Shown here: positions 1-64,000 of the stretch, piece by piece | Layout: the number at the start of each line of letters is the position of its first letter | How positions within the stretch are numbered: position 1 is the first letter of the stretch | DNA from: Gammaproteobacteria bacterium | GTDB taxonomy: Bacteria; Pseudomonadota; Gammaproteobacteria; Steroidobacterales; Steroidobacteraceae | DNA: 64,000 bases | Reading direction: 5' to 3' | Assembly (NCBI GenBank): GCA_027459765.1 | Contig: DAIDHD010000067.1 | Coordinates: forward strand, 1 to 64,000 | Notes under the pieces: model-generated | Told to the model about the DNA's origin: nothing | The model's database searches: none | Seen by the model: only the letters and a program-made list of their open reading frames with translations | Translations under genes and position numbers: made by a program

Positions 1-330
1 GCCGCCGATGGAGTGGGTCGAGAAGGTCATCCGGCAATAGTCGTAGCCCACCTCCAGGTCCGGGTGGTGGTCTTCGGCATTGGCGACGTGGGCGACGGCG
101 TTGACGAAACTCATGGTGCGGTAGAAGTCCCGGAATTTGAAGGCACGGTGAAGCTTCCTGCCGTCCGCGGATAGTCGCCAGGCGCCGTCCAGGCCGGTGA
201 GCAACCGCTGCGCCTCCTGCAACGCAAGCGGCGGCACCCCGCCCTCGCAGGGAACGCACTTGCGCGTCGCGAGATCGGCCGCCTGCGCGGCGTCCGCCGC
301 GCCCGCCGGCGAGGAACCGGGGCCGGTCAC
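1..330 (-). CDS. phhB: 4a-hydroxytetrahydrobiopterin dehydratase, C-terminus cut off by the window edge
   Basis: This pterin-4a-carbinolamine dehydratase dehydrates the carbinolamine left after aromatic amino acid hydroxylation and so helps regenerate tetrahydrobiopterin. Reading the minus strand from the GTG at 330 gives about 110 residues. They include the family signature [19 protein letters not shown] followed by [16 protein letters not shown] and TFSTHSIGG, which hold the conserved catalytic histidines. The start overlaps the ispG stop as GTGA, so the gene is probably translated from the ispG message. An N-terminal pair of cysteines (KCVPCEGG) is common in bacterial members. Only the last few residues are missing beyond base 1. 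Confidence 0.9.
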
Positions 331-1547
331 GACGCCACCCGCGCGTAGGTGCGCTCGACGTAGCGTTCCACCAGTTCCTGGAAGTCCTCGGCGATGCGTT
401 CTCCCTTGAGCGTCACGGTCTTCTCCCCGTCCTCGTAAACCGGGGCCACCGGGGTCTCGCCCGTGCCCGGCAGGCTGATGCCGATGTTGGCGTGCTTGCT
501 CTCGCCCGGACCGTTGACCACGCAGCCCATCACCGCCACCGTCATGTCCTCCACGCCGACGTGGTGCTTGCGCCACTCGGGCATGCGATGGCGGATGTGG
601 CCCTGGATCTTCTGGGCGAGCTCCTGGAAGAAGGTGCTGGTGGTGCGCCCGCAGCCGGGGCAGGCGATCACCATCGGCGTGAAGGCCCGCAGACCCATGG
701 TCTGCAGGATCTCCTGCGCCACGATCACCTCCTGGGTGCGGTCGCCGCCGGGCTCCGGCGTGAGCGAGACGCGGATGGTGTCGCCGATGCCCTCCTGCAG
801 GAGCACGCCGATGCCGGCCGTGGAGGCGACGATGCCCTTGCTGCCCATGCCGGCCTCGGTGAGACCGACGTGCAGCGGGTATTCGCAGCGCCCGGCGAGA
901 TTGCGGTAGACCGCGATCAGGTCCTGCACGCCGCTCACCTTGGCGCTGATGACGATGCGGTCGGCCGGCAGCCCGAGTTCCACCGCGCGCGCGGCGCTCG
1001 ACAGGGCGGAGACCACGATGGCTTCGCGCATGACGTCGACGGCCGGCACGGGATCCGGTCGCGCGGAGTTCTCGTCCATCATGCGCGTCAGCAGGTCCTG
1101 ATCGAGGCTCCCCCAGTTGACGCCGATGCGCACGGGCTTGCCGAAGCGGCAGGCGGTCTCGATCATCTCGGCGAACTGCGGGTCGCGCTTGCTGCCGCGG
1201 CCCACGTTGCCCGGATTGATGCGCAGCTTGGCGAGCGCCTCGGCGCACGCCGGGTGCGCCTTGAGCAGCTTGTGGCCGTTGAAGTGGAAGTCCCCGACCA
1301 GCGGCACGTCGATGCCCTGGGCGTCGAGCCGCTCGCGGATCTTCGGCACCGCGGCGGCGGCCTCGTCGTTGTTGACGGTGACGCGCACCACTTCGGAGCC
1401 GGCGCGCGCCAGCGCCTTGACCTGGGCCACGGTGGACTCGACGTCCGCGGTGTCGGTGTTGGTCATGGATTGCACCAGGATCGGGGCGTCGCCGCCGATC
1501 CAGTGCTTGCCCACCCTGACCTTGAGGGATTTTCTGCGGTTTCTCAT
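327..1547 (-). CDS. ispG: 4-hydroxy-3-methylbut-2-enyl diphosphate synthase (flavodoxin), MEP pathway
   Basis: IspG is a [4Fe-4S] enzyme that reductively converts methylerythritol cyclodiphosphate to HMBPP in the MEP isoprenoid pathway. The 406-residue protein opens with [16 protein letters not shown] and [14 protein letters not shown], typical of the TIM-barrel half. Near the C-terminus it has [10 protein letters not shown] and GCVVNGPGE, which carry the cluster cysteines. The ATG at 1547 was preferred over the ATG at 1556 because the product then matches the family start and a TAGAAT hexamer lies 7 nt upstream. The much longer open frame upstream (to 2354) is antisense to neighbouring genes. 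It is followed by phhB with a stop/start overlap. Confidence 0.96.
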
Positions 1548-1554
1548 GGGCGGC

Positions 1555-1560
1555 ATTCTA
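1555..1560 (-). promoter_or_regulatory. -10-like box TAGAAT 7 nt before ispG start
   Basis: On the minus strand TAGAAT ends 7 nt before the ispG ATG at 1547. This is the distance expected between a -10 element and a transcript starting at the start codon, so the mRNA may be leaderless. No good -35 box is visible. The assignment rests on the recurrence of this arrangement at other genes in the window. Confidence 0.45.
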
Positions 1561-1613
1561 CCGCGCCGGCCCCCCGGCCGGCAGCGGTCGACCGTCCCCA
1601 CGGCGGATCGCGG

Positions 1614-1619
1614 CATAAT
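1614..1619 (+). promoter_or_regulatory. -10-like box CATAAT 6 nt before yciH start
   Basis: CATAAT (5 of 6 matches to the sigma70 consensus) is separated from the yciH ATG at 1626 by 6 nt, again consistent with a leaderless mRNA. It faces the ispG box on the other strand about 55 bp away, making a compact divergent promoter region. No Shine-Dalgarno sequence fits in the 6-nt gap. Confidence 0.45.
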
Positions 1620-1625
1620 GACGCC

Positions 1626-1964
1626 ATGAACGCCGCCGCCGTCCGCTCCACCGGCCTGTGTCCGAACTGTCGCCGCCCGGTGCGCGACTGCGTGTGTCCG
1701 AAGCACGCCCCCGGTGCCGCCCGGCCGGCGGCCGTGCGCGTGGGACGTGCGACCGCCGGCCGAGCCGGCAAGGGCGTCACCGTCATCACCGGGTTGCCGC
1801 TGCCGCCCGAGGAGCTTCAGGCTCTGGCCGCCAGGCTCAAGAAGCGCTGTGGTTCCGGCGGCACGGTGCGCGACGGCGTGATCGAGATCCAGGGCGATCA
1901 CCGCGACACGCTGGTCGCGGAGCTCATCAAGGACGGCTGGGAGGCGAAGCGTTCGGGCGGATAG
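1626..1964 (+). CDS. yciH: SUI1/eIF1-family translation factor YciH, with N-terminal cysteine cluster
   Basis: This is a bacterial SUI1 protein of 112 residues. The eIF1-like fold is shown by [26 protein letters not shown] and [10 protein letters not shown]; family members can act in start-site discrimination during initiation, though their role in bacteria is not settled. The first 35 residues contain [14 protein letters not shown], a CxxC...CxC set able to bind zinc. The gene diverges from ispG. Its 3' end overlaps the convergent DUF885 gene by 38 bp. The ATG at 1626 has no Shine-Dalgarno sequence but has CATAAT 6 nt upstream. Confidence 0.9.
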
Positions 1965-3783
1965 CCGCGCGCTTGGCCTCGATCCACTCCGCGACGGTCC
2001 TGTCGAGCAGCGGCAGAGGCACCGCGCCGGTGCCGAGCACCACGTCGTGGAACTCGCGGATGTCGAATGCGTCGCCGAGCGCCGCGCGGGCCCGCTCGCG
2101 CAACGCGAGAATCTCGAGCTGGCCCATCTTGTAGGCGAGCGCCTGACCCGGCCACGCGATGTAGCGATCCACCTCGTTGGCGACGTCCAGCGCGCTCTTG
2201 GGGGCGTTCTGCATGAAGTAGTCAATGGCCTGCTGGCGCGTCCAGCCCTGCGCGTGGATGCCGGTGTCGACCACCAGCCGCACCGCGCGCCACATGTCGT
2301 AAGTGAGTTCGCCGAACTTCTGGTACGGATCGGTGTAAAGGCCGAGCCGCTCACCCAGACCCTCGGCGTACAGTGCCCAGCCCTCGACGTAGGCCGTGAA
2401 GTCTGCAGAGCGCCGGATCATCGGCATGGGCGTGGCGTTCTCGTATTGCAGGGCGATCTGCAGGTGGTGTCCCGGCACGGCCTCGTGGGCCGTGAGCACC
2501 TCCATCTCCCAGCGCGGCCTGGCCTCCGGCCGGTATAGATTCACCATGTAGTAGCCCGCGCGGGAACCGTCCTGCGCCAGTGGCTGGTAATAGGCGGTGG
2601 TGGTGTTCGGTGCGCTGGTGTCCGGCACGGGGCGCACGCCGTACGGCGTGCGCGGCAACCGGCCGAACAGCTGCACGAGATTCGGATCGATGCTCTTGGC
2701 GATCACCATGTAGCCGTGCAGCAGGTCCTCGCCGTTCGTGTAGAAGAAACGCGGATCGGTGCGCAGCATGTGCGCGAATTGGGCGAAGTCCCCTTTGAAG
2801 CCGACGCGCGCGATCACCTCGTCCATGGCCCGGTGGATGCGTGCGACTTCCGCTAGGCCGATCGCGTGGATCTGCGCGGCGCTCTTGTCGGTGGTGGTGT
2901 GGTAGGCGATCAGGGCGCGGTAGTAGGCCGCCCCGCCGGGCGTCGCCGAGATGCCGATGCTGTCGCGGCACGCGGGCAGATAGGTGCCGGTGAAGTAGCG
3001 CGTGAAGCGCGCCATCGCCGGCAACACCGTGCCGGCGATGGCGGCGCGGCCCTCCGCGCCGAGGCGCTCGCGGTCGGCGGCGCCGATGGAGGCCGGCATG
3101 CGCTTGAAGGGCGCGTAGAACGGGCTGTCCTCGGGCCGTGCGACGCGCTGGGCCTCGAGCTGCGGCAGCACGCGCTCCATGAGCACTCGCGGCTGGGTGC
3201 GCCCCTCGCGCACGCCGAGCGCGAGTTCCTCGGTGACCTGGTCGACCAGGCGGCCGAAGCCGCGCAGGCGCGCTATCCAGTGTTCGTAGTCGGCGACGTT
3301 CGCGAACGGCGCCACTTCCTGCAGCTCGCTCGCGCTCTGCGGACTGGTCGCGCTCTGCAGACTGCCCAGGTGGCTCACGGCGTAGACCGCGGGTTCGAAC
3401 GGCGCCAGCGAGAGCCGCCGTTCGAGCTGCAGCTTCACCACCTCGTAGGTGGTGCGGTCCGCCGCGGACAGGCCGCCGGGGCCGATCGTCTCGAGCGCGG
3501 CCAGGGACTCGCGATCCTCCTGCGCCGCGCGCGCGACCGCCGCAGGCGAGAGATCGGGCCAGCGATCGTCGTATCGGCGGTCGCCGACGCTGGTGGCGAG
3601 CGTCGGATCCTCGCGCAACCAGCGCTGCCAGATGTCGTCGTACAGGGCCGCCAGGCGCCCTGCGGGCGTGGCCGCATCCGCCGCCGTCGGCGCGGCGGAT
3701 TGGGGCATCGCCGTTGCCACGCCGCCGCCGATGAGGGCGAGCGCGGCGACCAGGGGAGCGCAAGACATGCGAGACGCTGACAT
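1927..3783 (-). CDS. DUF885-family secreted metallohydrolase
   Basis: This 618-residue protein belongs to the DUF885 family of zinc-dependent, probably carboxypeptidase-like exported enzymes. A signal peptide is visible ([18 protein letters not shown]) followed by Ala-rich mature sequence. The metal-binding motif [10 protein letters not shown] lies in the C-terminal half, followed by [17 protein letters not shown], both diagnostic of the family. The start at 3783 was chosen because the signal peptide begins there and a TACAAT box sits 6 nt upstream; an ATG at 3768 is possible. The reading frame continues upstream to 3882 but would add an implausible His/Arg-rich leader. The substrate is unknown. 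The 3' end overlaps yciH head-on. Confidence 0.85.
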
Positions 3784-3789
3784 CTTCAC

Positions 3790-3795
3790 ATTGTA
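3790..3795 (-). promoter_or_regulatory. -10-like box TACAAT 6 nt before the DUF885 gene
   Basis: TACAAT on the minus strand ends 6 nt before the ATG at 3783, in the same arrangement as at other genes here, suggesting a leaderless mRNA. Immediately upstream lie two near-identical 17-bp direct repeats (3793-3809 and 3812-3828), the nearer of which runs into the box. Confidence 0.5.
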
Positions 3796-3828
3796 GGCGC
3801 AGCCGCGTGTCGTAGGCGCAACCGCGTG
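3793..3828. repeat. Tandem 19-bp-period direct repeat in the DUF885/gcvT intergenic region
   Basis: On the plus strand GTAGGCGCAGCCGCGTG (3793-3809) is repeated as GTAGGCGCAACCGCGTG (3812-3828), one mismatch in 17 with a 19-bp period. The repeat covers the area where a -35 element or operator of the DUF885 promoter would lie. It may be a short tandem duplication or a pair of protein-binding sites. Confidence 0.6.
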
Positions 3829-3860
3829 CGAATGCCGGCGCCGGTGCGACCGCGTTGGTG

Positions 3861-3866
3861 TATGAT
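3861..3866 (+). promoter_or_regulatory. Probable -10 box of the gcv operon
   Basis: TATGAT (5 of 6 consensus) lies about 20 bp upstream of the first glycine aptamer, placing the transcription start just before the riboswitch. No clear -35 hexamer is visible at 16-18 bp upstream. Confidence 0.55.
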
Positions 3867-3885
3867 CCCGTTGTCGCGACAAGAA

Positions 3886-4098
3886 CCGTCCGGAGAGAGC
3901 GGCTCACGCAGAGGAGCCCCGCCGAAGGCGCAACCGCCCGGAAACGCTCAGGCAACAGTACAGACGGTGTCTCGCGAACTCTGGAGAGTGGCTCGAAGCG
4001 CCGCGGGGCGCCTCGGGCCCACCGAAGGGGAAAGGCGTCGCAACGGCGCTTCATCTCTCAGGTCCAAGGACAGAGGGGCACCGGCACCAACGTGCCGG
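3886..4098 (+). ncRNA. Tandem glycine riboswitch (gcvT element) with expression-platform hairpin
   Basis: Two consecutive glycine aptamers precede gcvT. Aptamer I (about 3886-3967) has P1 CCGTC/GACGG and the conserved GGAGAGAGC, GCCGAAGG, GCAA and CTCAGGCAA segments. Aptamer II (about 3970-4080) repeats them as TGGAGAGT, ACCGAAGGGG, CGCAACGG and CTCAGGTCCAAGGACAG. A perfect 7-bp hairpin, CCGGCAC-CAAC-GTGCCGG (4081-4098), follows at once, and the AAGGAGA ribosome-binding site of gcvT (4118-4124) comes 20 nt later. No U-tract follows the hairpin, so control at translation is more likely than termination. Glycine binding would switch on the glycine cleavage genes. Confidence 0.93.
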
Positions 4099-4129
4099 GC
4101 GTTCCCGCGTCGTTCGCAAGGAGATTGCG

Positions 4130-5266
4130 ATGGGCCTGAAGACTCCGCTCTACGACACCCACGTGCGGCTCGGCGCCAAGCTGGTCGACTTCGGCGGCTG
4201 GGACCTGCCCATCTCCTACGGCTCGCAGATCGAGGAACACCACGCCGTGCGCCGCGACGCCGGCATGTTCGACGTGTCGCATATGGGCGTCGTCGACATC
4301 GACGGCGCGCGCGCCGGCGAATTCCTGCGCCGGTTGCTCGCCAACGACGTCGCCAAGCTGCGCGCGGACGGCCGTGCGCTCTATAGCTGCATGCTGCGCG
4401 AGGACGGCGGCATCCTCGACGACCTGATTGCCTACCGGCGCGCGGAGAATCGCTATCGGCTGGTGGTGAACGGGGCCACCCGCCGGCGCGACCTCGCCTG
4501 GATCGGAGAGCACGCCCGCGCCTTCGGAGCGTCGGTGGTCGAGCGCGAGGAGCTTGCGATCATCGCCGTGCAGGGACCCAACGCGCGCGCCAAGACGGCG
4601 ACGCTCCTGGCGCCCGCCGCCGCGCAGGAAGTGCTCTCGCTCGCGCCGTTCTCGGCGGCGCAGGTCGACGGCTGGTTCGTGGCGCGGACCGGCTACACCG
4701 GCGAGGACGGGTTCGAGGTGATGTTGCCGGCGACACAGGCGGTGAGCGCGTTCGAGGCGCTGCTGCGCGCGGGCGTGGCGCCCGCCGGACTCGGCGCGCG
4801 CGACACGCTGCGCCTGGAGGCGGGGATGAATCTCTACGGCAGCGACATGGACGAACGTCACCACCCGCTGGATTCCGGCCTGGCGTGGACCGTCGCCTTC
4901 GATCCGCCCGGTCGCGACTTCATCGGCCGCGCCGCGCTCGAGCGGTTGCGGCGCGAACCGGCGGCGTCCTTCGTCGGCCTGGTGCTCGAGGAGCGCGGCG
5001 TGCTGCGCGCGCACCAGGCGGTATTCGATGCGAGCGCCGCGGCCGACGGCCCGGGCGACTCCGCCACGCCGCTCGGCGAGATCACCAGCGGCACGTTTTC
5101 ACCCACGCTCAACCGCGCGATCGCGCTCGCGCGCCTGCGCGCCGGCGCGCCCGTCGGGCGAGCGGGCGAGGGGCGCGTGTTGGTCGACATCCGCGGGCGA
5201 CGACACCTGGCGCGCGTGGTCGCGCCGCCGTTCGTGCGCCGCGGCCAGGCCCTCGTAACCTTGTAG
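4130..5266 (+). CDS. gcvT: Glycine cleavage system T protein (aminomethyltransferase)
   Basis: GcvT transfers the methylene carbon from aminomethyl-lipoyl-GcvH to tetrahydrofolate, releasing ammonia and 5,10-methylene-THF. The 378-residue product starts MGLKTPLYDTHVRLGAKLVD and has FDVSHMGVVDIDG, GYTGEDGFEVMLP, LRLEAGMNLYG and GEITSGTFSPTL, all family signatures. The start is set by a strong AAGGAGA site 5 nt upstream. It is the first gene of the riboswitch-controlled gcvT-gcvH-gcvPA-gcvPB operon. Confidence 0.98.
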   Translation: MGLKTPLYDTHVRLGAKLVDFGGWDLPISYGSQIEEHHAVRRDAGMFDVSHMGVVDIDGARAGEFLRRLLANDVAKLRADGRALYSCMLREDGGILDDLIAYRRAENRYRLVVNGATRRRDLAWIGEHARAFGASVVEREELAIIAVQGPNARAKTATLLAPAAAQEVLSLAPFSAAQVDGWFVARTGYTGEDGFEVMLPATQAVSAFEALLRAGVAPAGLGARDTLRLEAGMNLYGSDMDERHHPLDSGLAWTVAFDPPGRDFIGRAALERLRREPAASFVGLVLEERGVLRAHQAVFDASAAADGPGDSATPLGEITSGTFSPTLNRAIALARLRAGAPVGRAGEGRVLVDIRGRRHLARVVAPPFVRRGQALVTL

Positions 5267-5288
5267 AACGCCAACCGGAGGAATCGTC

Positions 5289-5702
5289 TTGAGCGAAAAT
5301 CCGCGAGATTTGCTGTACACCCGCAGCCACGAGTGGATCCGCCGGCTCGCCGACGGACGGATCGAGGTCGGCATCACCCATCACGCCCAGGGCGCGCTCG
5401 GCGACCTGGTCTTCGTCGAGGTCCCGGCCGAGGGGCGGCAACTCGAGCCCGGCGAGGCTTGCGCCGTGGTCGAATCGGTCAAGGCCGCCTCCGACGTCTA
5501 CAGCCCGGTGGGCGGGCGCGTCGCCGCGAGCAACGGCGAACTCGCGAGCCGTCCGGAACTCCTCAACGAGGATCCGTACGGCGCCGGCTGGCTCTTCCGG
5601 GTCCTGCCGGCGGCCGGTGCGGCGGCCGGTGCGGCGGCGCCGGACGGTCAGTTCATGAGCGCCGAGGACTACGACAGGTTCCTCGCCGAACAGGCGCACT
5701 GA
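5289..5702 (+). CDS. gcvH: Glycine cleavage system H protein (lipoyl carrier)
   Basis: GcvH carries the lipoyl group that shuttles the aminomethyl intermediate between the P, T and L proteins. The lipoylated lysine is K65 in [14 protein letters not shown]. The 137-residue protein has the usual [18 protein letters not shown] start region and a short Ala/Gly-rich insert before its C-terminal end. Translation probably begins at a TTG at 5289, supported by GGAGGAA 5 nt upstream; no ATG fits. It needs the lipoate made by LipA/LipB, whose genes lie near 45 kb. Confidence 0.96.
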
Positions 5703-5704
5703 CC

Positions 5705-7117
5705 ATGGACTTCGTGCCGCACACCGAAGAGGACGTGGCGAGCATGCTCGCCACCATCGGCATCGGCTCCCTCGAGGAGTTGTTCGACGAGATCCCGCAG
5801 GACCTGCCGCGGCCCCGTCTCGAGCGCGTTCCGCAAGCGCTGTCGGAGATGCAGGTGGGCCGCTTGATGGCGGAGCGCGCCGCGCGCGACGGGCGGTTGC
5901 TCAACTTCGTGGGGGCCGGCGCGTACGAGCACCACATTCCGGCGGCGGTCTGGTCGATCGCCACGCGCGGCGAGTTCTACTCGGCCTACACGCCCTACCA
6001 GGCCGAGGCGAGCCAGGGCACGCTGCAGACCATTTACGAGTACCAGTCGATGATCTGCGCGCTCACCGGCATGGAGGTGGCGAACGCCTCGGTGTACGAC
6101 GGCGCCTCGGCGCTGGCGGAGGCCTGCCTGATGGCGGTGCGCGCCAATCGCGCGGTCGCTTCGCATCGCATCCTGATGCCGCTCGCGGTCAACCCGACCT
6201 ACCGTGCCGTGGCGCGCGCCATCGCCGGCAACCAGGACCTGGTGTTCGAGTCCCTGCCCTACGATCCGGCGCGGGGCATCACCCCGAGCGCGGCGCTCGA
6301 ACCGTTCGAGAACGGAGACTACGCGGCGCTGGTCATCCAGCAGCCGAATTTCTTCGGTTCGCTCGAGGACGTGGCGGCGCTCACCGACTGGGCGCACCGG
6401 CGGCGCATGCTGGTGATCGCGGTGGTCAATCCGACCTCGCTCGCGCTGCTCGAGGCTCCGGGACGGTGGGGCAGCGGAGCGCCCGCGGCGCGGGGCGCGG
6501 ACATCGTGTGCGGCGAGGGCCAGCCGCTCGGCGTGCCACTCGCGGGCGGCGGACCCTATTTCGGCTTCATGGCGACCCGGATGGCGCACGTGCGACAGAT
6601 GCCGGGACGCATCGTTGGCCGCACCGTCGACGCCGACGGCCGGCCGGGCTTCACCCTGACCCTGCAGGCGCGCGAACAGCACATCCGCCGCGGCAAGGCG
6701 ACGTCGAACATCTGCACCAACCAGGGGCTGGCGGTGACCGCCGCCACCATATACCTCGCGCTGCTCGGCGCGCCCGGGCTCGAGCGGGTGGCGCGCGCGA
6801 GCATGCAGCGCACGGCCGCGCTGCTCGAGCGCCTGCAGAGACTGCCGGGCGTGCAGGTGGCCTTCCCCGGACCACGCTTCCACGAGGCGGTGCTGCGGCT
6901 GGACCGCCCGGTGGCGCCCGTCCTGGCGGCGCTCGCGGAGCGCGGCATCGCCGGCGGCCTGGATCTGCACGGGCACTATCCCGAACTCGGCCACGCGCTG
7001 CTCACCTGCGCCACCGAGACCAAGACCGACGCCGACCTGGACGCCTATGCGCGCGCGCTCGGCGAGATACTCGAAAGAGGATCGCGCGCGGCGAGCGCAC
7101 GAGGTGAAGCCCGATGA
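5705..7117 (+). CDS. gcvPA: Glycine dehydrogenase (decarboxylating) subunit 1
   Basis: This is the N-terminal half of the two-subunit P protein; with GcvPB it decarboxylates glycine and loads the aminomethyl group on GcvH. The 470-residue sequence shows [32 protein letters not shown] and [19 protein letters not shown], typical of subunit 1. The ATG lies 2 nt after the gcvH stop and the gene ends in an ATGA overlap with gcvPB. The subunit lacks the PLP lysine, which is on GcvPB. Confidence 0.97.
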
Positions 7118-8589
7118 GCGCCACGGACCCTCGCGAACCGCTGATCTTCGATCTGGGCCGGCCGGGGCGTGTGGCGGGCACGCAGTTCGCGCCGCTCGAC
7201 GCCGAGCCGCCGCCGCTGCCCGCAGACCTCGTGCGTCGCGAGCCGCCGCTGCTGCCGGCGGTGTCCGAGCTGCAGACCGTGCGCCACTTCACCCGCCTGT
7301 CGCAGATGAACTTCTCGATCGACACGCACTTCTATCCGCTGGGGTCGTGCACGATGAAGTACAACCCCAAGGCCTGCAACACCTACGCGATGCTGCCGGA
7401 ATTCCTGGGCAGCCACCCGCTCGGGCCGGCGCCGCAAGGGTTGCTCGCCTGCCTGTACGAGCTGCAGGAGATGCTCGCCGACATCTCCGGCATGCACGCC
7501 GTGAGCCTCACGCCGATGGCCGGGGCGCAGGGCGAACTCGCCGGCGTCGCGATGATCCGCGCCTATCACCGCGATCGTGGCGATCATGCGCGGCGCGAGA
7601 TCATCGTGCCCCAGGCCGCGCACGGCACCAATCCGGCCACCGCCGCGATGTGCGGCTTCGAGGTGCGCGAGATCGCCTGCGAGGCCGACGGCGACGTCGA
7701 TCTGCAGGCCCTGCGCGCCGCGCTGTCGGAGCGCACCGCGGGCATCATGCTCACCAATCCTTCCACGCTCGGCGTCTTCGAGCACCGCATCGTCGAGATC
7801 GCCGCGCTCGTGCACGACGCCGGCGGGCTCCTCTACTACGACGGCGCGAATCTGAACGCCATCCTCGGGCGCGCCCGGCCCGGCGACATGGGTTTCGACG
7901 TCATGCACATGAATCTGCACAAGACCTTCGCGACGCCGCACGGCGGCGGCGGTCCGGGATCGGGCGCCGTGGCGGTGGGCGAGCGGCTCGCGGCCTACCT
8001 GCCGGTGCCGGTGGTGGGGCGCAGCGCGGACCGCTATCGCTGGCTGGACGAGCGCGACGTGCCGCGCTCGATCGGCCGCTTGTCGGGTTTCATGGGCAAT
8101 ACCGGCGTGAACCTGCGCGCCTACATCTACATGCGCATGCTCGGCCGGGAGGGCATGGCGCGCGTCTCCGCCTACGCGACGCTCAACGCCAACTATCTGC
8201 TCAAGCGGCTGCAGAGCGCCGGCTTCGAGGCCGCCTATCCGCGTCGGCGCGCGAGCCACGAGTTCATCCTCACGTTGCGCCAGGAGCACGCGCTCCACGG
8301 CGTCACGGCGATGGACGTGGCCAAGCGGCTGCTCGACTACGGCTTCCACGCGCCGACCACGTATTTCCCCCTGCTGGTGCCGGAGTGCCTGCTCATCGAG
8401 CCCACCGAGACCGAGACCAAGGAGGAGATGGACCGCTTCTGCGACGCGCTGGTCGCGATCCGCGAGGAGATGAGGAACGATCCCGGGAAACTGCGCGCGG
8501 CTCCGCATACAATGCCCGTCAGGAGGCTCGACGATGTGCGGGCCGCGAAGCTGCTCGATCTGGCCTGGAAGCCGACGATGAATGCCTGA
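7114..8589 (+). CDS. gcvPB: Glycine dehydrogenase (decarboxylating) subunit 2, PLP-binding
   Basis: This PLP-bearing subunit of the split P protein has 491 residues. The cofactor lysine is in [20 protein letters not shown], and [14 protein letters not shown] and [16 protein letters not shown] are subunit 2 signatures. Its ATG overlaps the gcvPA stop (ATGA), and its last 8 bases overlap dgkA, so the whole series is probably one transcript under the glycine riboswitch. Confidence 0.97.
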
Positions 8590-8959
8590 GCGACGCAAAC
8601 CCACCGGGATGACGCGCATCGTGCGCGCGTTCGGCTACTCCTGGCAGGGGTTGCGGTTCACGTGGCGCGAGGAGGCCGCGTTCCGACAGGAGGTCCTGCT
8701 GTGCGCACTGCTCGTGCCCACCGCGCTCTGGGTCGGCCGGTCGGGTGTCGAGCGTGCGCTGCTGGTGGCGCCGGTGCTGCTCGTACTGGTGGTCGAACTC
8801 CTCAATAGCGCCATCGAGGCGGTGGTCGACCGCGCCGGCGCCGAGCGCCACCCGCTCTCCGGCATGGCGAAGGACATGGGCTCGGCGGCGGTGCTGCTCT
8901 CCTTCGTGATCCTCGGAACGGTTTGGTGGCTGGTGTTGTCCGATCACGCGCGCCACTGA
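8582..8959 (+). CDS. dgkA: Diacylglycerol kinase, small integral membrane type
   Basis: DgkA phosphorylates diacylglycerol at the inner membrane, recycling the lipid released during membrane-derived glycan or lipid A modification. The 125-residue protein has three predicted membrane helices and the catalytic signatures [13 protein letters not shown] and AKDMGSAAV. It starts inside the 3' end of gcvPB (8 bp overlap), so it may be co-transcribed with the glycine genes, an association without an obvious functional reason. Confidence 0.95.
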
Positions 8960-8989
8960 CGGCGCGCGGCATCCCCCGATAAGGTGACC

Positions 8990-11869
8990 ATGACCCGCAA
9001 GTTCCCGATCTGCGCGCCCCTGTGGGCGCTCGCCCTCGTCGCCGGCCTCGCGCAGGCCGCACCCGAGACCGCGGTCCGGCCGCAGACGGCGGCCCGCCCG
9101 GCATCCGTGGCCAGTGCCACAGCCGCGGTACGGGCGGCTTCCTCGCCCACCTGGACGCGCACGCTGGAGCGCATCGCGAGCGGCGTCGTCAGCATCCAGA
9201 TCGACGGCGTGCGCGCCTTCGACACCGAGTGGAATGCGACGGCGCAGGCGACCGGGTTCGTGATCGACGCGAAGCGCGGCTACATCCTCACCAACCGCCA
9301 CGTGGTGACTCCGGGGCCGGTGACCGCCCAGGCCATATTCCAGAACCGCGAGGAGGTGGCGCTGCGGCCGGTGTATCGCGATCCCGTGCACGACTTCGGC
9401 ATCTATCGCTACGATCCCGCCAAGCTGCGCTTCATCCATCCGGCCGAGCTGCCGCTGTATCCGGCGGGCGCGGTCATCGGGCGCGAGATCCGCGTGGTCG
9501 GCAACGACGCCGGCGAGCAGCTCTCGATCCTGGCGGGCACGCTGGCGCGTCTCGACCGCGAGGCGCCGGACTACGGCTACGGCAAGTACAACGACTTCAA
9601 CACCTTCTATTTCCAGGCCGCCTCGGGCACCTCCGGCGGCTCCTCGGGCTCGCCGGTGATCGACATCGACGGGCGCGTGGTCGCGCTCAACGCGGGCGGG
9701 GCGACCGGCGCGCAGTCGAGCTTCTACCTGCCGCTCGACGCGGTGGTGCGCGCCTTGCGCTTCATCGACGAGGGCCGGCCGGTGCCGCGCGGCACCCTCG
9801 AGACGGTGTTCAAGTACACCCCGTACGACGAGCTCGAGCGGCTCGGTCTCGACGCGCGCACCGAGACGCGCATGCGCGCCGCCTATCCGCAGCTCACCGG
9901 CATGCTGGTGGTGGCGGAGGTGCAGCCGGGGTCGGCGGCCGACGGCAAGCTCGAACCGGGCGACATCCTGGTCGCGATCGACGGCGCACCGGTGCCGGAG
10001 TTCTTCGCGCTGGAGCGCCTGCTCGACGAGCGCGTCGGCCACACGATCCGGGTGGAGGTGCAGCGCGGCCGGGAGCGCATCGTCGACGAGCTTCCGGTGC
10101 GCTCGCTGCACGACATCACGCCCGACGAGTACCTCGAATTCGGCGAGGCCGTGGTGCACACGCTGTCCTACCAGCAGGCGCGCCACTTCAACCTGCCGAT
10201 CGAGGGCGTGTACGTGGCGAATCCGGGCTACGTGTTCGGCAGCGCCGGCATTCCGCGTGGCGCGTTGATCAGCACACTCGGCGGCGCCAGAACCCCCCGG
10301 CTCGAGGACTTCGAGGCGGCGCTGCGCGGCCTCGCCGACGGGCAGCGCGCCACGGTGCGCTACGTGACGCTCGAGGATCCGCGTACGCCGCAGGTGAAGG
10401 CCATCCGCATGGATCGCCGCTGGTTCCCGGCCCGCAAGTGCCATCGCGACGACGCGCTCGGGATCTGGCCGTGCACGCCGCTCGCGCCCGGTCCGGCGCC
10501 GACGGCGGTGACACCCGCGTCGACGCAGTTCGCCGCCACCGGCGACGCGCGCATCGACCGGCTGGCGCCGTCGCTGGTGACCGTGACCTTCGACATGCCG
10601 TACTCGATCAGCGGCGTGACCGAGAAGAACTACCACGGCACCGGCGTGATCATCGACGCGCAGCGCGGCCTCGTGGTGGTGGATCGCAACACGGTGCCGG
10701 TGTCGATGGGCGACGTGCGCATCACCTTCGACGGCACGGTGGAGGTGCCGGGTAAGGTGGAGTACGTGCACCCGCTGCACAACCTGGCGGTCGTGTCCTA
10801 CGATCCGCGCTCGATCGGCACCACGCCCGTGCGAGCCGCCCGCTTCGTCACGGGCGAACTCGCGCCGGGCGAGGACGTGTGGGTGGTGGGGCAGCGCGGT
10901 GACGCCAAGATCCTGTCGCAGAAGACCCAGGTGGCGAGCCTCGATCCGCTCAACTTTCCGTTGTCGCGCACCTTGAGGTTTCGCGACAGCAACCTGGAGG
11001 CGGTGAACCTCATCAACCCGCCCAACGACTTCGACGGCGTGATCGCGAACGAACGCGGCGACGTGCTCGCGCTGTGGTCGAGTTTCGCCTTCGAGACCGC
11101 GCGCGACGTCGAACAGGTCAATCGCGGCATACCCGCCGACCTGGTCACCGAAATGATCGGCGTGGTGGAGCAGGGCAAGCCGCTGTATTCCTTCGAGGCC
11201 GAGTTCGACGTGCTGTCCCTGGCGAGTGCGCGCCGCCTGGGCCTGCCGGACGCATGGGTGCGACGCCTGGAGGAGCACTCGCCGTCGCGACGTCAGGTGC
11301 TGGCGATGGACCGGCTGGCCGCCGGTTCGCCGGCGGCGGTGGACTTCGAGCCCGGCGACATCCTCCTCGCCATCGACGGCGCGGTGGTGAACCGCTTTCG
11401 CGAGGTCGAGCGTGCGGTGCAAAAACCGCATGTGCAGGTGACGGTCTGGCGGGACGGCGCCGAGAAGACTTTCGATCTCACGACCGTGGCGCTCAACGGC
11501 CGCGACGTGGACCGCGTGCTCATCTGGGCGGGCGCGACGCTGCAGGCACCCTACCGGGCGCTGTCCATACAGCGCGGCATCGCGCCGACGGGCGTGTTCG
11601 TGTCGTACTTCTTCTACGGCTCGCCGGCGACGCACTACGGCCTGTACGCCGGCCGGCGCATCACCGAGGTCGACGGACGGCCCACGCCGGATCTGGACGC
11701 ATTCCTGGCGGCGGTCGCGAACAAGTCCGATCGGGATTCGGTGCGCTTGAAGACGGTGAGCTGGAACGGCCAGACCGACGTCATCACCCTGAAGCTCGAC
11801 CAGCACTACTGGCCGGCCTACGAACTCGATCGGCGCAAGGACGACGACTGGGTGCGTATAGAGCGCTGA
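8990..11869 (+). CDS. Large exported serine protease with duplicated trypsin/PDZ halves (Nma111/Deg7-like)
   Basis: The 959-residue protein begins with a signal peptide (LWALALVAGLAQAA). The first half is a trypsin-like protease with the triad His104 (TNRHVV), Asp135 (RDPVHDFGIYRYDP) and Ser219 (GGSSGSPVIDIDG), then a PDZ domain (PGDILVAIDGAPV). The second half repeats the fold but is degenerate (VVVDRNTVPVS, HNLAVVSYD) and is followed by two further PDZ-like segments (PGDILLAIDGAVV; GRRITEVDGRPTPD). The phrases GNDAGEQLSILAG and NDFNTFYFQAASGTSGGSSG closely resemble eukaryotic Nma111/Deg7 rather than DegP. It probably acts in periplasmic protein quality control. ATG 8990 was chosen over GTG 8984 because it follows AAGGTG. 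Confidence 0.88.
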   Translation: MTRKFPICAPLWALALVAGLAQAAPETAVRPQTAARPASVASATAAVRAASSPTWTRTLERIASGVVSIQIDGVRAFDTEWNATAQATGFVIDAKRGYILTNRHVVTPGPVTAQAIFQNREEVALRPVYRDPVHDFGIYRYDPAKLRFIHPAELPLYPAGAVIGREIRVVGNDAGEQLSILAGTLARLDREAPDYGYGKYNDFNTFYFQAASGTSGGSSGSPVIDIDGRVVALNAGGATGAQSSFYLPLDAVVRALRFIDEGRPVPRGTLETVFKYTPYDELERLGLDARTETRMRAAYPQLTGMLVVAEVQPGSAADGKLEPGDILVAIDGAPVPEFFALERLLDERVGHTIRVEVQRGRERIVDELPVRSLHDITPDEYLEFGEAVVHTLSYQQARHFNLPIEGVYVANPGYVFGSAGIPRGALISTLGGARTPRLEDFEAALRGLADGQRATVRYVTLEDPRTPQVKAIRMDRRWFPARKCHRDDALGIWPCTPLAPGPAPTAVTPASTQFAATGDARIDRLAPSLVTVTFDMPYSISGVTEKNYHGTGVIIDAQRGLVVVDRNTVPVSMGDVRITFDGTVEVPGKVEYVHPLHNLAVVSYDPRSIGTTPVRAARFVTGELAPGEDVWVVGQRGDAKILSQKTQVASLDPLNFPLSRTLRFRDSNLEAVNLINPPNDFDGVIANERGDVLALWSSFAFETARDVEQVNRGIPADLVTEMIGVVEQGKPLYSFEAEFDVLSLASARRLGLPDAWVRRLEEHSPSRRQVLAMDRLAAGSPAAVDFEPGDILLAIDGAVVNRFREVERAVQKPHVQVTVWRDGAEKTFDLTTVALNGRDVDRVLIWAGATLQAPYRALSIQRGIAPTGVFVSYFFYGSPATHYGLYAGRRITEVDGRPTPDLDAFLAAVANKSDRDSVRLKTVSWNGQTDVITLKLDQHYWPAYELDRRKDDDWVRIER

Positions 11870-11937
11870 ACCAGCGACTGACGCACAGTTTCGCGCTCGC
11901 AGGGCCGGCGGCCGACCGCGGGCGCGGCGAGTCTTGT

Positions 11938-11943
11938 TATGAT
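11938..11943 (+). promoter_or_regulatory. -10-like box TATGAT 6 nt before tsaC start
   Basis: TATGAT is followed by 6 nt and then the GTG at 11950, giving the leaderless-type spacing seen at other genes here. The short intergenic gap after the protease gene contains no other convincing promoter and no Shine-Dalgarno sequence before the start. Confidence 0.45.
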
Positions 11944-11949
11944 CGCGCC

Positions 11950-12939
11950 GTGGTGCGAGCGACCCAAACCGAGATCGAGGAGGCCGTCGAGGTCCTGCGC
12001 GCGGGCGAGCTCGTGGCTTTCCCGACGGAGACCGTCTACGGGCTCGGCGCGAACGCGTCGGACCCGGCGGCGGTGACGCGGATATTCGCGCTCAAGGGCC
12101 GTCCCGCCGACCACCCGGTGATCGTGCACCTCGACAATCCGCGCTACCTGCACCGCTGGGTCGCGGACATGCCGCCGCTCGCCGAACGGCTCGCGGAACG
12201 CTTCTGGCCCGGTCCGCTCACGCTCATCCTGCCGAAGGCGGACAACGTCAACGAGGTGGTGACCGGCGGCCAGGACAGCATCGGGATCCGCGTGCCGTCG
12301 CATCCGATCGCGCAGCAGCTGCTGACCGCGTTCGGCGGCGGGATCGCGGCGCCCTCGGCGAACCGCTTCGGGCGCCTGAGCCCCACCAAGCCCGAGCACG
12401 TGCGCGAGGAGTTCGGCGATGCGTTGCGCGTGATCCTCGACGGCGGCGAGGCGCAGATCGGGCTCGAATCGACCATCGTGTCCTGCCTCGAGGGCCGGGT
12501 ACAGCTCCTGCGGCCCGGCTACATCACGCGCTCGCAACTCGAAGCCGTGGTGGGCACCGTGGCGGTCGAGGGGCCTGCGCCGCGCGCGCCGGGCAACCGC
12601 AGCATCCACTACGCACCGACCACGCCGCTCGAAATCGTCGCCGCCGACGACATCGAGGCGCGTGCCCAGGAAATCGTCGCGCGGCAGGAGAAGGTGGCCG
12701 TGCTCGCCATGCGCCCGCCGCTGCAGACCCAGCGCAACATGACCTGGATCAACGCCGGCAAGAAGCCCGACCCGTACGCGCACAACCTGTACAACCACCT
12801 GCGCACGCTCGACCGTGCGGGTTGCGTGCGCATCCTGGTTCAGGCGCCGCCGGTGGACGAGCGCTGGGCGGCCATTCTCGACCGGCTGCAGCGTGCGAGC
12901 GGCATGGCCGAAGACTCGCTCGAACTCAGTGCCGGTTGA
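11950..12939 (+). CDS. tsaC: L-threonylcarbamoyladenylate synthase, Sua5-type with C-terminal domain
   Basis: This enzyme makes threonylcarbamoyl-AMP from threonine, bicarbonate and ATP for the t6A37 modification of ANN-decoding tRNAs. The 329-residue product has the YrdC core (VAFPTETVYGLGANASD, FALKGRPADHPVIVH, APSANRFGRLSPT, VILDGGEAQIGLESTIV) and a Sua5 C-terminal domain introduced by GNRSIHYAPTTPL, so it is the long Sua5 form. The start is the GTG at 11950 or its neighbour at 11953; no ATG is in frame. Confidence 0.93.
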   Translation: MVRATQTEIEEAVEVLRAGELVAFPTETVYGLGANASDPAAVTRIFALKGRPADHPVIVHLDNPRYLHRWVADMPPLAERLAERFWPGPLTLILPKADNVNEVVTGGQDSIGIRVPSHPIAQQLLTAFGGGIAAPSANRFGRLSPTKPEHVREEFGDALRVILDGGEAQIGLESTIVSCLEGRVQLLRPGYITRSQLEAVVGTVAVEGPAPRAPGNRSIHYAPTTPLEIVAADDIEARAQEIVARQEKVAVLAMRPPLQTQRNMTWINAGKKPDPYAHNLYNHLRTLDRAGCVRILVQAPPVDERWAAILDRLQRASGMAEDSLELSAG

Positions 12940-12948
12940 CGCCTGATC

Positions 12949-14157
12949 GTGGCGCAGCCATCGCACCTGCGCGCGCCGCACGCGGCCACCGGGGCTGAAT
13001 TCGGCGCGGACGTCGATCCGTTCGCTCCCGCCGCCATCGAACACCTGGCGCGTCGCTACGGGTCGCCGCTGCTCATCCTCGATCTGGAACGCGTGCGCGC
13101 GCAGTATCGGCGGCTCGCCGCCGCGCTGCCGGGCGTCAAGCTCCACTACGCCCTGAAGCCGCTGCCGCACCCGGCGGTGGTGGCGGCGCTGCGGGACGCC
13201 GGCGCGAGCTTCGATCTCGCCACCAACGGCGAGGTTGCGCTGGTGCGCCGTCTGGGCGTGGCGCCGTCGCGCTGCATTCACACGCACCCGATCAAGCGCG
13301 AGCGCGACATCCGCACGGCGCTCGACTTCGGCGTGACGCGCTTCGTGGTCGACAACCCGGACGAGTTGCGCAAGTTCGCGCCGTACGCGGGCCGCGTCGA
13401 GGTGCTCGTGCGTGTCTCGTTCCGCAGCCCGCAGGCGGTGGTGGACCTGTCGCGCAAGTTCGGCTGTGCGCCGGACGCGGTGCCTGCGCTGCTGGAACTC
13501 GCCGCGCGGCTCGGGGTGCGGGTCGCGGGACTGTCCTTCCACGTGGGTTCGCAGGCCGGTGCGCCGGACAAGCACGTGGAGGCGGTGGAGGCCTGCGCCG
13601 CGCTCTTCGAGGCGGCGGCGCAGCATGGGCAGGCGCTCGAGATCCTGGACATCGGTGGTGGATTCCCGGTCGAGTACCGGGACACCTGCACCTCCATCGA
13701 GGCCTTCTGTGCGCCGATTGCTGCGGCGCTCGCTCGTCTGGGACCGGGAATCGAAGTGTTCGCCGAGCCCGGGCGCTTCATTGCCGCGCCCTCGGGCGTG
13801 GTGGTCGCCGCGGTGATGGGGCGGGCTCGGCGCGACGGTCGCTGGTGGTACTACCTGGACGACGGCCTGTACGGCAGCTTCAGCGGGCAGATGTTCGATC
13901 ACGCGCGCTATCCGCTGGATGCTCTGGTATCCTCCTCCGGGCCGAAATACCCGTCGGTGCTCGCCGGACCCACCTGCGACAGCATCGACGTCATCGATGA
14001 AGACATCGATTTGCCGCTCCTCGACGTCGGCGACCTGATCGTCGGGCGGCAGATGGGGGCCTACACCTGGGCCTCGGCATCGGAATTCAATTTCTTCCCG
14101 CGTGCGACCGTGCTGGCGCTCGATCGGGGACGCCTGGTGGAGGACGAGTGGCCATGA
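12949..14157 (+). CDS. PLP-dependent group IV (alanine-racemase fold) amino acid decarboxylase, ornithine decarboxylase-like
   Basis: The 402-residue protein is a fold-type III PLP decarboxylase. The cofactor lysine is in KLHYALKPLPHP, and SFHVGSQ, DIGGGFPVEY, EPGRFIAAPSG and GPTCDSID are conserved blocks. The last contains the active-site cysteine typical of ornithine/lysine decarboxylases, so putrescine or cadaverine synthesis is likely; diaminopimelate decarboxylase is less likely. It starts at a GTG 9 nt after tsaC and ends in an ATGA overlap with the MepK-like gene. Confidence 0.82.
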   Translation: MAQPSHLRAPHAATGAEFGADVDPFAPAAIEHLARRYGSPLLILDLERVRAQYRRLAAALPGVKLHYALKPLPHPAVVAALRDAGASFDLATNGEVALVRRLGVAPSRCIHTHPIKRERDIRTALDFGVTRFVVDNPDELRKFAPYAGRVEVLVRVSFRSPQAVVDLSRKFGCAPDAVPALLELAARLGVRVAGLSFHVGSQAGAPDKHVEAVEACAALFEAAAQHGQALEILDIGGGFPVEYRDTCTSIEAFCAPIAAALARLGPGIEVFAEPGRFIAAPSGVVVAAVMGRARRDGRWWYYLDDGLYGSFSGQMFDHARYPLDALVSSSGPKYPSVLAGPTCDSIDVIDEDIDLPLLDVGDLIVGRQMGAYTWASASEFNFFPRATVLALDRGRLVEDEWP

Positions 14158-14765
14158 TCCACACTCGACGTTCGGTTCTGAAATTCGGCGGCGTGCTCCT
14201 GGGGGCGGCTGCGACGGGCGTGATCGCCTTCCCCGGTCGCGCGACGGCACGCGTGCGCAAGGACGCGGTGCCGGCCTCGGCTTCCGGCGCCGGTTTCGCC
14301 GAGGCGGGACCGGGCGCCGTCAAGCGCCTGTCGCTGTACAACCTGCACACCGACGAGTCGCTGGAGTTCGCTTTCTTCAAGGATGGCGCCTACGTGCCGG
14401 AGTCGCTCGCGGCGGTCGAGGTGCTGCTGCGCGACTTTCGCAACGACGAACGGCACCCCATCGAGCCCACGCTGCTCGACGATCTGTACGAGGTGGCGCG
14501 GCGTGCCGGCGTGGATCCGGTGTTCAAGGTGATCTCGGGGTATCGCTCGCCGCAGACCAACGCCATGCTGCACGAGCGCAGCCCGGGCGTCGCCAGTCAC
14601 AGTCTGCACATGCAGGGTCGCGCCATCGACGTGCGGCTCGCGCACGTGGACTGCGCGCAGCTCGCGCGGCACGCGCTCGCGATGGGACGCGGCGGCGTCG
14701 GCTATTACCGGCGCTCGGACTTCGTGCACATCGACAACGGCGCCGTGCGCACCTGGCGCGGCTGA
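14154..14765 (+). CDS. mepK: MepK/YcbK-type murein endopeptidase (DUF882) with Tat-like signal
   Basis: MepK-type enzymes are zinc peptidases that cleave mDAP-mDAP (3-3) crosslinks in peptidoglycan. The 203-residue sequence carries the ligands in SHSLHMQGRAIDVRL and DFVHIDNG, and the typical GYRSPQTNAMLH. The N-terminus TRRSVLKFGGVLLGAAATG resembles a twin-arginine signal. The ATG at 14154 overlaps the decarboxylase stop. The neighbouring L,D-transpeptidase, which forms the same 3-3 bonds, converges on it with a 4-bp gap. Confidence 0.87.
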   Translation: MIHTRRSVLKFGGVLLGAAATGVIAFPGRATARVRKDAVPASASGAGFAEAGPGAVKRLSLYNLHTDESLEFAFFKDGAYVPESLAAVEVLLRDFRNDERHPIEPTLLDDLYEVARRAGVDPVFKVISGYRSPQTNAMLHERSPGVASHSLHMQGRAIDVRLAHVDCAQLARHALAMGRGGVGYYRRSDFVHIDNGAVRTWRG

Positions 14766-14769
14766 TTCC

Positions 14770-16341
14770 TCACGGCGCGCCGGCGCGCGCCGCGCGGCGT
14801 GCCGCGAGCGCGCGATCCAGCCGTGCGTCGTGGCCGTAGATGTCCTCGAAGAACAGGATCTTGCCGTTCTCGAGCGCGAGCGCGGTGCCGTAGACGATGA
14901 ACACCCGGATCGGCTGTTTCAGGCGTACCACGCGCGAGTCCGCGTGCTCGTCCTGCATCGCCGTCTCGATGCGCTCGCGGGTCCAGTCCGGCTGGTCGTG
15001 CAGCACGTATTCGGCGAGCCCCACAGGATCGCTGACGCGGATGCAGCCGTGGCTGAAGTCGCGCCGCGAGCGGCCGAAGAGCGCCTTGGCCGGCGTCGAG
15101 TGCAGATAGACGTCGTAGGGGTTCGGCAGCATGAACTTCACCAGGCCGAGCGCGTTGTTCGGTCCCGGCAGCTGGCGCAGGCGCGCCGCGCCCCGGGCGA
15201 CGGCATCCAGGTTCTCGGGCGTGTTGGCGAGCACCGTGGCGGAGTCGTCCGCGCCGCGCACGATCTGCAAGCGCTCGCGGTCCAGGTAGGCCGGGTTGCG
15301 GTGTGCGGCGGGAAGGAGCTCCTTGCGGGCGATGCTCGGCGGCACGTCCCAGTAGGGACGGAACACGACGTAGCGCATGTCCGCGGTGAACACCGGGGTC
15401 TGTCGGCCCGGGAACGCCTTGCCCACGATCACGTCCATCTGGCGCATGTGCGCCTCGTCGTCCTCGGACGTCTCGAGCGCGTAGAGGTGGAACTGCGGGA
15501 TGTTGACGATGATGGTCGCGCTCGGCAGCTTCTCGGGCAGCCAGCGCCAGCGTTCCAGCGTGAGTTCGATCTGGCGCACGCGTGCGGCCAGCGGCCGCGT
15601 GAGCGCCGCGTAGGTCGCGGCGCCGAGCACCCCGTCGGCGCTCTGCCCGTGGCGTGACTGGAACGCGGCGAGCGCCGCCGACAGCGCGGGAGTCAACTGC
15701 GGCGGAACATCTGCGGCGAGGCTCGCCGGACCGTCGCCCAGGGCGACGAGCAGGCGAGCGAGCGCGGGCGCGTCCACGTACGCGCCACCCGGCTTCACCG
15801 AGCGGGCCGGCAGGGGCGCGAGCCGGTTCAATGTCGGATCGGCGGCGAGTTGGCGGTAGACGCCGAGCATGTGCTTGAGCAGCGCGTAGTGGCGGAACGG
15901 CGGTTCGAGCGCGTCGAGCGCACGGGCAACGTCCTGCGCACTCGCGAGTCGGGCCACGGCGGCGGACGGATCGAAATCCTGTCGATCGACGTCGAGGTGA
16001 TGGCCGACGCTGGCCGGATCGATTCGTCCCTGGTGAAGATCGGTGGCGAACTGCCGCGCCGCCTGCGACAGCAGGGCATCGTATGCGTCCGCCGCGAACG
16101 GCGTCTGCGCCGCCAGCGCGTCGAGACGCCCGAGCGGATAGTCGCGCGGATCGAGACCGCGGGTGTCGGCGTGGCGCATCTCCTCGACCAGGGCGCGGGC
16201 GGCGGACGTCGGTGCCGCGCCGTCGCTCCACGCCCGTGTCGCAGCGGGGGCCGCGGGTGCCGTGAAGGTCAGCCAGAGGCCGAGCGCCGCGGCGGCGCGC
16301 GCGAGCGCACGCCGCTGCGCACGCGGGGGATTTGTTAGCAT
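14770..16341 (-). CDS. L,D-transpeptidase of the LdtD/YcbB type
   Basis: The 523-residue exported enzyme would form 3-3 crosslinks between meso-diaminopimelate residues of peptidoglycan. After a signal peptide comes an N-terminal scaffold domain, a peptidoglycan-binding repeat (ALAAFQSRHGQSADGVLGAAT) and a YkuD catalytic domain with the nucleophile in RDFSHGCIRVSDP. This order matches YcbB. The ATG at 16341 gives a clean signal sequence; an in-frame ATG at 16374 would add a His/Asp-rich leader. The gene diverges from the cytochrome gene. Confidence 0.9.
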   Translation of the reverse strand: MLTNPPRAQRRALARAAAALGLWLTFTAPAAPAATRAWSDGAAPTSAARALVEEMRHADTRGLDPRDYPLGRLDALAAQTPFAADAYDALLSQAARQFATDLHQGRIDPASVGHHLDVDRQDFDPSAAVARLASAQDVARALDALEPPFRHYALLKHMLGVYRQLAADPTLNRLAPLPARSVKPGGAYVDAPALARLLVALGDGPASLAADVPPQLTPALSAALAAFQSRHGQSADGVLGAATYAALTRPLAARVRQIELTLERWRWLPEKLPSATIIVNIPQFHLYALETSEDDEAHMRQMDVIVGKAFPGRQTPVFTADMRYVVFRPYWDVPPSIARKELLPAAHRNPAYLDRERLQIVRGADDSATVLANTPENLDAVARGAARLRQLPGPNNALGLVKFMLPNPYDVYLHSTPAKALFGRSRRDFSHGCIRVSDPVGLAEYVLHDQPDWTRERIETAMQDEHADSRVVRLKQPIRVFIVYGTALALENGKILFFEDIYGHDARLDRALAARRAARAGAP

Positions 16342-16362
16342 CGGGGCGAGGTGGTCGTGGTC

Positions 16363-16800
16363 ATGAGTCGTCATCGTACGCAATTTGGGGCAGTGCTCGT
16401 CATGGTCCTCGCGGGCTGCTCGGGCGGTGGTGCCGCCCCGGGCGGGGCGTCGACCGCGGGCGCGGCGGCCGTCGCCACCGACCCGGGCGGCCGACTGTAC
16501 GACGGGAACTGTATCGCGTGCCATCAGGCGGATGGACACGGCGTGCCCGGCGTCTATCCGAGCCTCGCGGGCTCGTCCGTGGCGGACGGCGACGTGACGG
16601 CGCTCGCGCGCTGGGTGATCGAGGGTGAGCGACCCGCCGCCCTGCCCGAGGGGCGCTATGCCACCCGCATGCCTCAGTTCGGTTGGCTCCAGCCGGCCGA
16701 CGCGGCGGCGCTGTTCACCTACGTGCGCTCGCACTTCGGCAACCACGCGCCGGCGGTCGCTGCGGACGCCGTGGCGGCCGCCCTGGACAAGAATCGATGA
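16363..16800 (+). CDS. Lipoprotein class I cytochrome c
   Basis: The 145-residue protein has a lipoprotein signal ending LAGC (Cys19), an Ala/Gly linker and one haem-binding motif CIACH (50-54), with a later Met in TRMPQFG that can serve as distal ligand. It is probably a membrane-anchored periplasmic electron carrier of the c551/c552 size class. The partner oxidase or reductase is not in the window. An upstream in-frame GTG at 16351 is an alternative start. It overlaps the following HIT-like gene as ATGA. Confidence 0.88.
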   Translation: MSRHRTQFGAVLVMVLAGCSGGGAAPGGASTAGAAAVATDPGGRLYDGNCIACHQADGHGVPGVYPSLAGSSVADGDVTALARWVIEGERPAALPEGRYATRMPQFGWLQPADAAALFTYVRSHFGNHAPAVAADAVAAALDKNR

Positions 16801-17246
16801 GCACGACGGGAAGCACCGCGATCCACCGCATGGTGGACCGCTGTCGTGGCGGTGAGCACCCGGCCTGCGTGGCCCGGCTCCCGGCGGGCTGGCTGATCCT
16901 GGCCGAGCGCCAGGTGCTCGCCGGCTATTGCCTGTTGCTGCCCGATCCGGTGGTGCCGCACCTCAATGCGCTCGAGGGGGCTGCGCGGCAGCGCTTCCTC
17001 GACGACATGGCGCGCGCGGGCGACGCCCTGCTCGCGGTCACCGGCGCGTTGCGCATCAACTACGCGCTGTACGGCAACGTCGAACCGGCGCTGCACGCGC
17101 ACCTCTTCCCGCGGCGCGCCGACGAACCGGAGGCCATCCGCACGGCACAGCCCTGGGCGCTCGACTGGAATGCCGCGCCGGAATACACCGAGGCTGCACA
17201 CGGCGCGCTCAAGGCGCGGCTCGCGCGAGCGCTTGCAGGGACTTGA
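16797..17246 (+). CDS. HIT-superfamily protein with altered histidine triad
   Basis: The 149-residue protein has the HIT layout: LPDPVVPHLNALEGAARQ in the centre and NYALYGNVEPALHAHLFPR near the C-terminus. Where most members read HxHxH, this one reads A-L-H-A-H-L-F, so the first histidine is replaced by alanine while the middle (catalytic in the family) and last are kept. Nucleotide hydrolase or transferase activity is therefore possible but unproven. Its start overlaps the cytochrome stop. Its end overlaps the convergent DUF255 gene by 38 bp. Confidence 0.7.
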   Translation: MSTTGSTAIHRMVDRCRGGEHPACVARLPAGWLILAERQVLAGYCLLLPDPVVPHLNALEGAARQRFLDDMARAGDALLAVTGALRINYALYGNVEPALHAHLFPRRADEPEAIRTAQPWALDWNAAPEYTEAAHGALKARLARALAGT

Positions 17247-19065
17247 GCCGGTCCGCGACCGCCTCAAGCGTGTCGAGCGGCGGCGAGGCGGTCATGCCGG
17301 CGCACACGTAGGCGACGGTGGCCGGTCCCGGACGCCGCGCGGCGAGCGCGTCGGGCAGACCGGCGGCGTCGTCGGGGATCGCGAAGATCATCCGGGTGGG
17401 CGCGTACACGCGCTGTAATTCGCGCGCCCAGCGCGCCGCCTCCGCGGCCGGACCGCGCACGATCACGATCCGGGTCGAGACGAGAAAGTCCTCGAGCGCG
17501 TTGCCGAAGCTCATGTGCGCGTCCGGCGCCCGGGACAGAAGCGGCGCCGCGCGCGCCAGCGTCGCCTCGGCGGCGTCGAGGTAGCCCACGTGGGACAACA
17601 GCACGCCGAGCCGTGCGAGCACCGTCGCGGCCACGGCATTGCCGTTCGGCCGCGAATCATCGGCGAACGCGAGCGGTCGGTGAAACAGCCGCTCGTGATC
17701 CGCGGCGGTGAAGTAGAAGCCGCCGCGTTCGTCGGCGAAGCGCGCGAGCAGCGCATCCACGAGCGCACAGGCTAATGCGAGGTCTTCGCCGCGCCAGCGC
17801 GCCTGCAGCAGTTCGAGCAGCGCATCGGCGAGGAAGGCGTGTGCGTCGAGGCACGCCGGCCCAAGCGTGCGGCCGTCGCCGGCACCGGCGAGCAGTCGAC
17901 CCTCGCGCCACAGGTCGCGCCGCAGGGCGTCCACCGCGGCGCCCGCGTCGAGCGCGAGGTCCGGCCGGTCGAGAGCGCGCGCGGCAAGCGCGAGTCCCTT
18001 GATCGCGAGCGCGTTCCCGGCGCCGAAGATCCGTTGGTCGCGGCGCCACAGGCCGCCGCTGCCGTCCGGTTCGGTGCCGGTCGCGTACACACCGGCGCAG
18101 AACGCCCCGCCGGGTGCGCGCAGGTGGCGCGCCAGGAATGCCGCGACGCCGCTCGCGACGTCGGCGAACAGCGGTTCGCCGGTGGCGAGCGCGGCCTGTG
18201 CGTAGAGCGCGAGCAACGCGCCCTGGTCGCCGAGCGACTTCTCGGCGTGCGGCAGCTGCCAGGCCGCATCGACGCAGTGCCCGAAGAAGCCGCCGTCGCC
18301 GCGATCACGGAGCGCGCCCTCGGCCATGCGGGTGAGCGACAGCGTGGCGACGTACAGCGCCTGCAAGTCCGGCGCCTCCGTGTCCGCGGTCGCGTACCAG
18401 TGCCGCAGACAGCGCTCCAGGCTCGGCGCCTGCGGAAATTTCGGCGCGCCACCGAAGCCGCCGTGGCGCGAGTCGAAGGCGCGCGCGAGTGCGGCGCGCG
18501 CCGCCGCGAGCGGGCTCGCGTCGAGCGGGGCGCGCGCGTCGGCGGCGGGCGGCACCAGGCGCTCGAGTGCCTGGTGGAGCATCGGGCGCTGGGCGCGAAT
18601 CTCCTCCGTTCGGTCGTGAAAGAAGGCCGCGATCCGCTCGAGCAGCGTCACGAACGCGGGCATGCCGGCGTGCGCCTCCCGCGGGAAATAGGTGCCGCCG
18701 AAGAACGGCTGGCCGTCCCACGGCGCGAGGAACAGGGTGAGCGGCCAGCCGCCGGGGCGGCGGGTGAACAGCGGCTGCGCCGCCTGGTAGAGCGTGTCGA
18801 GGTCCGGGCGTTCGTCGCGGTCGACCAGCACGTTGACGAACAGCCGGTTCATCACGGCCGCGGTCGCCGGGTCCTCGAAGGATTCGCGCGCCATGAGCTC
18901 GCATCCGGGGCAGGCGAGGCGGCCGATCACGAGCAGGATCGGCCTGTCCTCGGCGCGCGCGCGCGCGAGCGCGTCCGCGCCCCAGGGATGCCAGTCCACG
19001 GACTGGGATGAGTGCAGTCGAAGATAGGGACTGACCTCGCCGGCGAGGCGGTTGTGCTGGGTCAC
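17209..19065 (-). CDS. DUF255/YyaL-family protein with N-terminal thioredoxin-like domain
   Basis: This family joins a thioredoxin-like domain to a six-hairpin-glycosidase-like barrel; its biochemical role is not established. The sequence starts MTQHNRLAGEVSPYLRLHSSQ and has VDWHPWG, ESFEDPATAAVMN and GGWPLTLFLAP, which define the family. The usual CxWC-type motif is here CPGC. The GTG at 19065 was chosen because family members begin just before NRLAGE-SPYL and a GAGG lies upstream; the frame is open back to 19098. Length from that start is 618 residues, slightly below the usual 670-700. Confidence 0.82.
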   Translation of the reverse strand: MTQHNRLAGEVSPYLRLHSSQSVDWHPWGADALARARAEDRPILLVIGRLACPGCELMARESFEDPATAAVMNRLFVNVLVDRDERPDLDTLYQAAQPLFTRRPGGWPLTLFLAPWDGQPFFGGTYFPREAHAGMPAFVTLLERIAAFFHDRTEEIRAQRPMLHQALERLVPPAADARAPLDASPLAAARAALARAFDSRHGGFGGAPKFPQAPSLERCLRHWYATADTEAPDLQALYVATLSLTRMAEGALRDRGDGGFFGHCVDAAWQLPHAEKSLGDQGALLALYAQAALATGEPLFADVASGVAAFLARHLRAPGGAFCAGVYATGTEPDGSGGLWRRDQRIFGAGNALAIKGLALAARALDRPDLALDAGAAVDALRRDLWREGRLLAGAGDGRTLGPACLDAHAFLADALLELLQARWRGEDLALACALVDALLARFADERGGFYFTAADHERLFHRPLAFADDSRPNGNAVAATVLARLGVLLSHVGYLDAAEATLARAAPLLSRAPDAHMSFGNALEDFLVSTRIVIVRGPAAEAARWARELQRVYAPTRMIFAIPDDAAGLPDALAARRPGPATVAYVCAGMTASPPLDTLEAVADRLKSLQALARAAP

Positions 19066-19118
19066 CGATAGGCGCCTCGGGTTAGAATGCGCGTCCACTA
19101 TAACGTCGGTCAGAAAAC

Positions 19119-20330
19119 ATGAGTGAACCCGCCACGGCCTCGGCCCTGCGCACGCTGCGACTGAAGCGCAACGAGGATCGCCGTCTCAACGCGGGGCACC
19201 TCTGGATCTTCAGCAACGAGGTCGACGCCGAGCAGACGCCGCTGCCGAAGTTCAAGGCCGGGGAAGTGGTGCGGGTGCTGGCGCACAACGACCGCTTCAT
19301 GGGCCTCGCCTACGTCAACCCGCAGTCGTTGATCTGCGCCCGGCTCCTCGGTAGCGCGCGGCCGCCGGACGCGGCGTGGTTCGAGGAGCGTCTGCGCGTT
19401 GCGCTCGCTCTGCGTGAGCGCCTGTACGCGGCGCCCTACTACCGCTGGGTGTTCGGCGAGTCGGACGGGCTGCCGGGCCTGGTCATCGACCGCTACGGCG
19501 CGGTGTGCGTGGTGCAGATCGGCACCGCCGGCATGGAGGCGTTGAAGGGCGAGATCGAACAGGCGCTGACGCGCGTGGTCGAGTGCGAGACGCTGATCTT
19601 CAAGAACGACTCGGGCGCGCGGGCGCTCGAGGGGTTGCCGAGCTACGTGGAGGCGGTGCGCGGCCGGGCGGAGGACCTCGCCTGGGTGGTCGAGGACGGA
19701 CTGAAGTTCTCGGTCGAACTGCCGGAGGGCCAGAAGACCGGCTGGTTCTTCGACCAGGCGGCGAACCGGCGCGCGCTCGTCAAGTACTTGAAGCCGGGCG
19801 CGCGCGTGCTGGACGTGTTCAGCTACGTCGGCGCCTGGGGCGTGCGTGCGGCCCATGCCGGCGCGAGCGAGGTGCTGTGCGTGGACTCCTCCGCCGCGGC
19901 GCTGGAGCGGGCGGCGCGCAATGCCGAGCACAACGGCCTCACCGTGCAGACGCGCCGCGGCGACGCGTTCGAGACCCTGGAGGCGCTGGCGGCCGAGGGC
20001 CGGCGCTTCGACGTGGCGATCGTCGATCCGCCGGCGTTCGCGAAGCGCAAGAAGGATCTGCCGAAGGCGCTGGCGGCGTACAAGCGCTTGAACCAGCTCG
20101 CCATGCAGGTACTCGCGGAGGATGCGCTCCTGGTGAGCTGTTCGTGCTCCTACCACGTCGGCGCCGACGAACTGCTCGAATCGATCGCGCGCGCGGCGCG
20201 CCAACCGGCGCGGCACCTGCAGGTGCTGGAATACGGCGGTCAGGCGCCGGATCACCCGCTGCACCCAGCCATCCCGGAAACGCGCTACCTGAAGGCCTAT
20301 TTCTGCCGCGTGACCGGCGGTTTAAAGTAG
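19119..20330 (+). CDS. rlmI: 23S rRNA m5C methyltransferase RlmI-like (PUA + class I SAM domain)
   Basis: RlmI methylates C1962 of 23S rRNA. The 403-residue protein has an N-terminal PUA domain (NAGHLWIFSNEVD, FKAGEVVRVLAHNDRFMG), the central GLVIDRYG segment, and a SAM-binding domain with DVFSYVGAWG and IVDPPAFAKRKKD, then the catalytic-type cysteine in VSCSCSYHV. It diverges from the DUF255 gene. TAGAAT (19083) and TATAAC (19099) are possible -10 boxes. Confidence 0.9.
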   Translation: MSEPATASALRTLRLKRNEDRRLNAGHLWIFSNEVDAEQTPLPKFKAGEVVRVLAHNDRFMGLAYVNPQSLICARLLGSARPPDAAWFEERLRVALALRERLYAAPYYRWVFGESDGLPGLVIDRYGAVCVVQIGTAGMEALKGEIEQALTRVVECETLIFKNDSGARALEGLPSYVEAVRGRAEDLAWVVEDGLKFSVELPEGQKTGWFFDQAANRRALVKYLKPGARVLDVFSYVGAWGVRAAHAGASEVLCVDSSAAALERAARNAEHNGLTVQTRRGDAFETLEALAAEGRRFDVAIVDPPAFAKRKKDLPKALAAYKRLNQLAMQVLAEDALLVSCSCSYHVGADELLESIARAARQPARHLQVLEYGGQAPDHPLHPAIPETRYLKAYFCRVTGGLK

Positions 20331-20334
20331 TCGT

Positions 20335-21153
20335 ATGCTGAAGTATCCCCACATCAATCCGGTGGCCATCTCCATCGGGCCGCTGCGCGTGCACTGGTAC
20401 GGCATCATGTATCTGGTCGGGTTCGTCTCGGCCTGGGCTTTGGCGCGCAGCCGTGCGCGCAGGCCGGGCTCCACCTGGACCCTGCTGGACATCGACGATC
20501 TCATTTTCTACTGCGCCATCGGCGTGATCGTCGGCGGCCGTCTTGGCTGGTGCCTGGTGTACGGGCGGGACGTGATCGCGCAGAACTTCCTCAACGTCTT
20601 TCACATCTGGGACGGCGGCATGTCCTTCCACGGCGGCCTCACCGGGGTGATCGTGGCCGCGATGGTGTTCGCGCGCATGAAGGGCAAGCGCATCCCGGAC
20701 GTGTTCGACTTCCTCGCGCCGCTGCCGGGCATCGGCCTGATGGCGGGCCGGCTCGGGAACTTCATCAACGGCGAGCTGTGGGGCCGGCCGACGGACCTGC
20801 CCTGGGGCTTCGGGGTTCCCGACGAGACCGGGCGCCTGGTGGCGCGCCACCCGTCGCAGCTCTACGAGGCGACGCTCGAGGGACTGGTGCTGTTCAGCAT
20901 CCTCTGGTGGTACACGCGCAAGCCGCGGCCGCGACTCGCGCCGACGGGGCTGTTCCTGCTGCTGTACGGCTGCGCGCGCTTCACGGTCGAGTGGGTGCGC
21001 CTGCCGGACGCCAACATCGGCTACCTCGTCGGTGATTGGCTGACCATGGGCATGCTCCTCACCACGCCGATGATCTTCATCGGGGTCGCGGTGATGGCCT
21101 ACGCCTACTGGCGCGACCAGCCGAGCGGCAACCTCGCCGCCGCGAACGCCTGA
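20335..21153 (+). CDS. lgt: Phosphatidylglycerol:prolipoprotein diacylglyceryl transferase
   Basis: Lgt attaches diacylglycerol to the lipobox cysteine of prolipoproteins in the inner membrane, the first step of lipoprotein maturation. The 272-residue polytopic protein has [22 protein letters not shown] and the signature [13 protein letters not shown]. It begins 4 nt after rlmI. It would process the lipoproteins encoded in this window (cytochrome c, RlpA and the 28-kb lipoprotein). Confidence 0.97.
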
Positions 21154-21170
21154 CGAGCGGAGCGACGCGC

Positions 21171-22016
21171 GTGCCGGGTCTGGACCAGGGCTACCTCGCG
21201 CTGCTGCGCGACATCCTCGAGACGGGGGTGCGCAAGGCGGACCGCACCGGCACCGGCACACTGTCCGTGTTCGGTCGCTTCCTGCGGCACGATCTGGCGC
21301 AGGGATTTCCGCTGCTCACCACCAAACGTCTGCACGTCAAGTCGATACTGTACGAGTTGCTCTGGTTCCTGCGCGGCGACACCAACGTTCGTTTCCTGCG
21401 CGAGCACGGCGTGTCGATCTGGGACGAGTGGGCGACGCCCGACGGTGAACTCGGACCCGTATACGGTGCGCAGTGGCGTCGCTGGCGTGGAGCCGACGGC
21501 CGTGAACACGACCAGGTGAGCGCGCTCGTCGAGGGTATCAAGCGCAAGCCCGACAGCCGTCGGCACCTCATCAACGCCTGGAACGTGGCGGAACTGCCCG
21601 ACGAGGCGTTGGCGCCGGAGGCGAACGCCGCGGCGGGACGCATGGCGTTGCCGCCGTGCCACGTGATGTACCAGTTCTACGTGGCGAATGGCCGGCTGTC
21701 CTGCCTGATGACCATGCGCAGCGTGGACGTGTTCCTGGGGCTGCCGTACAACTGTGCCTCGACCGCATTCCTCACCACCATGATTGCGCAGCAGTGCGAA
21801 TTGCAGCCCGGCGAGGTGGTGTTTTCGCTCGGCGACACGCATCTGTACTCGAACCACCTCGACCAGGCACGCCTGCAGGTCACGCGCGAGCCGCGCCCGG
21901 CACCGCGTCTCGCGCTGCTGCGCAAGCCGGCGAGCGTGTTCGACTACCAGTTCGAAGATTTCCGGATCGACGACTACGATCCGCACCCGCACATCGCGGC
22001 GCCGATCGCCAAGTGA
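21171..22016 (+). CDS. thyA: Thymidylate synthase
   Basis: ThyA converts dUMP and methylene-THF to dTMP and dihydrofolate. The 281-residue sequence has [37 protein letters not shown], the catalytic cysteine in [10 protein letters not shown], and [15 protein letters not shown]. The GTG at 21171 is the best start, preceded by GAGCGGAG. The dihydrofolate it produces is reduced by FolA, encoded 1.8 kb downstream. Confidence 0.96.
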
Positions 22017-22077
22017 CGAGCGGACGCCTGCCGCGTCCCCACCCACGAATCCCCACACGAGAGCACCCGAGAAGATC

Positions 22078-22746
22078 ATGCCCCGAAGCGCGCGCCGGTC
22101 CCCGTTGGTCGAAGTCCGGCATTCACAGGTCCACGGCTACGGGGTGTTCGCCCTGCGGCGCATCCGCAAGGGCACCACGGTGATGGAATACGTGGGCGAG
22201 CGCGTCAGCCACGCGGAGGCCGACGCGCGCTACGAGCACAAGGACGCACGCGACAACCACACCTTCCTGTTCACGGTGGACTCGCGCACGGTGATCGACG
22301 GTGGCGTCGACGGCAACGACGCGCGCTACATCAATCACGGCTGCGACCCGAACTGCGAGAGCACCACCCGCGACCGGCGCGTGTTCATCGAGGCGATCCG
22401 CACCATCGAGCCGGGCGAGGAGTTGTGCTACGACTATCAGATCCAGCGCGACGACGACGATCCGGCGGATGTGGACGAGATCTTCGCGTGTCGCTGCGGG
22501 GCGACGGGCTGCCGCGGGAGCATGCTCGAACCGCGCAAACCCGTCCGCGCGAAGAAAAAGCGGGTGATCCGCGCCGCCGGATCGCGCAGCCGCGTCGCCA
22601 CCGGCGCATCGAAGCGGCGCGCCGCGCCGGCCAAGGCGCACCAGGGCGCGGCACGCAAGGGCGGGCAGGGCGCGGCCAAGGGCGGGCGAGCGGCGAAGAA
22701 GGGCGGGCGGGCTGCGAAGAAGGGCGGGCGCAAGCCGCGCCGCTGA
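22078..22746 (+). CDS. SET-domain protein lysine methyltransferase with histone-H1-like basic tail
   Basis: Residues 1-150 form a SET domain: HGYGVFALRRIRKGT, the SAM/knot motif YINHGCDPNCES, ELCYDYQ, and a post-SET zinc motif CRCGATGCRG. These residues suggest an active lysine N-methyltransferase. The last 65-70 residues are almost only Lys, Arg, Ala and Gly with short repeats of the type KKGGRAA, like bacterial H1-type DNA-binding tails. The tail could bind DNA or RNA, or be a substrate. The product has 222 residues. It sits between thyA and a LysR gene; its target is unknown. Confidence 0.87.
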   Translation: MPRSARRSPLVEVRHSQVHGYGVFALRRIRKGTTVMEYVGERVSHAEADARYEHKDARDNHTFLFTVDSRTVIDGGVDGNDARYINHGCDPNCESTTRDRRVFIEAIRTIEPGEELCYDYQIQRDDDDPADVDEIFACRCGATGCRGSMLEPRKPVRAKKKRVIRAAGSRSRVATGASKRRAAPAKAHQGAARKGGQGAAKGGRAAKKGGRAAKKGGRKPRR

Positions 22747-22766
22747 TGGAACGGCTGGCACGATAT

Positions 22767-22794
22767 TTGCCAGGAATCCCCCGGGTAATATAAG
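22767..22794 (+). promoter_or_regulatory. Promoter of the lysR-folA pair
   Basis: TTGCCA (22767-22772) and TATAAG (22789-22794) are separated by 16 bp, a fair sigma70 promoter with a predicted leader of about 60 nt before the LysR ATG at 22860. It lies in the gap after the SET gene and should serve both the regulator and the coupled folA. Confidence 0.6.
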
Positions 22795-22859
22795 GTGACA
22801 ATGGCGGTGCACAGTCTCCGGTGTGGCGTCGTGTGTCCATTCGGGATCCGGGCCTCGCT

Positions 22860-23774
22860 ATGCGCTTGCCGTCTCTCAAGTTCCTCAAGACCTTCCAGGT
22901 CGCCGCGAAGCTCAAGAGCTTCAAGGCCGCTGCGGAGGAGCTGTTCATCACGCCCTCGGCGGTGAGCCACCAGATCAAGGCGCTGGAGGAGCAACTCGGC
23001 GTGGCGCTGTTCGAGCGCGGCGTGCGCACGCTCTCGCTCACCGACGCAGGCGCGCACTACCTCGAGCACATCGACGACATCTTCGCCAAGCTCGAGTCGG
23101 TCACCGAGCAATTGCAGCAGCGCTACGGGCGCACCATCATCCGCCTGAACGTGCCGCCGTTCTTCGCCAACGAACTGCTGCTGCCGCGGCTCGCGACCTT
23201 CTCGCAGTCGCGCGAGGAAACCGACATCCGCATCGAGACCACGTTCGCCACCCCCAAGGCGCATCCGTCGGACGCGGACCTCTCGATCGTGGTCGGGGCC
23301 GGACCGTGGGAGGGACTCACGGTGCACGAGCTGTTCGCGCAGAGCTTCATCGCGGCCTGCTCGCCCGGCTTTCTCGCCGAGAATCCGATCCGCCACTACG
23401 CCGACCTGAACGGCAAGACGCTGCTGTTGCACGAGGAGCGGCGCGATGCCTGGGAGCGCTGGGCGCAGGGTCTCGGCATCGAACCCATCAAGCCCAACCG
23501 CCTGGTGCGGCTCGATACCATGTCGGCGGTGGTGCTGGCGGCAGAACAGGGCGTCGGCGTGGCGCTCGTGCCGTCGCGGTTGTGCGCGGATCGGTTCGCC
23601 GAAGGCGGTCTCGTGAAGCTGTTCGACGCCGAGCTCACCACCCACGAAAGCTACGTGCTGCTACAGCGGCCCGAGGACACCGGTCGCGAGGAGCTGCAGG
23701 AGCTGGTGCGCTGGATCCTCGACGTCTCGCGCAGCCCGGTGTCGCGCGCCCCGACCTCGCGTGTGCCGGCGTGA
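22860..23774 (+). CDS. LysR-family transcriptional regulator, GcvA-like
   Basis: The 304-residue protein has an N-terminal winged helix-turn-helix (SLKFLKTFQVAAKLKSFKAA, TPSAVSHQIKALEEQLGVAL) and a periplasmic-binding-like effector domain. The start of the helix-turn-helix most resembles the GcvA branch of the family. The ATG at 22860 matches the family N-terminus; the frame is open upstream. It overlaps folA by GTGA. Control of folA, glycine or one-carbon genes is a guess from position. Confidence 0.88.
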   Translation: MRLPSLKFLKTFQVAAKLKSFKAAAEELFITPSAVSHQIKALEEQLGVALFERGVRTLSLTDAGAHYLEHIDDIFAKLESVTEQLQQRYGRTIIRLNVPPFFANELLLPRLATFSQSREETDIRIETTFATPKAHPSDADLSIVVGAGPWEGLTVHELFAQSFIAACSPGFLAENPIRHYADLNGKTLLLHEERRDAWERWAQGLGIEPIKPNRLVRLDTMSAVVLAAEQGVGVALVPSRLCADRFAEGGLVKLFDAELTTHESYVLLQRPEDTGREELQELVRWILDVSRSPVSRAPTSRVPA

Positions 23775-24274
23775 GCGCGGCCCGGCCGACGCTCGAGTTC
23801 GTGGTGGCGGTGGCCGAGAACGACGTCATCGGCCGCGCCAACGGCCTGCCCTGGCGGTTGCCGGCGGACTTGAAGCACTTCAAGTCGCTCACACTCGGCA
23901 AGCCCGTGCTCATGGGCCGCAAGACCTACCAGTCGATCGGCAAGGCGCTGCCCGGGCGCACCAACATCGTGCTCACCCGGTCCGGTGACTTCGCGCCGCC
24001 GGATGCGCGCGTGGCGCGCGATCTCGCCACGGCCTACGCCGCGGCCGAGGGCGCGGCGGCGCTTATGGTGATCGGCGGCGCCGAGGTGTACGCGCAGTGC
24101 CTCGCGTTCGCGCAACGGATCCACCTCACCCTGGTGCACACTCAGGTGTCGGATGGTGATGCGTTCTTCGCGGGCTGGCGCGGCGCCGAGTGGCGCGAGC
24201 GCGAACGAGTGCGGCGCGAGGCGGACGAGAGCAACGCGCACGCGATGAGCTTCGTGACGCTGGAGCGGGTGTAG
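23771..24274 (+). CDS. folA: Dihydrofolate reductase
   Basis: FolA reduces dihydrofolate to tetrahydrofolate with NADPH and is the trimethoprim target. The 167-residue product shows VAVAENDVIGRANGLPWRLP, DLKHFKSLTLGKPVLMGRKT and VIGGAEVYAQ, all canonical. The start is a GTG overlapping the LysR stop, so translation of folA is probably coupled to the regulator. The gene marks the left edge of the accessory island. Confidence 0.96.
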   Translation: MSAARPTLEFVVAVAENDVIGRANGLPWRLPADLKHFKSLTLGKPVLMGRKTYQSIGKALPGRTNIVLTRSGDFAPPDARVARDLATAYAAAEGAAALMVIGGAEVYAQCLAFAQRIHLTLVHTQVSDGDAFFAGWRGAEWRERERVRREADESNAHAMSFVTLERV

Positions 24275-24332
24275 TTCCTCGGCGCGGTGGCGCGACCTTG
24301 TAGAGCTATGGCGATACCGTCGCCAGGTATTC

Positions 24333-24367
24333 AAAAGTGGCGCGACGCCGATTAGGCGCCGCGACAC
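24333..24367 (-). terminator. Rho-independent terminator of the small Gly-rich gene
   Basis: A hairpin with arms 24337-24349 and 24355-24367 (13-bp stem, 11 pairs) and a 5-nt loop lies just after the stop of the minus-strand gene at 24385. On the minus strand it is followed by TTTTGAAT. No T-run follows it on the plus strand, so it does not serve folA well. Confidence 0.65.
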
Positions 24368-24384
24368 CCCGCTGCACGGTGATC

Positions 24385-24615
24385 TTACTGGTGAGTACGC
24401 CGACTTCGCAGCACGATGAGTGACCCAAGGGCGAGGGTCAGCCCCGTGACTGCCGTGCCGGCATCGATCTCAGGTGCAGCGACGACGCCGCCGCCCCCAC
24501 CGCCACCACCGCCGTCTCCACCGCTGCTGCCACCGGGATCGCCGCTGACATTGCGAGCCTGCGCCGCGACGGCCATGCCCGAGATCATGAGTGCCGCAAG
24601 AACTGTCTTCTTCAT
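24385..24615 (-). CDS. Small exported Gly-rich protein with PEP-CTERM-like C-terminal anchor
   Basis: The 76-residue product has a signal peptide (KKTVLAALMISGMAVAAQA), a mature part rich in Gly and Asp, then APEIDAG, a hydrophobic helix and a terminal RSRR. This tripartite end (short motif, transmembrane helix, basic cluster) resembles PEP-CTERM-type sorting signals handled by exosortases, but the motif is not the classical VPEP. The ATG is preceded by AAAGGA and the gene has its own terminator. The function is unknown. Confidence 0.7.
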   Translation of the reverse strand: MKKTVLAALMISGMAVAAQARNVSGDPGGSSGGDGGGGGGGGGVVAAPEIDAGTAVTGLTLALGSLIVLRSRRTHQ

Positions 24616-24883
24616 AGTCCTTTACCCCTAATAAAGCGATCCGTCACTTCTCCCCCGCAGGGTAACCTAGCAATACATGTATTTCTCCGTCAACCGCAGG
24701 TGTTCTTTGGGTTGATGCGGCGCGGCACCCGCCTTTGGCGTGACGACGAGATCGTCACGGCCCGTATCGCCTTGCTGCCCAACGCCACGTTGTTGGAGTT
24801 CGGCGGGCGGAAAATTGTCGATGGCTCGAGATGCCAAGCTCGGGGCCGGGTGGCCGAGGCGGTGTGAGCTGGTCGAGCCGACT

Positions 24884-25585
24884 TCAGAACGCGAACCCCA
24901 GCACCGCGCCGTACTGGACGCCGAAGCCGTTGGCCCTCTGCCCGGCCATGCTGCCATTGAAATCGAAGACGCCGATCTCCGGGGTCAGCGAGACGTTCTT
25001 CTTGAGTTTGATCTTCACCCCGACGCCAGGTCCGAACGCCTCGAAGTGGTTGGCGCTGGTGCCACCGCTCGCGGACGGGATGGCGGTGTACACGTAGCGT
25101 AGATCGGAAAAGACCGTGTAGCCCGGCGCGACCGAACGGCTCAAGACCCAGTCGACGCCCGGACTCCAGGCGTTGCGCGACTGGCCCTGAAGTTCGAGGT
25201 AGGCGTAGCCGATGCCGGCGACCAGCGCGCTCTGCCAGGCGCTGGCGGTGTCGGTGAGGCGGTGCTTCACGTCGACCTCCGCGCCAAGCCCCGGTCCGAC
25301 GCTCGAGAACGGCAACGCAATCGTGGCGAGCCGATAGCCGATGTCCCAGTCGTCGCTGAGGCCGGTGCGGATGCCGGCGTGGGCGAGGAAGGGCGTGAAG
25401 CTGTCGCGGCGCGGGTCGCCGACCGAGGACCATTGGCCTCCCGTGCCGGCGATGGCCCCGAACGATCCCGGCGCGACGGTGTCTGCCGGCGAGAATCCGA
25501 GCAACCACGAGCCGGCCCACGCGGCCTGAGAACACGCGGCGGCGGCCAGGATGACGGTGGTCGAAATTCGTATACCGATCTTCAT
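24884..25585 (-). CDS. Outer-membrane beta-barrel protein of unknown function
   Basis: The 233-residue product has a signal peptide ending around QAAWA, then alternating amphipathic strands (GYRLATIALPFSS, GAEVDVKHRLT, YTVFSDLRYVYTA, VGVKIKLKKNVSLTPEIGVF) and the aromatic C-terminus GAVLGFAF expected of an outer-membrane barrel. No enzymatic motif is visible. The ATG at 25585 is where the signal peptide begins; the frame is open to 25648. Confidence 0.7.
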   Translation of the reverse strand: MKIGIRISTTVILAAAACSQAAWAGSWLLGFSPADTVAPGSFGAIAGTGGQWSSVGDPRRDSFTPFLAHAGIRTGLSDDWDIGYRLATIALPFSSVGPGLGAEVDVKHRLTDTASAWQSALVAGIGYAYLELQGQSRNAWSPGVDWVLSRSVAPGYTVFSDLRYVYTAIPSASGGTSANHFEAFGPGVGVKIKLKKNVSLTPEIGVFDFNGSMAGQRANGFGVQYGAVLGFAF

Positions 25586-26022
25586 GATTCCGTGCTTTGA
25601 ACGCTGATGACGTGCGCCAGGCGTCGCCGACGGCGCCGATAATTGCATAACCGCACGGGCAATTCTGCTTCAATTGGATCCGCGTCGTGGTCATGTGCCA
25701 CCAGGTCGGCGTATCCTCCCTCTCCCCCTACGCGGGAGCGCATGCGCAGCGGACGGCGGGATCGCGTAGGGTGCCTTCCGCCGGCGCAACAAGCGCGCAT
25801 TCGGCAATGCCGATGGAGATGCCGACCCGCACCGAATTACCCCTCGCGAGCTCGACCGGCCCTTGAAAGGCCGCGGTGGCACGCTTGGTCATGTTGAGCG
25901 GCCTGCATAAACGTCAATCCGTAAGCCGTTCAGCCCCGAAACTGTATTCGCGGGGGAGCAAGCATGCTTCAATGAAACCGCGGATCGCTTGCCGTGCTCA
26001 TCGGGCTACAGGGGACGATTTC
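25586..26022. other. Gene-poor stretch between barrel and BLUF genes
   Basis: These 437 bases should hold the divergent control regions of the barrel and BLUF genes. The small open frames on both strands look like unrelated low-complexity translations and were not accepted. No strong promoter, terminator or RNA gene could be picked out. Confidence 0.5.
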
Positions 26023-26496
26023 ATGAATGTCACAGAATCAATGAGTGATGAGCCGACGGAGGACTTCGGCCTTCCGAAACTCTACAACATCGTCTACTGC
26101 AGTCGGGCGGCCGCCGGCGTCGACCCAGCGACCGTGGATCGCATCGTGGCGACCGCCCATCGCATCAATCCGGTCAAGGGAATCACCGGCATGTTGGTCT
26201 TCGGCAGCGGTATATTTTTCCAGTGGCTGGAGGGTCCGCGAGACCACGTGACTCAGCTGATGTCGAACATCAGCCGTGACGTCCGCCACAATTCGATCAT
26301 CTCCTTGGGCGAAAGCGAAGAGGTGCGCGAGAGGTTGTTTCCAGATTGGGCCATGGAACTCGTGGCCGCCGACGACATCCGCGGTGTGCTGGAGGATGCG
26401 CTCAGCACGGCGGAAGATCCGAAAAACGAGCAGGCGCTGCGGCAGCTCCTGCAGGAACTCGACTCGGGTGCGCTGGACGCCTGGGGCAAGTACTGA
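26023..26496 (+). CDS. BLUF-domain blue-light photoreceptor
   Basis: BLUF domains bind FAD and sense blue light through a Tyr/Gln hydrogen-bond switch. The 157-residue protein contains the fold with its key residues: Tyr25 in VYCSRA, Asn49 in RINPVKGITGML, Gln67 in FFQWLEG, and the later WxM of FPDWAMEL. About 50 residues after the core form a short acidic helix region and no output domain is present, so it must act on a separate partner. The ATG at 26023 follows GGGGACGA; an internal ATG at 26041 is possible. It stands alone in the accessory island. Confidence 0.9.
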   Translation: MNVTESMSDEPTEDFGLPKLYNIVYCSRAAAGVDPATVDRIVATAHRINPVKGITGMLVFGSGIFFQWLEGPRDHVTQLMSNISRDVRHNSIISLGESEEVRERLFPDWAMELVAADDIRGVLEDALSTAEDPKNEQALRQLLQELDSGALDAWGKY

Positions 26497-26619
26497 GCGG
26501 CAACCGGACCCATCGCCGCCCGATCGCGCCCAAGCAGGCGGTGGTCTGCCTTGGACCGGCCGGGCGTTCGAAACACCTGTCTGCGGCTCTGCTCAAGCCC
26601 CGCGATATTCCATCCGTCA

Positions 26620-26647
26620 TTGACTGAGAATACACTCGAAGTTAAAT
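26620..26647 (+). promoter_or_regulatory. Promoter of vapBC-1
   Basis: TTGACT (26620-26625) and TTAAAT (26642-26647) with a 16-bp spacer form a good sigma70 promoter. The predicted start of transcription coincides with the vapB ATG at 26655, 7 nt after the -10 box, so the message is probably leaderless. Confidence 0.65.
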
Positions 26648-26654
26648 TGGAATC

Positions 26655-26858
26655 ATGAAAACTACCGTTGATATTCCCGATGGCGATCTCGCAGACGCCA
26701 TTCGATTCAGCAAGGCGAAGACGAAACGCGAAGCGATCGTCACCGCCATTCAAGAATTCAACCGCCGTAAGCGGATGGCCGAACTGACCAAGTACGCGGG
26801 AACCTGCAAGGATCTGGTGAGCGTCGATGCGCTCCTGAAGCAGCGCCGCAAAGGCTAG
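26655..26858 (+). CDS. vapB: VapB-type antitoxin
   Basis: The 67-residue protein begins MKTTVDIPDGDLADAIRFSKAKTK, the ribbon-helix-helix-like DNA-binding start of VapB antitoxins, and continues with a helical region and a basic C-terminus that would occupy the toxin active site. It ends 6 nt before the PIN toxin gene. As in other type II modules it should repress its own promoter together with the toxin. Confidence 0.85.
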   Translation: MKTTVDIPDGDLADAIRFSKAKTKREAIVTAIQEFNRRKRMAELTKYAGTCKDLVSVDALLKQRRKG

Positions 26859-26864
26859 CTTGCC

Positions 26865-27233
26865 GTGATCCTGGTCGACTCCTCCTCCTGGATTCATATG
26901 CTCCGACCCCACGGAGACGCTGCTGTCCGGGACCGGGTCATGCGCGCGCTTGATGCGGGCGAGGCCTGTTGGTGTCCCATCATCCGGTTGGAACTGTGGA
27001 ATGGCGCAGGGGGCGATCGCGACAAGAAGGTCATCAGGGATTTTGAAAGGCTGTTGCCGGAACTCGCGATCGACGACGCCGTATGGAGCGCCGCCTTTGA
27101 CCTCGCGCGACGCGCGCGTTCGGCCGGTGTCTCGGTTCCCGCAACCGATATTTTGATCGCTGCATGCGCGCGACATCATCAAGTCGAACTTGAACATGCC
27201 GACTCGGACTTTTCGCGGCTGGAAAAGCTTTAG
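26865..27233 (+). CDS. vapC: VapC-type PIN-domain toxin ribonuclease
   Basis: The 122-residue PIN protein has the acidic Mg-binding residues Asp5 (ILVDSSSWI), Glu43 (IRLELWNG), Asp95 (PATDILIAACAR) and Asp113/Asp115 (HADSDF), so it looks catalytically intact. VapC toxins cleave RNA, often tRNA. The start is a GTG 6 nt after vapB. This is the first of two unrelated-looking VapBC modules within 4 kb. Confidence 0.87.
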   Translation: MILVDSSSWIHMLRPHGDAAVRDRVMRALDAGEACWCPIIRLELWNGAGGDRDKKVIRDFERLLPELAIDDAVWSAAFDLARRARSAGVSVPATDILIAACARHHQVELEHADSDFSRLEKL

Positions 27234-28018
27234 CACGGCCTGGCCCATTTTCCACCCGCGTTTATCCACCGAGTCCGGCAACGTCATGCGGACAGAGCGT
27301 GTTATCGGACGAGGTAGTCTCCACTGACGTGTTCCAGTGAACTCAGTGTCAATTTGCACAATTTTTGCCGGACGTGCCCGCGGATCGAAGCATCGTCCCA
27401 GGCAATATGCAGACTCTCACTGCGCCGCTGGGGCGCAGCTTTCCTCTACGGAGTTCCTTACGTTGGGTACTGATGTACAGAGGTGGACCTTAACGCGGCA
27501 GGTCGCATTCCAGGTTTCATTGCTTCCAAGGAAGCCTGAGCGCTAATCGTTGCTGATCTGAATTTCGCTACGCGGGCAGCCGGTGTGTCCGGCGCTGAAC
27601 TGGTCAGAAGCACAGTGATTGATCGACGCATCGATGTTTTCCTCGATGGCGACAGTGGCCTTCAAGTCGGCGCGACGCGGGCGGCTGTGGTGTCGAGCGG
27701 TGCCAGGAACCGCAGCATGCGATTCGAACTCGGTGTGCGGGATTCGGCGTTCTGCTTGCTGGTGAAGGTATCGATCGACTGTCCATTTCGAGTGTTCCGG
27801 GCCGCGGTACGGAATTGCGTCCTCGGTGTCTTCGATGCTGGCACAAGCGGCGAATGTTTGGCGAGGGGTAGACTTCAATAGCGCTCCGCATAAGCCATTA
27901 TTCGCGTACATCTATGTTAGGTTTACTAAGACTTCGGTACGCACCGGAGCTGCGAGCGATTCGCGCCGGGCGGTCTGCGGACGGGTGAAGCGAAAGGTAT
28001 CGCGCAGGAGAGACGCTC
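27234..28018. other. 785-bp stretch without a convincing gene
   Basis: Short overlapping open frames occur on both strands (for example 27585-27881 plus and 27543-27911 minus), but none has a credible start, codon pattern or recognisable family. Base composition is less GC-rich than the flanks. It may be decayed mobile or gene remnants. It holds one hairpin (27420-27438) and the presumed promoter region of the lipoprotein gene. Confidence 0.5.
27420..27447 (+). terminator. Possible terminator hairpin downstream of vapBC-1
   Basis: CTGCGCC and GGCGCAG form a perfect 7-bp stem around the loop GCTGG, followed by CTTTCCTCT. The T-tract is weak and the hairpin is 186 bp past the vapC stop, so terminator function is uncertain. 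Confidence 0.35.
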
Positions 28019-29536
28019 ATGGATCGAGAGTGCGTGGTTTTCACGGCAACTACCCGGGCCGGCCGGCGCTTGGTTTGTTCTGCCGCTGCGCTGCTGCTGT
28101 TGGCCCTCGTCAACGCTTGCTCGTCCTCCGGTGGGGCAGGGGGCGGCACACCGACGCCCTTTCCGCCAGCCACCACCAAGGTGAACCTGGTTTTCTCGAG
28201 CGATGCTAACGACCAGCTTGCGGCCTTCACGGCGCAGATCCAGTCGGTCACGCTCGCCGATGCGAGCGGCAAGACCGTGACGCTGTACGAGAATCCGCTG
28301 TCGCTGGAGTTCATGCACCTTAACGGACTGGGCGGGCCGCTGGCCACCGCTACCGTCGAGCGAGGCACGTACACAAGCGCTACGGTCAGCGTCGGCGCCA
28401 CATCGTTTTCCTGCGATTTCATCGATGCTTCCGGCGGGCTGCGCAATGCGACGTTTGCCTACGGGTATACGCCGGCGGGGAGCGTGACGGTTACGCTGCC
28501 GCAGCCGATCAGCGTCGACGGCGATGCCATGGGCATCGCGTTGCGCCTGCTCGTCTCGCAGTCGGCCACCGCCAGCAGTTGCACGGCCAACGCACCCACG
28601 GAGCTGGGAATCACCGCATTTTCGATCACGCCAACCTTCGAGCTCACCGCCGTGCCGGCGACCGCCACCTTGGCTACCGAGCAATACCTGTCTGTGCGCG
28701 AGTACTCGGGTAAAATTGAGGTGTTCGATGCCGCCGTGGGCACCGGACAGCTGGAGATCCCCGCGGCGGTGCAGGAGCTGTCCAATCCCTCGACGCAGCT
28801 GCCGTTCACGCTCGGCACCGACACCGTGCTGCAGGGTGTGGCCAATACGGCGGCGCTGGCACCGGGTATGTTCGTCACCCTCGATGGCGTGCTGCAGGCG
28901 AACGGGTCAGTGCGCTCCACGCGCATCGCGGTCGCCGATCCGCTGGCGCTCAACGTGCGTCGCGGACCCGTGATCCTCGTCCCCTCGTCGGTGCCGACCG
29001 TGGAGATGCAGCCCGTTCAAGGGCAAGGTGCCGATTTGATCGCCGTAGCCGAGACCTTTGATGTCGCCAATGCGAGCTTCCACATTTCCGGTGAGCTGTC
29101 GAACCTGACCGAGCTTCCCTTCATGCCTCTGTTTACCGCGGCGACCGTCGTACCGGGGCAGAACATCTACGTCTCGGCGCCGCGCTACCTGACCAATGCC
29201 GGCCAGCCGTACCTTGCGACGGCAACGACCATCACTCTGATGCCGCAGACCATCGACGGCATCGTGTACGGTGTGACCAGCAGCGGCAACTTCACCGTCT
29301 ACAGCATCGAGCTTGGCCCTCAGGATCTCTTTGCCAGCATGGCGGTGCAGCAGGGACAGACGACGCTGATTGCACAACCGAGTCAGGTGCAGGTCTACGT
29401 CGACAGCAACACGCAGAAGTTCGCTACCGCCGCCCCGGTCGTGGGCGCCCCGGCACGCTTTTATGGCCTGGTGTTCAATGACGACGGCGTGCTGCGCATG
29501 GATGCCGCCGCGATCCTGGATGGGCTTGCACCCTAG
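28019..29536 (+). CDS. Large exported lipoprotein with DUF4382-like N-terminal domain
   Basis: The 505-residue product has a lipoprotein signal with the cysteine at 34 (LALVNACSSSGG), then a Gly/Thr/Pro linker. Residues 50-150 (VNLVFSSDANDQLAAFTAQI and following) resemble DUF4382-type domains. The rest is rich in Ser/Thr/Val beta strands with repeated units of the style GIVYGVTSSGNFTVYSIEL, suggesting stacked small beta domains. There is no enzymatic motif. The start follows a GGAG site. A surface or periplasmic structural or binding role is likely but unproven. Confidence 0.75.
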   Translation: MDRECVVFTATTRAGRRLVCSAAALLLLALVNACSSSGGAGGGTPTPFPPATTKVNLVFSSDANDQLAAFTAQIQSVTLADASGKTVTLYENPLSLEFMHLNGLGGPLATATVERGTYTSATVSVGATSFSCDFIDASGGLRNATFAYGYTPAGSVTVTLPQPISVDGDAMGIALRLLVSQSATASSCTANAPTELGITAFSITPTFELTAVPATATLATEQYLSVREYSGKIEVFDAAVGTGQLEIPAAVQELSNPSTQLPFTLGTDTVLQGVANTAALAPGMFVTLDGVLQANGSVRSTRIAVADPLALNVRRGPVILVPSSVPTVEMQPVQGQGADLIAVAETFDVANASFHISGELSNLTELPFMPLFTAATVVPGQNIYVSAPRYLTNAGQPYLATATTITLMPQTIDGIVYGVTSSGNFTVYSIELGPQDLFASMAVQQGQTTLIAQPSQVQVYVDSNTQKFATAAPVVGAPARFYGLVFNDDGVLRMDAAAILDGLAP

Positions 29537-29669
29537 CGCCATGGCCCTCTCGGGCGCACTCGTACACCAGTCCCCGGGGCACGATCCGCGGCGGACGGTC
29601 CGCCCTCGCGCGCCGGTTTCGTTGTGCGTCGCGCTCACCCGGCTTTCATCAACTGCCCCTAGGCTCAGC

Positions 29670-30170
29670 ATGTCCAGACCTCGGCTCATCACTCGTCGCA
29701 CCGCCCTGGCCATCGCCGCGGCGTTGACGACCTCCATACGAACTTTTGCGGGAAGTGCCACGGACAAAGGAAAGCTGCCCATGAAACGTGTGACCGGAAT
29801 CGGCGGTGTCTTCTTCAAAGCCAAAGATCCCGCGGCCTTGCGGGCCTGGTACAAGCGTCACCTGGGGATCGACGTGCAACCGTGGGGAGGAGCGGCTCTA
29901 CGGTGGGCCGACGACGTGAACGCCCCGACCCCGGGCTCCACCGCATGGTCCGTCGTTGCGTTGGACAGCCAGCAATTTGCGCCGAGCCAGTCGCCCTTCA
30001 TGATCAACTACCGGGTCGCCGATCTGCCCGCCTTGCTCGCCGCGCTGCGCAGCGAAGGGTGCACCATCCTCGAGGAAACCACCGACGATCCGACCTTCGG
30101 CAAGTTCGGCTGGGTCATGGACCCGGAAGGCAACAAGATCGAACTGTGGCAGCCGCCGCCGGGCAAGTAA
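29670..30170 (+). CDS. VOC/glyoxalase-family protein, possibly Tat-exported
   Basis: The core (GIGGVFFKAKDPAALRAWYK, DDPTFGKFGWVMDPEGNKIE) is one vicinal oxygen chelate module, related to small glyoxalase/bleomycin-resistance proteins. From the ATG at 29670 the 166-residue product begins SRPRLITRRTALAIAAALT, which looks like a twin-arginine signal. An alternative ATG at 29781 has a much better ribosome-binding site (AAAGGAAA) and would give a 129-residue cytoplasmic protein. Which start is used cannot be decided here. The substrate is unknown. Confidence 0.72.
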   Translation: MSRPRLITRRTALAIAAALTTSIRTFAGSATDKGKLPMKRVTGIGGVFFKAKDPAALRAWYKRHLGIDVQPWGGAALRWADDVNAPTPGSTAWSVVALDSQQFAPSQSPFMINYRVADLPALLAALRSEGCTILEETTDDPTFGKFGWVMDPEGNKIELWQPPPGK

Positions 30171-30250
30171 CCGGCGTTGGACACATCTCGGACTCGGTCG
30201 CCATCGCTGCCGCTGCTCGCGGGCGGTGGATGGGGCGACCTTGTCGCGGC

Positions 30251-30298
30251 TTGACGAGGAAGATCGACCGGTCTAGCCTGGATTATTGAAATCTTCAA
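30251..30298 (+). promoter_or_regulatory. Promoter and palindromic operator candidate of vapBC-2
   Basis: TTGACG (30251-30256) and TAGCCT (30274-30279) with 17-bp spacing form a plausible promoter. Just downstream TTGAA-ATC-TTCAA (30286-30298) is a perfect inverted repeat overlapping the expected transcription start, a typical position for autorepression by a toxin-antitoxin complex. Confidence 0.5.
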
Positions 30299-30313
30299 CA
30301 ACCGAGATTCCGC

Positions 30314-30547
30314 ATGGCCACGGTAAACTTCAGCGTTCCCGACGACGTCAAGGAGCGCTTCGACCGCGCCTTCGGCGATCAGAACAAGAGCGCGATCATC
30401 GCCGAATTGATGCGCCGCGCCGTCGATGAGCACGAGCGCCGCAAGCGGCGCGTACGGCTGTTTCAGTCGCTGACGAACGCCAAGGTGCGTCGCGGTCCCC
30501 GTGCCGCTGCCGAGATCCGCAAGGCCCGCGACGCCGGTCGCTCGTGA
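30314..30547 (+). CDS. vapB: Ribbon-helix-helix antitoxin of vapBC-2
   Basis: The 77-residue protein begins MATVNFSVPDDVKERFDRAF, a ribbon-helix-helix motif, and has a strongly basic second half (EHERRKRRVRLF). It overlaps the PIN toxin gene by GTGA. It shares little with the antitoxin at 26.7 kb, so the two modules were probably acquired separately. Confidence 0.82.
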   Translation: MATVNFSVPDDVKERFDRAFGDQNKSAIIAELMRRAVDEHERRKRRVRLFQSLTNAKVRRGPRAAAEIRKARDAGRS

Positions 30548-30972
30548 TCGTCGTTCTCGACGCGAGCGTCATCCTTAAATGGCTGCTCGAGGATCCCGAG
30601 CGGGAACCGGATACGGATCGTGCTACCGATCTCGTGGAGCGGGTGGTCCGTGGTGACCTCGAAATCCGTCAGCCGCCGCATTGGCTCGCCGAAGTGGCCG
30701 CCGTGCTCGCGCGCCTGAGTCCGCGCACAGCGCGCGATGACGTTGCCGCGCTCAGTGCGCTCGAATTGCCCATCCGGGGTGATCCGGCCGTCTACGATCG
30801 CGCAACTCGCCTGGCGATCGACACCGGGCAACATATCTTCGACACCCTGTACCACGCAGTTGCGATCGAAGAGTCCGAGGCGATGTTCATCACCGCCGAT
30901 AAGCGCTATCTCATCAAGGCGCGCCCTGTGGGCCGCATCATGGCCCTGAGCGACTGGAATGGCCACGGATGA
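30544..30972 (+). CDS. vapC: PIN-domain toxin ribonuclease of vapBC-2
   Basis: The 142-residue PIN protein keeps Asp6 (VVLDASVILKWL), Glu50 (HWLAEVAAV), Asp100 (HIFDTLYHAVA) and Asp119 (ITADKRYL), the usual acidic quartet, so RNase activity is expected. It starts at a GTG inside the antitoxin stop. It belongs to a different VapC subgroup from the one at 26.9 kb (DTLYHAVA rather than DILIAACA near the third Asp). Confidence 0.86.
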   Translation: MIVVLDASVILKWLLEDPEREPDTDRATDLVERVVRGDLEIRQPPHWLAEVAAVLARLSPRTARDDVAALSALELPIRGDPAVYDRATRLAIDTGQHIFDTLYHAVAIEESEAMFITADKRYLIKARPVGRIMALSDWNGHG

Positions 30973-31254
30973 GACCGGCGAGACGCGGGCGATTCTGCCG
31001 ATTCACTCAAACGATCGAGTTGCAGTTTGCAAACTGGCCACGCGGAATCGTGCTGGGAAACGTCGAATTCGACGTAAATCGCAGATTACAAAACGAGGCG
31101 ATCGGCGTTATCGAACGGTGCTCTGGGGGCCGAGTCCATAGAGTGTGGATCTAGCGCGGCGACCTTAGACGTGATCGTCTGTCGATCAACGAATGGCGTT
31201 CGCTCTGGAGGACCCGGCGCGGTGCGCGCGTAGGGTTGGTCAGGCCCGAAAGAA

Positions 31255-31572
31255 ATGCAGTCAAAGCAATGGGCAATAATTCTACTGACGGTGTCGATTT
31301 ACACCGCTCTAAGTCTTATTTGCATTAGAGCCTTTTGGCGTGCTTCCTCATCGAAAGAGAAAAACCGGTACTATTTGGCGGCGAAATTCTTCGCGGTCGC
31401 CCTCGCGGCAATCAGCGCGATCGTTATGCCGGTTCATGTGCCGCTCGCCGGCGTCGAGCAGTTCTGGCAAGGCATGATTTGGTTCATCTTGGTATTCCCG
31501 GTTTCATTGCCTGCGGGATACTGGGTCGCGTGGATGTCCGATCAAATTCTCACGAAAGTGGATGATTCATAA
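31255..31572 (+). CDS. Small hypothetical membrane protein
   Basis: The 105-residue product has three predicted membrane helices (WAIILLTVSIYTALSLICI; FFAVALAAISAIVMPV; GMIWFILVFPVSLPAGYWV) and charged ends. It matches no family I recognise. The surrounding DNA is clearly less GC-rich than the rest of the window, suggesting recent acquisition. No good ribosome-binding site is seen. Confidence 0.55.
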   Translation: MQSKQWAIILLTVSIYTALSLICIRAFWRASSSKEKNRYYLAAKFFAVALAAISAIVMPVHVPLAGVEQFWQGMIWFILVFPVSLPAGYWVAWMSDQILTKVDDS

Positions 31573-31685
31573 TTCCAGTGTCTGCAAAAACGGATTCCAG
31601 TCACTGGATGGTCCTGGGTGACCGGAGGTCTTTCCGTATTGAGAGGCAACTTAGTCACGGTGCGCAAATCGGGGCCAAAAGTGTA

Positions 31686-31898
31686 ATGAGTAAATGGGCG
31701 GAATATAAAAATTCGTGGCTATTTTTGGCGACGTTCGCTGTTGTAGAGACGGCGTTTGGAGTTAGGCTGATCCAAGATTATTTGCGAGGCGACAACATAT
31801 TGACTTTGCTTGTTGGCTTGTCTTTCTTGGGTACAGCAAGTTGGGAATGCAGGCGCATGTGTGCCAAGGCGTTTAGAAAGGATGATGGAGGGCGATAG
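31686..31898 (+). CDS. Small hypothetical membrane protein
   Basis: From the ATG at 31686 the 70-residue product has two hydrophobic segments (NSWLFLATFAVVETAFGV; NILTLLVGLSFLGTA) and a basic end. The frame is open upstream to 31578, but that leader is polar and unconvincing. Base composition is AT-richer than the window average. The function is unknown. Confidence 0.45.
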   Translation: MSKWAEYKNSWLFLATFAVVETAFGVRLIQDYLRGDNILTLLVGLSFLGTASWECRRMCAKAFRKDDGGR

Positions 31899-31990
31899 AT
31901 CGACTGTGAGGCGGTTATTTCAGGGTTGCGGAACAATGCAATATTGAAGGCTACTAGCGTGAACAAAGTGGCAGAAGGCGTGGTAGCTAG

Positions 31991-32230
31991 GTGACGAAAC
32001 CGAAGTCCTTTGTGCTCTGGGCGCGGTCCTCTCTTGTTGGGCATATTGTTTTCTTTGAGCTCTCTTTTTCTTTGTTGATGGCCGGCGCTAGGTTGTTACA
32101 GGCGTACATAGAAGGAGAGTTAACTCTGTGGACGGCCTGCTATATCGTGTTCGTTGCCGCCGTATTGGGCGCTGTTGGTGGTGTCGCGATTTGGTTCACC
32201 CGCACCGCTAAGAAGGACGGCGTTGAGTAA
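31991..32230 (+). CDS. Small hypothetical membrane protein
   Basis: The 79-residue product starts at a GTG and has two long hydrophobic helices (GHIVFFELSFSLLMAGARLL; LWTACYIVFVAAVLGAVGG), ending KKDGVE. It is the third small membrane open frame in a row, each separated by about 100 bp. No family was recognised. Confidence 0.5.
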   Translation: MTKPKSFVLWARSSLVGHIVFFELSFSLLMAGARLLQAYIEGELTLWTACYIVFVAAVLGAVGGVAIWFTRTAKKDGVE

Positions 32231-32307
32231 ACCAATCACTATCGCAAGACCCGCCTCAGCCTAACCGCCGCATTTCACTTGCGCGGTATCCTCCCGGCCG
32301 ACTGCTC

Positions 32308-33663
32308 CTACAACTCCGCCAGCCTTCTCTCCACCTCCCGATCCGCCCGCGCCATGTCCACGTCCTCGATTCTCTGCGCGCCGTGCGTGAGCTCGGCGAG
32401 GAGTGCGCTTTGGAGGCGGCCACGCTCGAGCGCCACGGCGTAGCCGATCTCGTGGTGGAACATCACCATGGAGTAGCGCGGGATGAAGCGCTTCGGATGG
32501 CGGCGCTCGAGCTCCAGCGCCAGCGCTTGCTGTAGCCGGAACGCGGGGTCGACCACGCGGGCGCGCATCTCGAGGTAGTTCTCGAGCGCCATCGCGGCGA
32601 TGGCGTCGGTGTGCGGCTTGCGCGCGGCCTGGAACGCGGCGAACGCGGCGCTCCACTCGTCGTGGCGGGCGAGCGTTGCGTCGAGCTCGATGCAGTCCTC
32701 GAAGCAGCAATTCATGCCCTGGCCGTGGAAGGGCACGATGGCGTGCGCGGCGTCGCCGAGCAGCAGGCACTCGCCCGCGCTCCAGCGATCCGCGTACACG
32801 GTGCCGAGCATCCCGACCGGATGACTTCGGAACTCCGTCAGCCGATCCGGCATGAGGCCGACCACGTCGGGGAACTGACTGCGCAGGAAATGCTCCGCCG
32901 ACGCGTCGTCCCGCAGCGCTTCGAAGCTCACGGGCCCCTTGAGGGGCAGGAACAGCGTCGCTGTGAACGTGCCGTCGACGTTCGGCAGCGCGATCAGCAT
33001 GAAGTCGCCGCGCGGCCAGATGTGCAGAGCTTCCCGCTCCAGCGCGTGTGTGCCGTCGGGGCGTGCCGGGATGGTGAATTCCTTGTAGCCGTGATCGAGT
33101 GGTACCTCGCGCGCCGCGGTGAGGCCGCTCTCGGCCATGCGTCGGCGTGCGCGCGAGCCGGCGCCGTCGCAGGCGAGGAGGGGCGCCACCGGTAGTTCGA
33201 GGCGACGTTCCTCCGTGAGATCGCGCAGCGTCGCGACCCCGCGCGCGAAGTCCACGTCCTCGAGACGGTGGCGGAAGTGAGCGCGGATGCCGGGGCGCGC
33301 CGCGGCGACCTCCAGCAGCGCGCGATTGAGCTCGTGGCGCGAGACGGAGTAGATGACCTCGCTCGGGCGCTGCCCGTAGCGCTGCAGCGAGGGAGCGCCG
33401 TCGAGCGGGTGCACCATCCGTCCCTGCATGGGGATCATGCCGCCCGCGACGGCGTCGAACACGCCGGCGGCCTTCAGCGCGTGGATGCCGCGGTCGGCGA
33501 GCGCGAGATTGATCGAACGTCCCGACTCGGCCGCGCCCACGCGCGGATCAGGTCGCGCGTCGTAGAGCTCGACGCCATGGCCGTGTCGCTCGAGGAGCAA
33601 CGCCATGAGCGCTCCGGTGGGTCCGGCGCCTGCGATGCGCACCGTGTCGGTGGCGGGGATCAC
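32308..33663 (-). CDS. kmo: Kynurenine 3-monooxygenase
   Basis: Kmo is an FAD/NADPH hydroxylase converting kynurenine to 3-hydroxykynurenine. The 451-residue product has the FAD motif VRIAGAGPTGALMALLLERH, the SGRSINLALADRG segment, LLACDGAGSRAR and LLLGDAAHAIVPFHGQGMN, all typical. It starts at a GTG overlapping the kynU stop (GTGA). It is last in the nbaC-kynU-kmo operon. Confidence 0.95.
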   Translation of the reverse strand: MIPATDTVRIAGAGPTGALMALLLERHGHGVELYDARPDPRVGAAESGRSINLALADRGIHALKAAGVFDAVAGGMIPMQGRMVHPLDGAPSLQRYGQRPSEVIYSVSRHELNRALLEVAAARPGIRAHFRHRLEDVDFARGVATLRDLTEERRLELPVAPLLACDGAGSRARRRMAESGLTAAREVPLDHGYKEFTIPARPDGTHALEREALHIWPRGDFMLIALPNVDGTFTATLFLPLKGPVSFEALRDDASAEHFLRSQFPDVVGLMPDRLTEFRSHPVGMLGTVYADRWSAGECLLLGDAAHAIVPFHGQGMNCCFEDCIELDATLARHDEWSAAFAAFQAARKPHTDAIAAMALENYLEMRARVVDPAFRLQQALALELERRHPKRFIPRYSMVMFHHEIGYAVALERGRLQSALLAELTHGAQRIEDVDMARADREVERRLAEL

Positions 33664-34961
33664 GGGCCGAGCACCTTGCGCAGCACGGTGGCCGCGTGCA
33701 CGACGTCCGCGTGGGAGTTGTAGAGCGGCGCCGGCGCGAGCCGCAGCACGTCGGGCTCGCGCCAGTCGCCGATCACGCCCTCGGCCGCGAGCCGCTCGTC
33801 GAGACGGCGGGAGGTCGTGCCGGGGCGTTTGACGCGCAGGCTCAGTTGCGCGCCGTGCGCGTCGGCTTCCGCCGGCGTGACGATCTCGACCGTATCGGCG
33901 AGCCACGTCTGGATCAGCTCGCGTAACCGTCCTGTCAGTGCCAGCGACTTCTCGCGCAACCGTGGGAGCGTGGCGGCGTCGAAGAGCTCGAGCGAGGCGA
34001 TCAGCGGCGCCGTGGCGAGCACCGGCGGATTGCTGAGCTGCCAGCCTTCGGCGCCGGCGATGGGGTGGAAGTCCGGGCCCATCCGGAACCGCGTCGCCTT
34101 GTCGTGACCCCACCAGCCGGCGAAGCGCGGCCGCGTCGTGTCCTGCCCGTGACGCGCGTGCACGAAGCAGCCGCCGATCGCGCCGGGCCCCGCGTTCAGG
34201 TACTTGTAGCTGCACCAGATCGCGAAATCGACGTTCCAGTCGTGCAACGCGAGCGGCACGTTGCCGATGGCGTGCGCGAGGTCGAGCCCTACCGTGGCGC
34301 CGACGCGGTGCGCCGCCGCCGTGAGCGCTGCCATGTCGAGGCACTGCCCCGTGAGGTATTGCACGCCGGGCAGGAGCACGAGCGCGAGCCGCTCGCCGTC
34401 GCGCTCGATGGCCGCGACCAGGTCCTCGGTACGTAGCACGCGCTCGCCGGCGCGCGGGCCGATTTCGACGAGGTGTTGCGCCGGATCGAGGCCGTGAAAG
34501 CGCAGCTGCGACTCGACGGCGTAGCGGTCCGAAGGGAACGCGGAGGCTTCGATCAGGATGCGGGTGCGCGCGCCCGCCGGCCGGAAGAAGCTCACCATCA
34601 TCAGGTGCAGGTTCACGGTCAGGGAATTCATGGCGACCACCTCGTCGGTCGCCGCGCCGGTGAGCCGCGCGAGCGCCGGCGCCAGGCGCTCGTGGTAGGG
34701 GATCCAGGGCCGCGCGCCGTCGTGGTGACCGAGTACGCCGCGGCGTGCCCAGGCATCGAGCTCCTCGCGCACCAGGGTCGCCACGCTCGCGGGCTGCAGC
34801 CCCAGCGAGTGGCCGCAGAGGTAGGTGACGCGCCGGCCCGCCGCGTCGACGGGGTGCAGGAACCGGTCCGCGAAGGCGCGCAGCGGGTCGCGCTGGTCGG
34901 CGGCGCGCGCCGCGTCGAGTGCGGTGGCGCAGGCGGCGTCGAACGCCGCAGCGTCCGTCAC
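33660..34961 (-). CDS. kynU: Kynureninase
   Basis: KynU is a PLP enzyme that cleaves 3-hydroxykynurenine to 3-hydroxyanthranilate and alanine (or kynurenine to anthranilate). The 433-residue product shows YLCGHSLGLQP, MNSLTVNLHLMM, DLAHAIGN and the PLP-lysine segment WCSYKYLNAGPG. The GTG start overlaps the nbaC stop, and its own stop overlaps kmo. Confidence 0.95.
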   Translation of the reverse strand: MTDAAAFDAACATALDAARAADQRDPLRAFADRFLHPVDAAGRRVTYLCGHSLGLQPASVATLVREELDAWARRGVLGHHDGARPWIPYHERLAPALARLTGAATDEVVAMNSLTVNLHLMMVSFFRPAGARTRILIEASAFPSDRYAVESQLRFHGLDPAQHLVEIGPRAGERVLRTEDLVAAIERDGERLALVLLPGVQYLTGQCLDMAALTAAAHRVGATVGLDLAHAIGNVPLALHDWNVDFAIWCSYKYLNAGPGAIGGCFVHARHGQDTTRPRFAGWWGHDKATRFRMGPDFHPIAGAEGWQLSNPPVLATAPLIASLELFDAATLPRLREKSLALTGRLRELIQTWLADTVEIVTPAEADAHGAQLSLRVKRPGTTSRRLDERLAAEGVIGDWREPDVLRLAPAPLYNSHADVVHAATVLRKVLGP

Positions 34962-35470
34962 GGCGCCTCGAGCACGTGGCCGCAGCGGCGGCAGGTACGC
35001 CGCGCGACGTCGCCGTAGAAGCGTGCGAAGATGACGGGCAGCTCGGTCTCGAGGTTCTCGACCGGCAAGCGCTCCAGACAGAGCTGGGACCCGCAGCGCT
35101 CGCAGTACCACGAGAACCCGTCGAGCTCGCCAGGCAAGCGCCGCCGCTCGATGACGATACCGATGCTCCCGGCAGGTCGCTGCGGCGAGTGTGGTACTTC
35201 CGGCGGCAGGCGGAACAGTTCGCCCTCGCGGATGGGAACGTCGACGATACGGCCGGCCTGCACGGTCTTGAGAACCATGTCGCCTTCCACCATGTAGAAG
35301 ATCTCCTCGCCGGGATCGTGGTGGAAGTCCTTGCGGGCGTTCGGGCCGCCGACCGCCATGACGATCAGCTCGCCGCCCTCGAACAGCAGTTTGTTGCCGA
35401 CGGGCGGCTTCAATTGCCCGCGGTGCTCCTCGAGCCAGCGCGACAGATTGAACGGAGGCGAGATGTCCAT
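34958..35470 (-). CDS. nbaC: 3-hydroxyanthranilate 3,4-dioxygenase
   Basis: NbaC opens 3-hydroxyanthranilate to aminocarboxymuconate semialdehyde, which cyclises to quinolinate for NAD synthesis or is degraded further. The 170-residue cupin carries HHDPGEEIFYMVEGDM with the Fe(II) ligands and a C-terminal rubredoxin-like CERC...CRRC pair typical of bacterial enzymes. The ATG at 35470 lies 6 nt after a perfect TATAAT box. It is first in the kynurenine operon, 23 bp after apaH. Confidence 0.95.
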   Translation of the reverse strand: MDISPPFNLSRWLEEHRGQLKPPVGNKLLFEGGELIVMAVGGPNARKDFHHDPGEEIFYMVEGDMVLKTVQAGRIVDVPIREGELFRLPPEVPHSPQRPAGSIGIVIERRRLPGELDGFSWYCERCGSQLCLERLPVENLETELPVIFARFYGDVARRTCRRCGHVLEAP

Positions 35471-35476
35471 GCGCGC

Positions 35477-35482
35477 ATTATA
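35477..35482 (-). promoter_or_regulatory. -10 box TATAAT 6 nt before nbaC start
   Basis: A perfect TATAAT on the minus strand is followed by GCGCGC and the nbaC ATG, so transcription should begin at or next to the start codon. It lies in the 23-bp gap after apaH, giving the kynurenine operon its own promoter. No -35 match is evident; an activator may be needed. Confidence 0.6.
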
Positions 35483-35493
35483 AGCGCGCCGCT

Positions 35494-36330
35494 TCACTCC
35501 CCGCCGGGCACCTGCGACTGTGCGCACGGTACGGAGAGCGGCCTTGCACCCGCCACGCCGAGCTCCAGTGCCGTCAGGCGGCCGCCCCAGACGCAGCCGG
35601 TGTCGAGGCCCACGACTTCGCCGTCGTCGAGGTAGCCGAGCGTGGACCAGTGGCCGAAGACGGTGCGCGCGCCGTGCCAGCGGGCGCCGGGCGACTCGAA
35701 CCAGGGGATCAGCGCGCGCGCGCGCCCCTTGGTGGGCGCGCCCTTGGCGCGCAGCACCAGTCGTCCGTCGGCGTCCACGTAACGCAATCGCGTGTAGCAA
35801 TTGACGATGAAGCGCAGCCGCTCCTCGCCGTCCAGCGCCGGATCCCAGCGATCCGGCTGGTCGCCGTACATGCGCTCGAAGACTTTCTCGGGGTGGCGTT
35901 GCAGCGCGCGCTCGAACTCGCGCGCGCAGCCGCGAGCCTCGTCGGCATCCCACTGCGGCGCGAGCCCGGCGTGCAGCATGCGCGCGTCCATGGCCGCGTC
36001 CTCGTGCAGCAGAGGGCGACTGAGCAGCCAGTCGAGCAGCGCACTCCGGTCGGGCGCAGCCAGGATCTCGTCCAGGGTGTCGTCCCCGCGCACCCTGCCG
36101 GCGCCGAACGCGACGGCGAGCAGGTGCAGGTCGTGGTTGCCCAGCACCACCACCGCCGCATCGCCGAGCGTGCGCACGCGCCGCAGGACTGCGAGCGACT
36201 GCGGACCGCGGTTCACCAGGTCGCCGACGAACCAGAGCCGGTCGCGGGTACTCGAGAAGTCGAGCGCATCGAGCAGCGCCGCGAGTTCCCGGTCGCAGCC
36301 CTGCACGTCACCGATCGCGTAGGTTGCCAT
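35494..36330 (-). CDS. apaH: Diadenosine tetraphosphatase, symmetrical
   Basis: ApaH hydrolyses Ap4A to two ADP and can remove Np4 caps from RNA. The 278-residue phosphoesterase has GDVQGCDREL, FVGDLVNRGPQS and VVLGNHDLHLL, the metal-binding motifs. The gene lies in the conserved rsmA-apaG-apaH order. Confidence 0.96.
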   Translation of the reverse strand: MATYAIGDVQGCDRELAALLDALDFSSTRDRLWFVGDLVNRGPQSLAVLRRVRTLGDAAVVVLGNHDLHLLAVAFGAGRVRGDDTLDEILAAPDRSALLDWLLSRPLLHEDAAMDARMLHAGLAPQWDADEARGCAREFERALQRHPEKVFERMYGDQPDRWDPALDGEERLRFIVNCYTRLRYVDADGRLVLRAKGAPTKGRARALIPWFESPGARWHGARTVFGHWSTLGYLDDGEVVGLDTGCVWGGRLTALELGVAGARPLSVPCAQSQVPGGE

Positions 36331-36396
36331 GTCGTGGATGTTCGCCGCTCGACGGGGCGAGGGCCGTCGGCGCGGGGCACCGACGGCGCACAGTGA

Positions 36397-36786
36397 TCAG
36401 TTCAGCACGCCGGGCATCGCCAGCCGGAACGGTGCGATCGGCGCATCGAAGCGCTCGCCGTCGTCGGCCACCATCTGGTAGCTGCCCTGCATGGTGCCGA
36501 CGGGCGTCTCGATCACCGCGCCGCTCGAATAGCGAAACCCCTGGCCCGGCTTCAGGTACGGTTGCTCGCCGACGACGCCGTCACCGCGGGTCTCCTTCAC
36601 GTTGCCGTTGGCATCCGTGATGATCCAGTGCCGGGTCAGCAACCGCGCAGGCACCTTGCCTTCGTTGCTGATGGTGATGGTGTAGGCGAACACGTAGCGC
36701 TTGTCGCGCGGATCGGACTGTTCCGGCACGTAGGAGGTCTGTACCTCGACGCGGATTTTCCCGCCGTTCAATTTCGACTCCGACAT
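36397..36786 (-). CDS. apaG: ApaG (CorD) family protein
   Basis: ApaG proteins are about 125-residue immunoglobulin-fold proteins linked to divalent cation handling; the exact role is unclear. The 129-residue product has [27 protein letters not shown] and [14 protein letters not shown], all diagnostic. ATG 36786 or 36792 may be used; 36786 has better spacing to GAAGTGAG. It lies between a universal stress protein gene and apaH. Confidence 0.95.
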
Positions 36787-36793
36787 CGTCATC

Positions 36794-37222
36794 TCACTTC
36801 AGGCGTATGGCCAGAACGTCACAGGGCGCGCCGTGCAGCACGGCGTCCTCGGTGAAGTTGACCAGAATCGCGAGACCGTGGCGCTCGCGGCTGCCGACCA
36901 CGATCAGGTCGGTGTGCTCCTCGCCCGCCACGCGCAGGATCTCGGCTTTGGTGTTGCCCGCCTCGACGCGGCAGCACGAGGCGGGCAGCCCCACCTGGGC
37001 GGCGAGCGCGGCGAGCTTCGTGCGCGACCTTTCGACCAGCTCCTGCTCTATCTCGACCGTCGGCATCACCGACTCGCCCATCGGCTCGACCGGCACGAAC
37101 TCCACCACGTGCAGCAGCGTCACCGAGCCGCCGGCCGCCGCCATGTCGCGGCCGGCCGTGGCGACCCGCTCGCTGCCGGCGGCCAGATCGACCAGGGTCA
37201 GGACCTTGCCATAGGCGCTCAT
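36794..37222 (-). CDS. Universal stress protein (UspA family)
   Basis: The 142-residue protein has a Usp fold: [13 protein letters not shown] at the start, [14 protein letters not shown] and the [12 protein letters not shown] end. The glycine-rich ATP loop is only partly like the GxxGS of ATP-binding members, so nucleotide binding is uncertain. It is inserted between rsmA and apaG, which are adjacent in many gammaproteobacteria. Its ATG lies 6 nt after a TATAAT. Confidence 0.9.
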
Positions 37223-37225
37223 GCT

Positions 37226-38026
37226 TCAATTATACCCAAGCGGCCGATCCCGCAAGCCCTGCAGACGCAGCGCAAGCTGGCCGAACTGCGCCGGTGCGAG
37301 CGTCTCCGGGCGCAAGCCCGGATCGATGCCGCAGGCCTCGATCTCGGTCACGGGCAGCAGGGCCTTGAGCGCATTGCGCAGGGTTTTGCGACGTGCCGAG
37401 AACGCACCGGTGACGACGGCACGCAGCGCGGCGGGCGTCCCGAACGCGAAGCGCGGTGCAGCGCTCGGTCGCAACCGCACCACCGCCGACCACACCGCCG
37501 GCGGCGGGCGGAAGGCGCCGGGTCCGACCTCGAAGAGTGGTTGCACCTCGGCGTACGCGGCGATCATCACCGTCAGGCGGCCGTAGTCGGCGCTGCCGGG
37601 TTCGGCCGCCATGCGCTCCACGACCTCCTTCTGCAGCATGGCGTGCAGGTCGGCGATGGCCTCGCGCTGCTCGAGGAGTCTGAACAGCAGCGGGGTGGAA
37701 ATGTTGTAGGGCAGGTTGCCGACGATGCGCAGCGGCGGCCCGTCGCCCCGCAGCCCGACGAAGTCGGTGCGCAACACATCCTGCACGTGCAGGGTCAATC
37801 GGCCATGGCCGCGCGGATCGACGGCCAGGGCGGCGGCCAGATCGCGGTCGATCTCGATGGCCTCGAGCGTGCCGGCGCGCTCGAGGAGACTCCAGGTGAG
37901 CGCACCGCGGCCGGGGCCGATTTCGACCACGCGCTGGCCGGAGGCCGGCGCGACCGCGTCGAGGATCCGGCGAATCACCCCCGGATCGTGCAGGAAGTGC
38001 TGACCGAAGCGTTTACGTGGCTGCAC
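37226..38026 (-). CDS. rsmA: 16S rRNA (A1518/A1519-N6) dimethyltransferase
   Basis: RsmA (KsgA) dimethylates two adenines in helix 45 of 16S rRNA during small-subunit assembly. The 266-residue sequence has RKRFGQHFLHDP, VVEIGPGRGALTW, NLPYNISTPLLF and LQKEVVERM. The GTG at 38026 gives the typical start; a GTG at 38032 is also in frame. It overlaps the 3' end of pdxA by 14 bp. Confidence 0.96.
   Translation of the reverse strand: MQPRKRFGQHFLHDPGVIRRILDAVAPASGQRVVEIGPGRGALTWSLLERAGTLEAIEIDRDLAAALAVDPRGHGRLTLHVQDVLRTDFVGLRGDGPPLRIVGNLPYNISTPLLFRLLEQREAIADLHAMLQKEVVERMAAEPGSADYGRLTVMIAAYAEVQPLFEVGPGAFRPPPAVWSAVVRLRPSAAPRFAFGTPAALRAVVTGAFSARRKTLRNALKALLPVTEIEACGIDPGLRPETLAPAQFGQLALRLQGLRDRPLGYN
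37229..37234 (-). promoter_or_regulatory. -10 box TATAAT 6 nt before usp start
   Basis: TATAAT on the minus strand lies 6 nt before the usp ATG. It is also the last two sense codons (Tyr-Asn) of rsmA, so part of the match could be coding constraint. TTGCGG 15 bp further upstream is a weak -35 candidate. A leaderless usp message is likely. Confidence 0.5.
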
Positions 38027-39014
38027 GTGCACCCTCGCGCCCGGCGAGTTCGATGGCGAGCGCCAGGGCGGCGCGCAGACTTCCGGGGTCGGCGCGGCCA
38101 GTGCGCGCCAGATCGAGCGCGGTGCCGTGGTCCACGCTGGTGCGCAGCACGGGCAGGCCGAGCGTGACGTTGACCGCATCGCCGAAGCCCGAGTACTTGA
38201 GCACCGGCAGCCCCTGGTCGTGGTACATCGCCACCACGACGTCTGCGCCGTCGAGGACCCGCGCGGTGAAGGCGGTGTCCGCGGGCAGCGGACCACGCAG
38301 ATCGAGCCCTTGCGCGCGCAGCTCCCCGAGCACCGGCTCGATCACCTCGATCTCCTCGCGGCCCAGGTGGCCGGACTCCCCGGCGTGCGGGTTGAGCCCG
38401 AGCACCAGCACGCGCGGCCGCGGGATCGCGAAGCGGCGCACGAGGTCCCGATGCACGATCCCGAGGGTGGCGCGCAGCCGCTCGCGGGTGATGGCCGCCG
38501 GCACCGCCGCGAGCGGCAGGTGCGTGGTCACCAACGCCACGCGCAGGCGCGCGCTCACCAGCATCATCACCGGCAGTTCGATGCCGCAGCGCGCCGCGAG
38601 GTATTCGGTGTGCCCCGTGAAGGGGTGACCGGCATCCGCCAGCACGCTCTTCTGTACCGGCGCCGTGACCATGGCGGCGAACTCGCCGTGCATGCAGCCG
38701 TCACAGGCGCGGTCGAGCATGGCGAGCACGTGCGCCGCGTTGCGCACGTCGAGGCGGCCCGGAATCACCGGCGCCGCGGTGGGCAGGTCGAGCACGCGCA
38801 GCGTGCCGGCGCGATGCGCCGTGGGCGCACGGCGCGGATCGTAAGGCTCGATGCGCAGCGGCACGCCGAGCGCGGCGGCGGTGTCGCGCAGCACGGTCGC
38901 GTCGGCGACCACGGTGAGGTCGGCGGGCCAATCCTCGGCAGCCACGAGCACGCAGGCGTCCGGGCCGATGCCGGCCGGCTCGCCCGAGGTGATCACGATC
39001 TTCGCAACGCTCAC
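38013..39014 (-). CDS. pdxA: 4-hydroxythreonine-4-phosphate dehydrogenase
   Basis: PdxA oxidises 4-phosphohydroxythreonine in the DXP-dependent route to pyridoxal phosphate. The 333-residue product has ITSGEPAGIGPD, VTAPVQKSVLADAG, GHTEYLAARCG, GLNPHAGESGHLG and MYHDQGLPVLKY with the zinc ligands. The GTG at 39014 fits the family start. It is part of lptD-surA-pdxA-rsmA. Confidence 0.96.
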   Translation of the reverse strand: MSVAKIVITSGEPAGIGPDACVLVAAEDWPADLTVVADATVLRDTAAALGVPLRIEPYDPRRAPTAHRAGTLRVLDLPTAAPVIPGRLDVRNAAHVLAMLDRACDGCMHGEFAAMVTAPVQKSVLADAGHPFTGHTEYLAARCGIELPVMMLVSARLRVALVTTHLPLAAVPAAITRERLRATLGIVHRDLVRRFAIPRPRVLVLGLNPHAGESGHLGREEIEVIEPVLGELRAQGLDLRGPLPADTAFTARVLDGADVVVAMYHDQGLPVLKYSGFGDAVNVTLGLPVLRTSVDHGTALDLARTGRADPGSLRAALALAIELAGREGARAAT

Positions 39015-39033
39015 GACAACGCGAGCCGCGCCG

Positions 39034-40341
39034 TCACATCTTGATCTCGACGAACGCCTCGTCGCGCAACCGGCGCAGCCACAGCTCGGTCTCTTCGTCC
39101 GCCTTGCTCTCGCGAATCGCGGCGAACGCCTTTTGACGGCGCACGTCGTCGGTGCTGTCGTAGGTGCGGGTGCCGAGCATCTGCGCGATGTGCCAGCCAT
39201 AGCGCGTCTTGAACGGCTGGCTGATTTCGCCGTCCTTCAGGTCGGCGATCGCCTTCTCGAACTCCGGCACGAAGGTGCCGGGCCCGGTCCAGCCGAGATC
39301 GCCGCCGTCGGGGGCCGAGCCGGGGTCCTGGGAGGTGGTCGAGGCGATGCCCGCGAAGTCCTCGCCCTTGAGGATGCGCTCGCGCAGCTTGGCGAGTTTC
39401 TGGCGCACGGTCTCGTCGTCGTCGAGCTCGTTGGGCTTCATGAGGATGTGCCGCACGTGGATCTGGTTGACGATGACGGGCGCCTCGCCGCTGCGGTGGT
39501 CGTTGAGCTTGACGATGTTGAAGCCGCTCGGCGTGCGCACCGGCGCGCTCACCTCCCCGGGCTTCATCTTGGTGACGAGGTCGAGGATGAACTGCGGGAG
39601 CTGGCTGCCTTTGCGCCAGCCCAGCTGACCGCCCTCCAGGGCCGTCTGGCTGTTCGAGTTGGCGATCGCGAGCTGGCCGAAATCCTCGCCCTTGGCTGCG
39701 CGCGCGGCGATGTCCTTCGCCTTGCGCTCGATGTCCAGGTACTGCTGCGGCGTGGCCGCGGCCGGCAGCGACAACAGGATGTGCGAGACGTTGAACTCGT
39801 CGTTGGCGGCCGTCGATTGTTGGCGCTCGAGGTATTGATCGAGCTCGCGCGGCGTCACCGCGATGCGCGCGATCACGTCGCGCTGACGCAGGGCGTTCAA
39901 GGTGAGTTCCTTGCGGATCGACTCGCGGTACTGCTTGTAGTCGACCCCCTGTGCTTCGAGCGCGGTCGGCAGCTGGTCGAAGGGGATCTTGTTGCGCGCC
40001 GCGATCTCCTGCAGGGCGCCGTTGAGCTGCTCGTCGGTGACGGTCAGGCCGATGCGCTTGGCGCGTTGCATCTGGATTTCCTGGAGGATGAGCCGCTCCA
40101 GCACCTGCTGCTTGAGCACGCTCTGCGACGGGATCTCAACGTGCTGTTCCTGGAGCCGCTTGGTGACCGCCACGAGCTGCGCATCGAGCTCGCTCTGCAA
40201 CACCAGGCCGTCGTTGACCACCGCCGCGATCCGGTCGAGCAGCTCGCCGTGGCTGCCGATGTCGCGGGTCTGCGCGTGCAGGCCCGGGGCGGCGCCGAGG
40301 AGCGACAGGAGCAGGGCGGCGAGCAGGCTTCGTTTGAACAT
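39034..40341 (-). CDS. surA: Periplasmic peptidyl-prolyl isomerase/chaperone SurA
   Basis: SurA escorts outer-membrane proteins, LptD among them, to the BAM complex. The 435-residue product has a signal peptide (LLAALLLSLLGAAPGLHA), a chaperone domain (DRIAAVVNDGLVLQSELD) and two parvulin domains (NVSHILLSLP, GGQLGWRKG; HVRHILMKP, GGDLGWTGPG). The ATG at 40341 is preceded by GGGAAC. Confidence 0.97.
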   Translation of the reverse strand: MFKRSLLAALLLSLLGAAPGLHAQTRDIGSHGELLDRIAAVVNDGLVLQSELDAQLVAVTKRLQEQHVEIPSQSVLKQQVLERLILQEIQMQRAKRIGLTVTDEQLNGALQEIAARNKIPFDQLPTALEAQGVDYKQYRESIRKELTLNALRQRDVIARIAVTPRELDQYLERQQSTAANDEFNVSHILLSLPAAATPQQYLDIERKAKDIAARAAKGEDFGQLAIANSNSQTALEGGQLGWRKGSQLPQFILDLVTKMKPGEVSAPVRTPSGFNIVKLNDHRSGEAPVIVNQIHVRHILMKPNELDDDETVRQKLAKLRERILKGEDFAGIASTTSQDPGSAPDGGDLGWTGPGTFVPEFEKAIADLKDGEISQPFKTRYGWHIAQMLGTRTYDSTDDVRRQKAFAAIRESKADEETELWLRRLRDEAFVEIKM

Positions 40342-40392
40342 AGTTCCCGATTCTTTGCAGGGGTGCACGGGGCGGCGCGCCGCCCGGAAGTG

Positions 40393-42774
40393 TCACGGCA
40401 GCTGCGTGTCGCGAGCCGAATATCCGCGAATTTCCTGTTCCAGGAACGAATCCGCAGGCTTTCCGACCGAACTCAAGCCCGTGAGTTCCAATTGTAATGC
40501 AATCGACGTGTCCAGTCCTCCGAGACGGTTGGTGAGGTAGCGGCGCTGCACGAGTTCCAGCCGCCAGCAGCAGCTGCGGTAGGCGAAGCCGGCCACCTGT
40601 TCGATCGTCTGGTGGTCCGGAATGGAGTACACCCAGCGACCGACCGAGCTCCAGTGGTCGGAGATCGGCCAGGCGAAGGAGCCGTCCCACTGCTTGAGGA
40701 TCCCCGCCTGGAAACGGTAGCCCAAATTGATGATCCGTGTCGGGTCGGGGCGGTACTGCACCGACACCTCCGACTTGTCGGTCTGCGAGGTGTAGGGGTT
40801 CCACTGGTAGGCCATGTCGACCCCGAAGTCGTGGTACGCGGTCAGCGTCACCTCGGCGACGATGTCGGAGCCGCCGTAGATGGCTGCCGACTGGGCCGCG
40901 GCCGCCGCGGCCGTGGCGTGCGACCAGGCGTAGGCGTAGCCCGCCGGCGCTTCCACCAGCATGGGCATGGTGGCGCCGGCCGAGGGCCAGATGTACTGGT
41001 ACGGCCCCGGCAGCAGGAACTGGTTGACGCGCGGCGGCGGTGCCGCGAAGCCGGTGGCGAGGCTCTGCAGCAGGGTCGCGGGCAGATCGACCCGCGGCGT
41101 GGTGAAGTAGTGGATCTGGCCGAGGGTCGCGGCCAGGTACTCCGCGCCGGTCGACGGATCGAACAGGCGGGTGGTGAGCGCCGCGGCCACCTGGTTGGCG
41201 TCGCTGATGCGATCGTCGCCGACGTAGCGATTGGAGCGGAACAACTCCACTAGGTTCAGATCCGGCAGGCCGGTGTCGAAGATCGGCAGCGCGTCCTGGT
41301 TCCGGTAGGGCGTGTAGCTATACATCAGGCGCGGTTCGAGCGTCTGGGTGCGCTGCCCGGAGCCGTTGTCGCGTTCGAATACCAGGCCGCTGTCGACCCG
41401 CGCGTAGGGTAGCGAGCGGCTCGGCGAGGACGGTTCGCCCGGCGTCGTGTCGTAGAGTTCGTATTGGGTGTAGTGGTAGCCCACCGCCGGTTCGAAGAAG
41501 TATCCGGGTCCGCGGCTCGACCAGCGCAGTTCCGGCGAGGCGTCGAGCCGCACGCCGCGCGGTCCGGTCTCGCGCAGGAAGTTCACCGCCTCGCCGTCCA
41601 GCACGAACTCGAGCGGCGTGTTCCACAGCGGCATGAGGCCCTCGGCTTGAACCGCCGGAACCCGCGAGTAGGGCCGCAGGTCCGCCAGCACCAGGTTGTC
41701 GATGGTCTGCCAGTTCTGCAGTTCGGCGCGCACCCGCCAGACGTCGTCGTAGTACTTCAGTTCGGCGCGCCGCTCGAGATAGGTGACGCTGGTCTGGTCG
41801 GAACCCACCGCGAAGTCCTGGAAGTAGTTGACGTCGCTGACGCTCGCGACGTCGGCGTCGAAACGCAGCCCGCGTTCGAGGTCGGTGACGTCGGTGAAGT
41901 GCAGGTAGCTGCGATCGATGTGCCGCTGCGCGTCGTTCGGCAGGAAGCTGCCCTCGAGCTTGCCGGTGGAACTCTGGGTCAGGTAGCGAAACTCGCCCGC
42001 GAGCTGCTCGCCACGCGCGCTCAGCACGCCGGGTGTGAGCGTCAGATCGTAGTTCGGCGCCAGGTCGAAGTAATAGGGAACCTCGAGCTGGAAGCCGTTG
42101 CTGCCGGAGTGGCCGATCACGGGGAACAGCAGTCCGCTCTTGCGCTCGTCGCCCAGCGGGAACGACAGGTACGGTGTGTAGAACACCGGCACGTCCTTGA
42201 AGCGCATCAGCACGTGGCGTGCGACGCCCTGCTGCGTCCCGGTGTCGAGGGCGATCTGGTCGGCTTCGAGGAGCCAGTCGCGATTGCCGGGCGGGCAGGT
42301 GGTGTAGTCGACCTGGCTCAAGTCGATGACGCCGTTCGGCGTCACCGCGATCTCGCGCGCGTGGCCGCGCCCGTGGCGGTCGAGGATCTGGAAATCCGCC
42401 TGGTCGAAGCTCGCCGCCCCGATGGTGTCGTAGACGCCGGAGGCGCTGTCCACGCGCAGCTGGGGGTCCTCGAAGTTCACCGAACCCTTCACCGTGACGC
42501 GGCCGGTCGCCTGGTCGTACTCGACCGAGTCGGCGGAGACGATACGGCCGTCCTGACGCGCGCGGACGTTACCGGTGAACACCCCGTGATCCTCGCCGAG
42601 CACGGCGGAATCGCTGTCGATGAACAGGCGGTGGTCCTCGTCCGGTATGACGACGTCGCGGGTCACGACGCGCTTCGGGGGCGCGGGGCACAGCTGCGCG
42701 GCGCGCGCGGCGGCGAGCGCGGACACCAGCAGCACGGCGACCGATGCGGCGGGAACGTACGCAACCTTGAGCAA
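40393..42774 (-). CDS. lptD: LPS-assembly outer membrane protein LptD
   Basis: LptD with LptE inserts lipopolysaccharide in the outer leaflet. The roughly 793-residue protein has a signal peptide (LKVAYVPAASVAVLLVSALA), an OstA-like N-terminal domain (VFTGNVRARQDGRIVSAD) and a long beta-barrel. Four cysteines match the E. coli disulfide pattern: one near the mature N-terminus (LCPAPP), one in TTCPPG and an adjacent pair in YRSCCWRLEL. The start is uncertain. I favour the TTG at 42774, which begins the signal peptide, follows AAGGCGA and lies downstream of TATACC; an ATG at 42837 would overlap the amgK start codon. Confidence 0.93.
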   Translation of the reverse strand: MLKVAYVPAASVAVLLVSALAAARAAQLCPAPPKRVVTRDVVIPDEDHRLFIDSDSAVLGEDHGVFTGNVRARQDGRIVSADSVEYDQATGRVTVKGSVNFEDPQLRVDSASGVYDTIGAASFDQADFQILDRHGRGHAREIAVTPNGVIDLSQVDYTTCPPGNRDWLLEADQIALDTGTQQGVARHVLMRFKDVPVFYTPYLSFPLGDERKSGLLFPVIGHSGSNGFQLEVPYYFDLAPNYDLTLTPGVLSARGEQLAGEFRYLTQSSTGKLEGSFLPNDAQRHIDRSYLHFTDVTDLERGLRFDADVASVSDVNYFQDFAVGSDQTSVTYLERRAELKYYDDVWRVRAELQNWQTIDNLVLADLRPYSRVPAVQAEGLMPLWNTPLEFVLDGEAVNFLRETGPRGVRLDASPELRWSSRGPGYFFEPAVGYHYTQYELYDTTPGEPSSPSRSLPYARVDSGLVFERDNGSGQRTQTLEPRLMYSYTPYRNQDALPIFDTGLPDLNLVELFRSNRYVGDDRISDANQVAAALTTRLFDPSTGAEYLAATLGQIHYFTTPRVDLPATLLQSLATGFAAPPPRVNQFLLPGPYQYIWPSAGATMPMLVEAPAGYAYAWSHATAAAAAAQSAAIYGGSDIVAEVTLTAYHDFGVDMAYQWNPYTSQTDKSEVSVQYRPDPTRIINLGYRFQAGILKQWDGSFAWPISDHWSSVGRWVYSIPDHQTIEQVAGFAYRSCCWRLELVQRRYLTNRLGGLDTSIALQLELTGLSSVGKPADSFLEQEIRGYSARDTQLP

Positions 42775-42793
42775 AGTCGATCGCCTTAACCGG

Positions 42794-42799
42794 TATACT
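42794..42799 (+). promoter_or_regulatory. -10 box of amgK in the lptD/amgK divergent region
   Basis: TATACT on the plus strand lies about 37 nt before the amgK ATG. On the minus strand the overlapping bases read TATACC, a candidate -10 for lptD. The two divergent promoters would therefore share the same bases and compete for polymerase. No ideal -35 boxes are visible. Confidence 0.45.
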
Positions 42800-42835
42800 G
42801 AGGGGGCCGCATTCGCGGTGGTCGAATGGTCAAGC

Positions 42836-44598
<1,763 letters not shown>

Positions 44599-44600
44599 GG

Positions 44601-44606
44601 TACCAT
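44601..44606 (+). promoter_or_regulatory. -10-like box TACCAT 6 nt before lipA start
   Basis: TACCAT is followed by GCGCGC and the lipA ATG, the same spacer sequence as at nbaC. The hexamer matches consensus at 4 of 6 positions, so this is the weakest member of the leaderless-type set. No Shine-Dalgarno sequence precedes the ATG. Confidence 0.35.
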
Positions 44607-44612
44607 GCGCGC

Positions 44613-45677
44613 ATGCGCGAGTTCAAGGGTATTCCCATTCACGCCGTGAGGAGCGGCGAGAAGTACACCACCCCGCAGGGCTTCACCGCCATCAAGGACG
44701 GCATCCGCGCGGCGACGCCCGCGGGCACCGCGGAACCCGCGGCCGCGGCTGCGCCGGCGGCGCGCAAGCCCGCCTGGCTGCGCGCGCCGCTGCCGGCCGG
44801 AGAGCGCTTCGCCAGCGTCAAGGGCATCGTCCGCGACCACGCGCTGAGCACGGTGTGCGAAGAGGCCAAGTGCCCGAACATCGGCGAGTGCTGGAACGCC
44901 GGCACCGCCACCATCATGCTGATGGGGTCGGTCTGCACCCGCGCCTGCCGGTTCTGCGCCGTGGACACGGGCAATCCCCGTGGCTGGCTCGATCGCGACG
45001 AACCCGAGAACGTCGCCCGCTCGGTGGAACTGATGGGGCTCACCTACGTGGTGCTGACGTCGGTCGACCGTGACGATCTTGCGGACGGCGGCGCGGCCCA
45101 CTACGCCGCCGCGGTGCGGGCGATCAAGCGGCGCACCCCGCGCACCGCCGTCGAGGCGCTGGTCCCCGACTTCGGCGGGGTCGTCGAGCACGTGCACACG
45201 GTGGTGGACACGGGGCTCGAGGTGTTCGCGCAGAACGTCGAGACGGTCGAGCGGCTGACCCACCCGGTGCGCGATCCGCGCGCGGGCTATCGGCGCACGC
45301 TCGAGGTGCTCGCCGCGGCCAAGCGCCGCCGTCCGCAGGTGCTCACCAAGACCAGTCTGATGCTCGGCCTGGGGGAGACCGACGCGGAGATCCGGCGCAC
45401 GCTCGAGGATCTGCGCGCCGCCTCGGTCGACATCCTCACTCTCGGACAGTATCTGCGTCCGACCCCGAATCACCTCGCCGTGGAGCGCTTCGTGACCCCG
45501 GCCGCGTTCGACCACTATCGCGAGTGGGCACTCGACATGGGGTTCCTCGAGTGCGTGGCCGGACCGCTGGTGCGGTCGAGCTACCGTGCGGAGCGCGCCC
45601 TGGCGCGCAACAACGCGGGCCTCGACAACGAGTCGCTCGCGAGGCGCGCCGCGCAAGGCCCGCGCCGCGGTTCGTGA
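44613..45677 (+). CDS. lipA: Lipoyl synthase (radical SAM)
   Basis: LipA inserts two sulfurs in octanoylated lipoyl domains. The 354-residue enzyme has the auxiliary cluster motif CPNIGEC, preceded by CEEAK, and the radical-SAM motif CTRACRFC, plus [14 protein letters not shown] and [13 protein letters not shown]. The first 30-60 residues include an Ala/Pro-rich linker. The ATG at 44613 gives [12 protein letters not shown]. Its products are needed by GcvH (5.3 kb) and 2-oxoacid dehydrogenases. The stop overlaps lipB. Confidence 0.96.
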
Positions 45678-46357
45678 ACGCCGTGGGCGGCGTGCCGCCG
45701 CCGCGGATCAGGTCGCTCGCGACGGCCGATTACGAACCGACCTGGCGGGCGATGCAGGCGTTCACCGCGAGCCGCGTCGCCGACACCCCCGACGAGATCT
45801 GGTTCGTCGAGCACCCGCCCGTGTTCACGCTCGGAATGAACGCGAGCCGTGAACACCTGCTCGCGCCGGGCGACATTCCGGTGGTGGCGGTGGATCGCGG
45901 CGGCCAGGTGACCTACCACGGTCCGGGCCAGCTCGTGGTCTATCCGCTGGTCGATCTGCGCCGCCTGGGGCTCGGCGTGCGGCCGCTGGTGGAGGCGCTG
46001 GAAAACGCCGTCATCGACTACGCCGCCGAGTGCGGCATCCGCGCGCGCGGCTCGCGCGCCGCGCCCGGCGTGTACGTGGGCGAGGCGAAGCTCGCGAGCG
46101 TGGGGCTGCGCGTGCGGCGCGGCGCGAGCTACCACGGACTCGCCCTCAACGTCTCGTTGGACCTCGAGCCGTTCGCGCGCATCAACCCGTGCGGTTACCG
46201 CGGCCTCGCGGTGACCCGGCTTGCCGACCTGTGTGCGGTGACCGACGTGGGCGCGGCGGCGCGCGGATTCGAGCCGCACCTGCTCGCGCGCCTGTACGGC
46301 GGCGCCGCGGCTCAGAGCGCCATCAGCACCGCTTCGCAGGCGGTGAGTTCGCGGTAG
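45674..46357 (+). CDS. lipB: Octanoyl-ACP:protein octanoyltransferase
   Basis: LipB transfers octanoate from ACP to lipoyl domains, the substrate for LipA. The 227-residue sequence has [17 protein letters not shown], the active-site lysine in [13 protein letters not shown] and the nucleophile in [12 protein letters not shown]. The start is a GTG overlapping lipA. The 3' end overlaps the convergent ybeD by 46 bp. Confidence 0.95.
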
Positions 46358-46575
46358 ATCGCGTCGAGCTGCTCGCGGCTGGTGGCGGTCACCACGTAGG
46401 TGAGGGCGATGAAATTGCCGTCGCCGCTCGGCCGCGAACGCACCGCCGACTCGGCCACCGGCCCCGCGTGCCTCTCGATGATCGCCTGCGTCAGTTCCCG
46501 CAGCCGCGCGCCGTGCCGGCCCATGACCTTGATGGGGAACTCGGTCGGAAAGGTGAGCGGTGATTTCTCGTTCAC
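46312..46575 (-). CDS. ybeD: YbeD/DUF493 family protein
   Basis: The 87-residue ACT-like small protein is usually encoded beside lipB and dacA; a regulatory role in lipoate metabolism has been proposed but not proven. It shows [14 protein letters not shown] and [19 protein letters not shown], diagnostic of the family. The GTG start overlaps the dat stop (GTGA). Confidence 0.9.
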
Positions 46576-47447
46576 AGGGCGGGGCTTGTGGCGATTTCGC
46601 GAATGTAGTCGACGAACGCCCGGTGCAGGCGCCTAAAGGCCGGTCCGGGCAGTCCGTCGCCGACCGGCCGGCCGTCGAGCCGCGTCACCGGCACGATCCC
46701 CCGGGTGGAGAAGGCGAGCCACATCTCGTGTGCGCCGCGCAGCGCGGCTTCGGACACCGCGACGCTCTCACAGCGCATGCCGAGCCTCTCGGCGAGTTCG
46801 ACCACCACCTCGCGGGTGGTGCCCGGCAGGATGTGGTGGCCGTTCGGGGGCGTGCGCACGACTCCGTCCGTGACCACGTGCACCGTGGTCGAGGAGCCCT
46901 CGGTGAGCACGCCGTTCTCGAGCATGATGGTCTCGTACGCCCCGGCGTCCACGGCCAGGCGCTTCAGCAGCACGTTCGCGAGCAACGCGGTGGACTTGAT
47001 GTCGCGCCGCTCCCAGCGCGTGTCGTGGGCGGTGATCGCCGCGACGCCGCGCTCGAGAAGCCGCGCGTCCAGCGGGTCGAGCGTCGAGGCGTAGGCGAAC
47101 ACCGTCGGCGCGAGACCGTCGGGCCAGGCGTGATTGCGGCCGTGTTCGGCGCCGCGGGTCACCTGCAGATAGACGTACAGGTCGCCGCCGCCGTTGCGCG
47201 TCACCAGTTCGGCGAGCAGCCGGTCCCACTCCGCGTGGGTGTGCGGAGAGGCCATGCGGATCCCGGCCAGGCTGCGCACCAGGCGATCGAGGTGCGAGCG
47301 GAGCCGGAACAGTCGACCGCCATAGACCGGGATCACCTCGTAGACGGCGTCGCCGAACAGGAACGCGCGATCGAACGGCGAGACGCGCGCCTCGGCGAGC
47401 GGCAGGAACTCGCCGTTTAGGTAGCCGATGGGCCGCGGACCGCTCAC
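46572..47447 (-). CDS. dat: D-amino-acid aminotransferase (class IV)
   Basis: This fold-type IV PLP aminotransferase interconverts D-alanine and D-glutamate-type pairs; branched-chain transaminase activity cannot be fully excluded. The 291-residue product has GYLNGEFLPLAEARVSPFDR, FLFGDAVYEVIPVYGG, the cofactor lysine in RRDIKSTALLANVL and TEGSSTTVHVV. The start is a GTG 13 nt after dacA. Its position between dacA and ybeD supports a D-alanine role. Confidence 0.85.
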   Translation of the reverse strand: MSGPRPIGYLNGEFLPLAEARVSPFDRAFLFGDAVYEVIPVYGGRLFRLRSHLDRLVRSLAGIRMASPHTHAEWDRLLAELVTRNGGGDLYVYLQVTRGAEHGRNHAWPDGLAPTVFAYASTLDPLDARLLERGVAAITAHDTRWERRDIKSTALLANVLLKRLAVDAGAYETIMLENGVLTEGSSTTVHVVTDGVVRTPPNGHHILPGTTREVVVELAERLGMRCESVAVSEAALRGAHEMWLAFSTRGIVPVTRLDGRPVGDGLPGPAFRRLHRAFVDYIREIATSPAL

Positions 47448-47460
47448 GGGCGCGCGACCG

Positions 47461-48621
47461 TCAGCTGAACCACAGCCGCACCGTGTCGACCAGCCCGCGC
47501 CACCAGCCGCCGGGAGGCACTTCCTTGAGCGGGTGAAGCGGCAGCTCGACGATGCCGTGGCCGGCGGCACTGACGTGCAGCGCGCCGACGTCGGCGTCGA
47601 CCGGCAGCGGCGCGATGAGACGCGGCTTGAGGTCGACCGTGGTCTTGACCTCCTTGGCCTGGTCGCGCGGCACCGTCACGTACACGTCCTTGCGCACGCC
47701 CACGTCCACGGTCGGCTCGTCCGCCTTCCACACCGGCGTGGTGGCGAGCTTGGCGCCGGCGCGCGCGACGAGCTCGGTGTCGTAGAACGTGAAGCCGTAA
47801 TTGAGCAGCGCCGCGCTGGCGTTCTCGCGGCCCTTGAAGCTCCCCGAGCCGAGGATCACCGACACCAGGCGCATGCCGTCGCGCAGCGAGGAGGTGACCA
47901 GACAGAAGCCCGCCGACTCCGTGTGTCCGGTCTTGAGGCCGTCCACCGTCGGGTCCTTCTCCAGCAGGCCGTTGCGGTTCTGCTGCCGGATGCCGTTGTG
48001 CTCGAACTCGCGCACCGAGAAGTACTTGTAGTACTGCGGGTAGTCACGAATCAGCGCGATCGCGAGCAGCGACAGGTCGCGCGCCGTGGTGTAGTGCTGC
48101 GGTGACGGCAGTCCCGAGGCGTTCTCGAAGTGGCTGCCGACCATCCCCAAGCTCTTCGCGGTCGAGTTCATGAGCTGTGCGAAGGTCTCTTCCGTCCCGG
48201 CGATCTTCTCGGCGAGCGCGATGGTGGCGTCGTTTCCCGACTGCACGATCATGCCGAGGATGAGGTCCTGCACCGTCACCGGCTTGCCGAGTTCGATGAA
48301 GGTGCGCGAGCCCTCCGCGCGCCAGGCGTGCTCGCTCACCAGCACCGGTTCGTCGAGCTTGAGCTTGCCGGCGGCGAGCTCGCGAAACACGATGTAAGAG
48401 GTCATCAGCTTGGTGAGGCTCGCCGGCTCCATGCGCGCGGTCGCGTCCTTGGCGGCGAGCACCTTGTCGGTATGGAAGTCCACCAGGATGTACGCCCGGG
48501 CGTCCACGTCCGGCGGCGAGGGAATCGCCACGGACGGCGCGGCGGGCGCATCGGCCGCCACGGCGGCAAGGGGTTGCACGAGCGCGAGGCACAGCAGCCA
48601 GGCGGGTGATTTGCGCATCAT
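47461..48621 (-). CDS. dacA: D-alanyl-D-alanine carboxypeptidase (PBP5/6 type)
   Basis: DacA trims terminal D-alanine from peptidoglycan pentapeptides. The 386-residue protein has a signal peptide, the serine motif SLTKLMTSY, SGND and KTGHT, then the C-terminal beta domain and an amphipathic anchor helix (GLVDTVRLWF). Two consecutive ATGs occur at 48621 and 48618. The gene belongs to the rod-shape cluster on this strand. Confidence 0.96.
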   Translation of the reverse strand: MMRKSPAWLLCLALVQPLAAVAADAPAAPSVAIPSPPDVDARAYILVDFHTDKVLAAKDATARMEPASLTKLMTSYIVFRELAAGKLKLDEPVLVSEHAWRAEGSRTFIELGKPVTVQDLILGMIVQSGNDATIALAEKIAGTEETFAQLMNSTAKSLGMVGSHFENASGLPSPQHYTTARDLSLLAIALIRDYPQYYKYFSVREFEHNGIRQQNRNGLLEKDPTVDGLKTGHTESAGFCLVTSSLRDGMRLVSVILGSGSFKGRENASAALLNYGFTFYDTELVARAGAKLATTPVWKADEPTVDVGVRKDVYVTVPRDQAKEVKTTVDLKPRLIAPLPVDADVGALHVSAAGHGIVELPLHPLKEVPPGGWWRGLVDTVRLWFS

Positions 48622-48748
48622 GATGAGCGGATACCTCGGTCTTCAGGCACGCGAATGGGACGTCGTGTTCGACGCAGGCGCGACACTTTAGTTCGCCGGT
48701 CCCGCTCGGGCAACGTCCGCCGCATCCTCGCCGCTGTGGGTGCCGCGG

Positions 48749-49651
48749 TCAGTCGAGCGCGAGGCGCGCATCGTGCACCCCGACGCGCTCCAGATCGGCG
48801 ACGATGCGGTCGAAGTCGGGGACACCGGCGACCGGCCCGATGCGGACTCGATACAGTCGCCGGCCCGCTATCTCGTCCTCGCGTACCCGCACACCGGTGA
48901 AACCGCCGCCGCGCAGCCGCGCCGCCAGGCGCTCGGCATTGGCCGGATCGGCGAACGCCCCGGCCTGCACGAACAGGGCGGCCGGCGGCGGCGCCGGTGG
49001 TGACGGGGCGGCGGCCACGGGTGCTGCGGTGACCGGCACTGCGGCCGGGGGCACGGCGGGCCCCGCCGCGGCCGTGGTGACCGCCGTGGCCCCTGCGGCG
49101 GCGCCCGGCTCCAGCGCGCGCACCTCGACCATCGCCGTCCCGTCGCGCAGCATGCCGAGCTTCGCCGCGGCCGTGTAGGACAGATCGATGATGCGATTGC
49201 CGACGAACGGGCCGCGGTCGTTGACGCGCACCACGCAGCTGCGGCCGTTCTGCAGATTGGTCACGCGCACGTAAGTCGGCAGCGGCAACGTGCGATGCGC
49301 GGCGGTCATGGCGTACATGTCGTACGGCTCGCCGGTGGAGGTGCGCTCCTCGTGAAAGCCCGGTCCATACCACGACGCCACGCCGCGCTCGACGTATCCG
49401 ACCGAGGAGGACAGCACGTAATAGCGCTTGCCGAACACGTCGTAGAACGGCGGGTTGCCGTGGGCCGCGCGCGGTTCGGCACGCGGGACCGCGTCCGGCA
49501 CGGTCTCTGGAGCGACCGGCGGGACCGGCGCCGGCACGCGTGTCGCCGGCGGCGGCTCGTGCCGGCGTGCGCCGCCGAAACAGCCCGCCAGGGCGAGCGC
49601 GAGGAGTGCGCCGCCGAGGCGGGGTAACCCGGCCCGGCGCGCCGATCTCAA
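48749..49651 (-). CDS. rlpA: Septal-ring lytic transglycosylase RlpA (lipoprotein, SPOR domain)
   Basis: RlpA cleaves denuded glycan strands at septa. The 300-residue protein has a lipobox (ALALAGC), a double-psi barrel ([39 protein letters not shown]), a long Ala/Pro linker and a C-terminal SPOR domain ([19 protein letters not shown]). The start appears to be a TTG at 49651 overlapping the mltB stop as TTGA. Confidence 0.93.
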
Positions 49652-50685
49652 GGCGCGCTCCGGGCGCTGGTGGCGACGGGCACCGGGTCCTCGGCGAGCA
49701 CGCGTTCGCGCAGCGCCTGGGCGAGTTCATGCACGGCCATGCCGTAGAGCGCGCTGTGGTTGTAGCGGGTGATGACGTAGAAGTTGTTGTAGCCGACCCG
49801 GTAGTGCACGCCGTCGGCCTCGTCGAAGGCGATCAACATCGCCGGCGCGTCCGGCGGCAGCTGCGCGTCGAATTGCACGCCCTTGTCGAGGAGCGAGCGC
49901 ACCGTGTCGCCGAGCGCGAGCGTGCGCCCGTCGAGTCCGTCGGCGCGCGCGGCATCCACCCGTGCCTCGCTCAAGACCGGTTCGGCCACGTTCCAGCCGT
50001 GTTCCTTCAGATAGTTGCCGACGCTCGCGCACACGTCGCCCCAGTCGTGCCACAGATCGATGTGGCCGTCCGCGCTCGCGTCGACCGCGAAGCGCCGGTA
50101 GTTCGAGGGCATGAATTGCGGCGCGCCCATCGCGCCCGCGTAGGAACCCTTCACGGCCAGCGGATCGACGCGCAGATCGCGTGCGAGCAGGATGAATTGT
50201 TCGAGTTCGTCGCGGAAGAAGGGCGCGCGGGCGGGGTAGTCGAAGGCGAGTGTGGCGAGCGCATCCAGCACCCGGTAATTGCCGGTCTGCCGGCCGTAGT
50301 AGGTCTCGACGCCGAGGATGGCCGCGAGGTACTCGGGCGGCACGCCCGAGGCGACGCTCGCCCGATCGAGGTCCTGACGATGGGAGCGCCAGAATTCCGC
50401 GCCTTCGCTGATGCGCCGCTCGGTGAGGAAGATCGGCCGGTATTCGTACCAGGGCTTGGCCTTCTCGGCCGGCCGCTGCATCGCGTCGAGGATCGCCGGC
50501 TGGGTCTGCGCCGCGCGCAGAAGTTTGCGCAGCGGCCGCTTCGACAGCGAATCGCGCGCAGCCACTTCGTCGATGAACCGCTTCACTTCCGGGCGGTGCA
50601 CGTCGATCGCCGCCGCCGGCGCGGCCGTCGCCGCGCCGAGCAGCAGCCCGATCAGCACCTCGCCGGCGTGGACTCTGGATCTCAT
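49648..50685 (-). CDS. mltB: Membrane-bound lytic murein transglycosylase B
   Basis: MltB cleaves glycan strands to 1,6-anhydro products. The 345-residue protein has a signal sequence ([16 protein letters not shown]) without an obvious lipobox cysteine, the catalytic Glu in [16 protein letters not shown], and [16 protein letters not shown] and [12 protein letters not shown]. Lack of a lipobox suggests a soluble periplasmic form. It lies between rodA and rlpA. Confidence 0.94.
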
Positions 50686-50701
50686 CGCGGAATCCGTTCC
50701 C

Positions 50702-51841
50702 TCACGACCTGATCAGCTTGCGGTGCGAGTGCAAGGACATGAGGATGCCGAATCCGGCGAGCAGCGTCACCATCGAGGTGCCGCCGTAGCTGATGAGCGG
50801 CAGCGGCACACCCACCACCGGAAGGATGCCGCTGACCATGCCGGAGTTGACGAACACGTACACGAAGAAGCCGAGCGCGATCGCGCCGCCCGTCAGGCGC
50901 GAGAACGTGTCCTGCCCCTGGGCGGCGAGGTACAGGGCGCGGCCGATGACCACCGCGTACAGGCTCAGGATGAGAAGCTGGCCGAGCAGCCCGAATTCCT
51001 CGCCGATTACCGCGAAGATGAAGTCGGTGGAGCGCTCGGGAAGGAACTCGAGCTGCGCCTGGCTGCCGTTCATGTAGCCCTTGCCGAAGACCCCGCCCGA
51101 ACCGATGGCGATCTGGGACTGGATGATGTGGTAGCCCGCGCCGAGCGGGTCGTTCTCCGGATTGAGGAAAGTGAGAATGCGCTGGCGCTGATATTCGTGG
51201 ATCACGTGCCAGCCCGCCCAGGCGCCGGCCAGCAGCAGCGGCACCGACACCAGGATGATCTGCAAGGCAAGGCCGGCGAGCAGCATGACGATCAGTCCGG
51301 AGGCCGCGATCAGCAGCGCCGTGCCGAGGTCGGGCTGCAGCACGATCATGCCCGTGGGCACGGCGATGAGCGCGCCCATCACCACGAGGTCCCGGAAGGT
51401 GGGCGGCAACGGCCGCTCGTGCATGTACCAGGCGCACATCATCGGCACCGCGAGCTTCATGATCTCGGAGGGCTGGAAGCGCATGAAGCCGACGTCGAGC
51501 CAGCGCTGCGCGCCCTTGCCGACGTGCCCCTTGACCATCACCACCGCGAGCAGCAGCACGCCGAGCGCGTACGCGGCCGGGGCGAACAGGCGCAGGTAGT
51601 GCGGGGTGCCGAAGCGCGCGAGCGCGAGCATCGCCGCCACCGCGATCGCGATGTTGATCAGGTGGTGCTCGACCATCTTCCAGTTCTGTCCCGAGGCGCT
51701 GTAGACCACCAGGATGCCGAGGCAGACGATCAGGCCGAGCACGAAGGTGAGCGGTCCGTCCAGGCCGAGCGCGCGCAGCGTGCGGCTGCCGACGTCGAGG
51801 GTGCGGCGCGCGCGTGAGGGGGACAGCTCGTCGTACATCAT
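50702..51841 (-). CDS. rodA: Rod-shape peptidoglycan glycosyltransferase RodA
   Basis: RodA is the SEDS-family polymerase of the elongasome and works with PBP2. The 379-residue polytopic protein has VYSASGQNWKMVEHH, GAQRWLDVGFMRFQPSEIMKL and the late SGILPVVGVPLPLISYGGTS. Its first ATG overlaps the mrdA stop (ATGA); a second ATG follows directly. Confidence 0.96.
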   Translation of the reverse strand: MMYDELSPSRARRTLDVGSRTLRALGLDGPLTFVLGLIVCLGILVVYSASGQNWKMVEHHLINIAIAVAAMLALARFGTPHYLRLFAPAAYALGVLLLAVVMVKGHVGKGAQRWLDVGFMRFQPSEIMKLAVPMMCAWYMHERPLPPTFRDLVVMGALIAVPTGMIVLQPDLGTALLIAASGLIVMLLAGLALQIILVSVPLLLAGAWAGWHVIHEYQRQRILTFLNPENDPLGAGYHIIQSQIAIGSGGVFGKGYMNGSQAQLEFLPERSTDFIFAVIGEEFGLLGQLLILSLYAVVIGRALYLAAQGQDTFSRLTGGAIALGFFVYVFVNSGMVSGILPVVGVPLPLISYGGTSMVTLLAGFGILMSLHSHRKLIRS

Positions 51842-53730
51842 GAGCTCTTCTCCGGGAGGAGGAAGGCGTCGAACATCTTGCGCGCGATGGGCGCCGCGGC
51901 GCTGCCGCCGTGCTTGCCGTTCTCGACGAACACGGCGATGGCGAGCTTCGGATTGTCGGCCGGCGCGAACGAGATGAACAGCGCGTGGTCGAGCATGCGC
52001 TCGGACAGCTCCTTCTCGTTGTACTTCTGGTTCTGGCCGAGGCTGAACACCTGGGCCGAGCCCGTCTTGCCGGCGATCTTGTAGGTGGAGCCCGCCATCG
52101 CGGCGGCGGCGGTGCCGCCCGGGCTGGTCACGGCCTCCATGCCGTCGTAGATCACGTTCCAGTCGGCCTCGGAAACCTCGGTGAGCGTCGCCTCGGGCTC
52201 GGTCGGCAGCCGGTTCACCACGTTCGAGCCCGCCGGCCGTATGCCGGTCACGAGGCGCGGCTTGAACATGTGTCCGCGCGAGGCGATGCCGGCCACCGCG
52301 TGCGCGAGCTGCAGCGGGGTCGCGAGCATGTAACCCTGGCCGATGCCGACGCTGATGGTCTCGCCCGGGTACCAGACCTGCTCGGCGGCGCGCTTGTAGG
52401 CGTGGCGCTTCCACTCGGTGGAAGGCATCAGACCGGGCTTCTCGCCCGGAATGTCGATGCCGGTGTCCTCGCCGAAGCCGAACAGGCTCATGAAGTCGTG
52501 CATCCGGTCGATCCCCAACCGGTTGGCGACGTTGTAGAAGTACACGTCGCAGGACTGTTCGATGGCCCGGCGCATGGAAACGCTGCCGTGGCCCCTCTTC
52601 TGCCAGCAGCGGAACACGTGCGCGCTGCCCGGCAGGTTGAAGTGCCCGGGGCAGAAGATGGCGGTCTCCGGCGTCATCACGCCGTACTTGAGCGCCGCCA
52701 GCGCGTAGAACGGCTTCACCGTCGATCCCGGCGGATAGGCGCCGCGCAGCGCGCGGTCGATCAGCGGCTTGTCGATGTCGTTCTGCAGGGCGTCGTATTG
52801 CCGCGCCGTCAGGCCGCGCGCGAAGGCGTTCGGATCGAAGCCCGGCGTGCTCGCGAGCGCGAGCACGTCGCCGGTCTTCGGGTCGATCGCGACCGCCGCG
52901 CCGCGCTTGCCGGCGAGCGCCTCTTCGGCTGCGCGCTGGATGCGCATGTCGATGCTCACCATGAGGTCGGCGCCAGCCACCGGCTGGCGCACCTCGAGTT
53001 TCGGCGTGTAGGCGCCCTGCTTGTCCACCGGCCGGCCGGCCGCGTTGACCAGCACCTCCCGGTAGCCGGGCGTGCCGTGCAGCTGATTTTCGTAGGCGCC
53101 CTCGATGCCGAGCTTGCCGATGAGGCTGGTGCCGGCATAGGCGGCCGGATCGATGCGCTTCAGGTCCTGCTCGCTGATCGCGCCCACGTAGCCGACGGCG
53201 TGCACGGCCATCGGGCCGAACGGGTAGTGGCGCGAGAGGCGGGTGCGGATGTCCACGCCGGTGAACTCGTGGCGATGCACCGCGAAGCGCGCCATCTCCT
53301 CGTCGTCGAGCTGCAGCTTGATCGGCACGCTCTCGTAGACGTGGTGGGAGAGGATGGTGCGGCGGACCCCGGCCACCTCGTCGGGCTCGATCATGCCGAT
53401 CGCCGCGAGGTGCGCGAGCGTGGCGTCGAGCGCGGCGTTGTCGCCCACCTGTTCGCGCACCAGCTCGAGTTGATAGGCCGGGAGGTTCTCGGCGAGCACC
53501 ACGCCGCGGCGGTCGATGATCAGGCCGCGGCTCGGCGGGATGGGATCGGTGCGCACCCGATTGCCCTGCGAAAGCTCGGCGTAGTACTCGTACTTGAGCA
53601 CCTGCAGGTAGAACAGCCGTCCCGCCACCGTGAGCAGCAGCGCCGCCATCAGGCCGGCGGCGATCACGCCGCGCAGCGTGAAGATGCGCTGCTCGGCCCA
53701 GTGGTCCTTGATCCTGACTCTGCGCACCAT
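51838..53730 (-). CDS. mrdA: Penicillin-binding protein 2
   Basis: PBP2 is the elongation-specific transpeptidase paired with RodA. The 630-residue protein has one N-terminal membrane helix, a dimerisation domain, the active-site STVK in YPPGSTVKPFY, SCD in EQSCDVYFYNVAN and KTGS in IAGKTGSAQV. It lies in mreBCD-mrdA-rodA order. Confidence 0.97.
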   Translation of the reverse strand: MVRRVRIKDHWAEQRIFTLRGVIAAGLMAALLLTVAGRLFYLQVLKYEYYAELSQGNRVRTDPIPPSRGLIIDRRGVVLAENLPAYQLELVREQVGDNAALDATLAHLAAIGMIEPDEVAGVRRTILSHHVYESVPIKLQLDDEEMARFAVHRHEFTGVDIRTRLSRHYPFGPMAVHAVGYVGAISEQDLKRIDPAAYAGTSLIGKLGIEGAYENQLHGTPGYREVLVNAAGRPVDKQGAYTPKLEVRQPVAGADLMVSIDMRIQRAAEEALAGKRGAAVAIDPKTGDVLALASTPGFDPNAFARGLTARQYDALQNDIDKPLIDRALRGAYPPGSTVKPFYALAALKYGVMTPETAIFCPGHFNLPGSAHVFRCWQKRGHGSVSMRRAIEQSCDVYFYNVANRLGIDRMHDFMSLFGFGEDTGIDIPGEKPGLMPSTEWKRHAYKRAAEQVWYPGETISVGIGQGYMLATPLQLAHAVAGIASRGHMFKPRLVTGIRPAGSNVVNRLPTEPEATLTEVSEADWNVIYDGMEAVTSPGGTAAAAMAGSTYKIAGKTGSAQVFSLGQNQKYNEKELSERMLDHALFISFAPADNPKLAIAVFVENGKHGGSAAAPIARKMFDAFLLPEKSS

Positions 53731-53746
53731 GGGCGAAGCTCCCCGC

Positions 53747-54223
53747 TCAGCGCCGGTGCAGCCGGTCGAGCAGGCCCGAGAGCGGCGGCCAGATGACGGC
53801 GCCCACCAGCGGCGCGAGCCAGCGTGCCACGTTGGTGACCGCGTTGCCGGTCGCGCCGTCGATCCAGAAGAGGATGAACTGGTAGGCGGTCAGCAGCGCG
53901 AACACGGTCAGGCACTGGGAGGTCAGCGAGAACACGCGGATGCGCAAACGCAGGTGCGTCGCCCAGCCGGCGATCAGCGTCAGCGCGAGCGCGTGCTGGC
54001 CGAGCACGACGCCGTTCACCACGTCGAGGGCGAGGCCGCCGAGGAATGCCAGCGTGAGGCCGCCGGCGCGGGGCGCGGCGATCGACCAGTAGAGCACCAC
54101 CAGCACCAGGAAGTCCGGCCGCAGCGCGCCGATCGCGTGCGGCAGCGGCACGACGGCGAGCACCAGGGCGGCGAGCGCGGAGAGCGCCATCGGCAGCCTG
54201 CCGGTGCGGGACTCGCGCATCAT
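53747..54223 (-). CDS. mreD: Rod-shape determining protein MreD
   Basis: MreD is a small polytopic membrane protein of the elongasome. The 158-residue product has about five hydrophobic segments, including LRPDFLVLVVLYWSIAAP and LAFLGGLALDVVNGVVLGQHAL, the latter being the family signature. Two ATGs are present; the first (54223) overlaps the mreC stop. Confidence 0.93.
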   Translation of the reverse strand: MMRESRTGRLPMALSALAALVLAVVPLPHAIGALRPDFLVLVVLYWSIAAPRAGGLTLAFLGGLALDVVNGVVLGQHALALTLIAGWATHLRLRIRVFSLTSQCLTVFALLTAYQFILFWIDGATGNAVTNVARWLAPLVGAVIWPPLSGLLDRLHRR

Positions 54224-55230
54224 TCGACGTCGTCCGGTGCGGCGGCCGACGCGGCCTTGGCGGCCGAGGCCGGCGGCGGTGCGGCGGCCGAGGCGGGCGG
54301 TGATGAGGCGGCCGAGGCGGGCGGTGCCGCGCTGCCGGCCGGACCAGGCGCCGGCGGGTGGGCGGCGGCATTCGCCTGCGGCTTGGCCGGGACGGGCGGG
54401 TCCACCCACACGATCAACAGCTCCCGCGATCGGTCGATCGCGGCCGTCGGACGCACCTCGACGTCGGCGAGGGATTGCGCCGGATCGCGGCGCACCTCCG
54501 TGACGACCCCGACCGGATAGCCTGGCGGGAAGCTTCCCCCGAGACCGGAGGTGACCAAGAGGTCGCCGGCGATGACGTCGGCGCTGGTCGGCAGGTACGG
54601 CAGCTTGAGCCGCCCGGGATCGCCGGTGCCGAGGGCGATGGTGCGCAGGCCGTTGCGATTGATCTGCACGGGGATCGCGTGCGCCGGATCGGTGATGAGG
54701 ATGATCTCGCTGGTGAGCTCGCCGACGCGGGTGATCTGGCCGAATACGCCGGTGGCGTCGAGCACCGCCTGGCCGACGTGCACGCCGTCGCGCGCGCCCT
54801 TGTCGAGCAGGGCGCGCTCGCGGAACGCGTCGAGGTCGACGTTCATCAGGTCGGCCACCAGGAAGCGGCGTCCGGCGCCCACGGTCGCATCGCGCAGGCC
54901 GCGCAGGCGGCGGTTCTCCGCCTCGAGCGCGTCGAAGCGCTGCAGCCTGAACTGCGCGTCGCGCAGCGCCGTCTCCAGGCGCGCGTTCTGCGCCCGCAGG
55001 GCCTCGCGCGTGGTGACGCTGTCGCGCAGCCACGCCCAGCCCTGGAACGGGCTCGCGACGGCGACCTCGACCGGATACGCGGCGAGCGACAGCGCGCGGC
55101 GGATCCTGCCGAGGTGGTCGTATCGCTTGTCGACGATGATGAGCGCGAGCGCGAGCAGCGCGTACAGAACGGTCCGCAGCAGGAGGCCCGAGGTTCGAGC
55201 CGACGAGTCCGAACTACGAAACGCGACCAC
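54220..55230 (-). CDS. mreC: Rod-shape determining protein MreC
   Basis: MreC is a periplasmic scaffold that activates PBP2-RodA. The 336-residue product has an N-terminal membrane helix, a coiled coil (EALRAQNARLETALRDAQ), the beta domain (DKGARDGVHVGQAVLDATG) and a Pro/Ala/Ser-rich C-terminal tail of about 60 residues that is unusual in length and probably disordered. It starts at a GTG. Confidence 0.94.
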   Translation of the reverse strand: MVAFRSSDSSARTSGLLLRTVLYALLALALIIVDKRYDHLGRIRRALSLAAYPVEVAVASPFQGWAWLRDSVTTREALRAQNARLETALRDAQFRLQRFDALEAENRRLRGLRDATVGAGRRFLVADLMNVDLDAFRERALLDKGARDGVHVGQAVLDATGVFGQITRVGELTSEIILITDPAHAIPVQINRNGLRTIALGTGDPGRLKLPYLPTSADVIAGDLLVTSGLGGSFPPGYPVGVVTEVRRDPAQSLADVEVRPTAAIDRSRELLIVWVDPPVPAKPQANAAAHPPAPGPAGSAAPPASAASSPPASAAAPPPASAAKAASAAAPDDVE

Positions 55231-55257
55231 GGGCGAGGAATTCCCCAGTCGCGAACA

Positions 55258-56397
<1,140 letters not shown>

Positions 56398-56445
56398 TTA
56401 TTTTGCGCGTGCGCCGCGCCCTGCGACCACCTTTTGCCGAAGCCC

Positions 56446-56736
56446 ATGACTCTCAAGCGTCAAGACGTCGAAAAGATCGCCCACCTCGCCCGCCTGTCGA
56501 TCAGCGACACCGAGATGCCGGCCTACGTGTCGAGCCTGTCGCGGATCGTGGAGTTCGTGGACGCGCTCTCGCGTGCACCCACGGAAGGGGTCGAACCGAT
56601 GGCCCACCCGCTCGACGGGCAGCGCCAGCGGCTGCGCCCGGACGCCGTCACGGAAGCCGATCACCACGACAAGTACCAGCGCAACGCGCCGTCGGTGCAG
56701 GCCGGACTGTACCTGGTGCCGCGGGTCATCGAATAA
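56446..56736 (+). CDS. gatC: Aspartyl/glutamyl-tRNA amidotransferase subunit C
   Basis: GatC stabilises the GatAB amidotransferase that converts mischarged Glu-tRNA(Gln) or Asp-tRNA(Asn). The 96-residue product has VEKIAHLARLSISDTEM and LRPDAVTEADHHDKYQRNAP, both typical. It is the first gene of gatCAB and diverges from mreB. The ATG at 56446 starts at MTLKRQDVEK. Confidence 0.95.
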   Translation: MTLKRQDVEKIAHLARLSISDTEMPAYVSSLSRIVEFVDALSRAPTEGVEPMAHPLDGQRQRLRPDAVTEADHHDKYQRNAPSVQAGLYLVPRVIE

Positions 56737-56757
56737 AGCGCGAGGCGGTCCTCGAAC

Positions 56758-58212
56758 ATGCTGCATACCCTCTCCATCGGCGAACTCGCCGCGAAGCTGG
56801 CTGGCCGCGAGATCTCGAGCGTCGAGATCACCCGGCACTTCCTGGCGCGCATCGAGCGCCTGAACGGCCGCCTGAACGCCGTCATCACGCTCACCGCCGA
56901 GCAGGCGCTGGCCGCGGCGGCGCAAGCCGACCGGCGCCTGGCGGCGGGCGAACGCGGCAAGCTCCTCGGCATTCCCTTGATACACAAGGACATCTTCTGC
57001 ACCGACGGCGTGCGCACGAGCTGCGGCTCGCGCATGCTCGACAACTTCGTCGCCCCCTACGACGCCACCGTGGTCGAGCGACTCAAGGCCGCCGGGGCGG
57101 TGATGCTCGGCAAGGCCAACATGGACGAGTTCGCCATGGGCTCGTCCAACGAGACCAGCTACTACGGTCCGGTCAAGAACCCTTGGGACGAGACCAAGGT
57201 TCCCGGGGGCTCGTCGGGTGGCTCGGCGGCCGCCGTTGCCGCGCGCCTCGCGCCCTTCAGCACCGGCACCGACACCGGCGGTTCGATCCGCCAGCCGGCT
57301 GCGCTCACCGGGGTCACGGGGATCAAGCCCACCTACGGCCGGGTGTCGCGTTACGGCATGATCGCGTTCGCCTCGAGCCTCGACCAGGCCGGCGTGTTCG
57401 CGGTCAGCGCCGCCGATGCCGCCGCGGCGCTCGAGGCGATGTCCGGCTTCGATCCGAGGGACTCGACCAGCGTGGATACGCCGGTGCCGGACTACTCGGC
57501 CGGACTCGACGCGCCGCTCAAGGGACTCAAGATCGGGCTGCTGCGCGAGTTCTTCGAGGGACTCGAGGCGCGCAACCAGGCGCTCATCGAGGCGGCGCTC
57601 GCCGTGTACACCGGTCTCGGCGCCGAGACCGTGGAGGTGAGCCTGCCGCACCTGCCGCTGTCGGTACCGACCTACTACGTGGTCGCGCCGGCGGAGTGCT
57701 CCTCCAATCTGTCGCGTTTCGACGGCGTGCGCTTCGGCTACCGCTGCGACTCGCCGCGCGACCTGACCGACCTCTACGAGCGCTCGCGCGGCGAGGGGTT
57801 CGGTGCCGAGGTGAAGCGGCGCATCATGACCGGCACCTACGTGCTGTCGGCGGGCTACTTCGACGCCTACTATCTCAAGGCGCAGAAGGTGCGGCGGTTG
57901 ATCACCGACGATTTCAAGGCGGCGTTCGCGCGCGCCGACCTGGTGCTGTGTCCGACCACGCCCACGCCGGCGTTCGGGATCGGCGCCAAGGTCGATGATC
58001 CGGTGACCATGTACCTGAACGACATCTACACCATCGGCGCGAATCTCGCCGGTCTGCCGGCGATGTCCCTGCCCTGCGGATTCATCGACGGGTTGCCCAT
58101 GGGACTGCAGTTGATCGGGCCGCACTTCGCCGAGCAGCGGCTCCTGAACGCAGCACATCAATATCAGCAAGCGACCGACTGGCACCGCCACGGTCCGCAC
58201 GGGTTCGTCTGA
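56758..58212 (+). CDS. gatA: Aspartyl/glutamyl-tRNA amidotransferase subunit A
   Basis: GatA is the amidase that frees ammonia from glutamine. The 484-residue product has the Ser-cisSer-Lys triad residues in [12 protein letters not shown] and [14 protein letters not shown] with [11 protein letters not shown], the amidase signature. It is followed by gatB with a one-base stop/start overlap (TGATG). Confidence 0.97.
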
Positions 58213-59657
58213 TGAGCGACTGGGAGTTGGTGATCGGTCTCGAGATCCACGCGCAGCTCGCGACCCGCTCGAAGATCTTCTCCGGCGCCGCCACGGCGTA
58301 CGGCGCGGCGCCGAACACGCAGGCGAGCCTCGTGGATCTCGCCTATCCGGGCGTGCTGCCGGTGCTCAACGCCGAGGCGGTGCGCATGGCGGTGAAGTTC
58401 GGGCTCGCCATCGGCGCCACGGTCGCGCCGCGCTCGGTGTTCGCGCGCAAGAACTACTTCTACCCGGACCTGCCGAAGGGCTACCAGATCAGCCAGTACG
58501 AGCTCCCGGTCGTGCAGCGCGGGTCGCTCACCGTGCTCCTGGACGACGGCACCCTCAAGCAGGTCGGCATCACCCGCGCGCACCTGGAAGAGGACGCCGG
58601 CAAGTCGCTGCACGAGGGACTCGGCCAGTCGAGCGGCATCGACCTGAATCGCGCCGGCACGCCCCTCCTGGAAATCGTCTCCGAGCCCGACCTGCGCTCC
58701 GCCAAGGAGGCGGTGGCGTACATGAAGAAGCTGCACACGCTGGTGCGCTACCTCGAGATCTGCGACGGCAACATGCAGGAAGGCTCCTTCCGCTGCGACG
58801 CCAACGTCTCGGTGCGCCGCCGCGGCAGCGCCAAGTACGGCACGCGGGTCGAGATCAAGAACCTGAACTCCTTCCGCTTCGTCGAGAAGGCGATCCAGTA
58901 CGAGGCTGCGCGCCAGATCGAGCTGATCGAGGGCGGCGGGACCGTGGTGCAGGAGACGCGGCTGTACGACTCGGACAAGGACGAGACCCGGTCGATGCGT
59001 TCCAAGGAGGAGGCGAACGACTATCGCTACTTCCCCGACCCCGACCTCCTGCCGCTGGAGATCGACGCGCCGTTCGTCGCCGAGGTGCGTGCGAGCCTGC
59101 CGGAGCTCCCCGACGAGAAGTCGGCGCGTTTCGTGCGCGACTACGGGCTCTCCGCCTACGACGCCGGCGTGCTGTGCGCGAGCCGCGAGCTGGGCGCCTA
59201 CTACGAGGCGGTGGTCGCGGCGCTCGGCGCCGCCCACGCCAAGCTCGCGGCCAACTGGGTCATGGGCGAGCTCGCGAGCGCGCTCAACCGCGACGGCCTG
59301 GAAATCGACGCCTCGCGGGTCGCGCCGGCGGGGCTCGCGCAGCTGCTCGCCCGCATCGTCGACGACACCATCTCCGGCAAGATCGCCAAGGAGGTGTTCG
59401 AGGCCATGTGGAGCGAGGGGCTCGCGGCGGACGCCATCATCGAGTCAAAGGGCTTGAAGCAGATCACCGACGCCGGTGCGATCGAGAGCGTGATCGACGC
59501 CGTGATCGCCGCCAATCCGCGCCAGCTGGCCGACTATCGCGCCGGCAAGGACAAGCTGTTCGGATTCTTCGTCGGCCAGGCCATGAAGGCCACCGGCGGC
59601 AAGGCCAACCCCGCTCAGCTCAACGAGATCCTGAAGCGCAAGCTCGGCGGCGCCTGA
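58212..59657 (+). CDS. gatB: Aspartyl/glutamyl-tRNA amidotransferase subunit B
   Basis: GatB binds and activates the mischarged tRNA. The 481-residue product starts [20 protein letters not shown] and has [17 protein letters not shown], the cradle-domain signature, and the C-terminal YqeY-like tRNA-binding domain. It completes gatCAB, implying that this organism forms Asn-tRNA and/or Gln-tRNA by the indirect route. Confidence 0.97.
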
Positions 59658-59660
59658 CGC

Positions 59661-60578
59661 ATGCGCGACCGCGACCGCCTGCACCGGTTCCTGTTCGACC
59701 GGTACCCGATCCGTGGCCAGCTGGTGCACGTCGACGCGGCGTGGCGCGCGTTGATCGAGCACCGCGAATATCCGCACGGGGTGCGCAACCTGCTGGGCGA
59801 GACGGTGGCCGCCTCGCTGCTGCTCGCCGCCACCATCAAGTTCGACGGCACGCTCTCGCTGCAACTGCAGGGCGACGGCCCGGTGCACCTGCTGCTCGCT
59901 CAATGCAGCAGCGGACTCGGCGTGCGCGGACTGGCGCGTTTTCGCGAGGCCGCCGAGGCGGACGCCGCGAGCGACCCCGCAGCGGGCACGAGCACGGCAC
60001 CCATCGGCAACGGCAACCTCACGGTGACGCTGGAGACCGAGGATCGGGCGCAGCGCTATCAGGGCATCGTGCCGATCGCCGGCGGGCGGCTCGCCGACGC
60101 GCTGCAGGTGTATTTCGAGAATTCCGAACAGCTGCCCACCCGTCTCTGGCTGCACGCCGACGAGCGGGGCGCCTCGGGCATGCTGCTGCAACGGCTGCCG
60201 CAGCCGCAGGGCAGCAGCGCGGAGGTCGAGGACGCGTGGCGGCGCGTTCAGCTGATCGGCGACACGCTCACGCCGGCCGAGCTGCGCACGCTCGCCGACG
60301 TCGAAATCCTGCACCGGCTGTTCAACGAGGACGATGTGCGGCTGTTCGATCCGGCGCCGGTGTATTTCCGCTGCCGCTGTTCGCGCGAGCGGGTGAGCGG
60401 CATGCTGCTCGGTCTCGGTGAGGCCGAGACGCGCTCGGTGCTCGATGAACGCGGCACGGTGGAAGTACGCTGCGACTTCTGCAACCGGGCCTACGTGTTC
60501 GACGCGGTGGACGTGGCCGGGTTGTTCAGTGCGAGCGCCGCCGGCGGCGTCGGCGAGGGCGGCGGGTCCCTGCATTAA
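59661..60578 (+). CDS. hslO: Redox-regulated chaperone Hsp33
   Basis: Hsp33 is a holdase switched on by oxidation. The 305-residue product has RDRLHRFLFDRYPIRGQLV, and the C-terminal zinc switch CRC (YFRCRCSRERV) and CDFC (VRCDFCNRAYVF). It begins 3 nt after gatB and probably shares its transcript. A Gly-rich tail follows the zinc domain. Confidence 0.95.
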   Translation: MRDRDRLHRFLFDRYPIRGQLVHVDAAWRALIEHREYPHGVRNLLGETVAASLLLAATIKFDGTLSLQLQGDGPVHLLLAQCSSGLGVRGLARFREAAEADAASDPAAGTSTAPIGNGNLTVTLETEDRAQRYQGIVPIAGGRLADALQVYFENSEQLPTRLWLHADERGASGMLLQRLPQPQGSSAEVEDAWRRVQLIGDTLTPAELRTLADVEILHRLFNEDDVRLFDPAPVYFRCRCSRERVSGMLLGLGEAETRSVLDERGTVEVRCDFCNRAYVFDAVDVAGLFSASAAGGVGEGGGSLH

Positions 60579-60623
60579 GTCAAATCGGGGTGCCGCCCCC
60601 GCGGCCGCCGCGCCCCGCACCGT

Positions 60624-60658
60624 GCGAACTGTGACGCACGCACCACGCGAAGTGTGAC
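60624..60658. repeat. Direct repeat GCGAA(C/G)TGTGAC, 23 bp apart
   Basis: GCGAACTGTGAC (60624-60635) and GCGAAGTGTGAC (60647-60658) differ at one base and lie about two helical turns apart on the same face, in the leader region of the TonB-fusion gene. They are candidate tandem binding sites for an unidentified regulator. Confidence 0.5.
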
Positions 60659-60704
60659 CTGCGCGGTGGCGCACTGCGGCGGCTTGCCTACCCTTGAGGA
60701 AGTT

Positions 60705-60718
60705 ACGGGTCGACCCGT
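60705..60718. promoter_or_regulatory. Perfect 14-bp palindrome ACGGGTCGACCCGT upstream of the TonB-fusion gene
   Basis: This perfect inverted repeat lies 27 bp before the ATG at 60746 and just after a weak -35-like TTGAGG (60694-60699). Its position suits a dimeric repressor operator. As RNA it could form only a short, loopless hairpin, so a DNA site is more likely. Confidence 0.45.
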
Positions 60719-60745
60719 CAACCAACACTCAGGGAGAGGATTCCG

Positions 60746-62527
60746 ATGAGCGGTACTGCGCGGCTGGCTACCCCGAATCCGACTGCCGACGATGCGGGGC
60801 GTGAGGCAAAACCGCGCCGTCGGCGCCAAGCGACGCTGGTGACGCAAGACGACGCGCTCTGGCCGCTGGTCGGTGCGGCCATTCCGAGCGACGTGGTGTT
60901 GTCGCAGGCGGACACGGTCGCGCAGCTGGTCGGAGCGAGCGACGCGGGCGTCGCCGGCGTGGTCATTTGGGACACGCGCGCCGAATCGAACCCCGCCGAT
61001 TCGCTGGCGGCCTTGCAGCAGCATTCGGCGCGGCTGGCCGTCATGGTGCTCGACGAGCCGGCGCGGGCCGCGCACTGGCAGCGCCTGATCAAGAAGGGCC
61101 AGCTGGTGGCCTGCGCACCGCTGCCGTTCGACGCCGCCGCCTTCCGGTCGGCCCTGGAGTCGACGCTCGAGGAGGCGCAGGTTCGCGTCGCTCTGCTCGG
61201 GCAGAGCGAGTCGCGGCCCGCGGCGACGCCCGCCGACGTCGAGGCGTCGGCCTCCACCGACGGCGCTGCCCGGTCGCGCAACGATGTCGTCGACCGGCCG
61301 CCGCCGCGCCGTCCGCTGGCGCTGCCCGCGCTCGGGGCCCTCGCCCTCGTCGCCGTCGCCTCCGGCCTCTGGTGGTGGACCTCCCGCCCGGTCGCGCACG
61401 CGCCGCCCGCCGCCGCGGCGAGTGGCGCGCCGGCGAGCCCCGCCGCGTCACTGCCCGCGAGCGGCACCCAGCCGGCCGCGGACTCCGGCCCGGCGCTCGA
61501 GCTCTCGCTCTCCAAGGCGCGGCGGGCCATGGCGGAGCGGCGCTACATCGAGCCCGCCAACGACAGCGCGCTCGCCTACTACCGTGAGGCGCTGGTGCGC
61601 GACCCGGCCAATGCCGAGGCGAAGCAGGGTCTCGTACGCCTCGAGCAGGTGTTGCTCGCGCATGCCGAGACGGCCCTGGACCAGCGCCAATTCGACGTCG
61701 CGCTGCAGTCGCTGGAGGTGGCGCGCAGCATCGACAAGGACGACAAGCGCATACCGGCGCTCGACGCGCGCGTGTTGCAGCTCAAGGCCGAACTCGGCGC
61801 CGCGTCGATCCAGGCGGCCATCAACGCGGGCAACTACGACCGCGCCGGCGCCCAGATCAACGAGGCCGCACGCGCCAAATCGCTGCCGGCGGAGCAGCTC
61901 GCGAGCTTGCGCGACAGCCTGCGCGCGCACCAGGCGGCCGACGCCGACCGCGCTGCCAAGGCGCAGGCGAAGGCCCAGGCCGAGCGCGCCGCGCAGGAAG
62001 CCAAGCAGCAGGCGGCGCGCGAGCAGGAGATGGCCGAGCGGCAGCGGCTCGCGAACCTGTTCCAGGAGCGCCTCGCGCAGGGCAAGCTCACCGAGCCGGC
62101 GCGCGACAGCGCGGCCTATTACCTGGACGCCCTGAAGAGCGCCGATCCGCAGAACACGCAGCTCGCGGCCTGGCAGACGGAGCTGAAGCAGAAGCTCGAC
62201 GCGCAGCACGCCGCGGGCGCCGCAACCGCAACCACCACCACCGCGCGCGCCGCCGAGACACCGCTCGTGCTCGTCAAGCCGATCCGGCCCTCGTACCCGA
62301 CGGAGGCGCTGCGCGACGGCACCGAGGGCTGGGTGGACCTGGCCTTCCAGGTCGGTCCGGACGGCCGCCCCGGCTCGATCGAAGTCGTCGACGCGCAGCC
62401 GCGTGGCGTATTCGACCGCGCCGCCGTGAGCGCCATCCAGGCGGCGCGTTACCAGGCGCTGCCCAGGAACGTGCCCCAGGTCGCGCGGTCGGCGAAGCAG
62501 CGCGTCACGTTCAAGCTCGCCCACTGA
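60746..62527 (+). CDS. Receiver-like / membrane / TPR-type / TonB C-terminal fusion protein
   Basis: The 593-residue protein has four parts. Residues about 28-150 (TLVTQDDALWPLVGAA ... VVIWDTRA ... AVMVLDEPA) look like a degenerate response-receiver fold. One membrane helix follows (LALPALGALALVAVASGLWWW, about 190-210). Then come an Ala/Pro linker, TPR-like helices (YYREALVRDPANAEAKQGLV, QSLEVARSIDKDDKRIPALD) and a coiled coil rich in Ala/Gln/Lys. The last 90 residues are a TonB C-terminal domain (IRPSYPTEALRDGTEGWVDL, FQVGPDGRPGSIEVVDAQ). The partner outer-membrane transporter and ExbBD are not in the window. It precedes a sensor gene by 40 bp. Confidence 0.75.
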   Translation: MSGTARLATPNPTADDAGREAKPRRRRQATLVTQDDALWPLVGAAIPSDVVLSQADTVAQLVGASDAGVAGVVIWDTRAESNPADSLAALQQHSARLAVMVLDEPARAAHWQRLIKKGQLVACAPLPFDAAAFRSALESTLEEAQVRVALLGQSESRPAATPADVEASASTDGAARSRNDVVDRPPPRRPLALPALGALALVAVASGLWWWTSRPVAHAPPAAAASGAPASPAASLPASGTQPAADSGPALELSLSKARRAMAERRYIEPANDSALAYYREALVRDPANAEAKQGLVRLEQVLLAHAETALDQRQFDVALQSLEVARSIDKDDKRIPALDARVLQLKAELGAASIQAAINAGNYDRAGAQINEAARAKSLPAEQLASLRDSLRAHQAADADRAAKAQAKAQAERAAQEAKQQAAREQEMAERQRLANLFQERLAQGKLTEPARDSAAYYLDALKSADPQNTQLAAWQTELKQKLDAQHAAGAATATTTTARAAETPLVLVKPIRPSYPTEALRDGTEGWVDLAFQVGPDGRPGSIEVVDAQPRGVFDRAAVSAIQAARYQALPRNVPQVARSAKQRVTFKLAH

Positions 62528-62567
62528 TCCCATTCGACTGCAACGGAACCATCCGGAGTTCAACGCG

Positions 62568-64000
62568 ATGAAATCCCCGAAAGGCACGGAAGCCGGCGCG
62601 AACAGGCGTGTACGGTTAGACATCATCCTCATCGTGGCGGCCTGCGTCGCGTTCCTGGGCGTGGTGTTCATCCCCGGGCTGCGACTCGCCAAATCGCTCT
62701 CCAACGACGCCTCCGCGCTGAAATTCGTCAGCGAACGGCGCAGCTACACGCTGGCGGTGCGCAACGCCGTCGAGACCCTGCAGGACCGCCTCGATAGCGG
62801 TGGCTACGTGCAGGCGCCGCTGGATCAGCTGCGCAAGGCCGGCGAGGGCCTGAGCGACGCGGTCACCCGCATGAGCGGCGCTCGCGAGATCGGCGTGTTC
62901 GACACGCCCACCGAGACCACGGCGCTCGCCGATCCCCAGATCAAGGCGAGCGTCACCGCGCTCGACCGCGAGTGGAGTGCGTACCGCGCGCACCTCGCGC
63001 CGCTGGTCGCCTTCCATGGCATTCCGTTCTACGACAGCGAGAGCGCCGGCACGCACTTGAACCCCGAGGGCCGCAAGCTCGCCGACGCCACCACGCTGGC
63101 GCTGCAGGAGGCGCGCCAGGCGATTCCGCGCATGGACGCGGACTTCATCGCCGTGACCGACGCGCTGGAGAAGTCGGCCGCCGCGTCGACCTCGCGCCTC
63201 AGCCTGGTGATGCTGGTGGGTCTGGTGCTCGCCGCCACCATGGTGTCTTTCGCCATCATGCTGCAGCTGGCGCGCAAGAAGCAGGAGGAGGCGGTTCGGG
63301 ACGCGCAGGCGCAGATGCAGCGCATCTTCGCCACCATGAAGGAGGGACTCTTCCTGCTGGACCGCGACCTCGTCATCGGCTCGGCCTACTCGGCCGCCAC
63401 GAAGGACCTCTTCAAGCGCGACGACCTCGCGGGGCTCTCGTTCGAGGAACTGCTGAAGGGCCTGGTGCCCGAGAAGACGCTCGACACGGCGATGAAGTTC
63501 GCGCGCGTGCTCTGGTCGGAGCGCACCAAGGAAAACCTGGTCAAGTCGATCAATCCGCTCGGCGAGGTCGAGGTGCGCTTCCAGTCGGAGGCGGGCGGCG
63601 CCAGCACGCAGTACCTGGAGTTCGACTTCCACCGGGTGCGCGCCGGCGACGACATCGCCTATCTGCTGGTGTCCGTGTCCGACGTCAGCGCGCGGGTCGC
63701 GCTCGCCAACGAGCTCAAGGCCTCGCAGGAGAAGACCCAGGCGCAGATCGACACGCTCCTGAACCTGTTGCGCGTCGATCCGAACCAGCTGTCGTCCTTC
63801 CTCGGCGACTCGGACGCGGCGCTGCAGATGGTCAATTCGATCCTGCGCGAGCCGGCGCGCGAGGAGGCGGCATTCCGCAAGAAGGTCGACTCCATGTTCC
63901 GCCAGATCCACGCCATCAAGGGCGAGGCCGCCGCGATCGGTCTCACCACCGTCGAGGAGCGGGCGCACGGATTCGAGGAGAACCTGCGCGCGCTGCGCGA
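62568..64000 (+). CDS. Membrane sensor with PAS-like and HPt domains, 3' end beyond the window
   Basis: The visible 477 residues begin with a membrane helix (LDIILIVAACVAFLGVVFI), a periplasmic helical sensor region, a second membrane helix (LSLVMLVGLVLAATMVSFAIM), a PAS-like domain (MQRIFATMKEGLFLLDRDLV) and an HPt-type segment with the phosphorylatable His in RQIHAIKGEAAAIGL. Family logic predicts a CheA-like or hybrid kinase with an ATPase domain downstream, but this part is missing. A CGGAG site precedes the ATG. It is probably co-transcribed with the TonB-fusion gene. Confidence 0.78.
   Translation, partial: MKSPKGTEAGANRRVRLDIILIVAACVAFLGVVFIPGLRLAKSLSNDASALKFVSERRSYTLAVRNAVETLQDRLDSGGYVQAPLDQLRKAGEGLSDAVTRMSGAREIGVFDTPTETTALADPQIKASVTALDREWSAYRAHLAPLVAFHGIPFYDSESAGTHLNPEGRKLADATTLALQEARQAIPRMDADFIAVTDALEKSAAASTSRLSLVMLVGLVLAATMVSFAIMLQLARKKQEEAVRDAQAQMQRIFATMKEGLFLLDRDLVIGSAYSAATKDLFKRDDLAGLSFEELLKGLVPEKTLDTAMKFARVLWSERTKENLVKSINPLGEVEVRFQSEAGGASTQYLEFDFHRVRAGDDIAYLLVSVSDVSARVALANELKASQEKTQAQIDTLLNLLRVDPNQLSSFLGDSDAALQMVNSILREPAREEAAFRKKVDSMFRQIHAIKGEAAAIGLTTVEERAHGFEENLRALR

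What the first reader, a model, noticed from the sequence alone, without database searches (positions are those of the whole stretch)
22078..22746. SET-domain methyltransferase fused to a histone-H1-like tail
Residues 1-150 form a complete SET plus post-SET zinc motif with NHxCDPN and ELCYDY intact, so catalysis is likely. The last 65-70 residues are Lys/Ala/Gly/Arg repeats like bacterial H1-type nucleoid tails. One polypeptide therefore combines a eukaryotic-type lysine methyltransferase with a likely DNA- or RNA-binding, lysine-rich tail that may itself be methylated. It lies between thyA and lysR-folA.
Basis: partly seen in the sequence, partly recalled or inferred. Interest (0 to 1): 0.62.

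Follow-up and report, generated by a model that had tools for sequence, protein, structure and literature searches.

The report
Bacterial SET methyltransferase with basic tail
This bacterium carries an apparently intact lysine-methylating enzyme, built like those that mark histones in our own cells, with a strongly positively charged tail; relatives that carry the gene show the same design, usually beside genes for making DNA, so it may modify the bacterium's own DNA- or RNA-bound proteins.

Summary
Window 22078-22746 (+) encodes 222 aa: a complete SET + post-SET domain (Pfam E 4e-27; AlphaFold core pLDDT 92; VIA Z 19.4 to MLL3) with catalytic and zinc residues intact, then a 72-residue Lys/Arg/Ala/Gly tail (net +26 on a core of net -6). 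It is the only SET match in this genome. The tail is no oddity of the strain: all 77 complete tails among 80 named relatives (apparently Steroidobacteraceae) are basic (14-125 aa, net +4 to +40), though they cannot be aligned. Three of 77 lack lysine, so positive charge, not a methyl-acceptor lysine, is what is kept. Likeness to histone H1 is compositional; no H1 model matched. The gene follows thyA in 78 of 80 loci. More distant relatives sit directly behind gyrB (4 of 4 loci of one lineage) or divergent from topB (11 of 11 of another), noticed post hoc; 14 of 29 showed neither. Best reading: a cell-own lysine methyltransferase held on DNA or RNA by its tail, perhaps also automethylating, as reported for chlamydial NUE. 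Substrate, activity and binding are untested. New variant of a known kind; the secreted-effector reading is disfavoured.

The parts
22078..22527 (+). SET + post-SET catalytic domain (residues 1-150) of the putative protein-lysine methyltransferase
   Evidence: Pfam PF00856 E 4.4e-27; 136 PDB sequences at E<=1e-3, best Set1/MLL-type; AlphaFold2 core pLDDT 91.8 and VIA Z 19.4 to MLL3; of 13 active-site and Zn positions checked, 11 invariant in 57 of 57 homologues, G20 in 56, D119 in 51 (6 N)
22528..22743 (+). Lys/Arg/Ala/Gly C-terminal tail (residues 151-222), net +26
   Evidence: composition; basic tail in 77 of 77 complete relatives; no Pfam match at E<=10
22656..22730 (+). 21-bp tandem repeat, 3.6 copies, inside the tail (KGGRAAK-type units): a likely source of its length
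   Evidence: Tandem Repeats Finder; TRF arrays of score 30 or more (a low threshold) in 38 of 77 relatives' tails
21171..22016 (+). thyA, thymidylate synthase; upstream neighbour (61 bp to the SET start), the conserved partner
   Evidence: NCBIfam NF002497 over cut-off; thyA upstream in 78 of 80 relatives
20335..21153 (+). lgt, prolipoprotein diacylglyceryl transferase; upstream in the conserved gene row
   Evidence: NCBIfam TIGR00544 over cut-off
22860..23774 (+). GcvA-like LysR regulator; a similar gene lies in the 3-kb flanks of 10 of 80 relatives (in one of them upstream)
   Evidence: NCBIfam best match PRK11139 GcvA, 262 bits against a cut-off of 288
23765..24274 (+). folA-like dihydrofolate reductase, downstream; overlaps lysR
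   Evidence: several dihydrofolate reductase models, each below its cut-off; folA within the 3-kb flank in 66 of 80 relatives

Best explanation
The gene encodes an endogenous, non-secreted protein-lysine methyltransferase of the Set1/MLL structural type. The folded SET/post-SET domain binds S-adenosylmethionine and transfers methyl to lysine; with Tyr at the Phe/Tyr-switch position (residue 118; rule recalled) mono-methylation is the likelier product. The disordered Lys/Arg-rich tail holds the enzyme by charge, without sequence specificity, on nucleic acid (nucleoid DNA, or RNA), which places the acidic catalytic domain next to substrates bound there, most likely nucleoid or other DNA-metabolism proteins. 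Where the tail has lysines, methylation of the tail by the enzyme itself is a plausible secondary effect that could tune binding. Shown here: intact domain and its conservation, universality of the charged tail in the sampled family members, gene neighbourhood. Inferred: activity, monomethylation, nucleic-acid binding, substrate, absence of secretion.
For: Catalytic and zinc residues intact; NHxC and post-SET CxCx4C(R/K)G in 79 of 79 parsed relatives, and a Y(D/N)Y motif in all 79 (73 by script pattern, the other 6 read as EMTYDY). High-confidence core fold, Z 19.4, rmsd 1.9 A over 140 residues, 35% identity to MLL3 solved with an H3 peptide. Tail charge kept while tail sequence and length are not; net charge per residue shows no correlation with locus GC (rho 0.005, p 0.97, n 77). 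Gene behind thyA in 78 of 80 loci, estimated gaps -13 to 116 bp (n 75). Relatives in other lineages abut gyrB (4 of 4) or topB (11 of 11). Precedents: cpnSET of C. pneumoniae is reported to methylate the bacterium's own H1-like Hc1 (PMC3980110 section 6); a fragment of the H1-like tail of AlgP binds DNA (PMC9239181, passages). Only SET match in the genome.
Against: No substrate identified; no activity or binding measured. Tails as short as 14 residues exist in the family, and of 29 more distant relatives only 8 have 20 or more residues after the core, so a long tail is not needed for the basic function. The gene is dispensable: G016 and G029 keep thyA and folA and have no match anywhere in the genome; G003 keeps the pair with only a weak partial match elsewhere. 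The topoisomerase neighbours were noticed afterwards; 14 of 29 distant loci showed neither. NUE, unlike cpnSET, did not methylate Hc1 (PMC2904774). No HC2-type H1 protein was found in the own genome as a candidate substrate. Basic tails can bind RNA, polyphosphate or acidic proteins as well as DNA.
Confidence: 0.48

Rival explanations
1. The tail is chiefly an intramolecular substrate: the SET domain methylates tail lysines in cis or trans, and this switches its own activity or binding, as reported for chlamydial NUE.
For: NUE automethylates at K209 and/or K210 in a basic C-terminal stretch (KHRKKR at position 206) and has weaker histone activity when its last 12 residues are cut (PMC2904774, passages). 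The window's tail offers 13 lysines.
Against: 3 of 77 complete tails have no lysine and 4 have one, yet all 77 contain Arg and are net positive; a conserved methyl-acceptor role would keep lysine.
Confidence: 0.22
2. A secreted nucleomodulin that enters a eukaryotic (protist) host nucleus, with the basic tail as nuclear localisation signal.
For: Characterised bacterial SET proteins are mostly described as effectors (NUE, RomA/LegAS4, BtSET, BaSET; PMC3980110 section 6, PMC7819608 and PMC10117894 passages). A weak match to the Dot/Icm effector model AnkI/LegAS4 lies in the SET part only, 47 bits against a cut-off of 550. A VirB4-type ATPase is over cut-off in the own genome and in 9 of 21 genomes.
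Against: Behind thyA in 78 of 80 loci and present in 33 of 37 family genomes. No type III secretin over its cut-off in 21 of 21 genomes, 13 of them of the window's genus (all 21 have weaker matches, presumably other secretins). VirB4 alone fits conjugation (recalled). Relatives abut gyrB or topB.
Confidence: 0.07
3. The tail binds polyphosphate, RNA/ribosomes or acidic proteins rather than the nucleoid, and the substrates are ribosomal or translation proteins.
For: Charge alone does not specify the polymer; the H1-like protein AlgP localises to polyP granules (PMC9239181, passages).
Against: Neighbouring genes point to DNA synthesis and topology, though only indirectly.
Confidence: 0.17
4. The tail is a neutral by-product of GC-rich repeat slippage at the gene's end without function.
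For: TRF arrays (score 30 or more) in 38 of 77 tails and a 21-bp repeat in the window; length varies from 14 to 125.
Against: Acidic residues are depleted (median 0.025 against 0.073 expected) and K+R nearly doubled (0.385 against 0.21 expected), with net charge at least +4 in 77 of 77; neighbouring proteins in the same loci show nothing like it in the median.
Confidence: 0.06

Closest known systems
SET1/MLL-type SET + post-SET lysine methyltransferases (MLL3, MLL1, yeast Set1)
   Same: Fold and motifs: GxG, NHxCxPN, ELxYDY, four-Cys post-SET site; VIA Z up to 19.4; sequence E down to 1.8e-25
   Different: A small stand-alone bacterial protein. MLL/Set1 structures are of RbBP5/Ash2L or COMPASS complexes on histone H3 (titles); partner homologues were not searched for here. 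Carries a long basic tail after post-SET
Chlamydial SET proteins NUE (CT737) / cpnSET
   Same: Small bacterial SET protein with a basic C-terminal stretch; NUE automethylates there, cpnSET is reported to methylate the H1-like Hc1 (PMC2904774 passages, PMC3980110 section 6)
   Different: NUE is a type-III-secreted nuclear effector; here no type III secretin over cut-off, a fixed locus behind thyA, and a longer tail. No direct sequence comparison was made (effectors were not fetched)
Burkholderiales/Xanthomonas 'SET domain-containing protein-lysine N-methyltransferase'
   Same: 42-50% identical over the SET core (29 unnamed-genome loci; named plasmid records at 45-49%); same catalytic and zinc residues
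   Different: 21 of 29 sampled relatives have under 20 residues after the core; other gene neighbours (topB, gyrB, histidine kinase).
Bacterial histone H1-like proteins (HC2 family, AlgP, PhaF)
   Same: Lys/Ala-rich, repeat-built, low-complexity tail
   Different: No HC2 match in the own genome at E<=0.1 and no Pfam match of the tail; no KPAA repeats; rich in Arg and Gly as well

Membership tests
SET-domain protein-lysine methyltransferase with post-SET | Pfam SET domain above gathering score | tested here: met
   95.0 bits against 22.4
SET-domain protein-lysine methyltransferase with post-SET | NHxC and YDY active-site motifs; SAM-binding GxG | tested here: met
   present in the window protein; N86, H87, Y118 and Y120 invariant in 57 of 57, G20 in 56 of 57
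SET-domain protein-lysine methyltransferase with post-SET | Post-SET zinc cysteines CxCx4C plus the Cys of NHxC | tested here: met
   C89, C138, C140 and C145 invariant in 57 of 57; zinc itself not tested
SET-domain protein-lysine methyltransferase with post-SET | SET fold | tested here: met
   AF2 core pLDDT 91.8; VIA Z 19.4, rmsd 1.9 A over 140 residues to 7w6l_C
SET-domain protein-lysine methyltransferase with post-SET | Methyl transfer to lysine | not testable with these tools
   needs a biochemical assay
Bacterial histone H1-like (HC2/AlgP-type) protein | Match to the HC2 model | tested here: not met
   no Pfam match of the tail at E<=10; HC2 not found in the own genome at E<=0.1
Bacterial histone H1-like (HC2/AlgP-type) protein | Lys/Ala-rich, low-complexity, net-positive tail | tested here: met
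   composition
Bacterial histone H1-like (HC2/AlgP-type) protein | DNA binding or condensation | not testable with these tools
   needs EMSA or microscopy
Secreted SET nucleomodulin | Dedicated injectisome (T3SS) in the organism | tested here: not met
   type_III_yscC over cut-off in 0 of 21 genomes including the own one, which has 4 weaker matches; one model only; own genome 94.9% complete
Secreted SET nucleomodulin | T4SS ATPase in the organism | tested here: inconclusive
   VirB4 over cut-off in the own genome, which fits conjugation as well
Secreted SET nucleomodulin | Full match to the AnkI/LegAS4 equivalog model | tested here: not met
   47.4 bits against 550, SET part only

The most novel reading that the evidence does not exclude
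A true bacterial chromatin-writer: a Set1/MLL-type methyltransferase that is itself a nucleoid-binding protein through its H1-like tail, expressed with DNA-precursor or topoisomerase genes (thyA, gyrB, topB in three lineages), and that methylates the cell's own nucleoid or topology proteins, and where possible its own tail, to tune DNA packing.
Probability: 0.2. Interest if true: 0.82.

Novelty: new variant of a known kind. Interest (0 to 1): 0.45.

Why it matters
Characterised bacterial SET enzymes are mostly described as weapons against host histones, and a 2022 review (PMC10117894, passages) says it is still under discussion whether bacteria modify their own chromatin proteins. A SET enzyme found in most sampled genomes of a family thought to be free-living (recalled), lying close behind a DNA-synthesis gene and carrying a conserved positive tail, gives that question a concrete, testable protein. 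If the tail holds it on the nucleoid, the enzyme combines in one small protein what eukaryotes spread over large complexes.

Tried and rejected
Tried without result: AlphaFold of the full protein on 27 close homologues gave a useless model (pLDDT 50); the core on 57 diverse homologues worked. Searching the own genome for another protein with a similar tail gave one further match at E 0.9, on the strand opposite a dihydrolipoamide-acyltransferase-like ORF (my reading of its letters, no family search), taken as chance. HC2-type H1 proteins as candidate substrates: none in the own genome; 8 of 30 genomes at E<=0.1, 3 of 30 over cut-off, all 3 in other families of the order without a SET match; so co-occurrence gives no support for 'SET methylates an H1 protein'. 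Neighbour ORFs of distant relatives: of 10 ORFs scanned, 4 had family matches (2 topB, a histidine kinase, an old-yellow-enzyme type oxidoreductase); of 10 (SufBD, acyl-CoA dehydrogenase); the rest none, some probably not genes.

Considered and rejected: recent transfer from a eukaryote (fixed locus through the family; 29 more distant bacterial relatives plus L037 form a group set apart by a branch of length 1.39, support 89/99; but no eukaryotic rows were in the tree, so this is indirect); plasmid- or phage-borne origin (no phage match; 50 plasmid records, all under 60% identical); neutral repeat tail (see rivals); automethylation as the conserved purpose (Lys-free tails).

Dropped rows and limits: of the 80 named loci (best 80 of 188) L118 could not be parsed and L062 and L070 run off their contigs, leaving 77 tails. 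L002-L031 overlap L061-L140 (same contigs in several cases), so only the 80 are counted. L004 and L013 (contig edges), L019 (near L020) and the matches without a locus were left out of A1, whose start codons are provisional. A2 took 26 of the 80 loci, 28 of the 29 distant ones, L171 and L037. The 29 distant loci are those given for the 49 non-own matches; the other 20, among them second copies in three of the topB genomes, were not read. Their flanks are 1.5 kb or less, and 'no topoisomerase' means no tblastn match to the two query proteins. In the class scan 77 of 274 genomes have a SET match; most of the 29 further loci seen there are other SET subfamilies. The tree has few columns for its rows and long branches meet. 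The gaps thyA-SET are estimates from alignment. The SET ORF fell out of the 39-gene background set, apparently by its overlap filter.

Papers: PMC3980110 sections 4 and 6; passages of PMC2904774, PMC7819608, PMC10117894 and PMC9239181; all other papers search listings only. The role of Tyr118 as Phe/Tyr switch, the RlmI name, the Kup name, the free-living habit of Steroidobacteraceae and the meaning of VirB4 are recalled, from no call.

Full report
What is there. The ORF at 22078-22746 (+) is real and complete: 222 aa from ATG. Residues 1-150 are a SET + post-SET domain (Pfam SET, 95 bits against a 22.4 cut-off). 136 PDB sequences match at E<=1e-3, the best being yeast Set1 and MLL-type enzymes. 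A model of the core on 57 diverse homologues has mean pLDDT 91.8, and VIA-align gives Z 19.4, rmsd 1.9 A over 140 residues and 35% identity to MLL3 solved with an H3 peptide; a first model of the full protein failed (pLDDT 50). The active-site residues N86, H87, Y118 and Y120 and the four presumed zinc cysteines C89, C138, C140 and C145 are invariant in 57 of 57 aligned sequences. It is the only SET match in the genome (genome about 95% complete).

The tail. Residues 151-222 carry 13 K, 14 R, 17 A and 12 G; net +26, pI 12.0, on a core of pI 5.5 and net -6. The DNA of the tail holds a 21-bp repeat in 3.6 copies. Relatives: a scan of one genome for each of 84,980 species gave 188 relatives, of which the best 80 were kept; 8 of the 80 record titles say Steroidobacteraceae and the rest name only Gammaproteobacteria, Proteobacteria or Pseudomonadota. 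Of the 80, 79 could be parsed and 77 have complete tails. All 77 are basic: 14-125 residues (median 41), K+R 0.19-0.61 (median 0.385), net charge +4 to +40 (median +15), D+E median 0.025. An i.i.d.-nucleotide expectation from the tails' own composition is K+R 0.21 and D+E 0.073 (medians). The last 41 residues of Lgt, ThyA, FolA and an RlmI-like protein in the same loci have median K+R 0.05, 0.12, 0.10 and 0.12 (n 72, 75, 62, 70; highest single value 0.195); the weakest SET tail, L128 at 0.19, overlaps that range. Tail sequences do not align, and 38 of 77 hold tandem repeats at a low score threshold. Net charge per residue does not follow locus GC (rho 0.005, p 0.97); K/(K+R) falls weakly with GC (rho -0.20, p 0.08; n 77).

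What the tail's conservation says. Three of 77 tails contain no lysine and four contain one; none lacks arginine. A tail kept as a methyl-acceptor would have to keep lysine; a tail kept for electrostatic binding need not. I therefore read binding as the conserved function, and automethylation as possible where lysines exist. It has a precedent: NUE automethylates at K209 and/or K210 in its basic C-terminal stretch, and losing the last 12 residues weakens histone methylation (PMC2904774, passages). That H1-like repeat tails bind DNA is reported for AlgP (PMC9239181, passages). The tail gave no Pfam match at E up to 10, so 'H1-like' describes composition, not descent.

Distribution and inheritance. 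In 60 genomes of the order (own included), 33 have a match; all 33 lie among the 37 genomes of the window's family and none among 23 genomes of other families (one of the 33, G003, is a weak partial match at 45% identity). thyA lies upstream on the same strand in 78 of 80 named loci (of the two others, L071 is cut 89 bp upstream and L114 is a real exception); folA is within the 3-kb flank in 66 and a similar LysR gene in 10. The estimated thyA-SET gap is -13 to 116 bp, median 14, in 75 loci; the downstream side varies (folA directly, lysR-folA, or about 1.9 kb with a potassium-transporter-like ORF in some). Three relatives keep thyA and folA without the SET gene between them (L172 of G003, L173 of G016, L174 of G029; L173 still has the lysR); G016 and G029 have no match anywhere, so the gene is dispensable. 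In a tree of 116 cores, 29 more distant relatives with L037 form a group set apart from the family by a branch of 1.39 (support 89/99; few columns and long branches).

More distant relatives. A profile search of 398 genomes of the phylum found matches in 44. I read 29 loci (L142-L170) of the 49 non-own matches. Of these 29, 8 have 20 or more residues after the core, several of them Lys-rich (L143, L144, L145, L155, L160, L165), and 21 have fewer. On the same measure 63 of 77 family members have at least 20 (lengths minus two). So a long basic tail is usual in this family and occasional elsewhere. SET proteins as such are common in the class (77 of 274 genomes), but many of those seen are other subfamilies.

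An unexpected neighbourhood. In all 11 loci read from one unnamed family (f122) the SET gene is divergent from and adjacent to topB, DNA topoisomerase III, with 74-197 bp between the match starts (tblastn; two of the eleven confirmed by NCBIfam as partial ORFs). In all 4 small-genome loci of another (f193: L158, L163, L164, L166) it starts a few bases after the gyrB stop (three confirmed by NCBIfam as partial ORFs). The other 14 of 29 loci show no match to those two topoisomerases in flanks of 1.5 kb or less; five of them (f193 with large genomes) have a histidine kinase. With thyA (and often folA) in the window's family, three lineages place this SET gene beside genes of DNA synthesis or topology. 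This was noticed after the fact and I have no census to test it, but it speaks for a cell-own role near DNA and against an effector.

Effector reading. No type III secretin over cut-off in 21 of 21 genomes, though all have weaker secretin matches; a VirB4 is over cut-off in the own genome, which fits conjugation; the AnkI/LegAS4 effector model matches only in the SET part at 47 of 550 bits. Phages: no match. Plasmids: 50 records, all under 60% identity, mostly Paraburkholderia (29) and Caballeronia (12).

Mechanism, with steps marked. Intact enzyme fold: shown by homology and model. Lysine methylation: inferred from the family. Mono-methylation from Tyr118: inferred, recalled rule. Tail binds nucleic acid: inferred from charge conservation and from precedents. 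Substrate among nucleoid or DNA-metabolism proteins: inferred from gene neighbours and from the cpnSET-Hc1 report (PMC3980110 section 6), weak; against it, NUE did not methylate Hc1 (PMC2904774) and no HC2 protein was found here. Automethylation: possible, not conserved.

Novelty. The SET enzyme is a known kind, and basic C-termini are known in chlamydial SET proteins. I found no description of this family-wide tail architecture, its thyA linkage or the gyrB/topB linkage of the relatives in the listings of nine full-text searches and the five papers opened; the library lacks most subscription papers. I rate it a new variant of a known kind. Reviews describe characterised bacterial SET proteins chiefly as host-directed (PMC3980110 section 6, PMC7819608 and PMC10117894 passages), while PMC10117894 calls modification of bacterial chromatin proteins still under discussion; this locus offers a clean test.

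Noticed in passing
L144, L146, L148, L151, L152, L155, L159-L162, L165 (flank of SET gene): In 11 of 11 loci read from one unnamed family the SET relative is divergent from topB (DNA topoisomerase III), 74-197 bp between match starts.
   Followed up: partly
L158, L163, L164, L166 around 1455-1510: In 4 of 4 small-genome loci the near-tailless SET relative starts a few bases after the gyrB stop codon; its N-terminus is Lys-rich instead.
   Followed up: partly
L050:81-1859: A different SET subfamily (30% identical to the window's) lies divergent from a thyA-folA pair in another family of the class: coincidence or a second association with thyA.
   Followed up: no
L172, L173, L174: Relatives with thyA and folA (L173 also lysR) but no SET gene between them: natural absences at the same locus.
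   Followed up: partly
L085, L088, L104 downstream of SET: About 1.9 kb separates SET and folA in many relatives; in some the ORF there reads like a Kup-type potassium transporter (name by eye, no family search).
   Followed up: no
G037, G040, G046 (L180, L179, L181): HC2-type H1-like proteins over cut-off in 3 of 30 genomes, all in other families of the order without a SET match; in the 19 genomes of the window's genus none is over cut-off and two have weak matches.
   Followed up: no
G026:C138:14577-15221 and G026:C293:16736-17335: One relative shows two matches to the SET protein on different contigs (56% and 51% identical to the window's).
   Followed up: no
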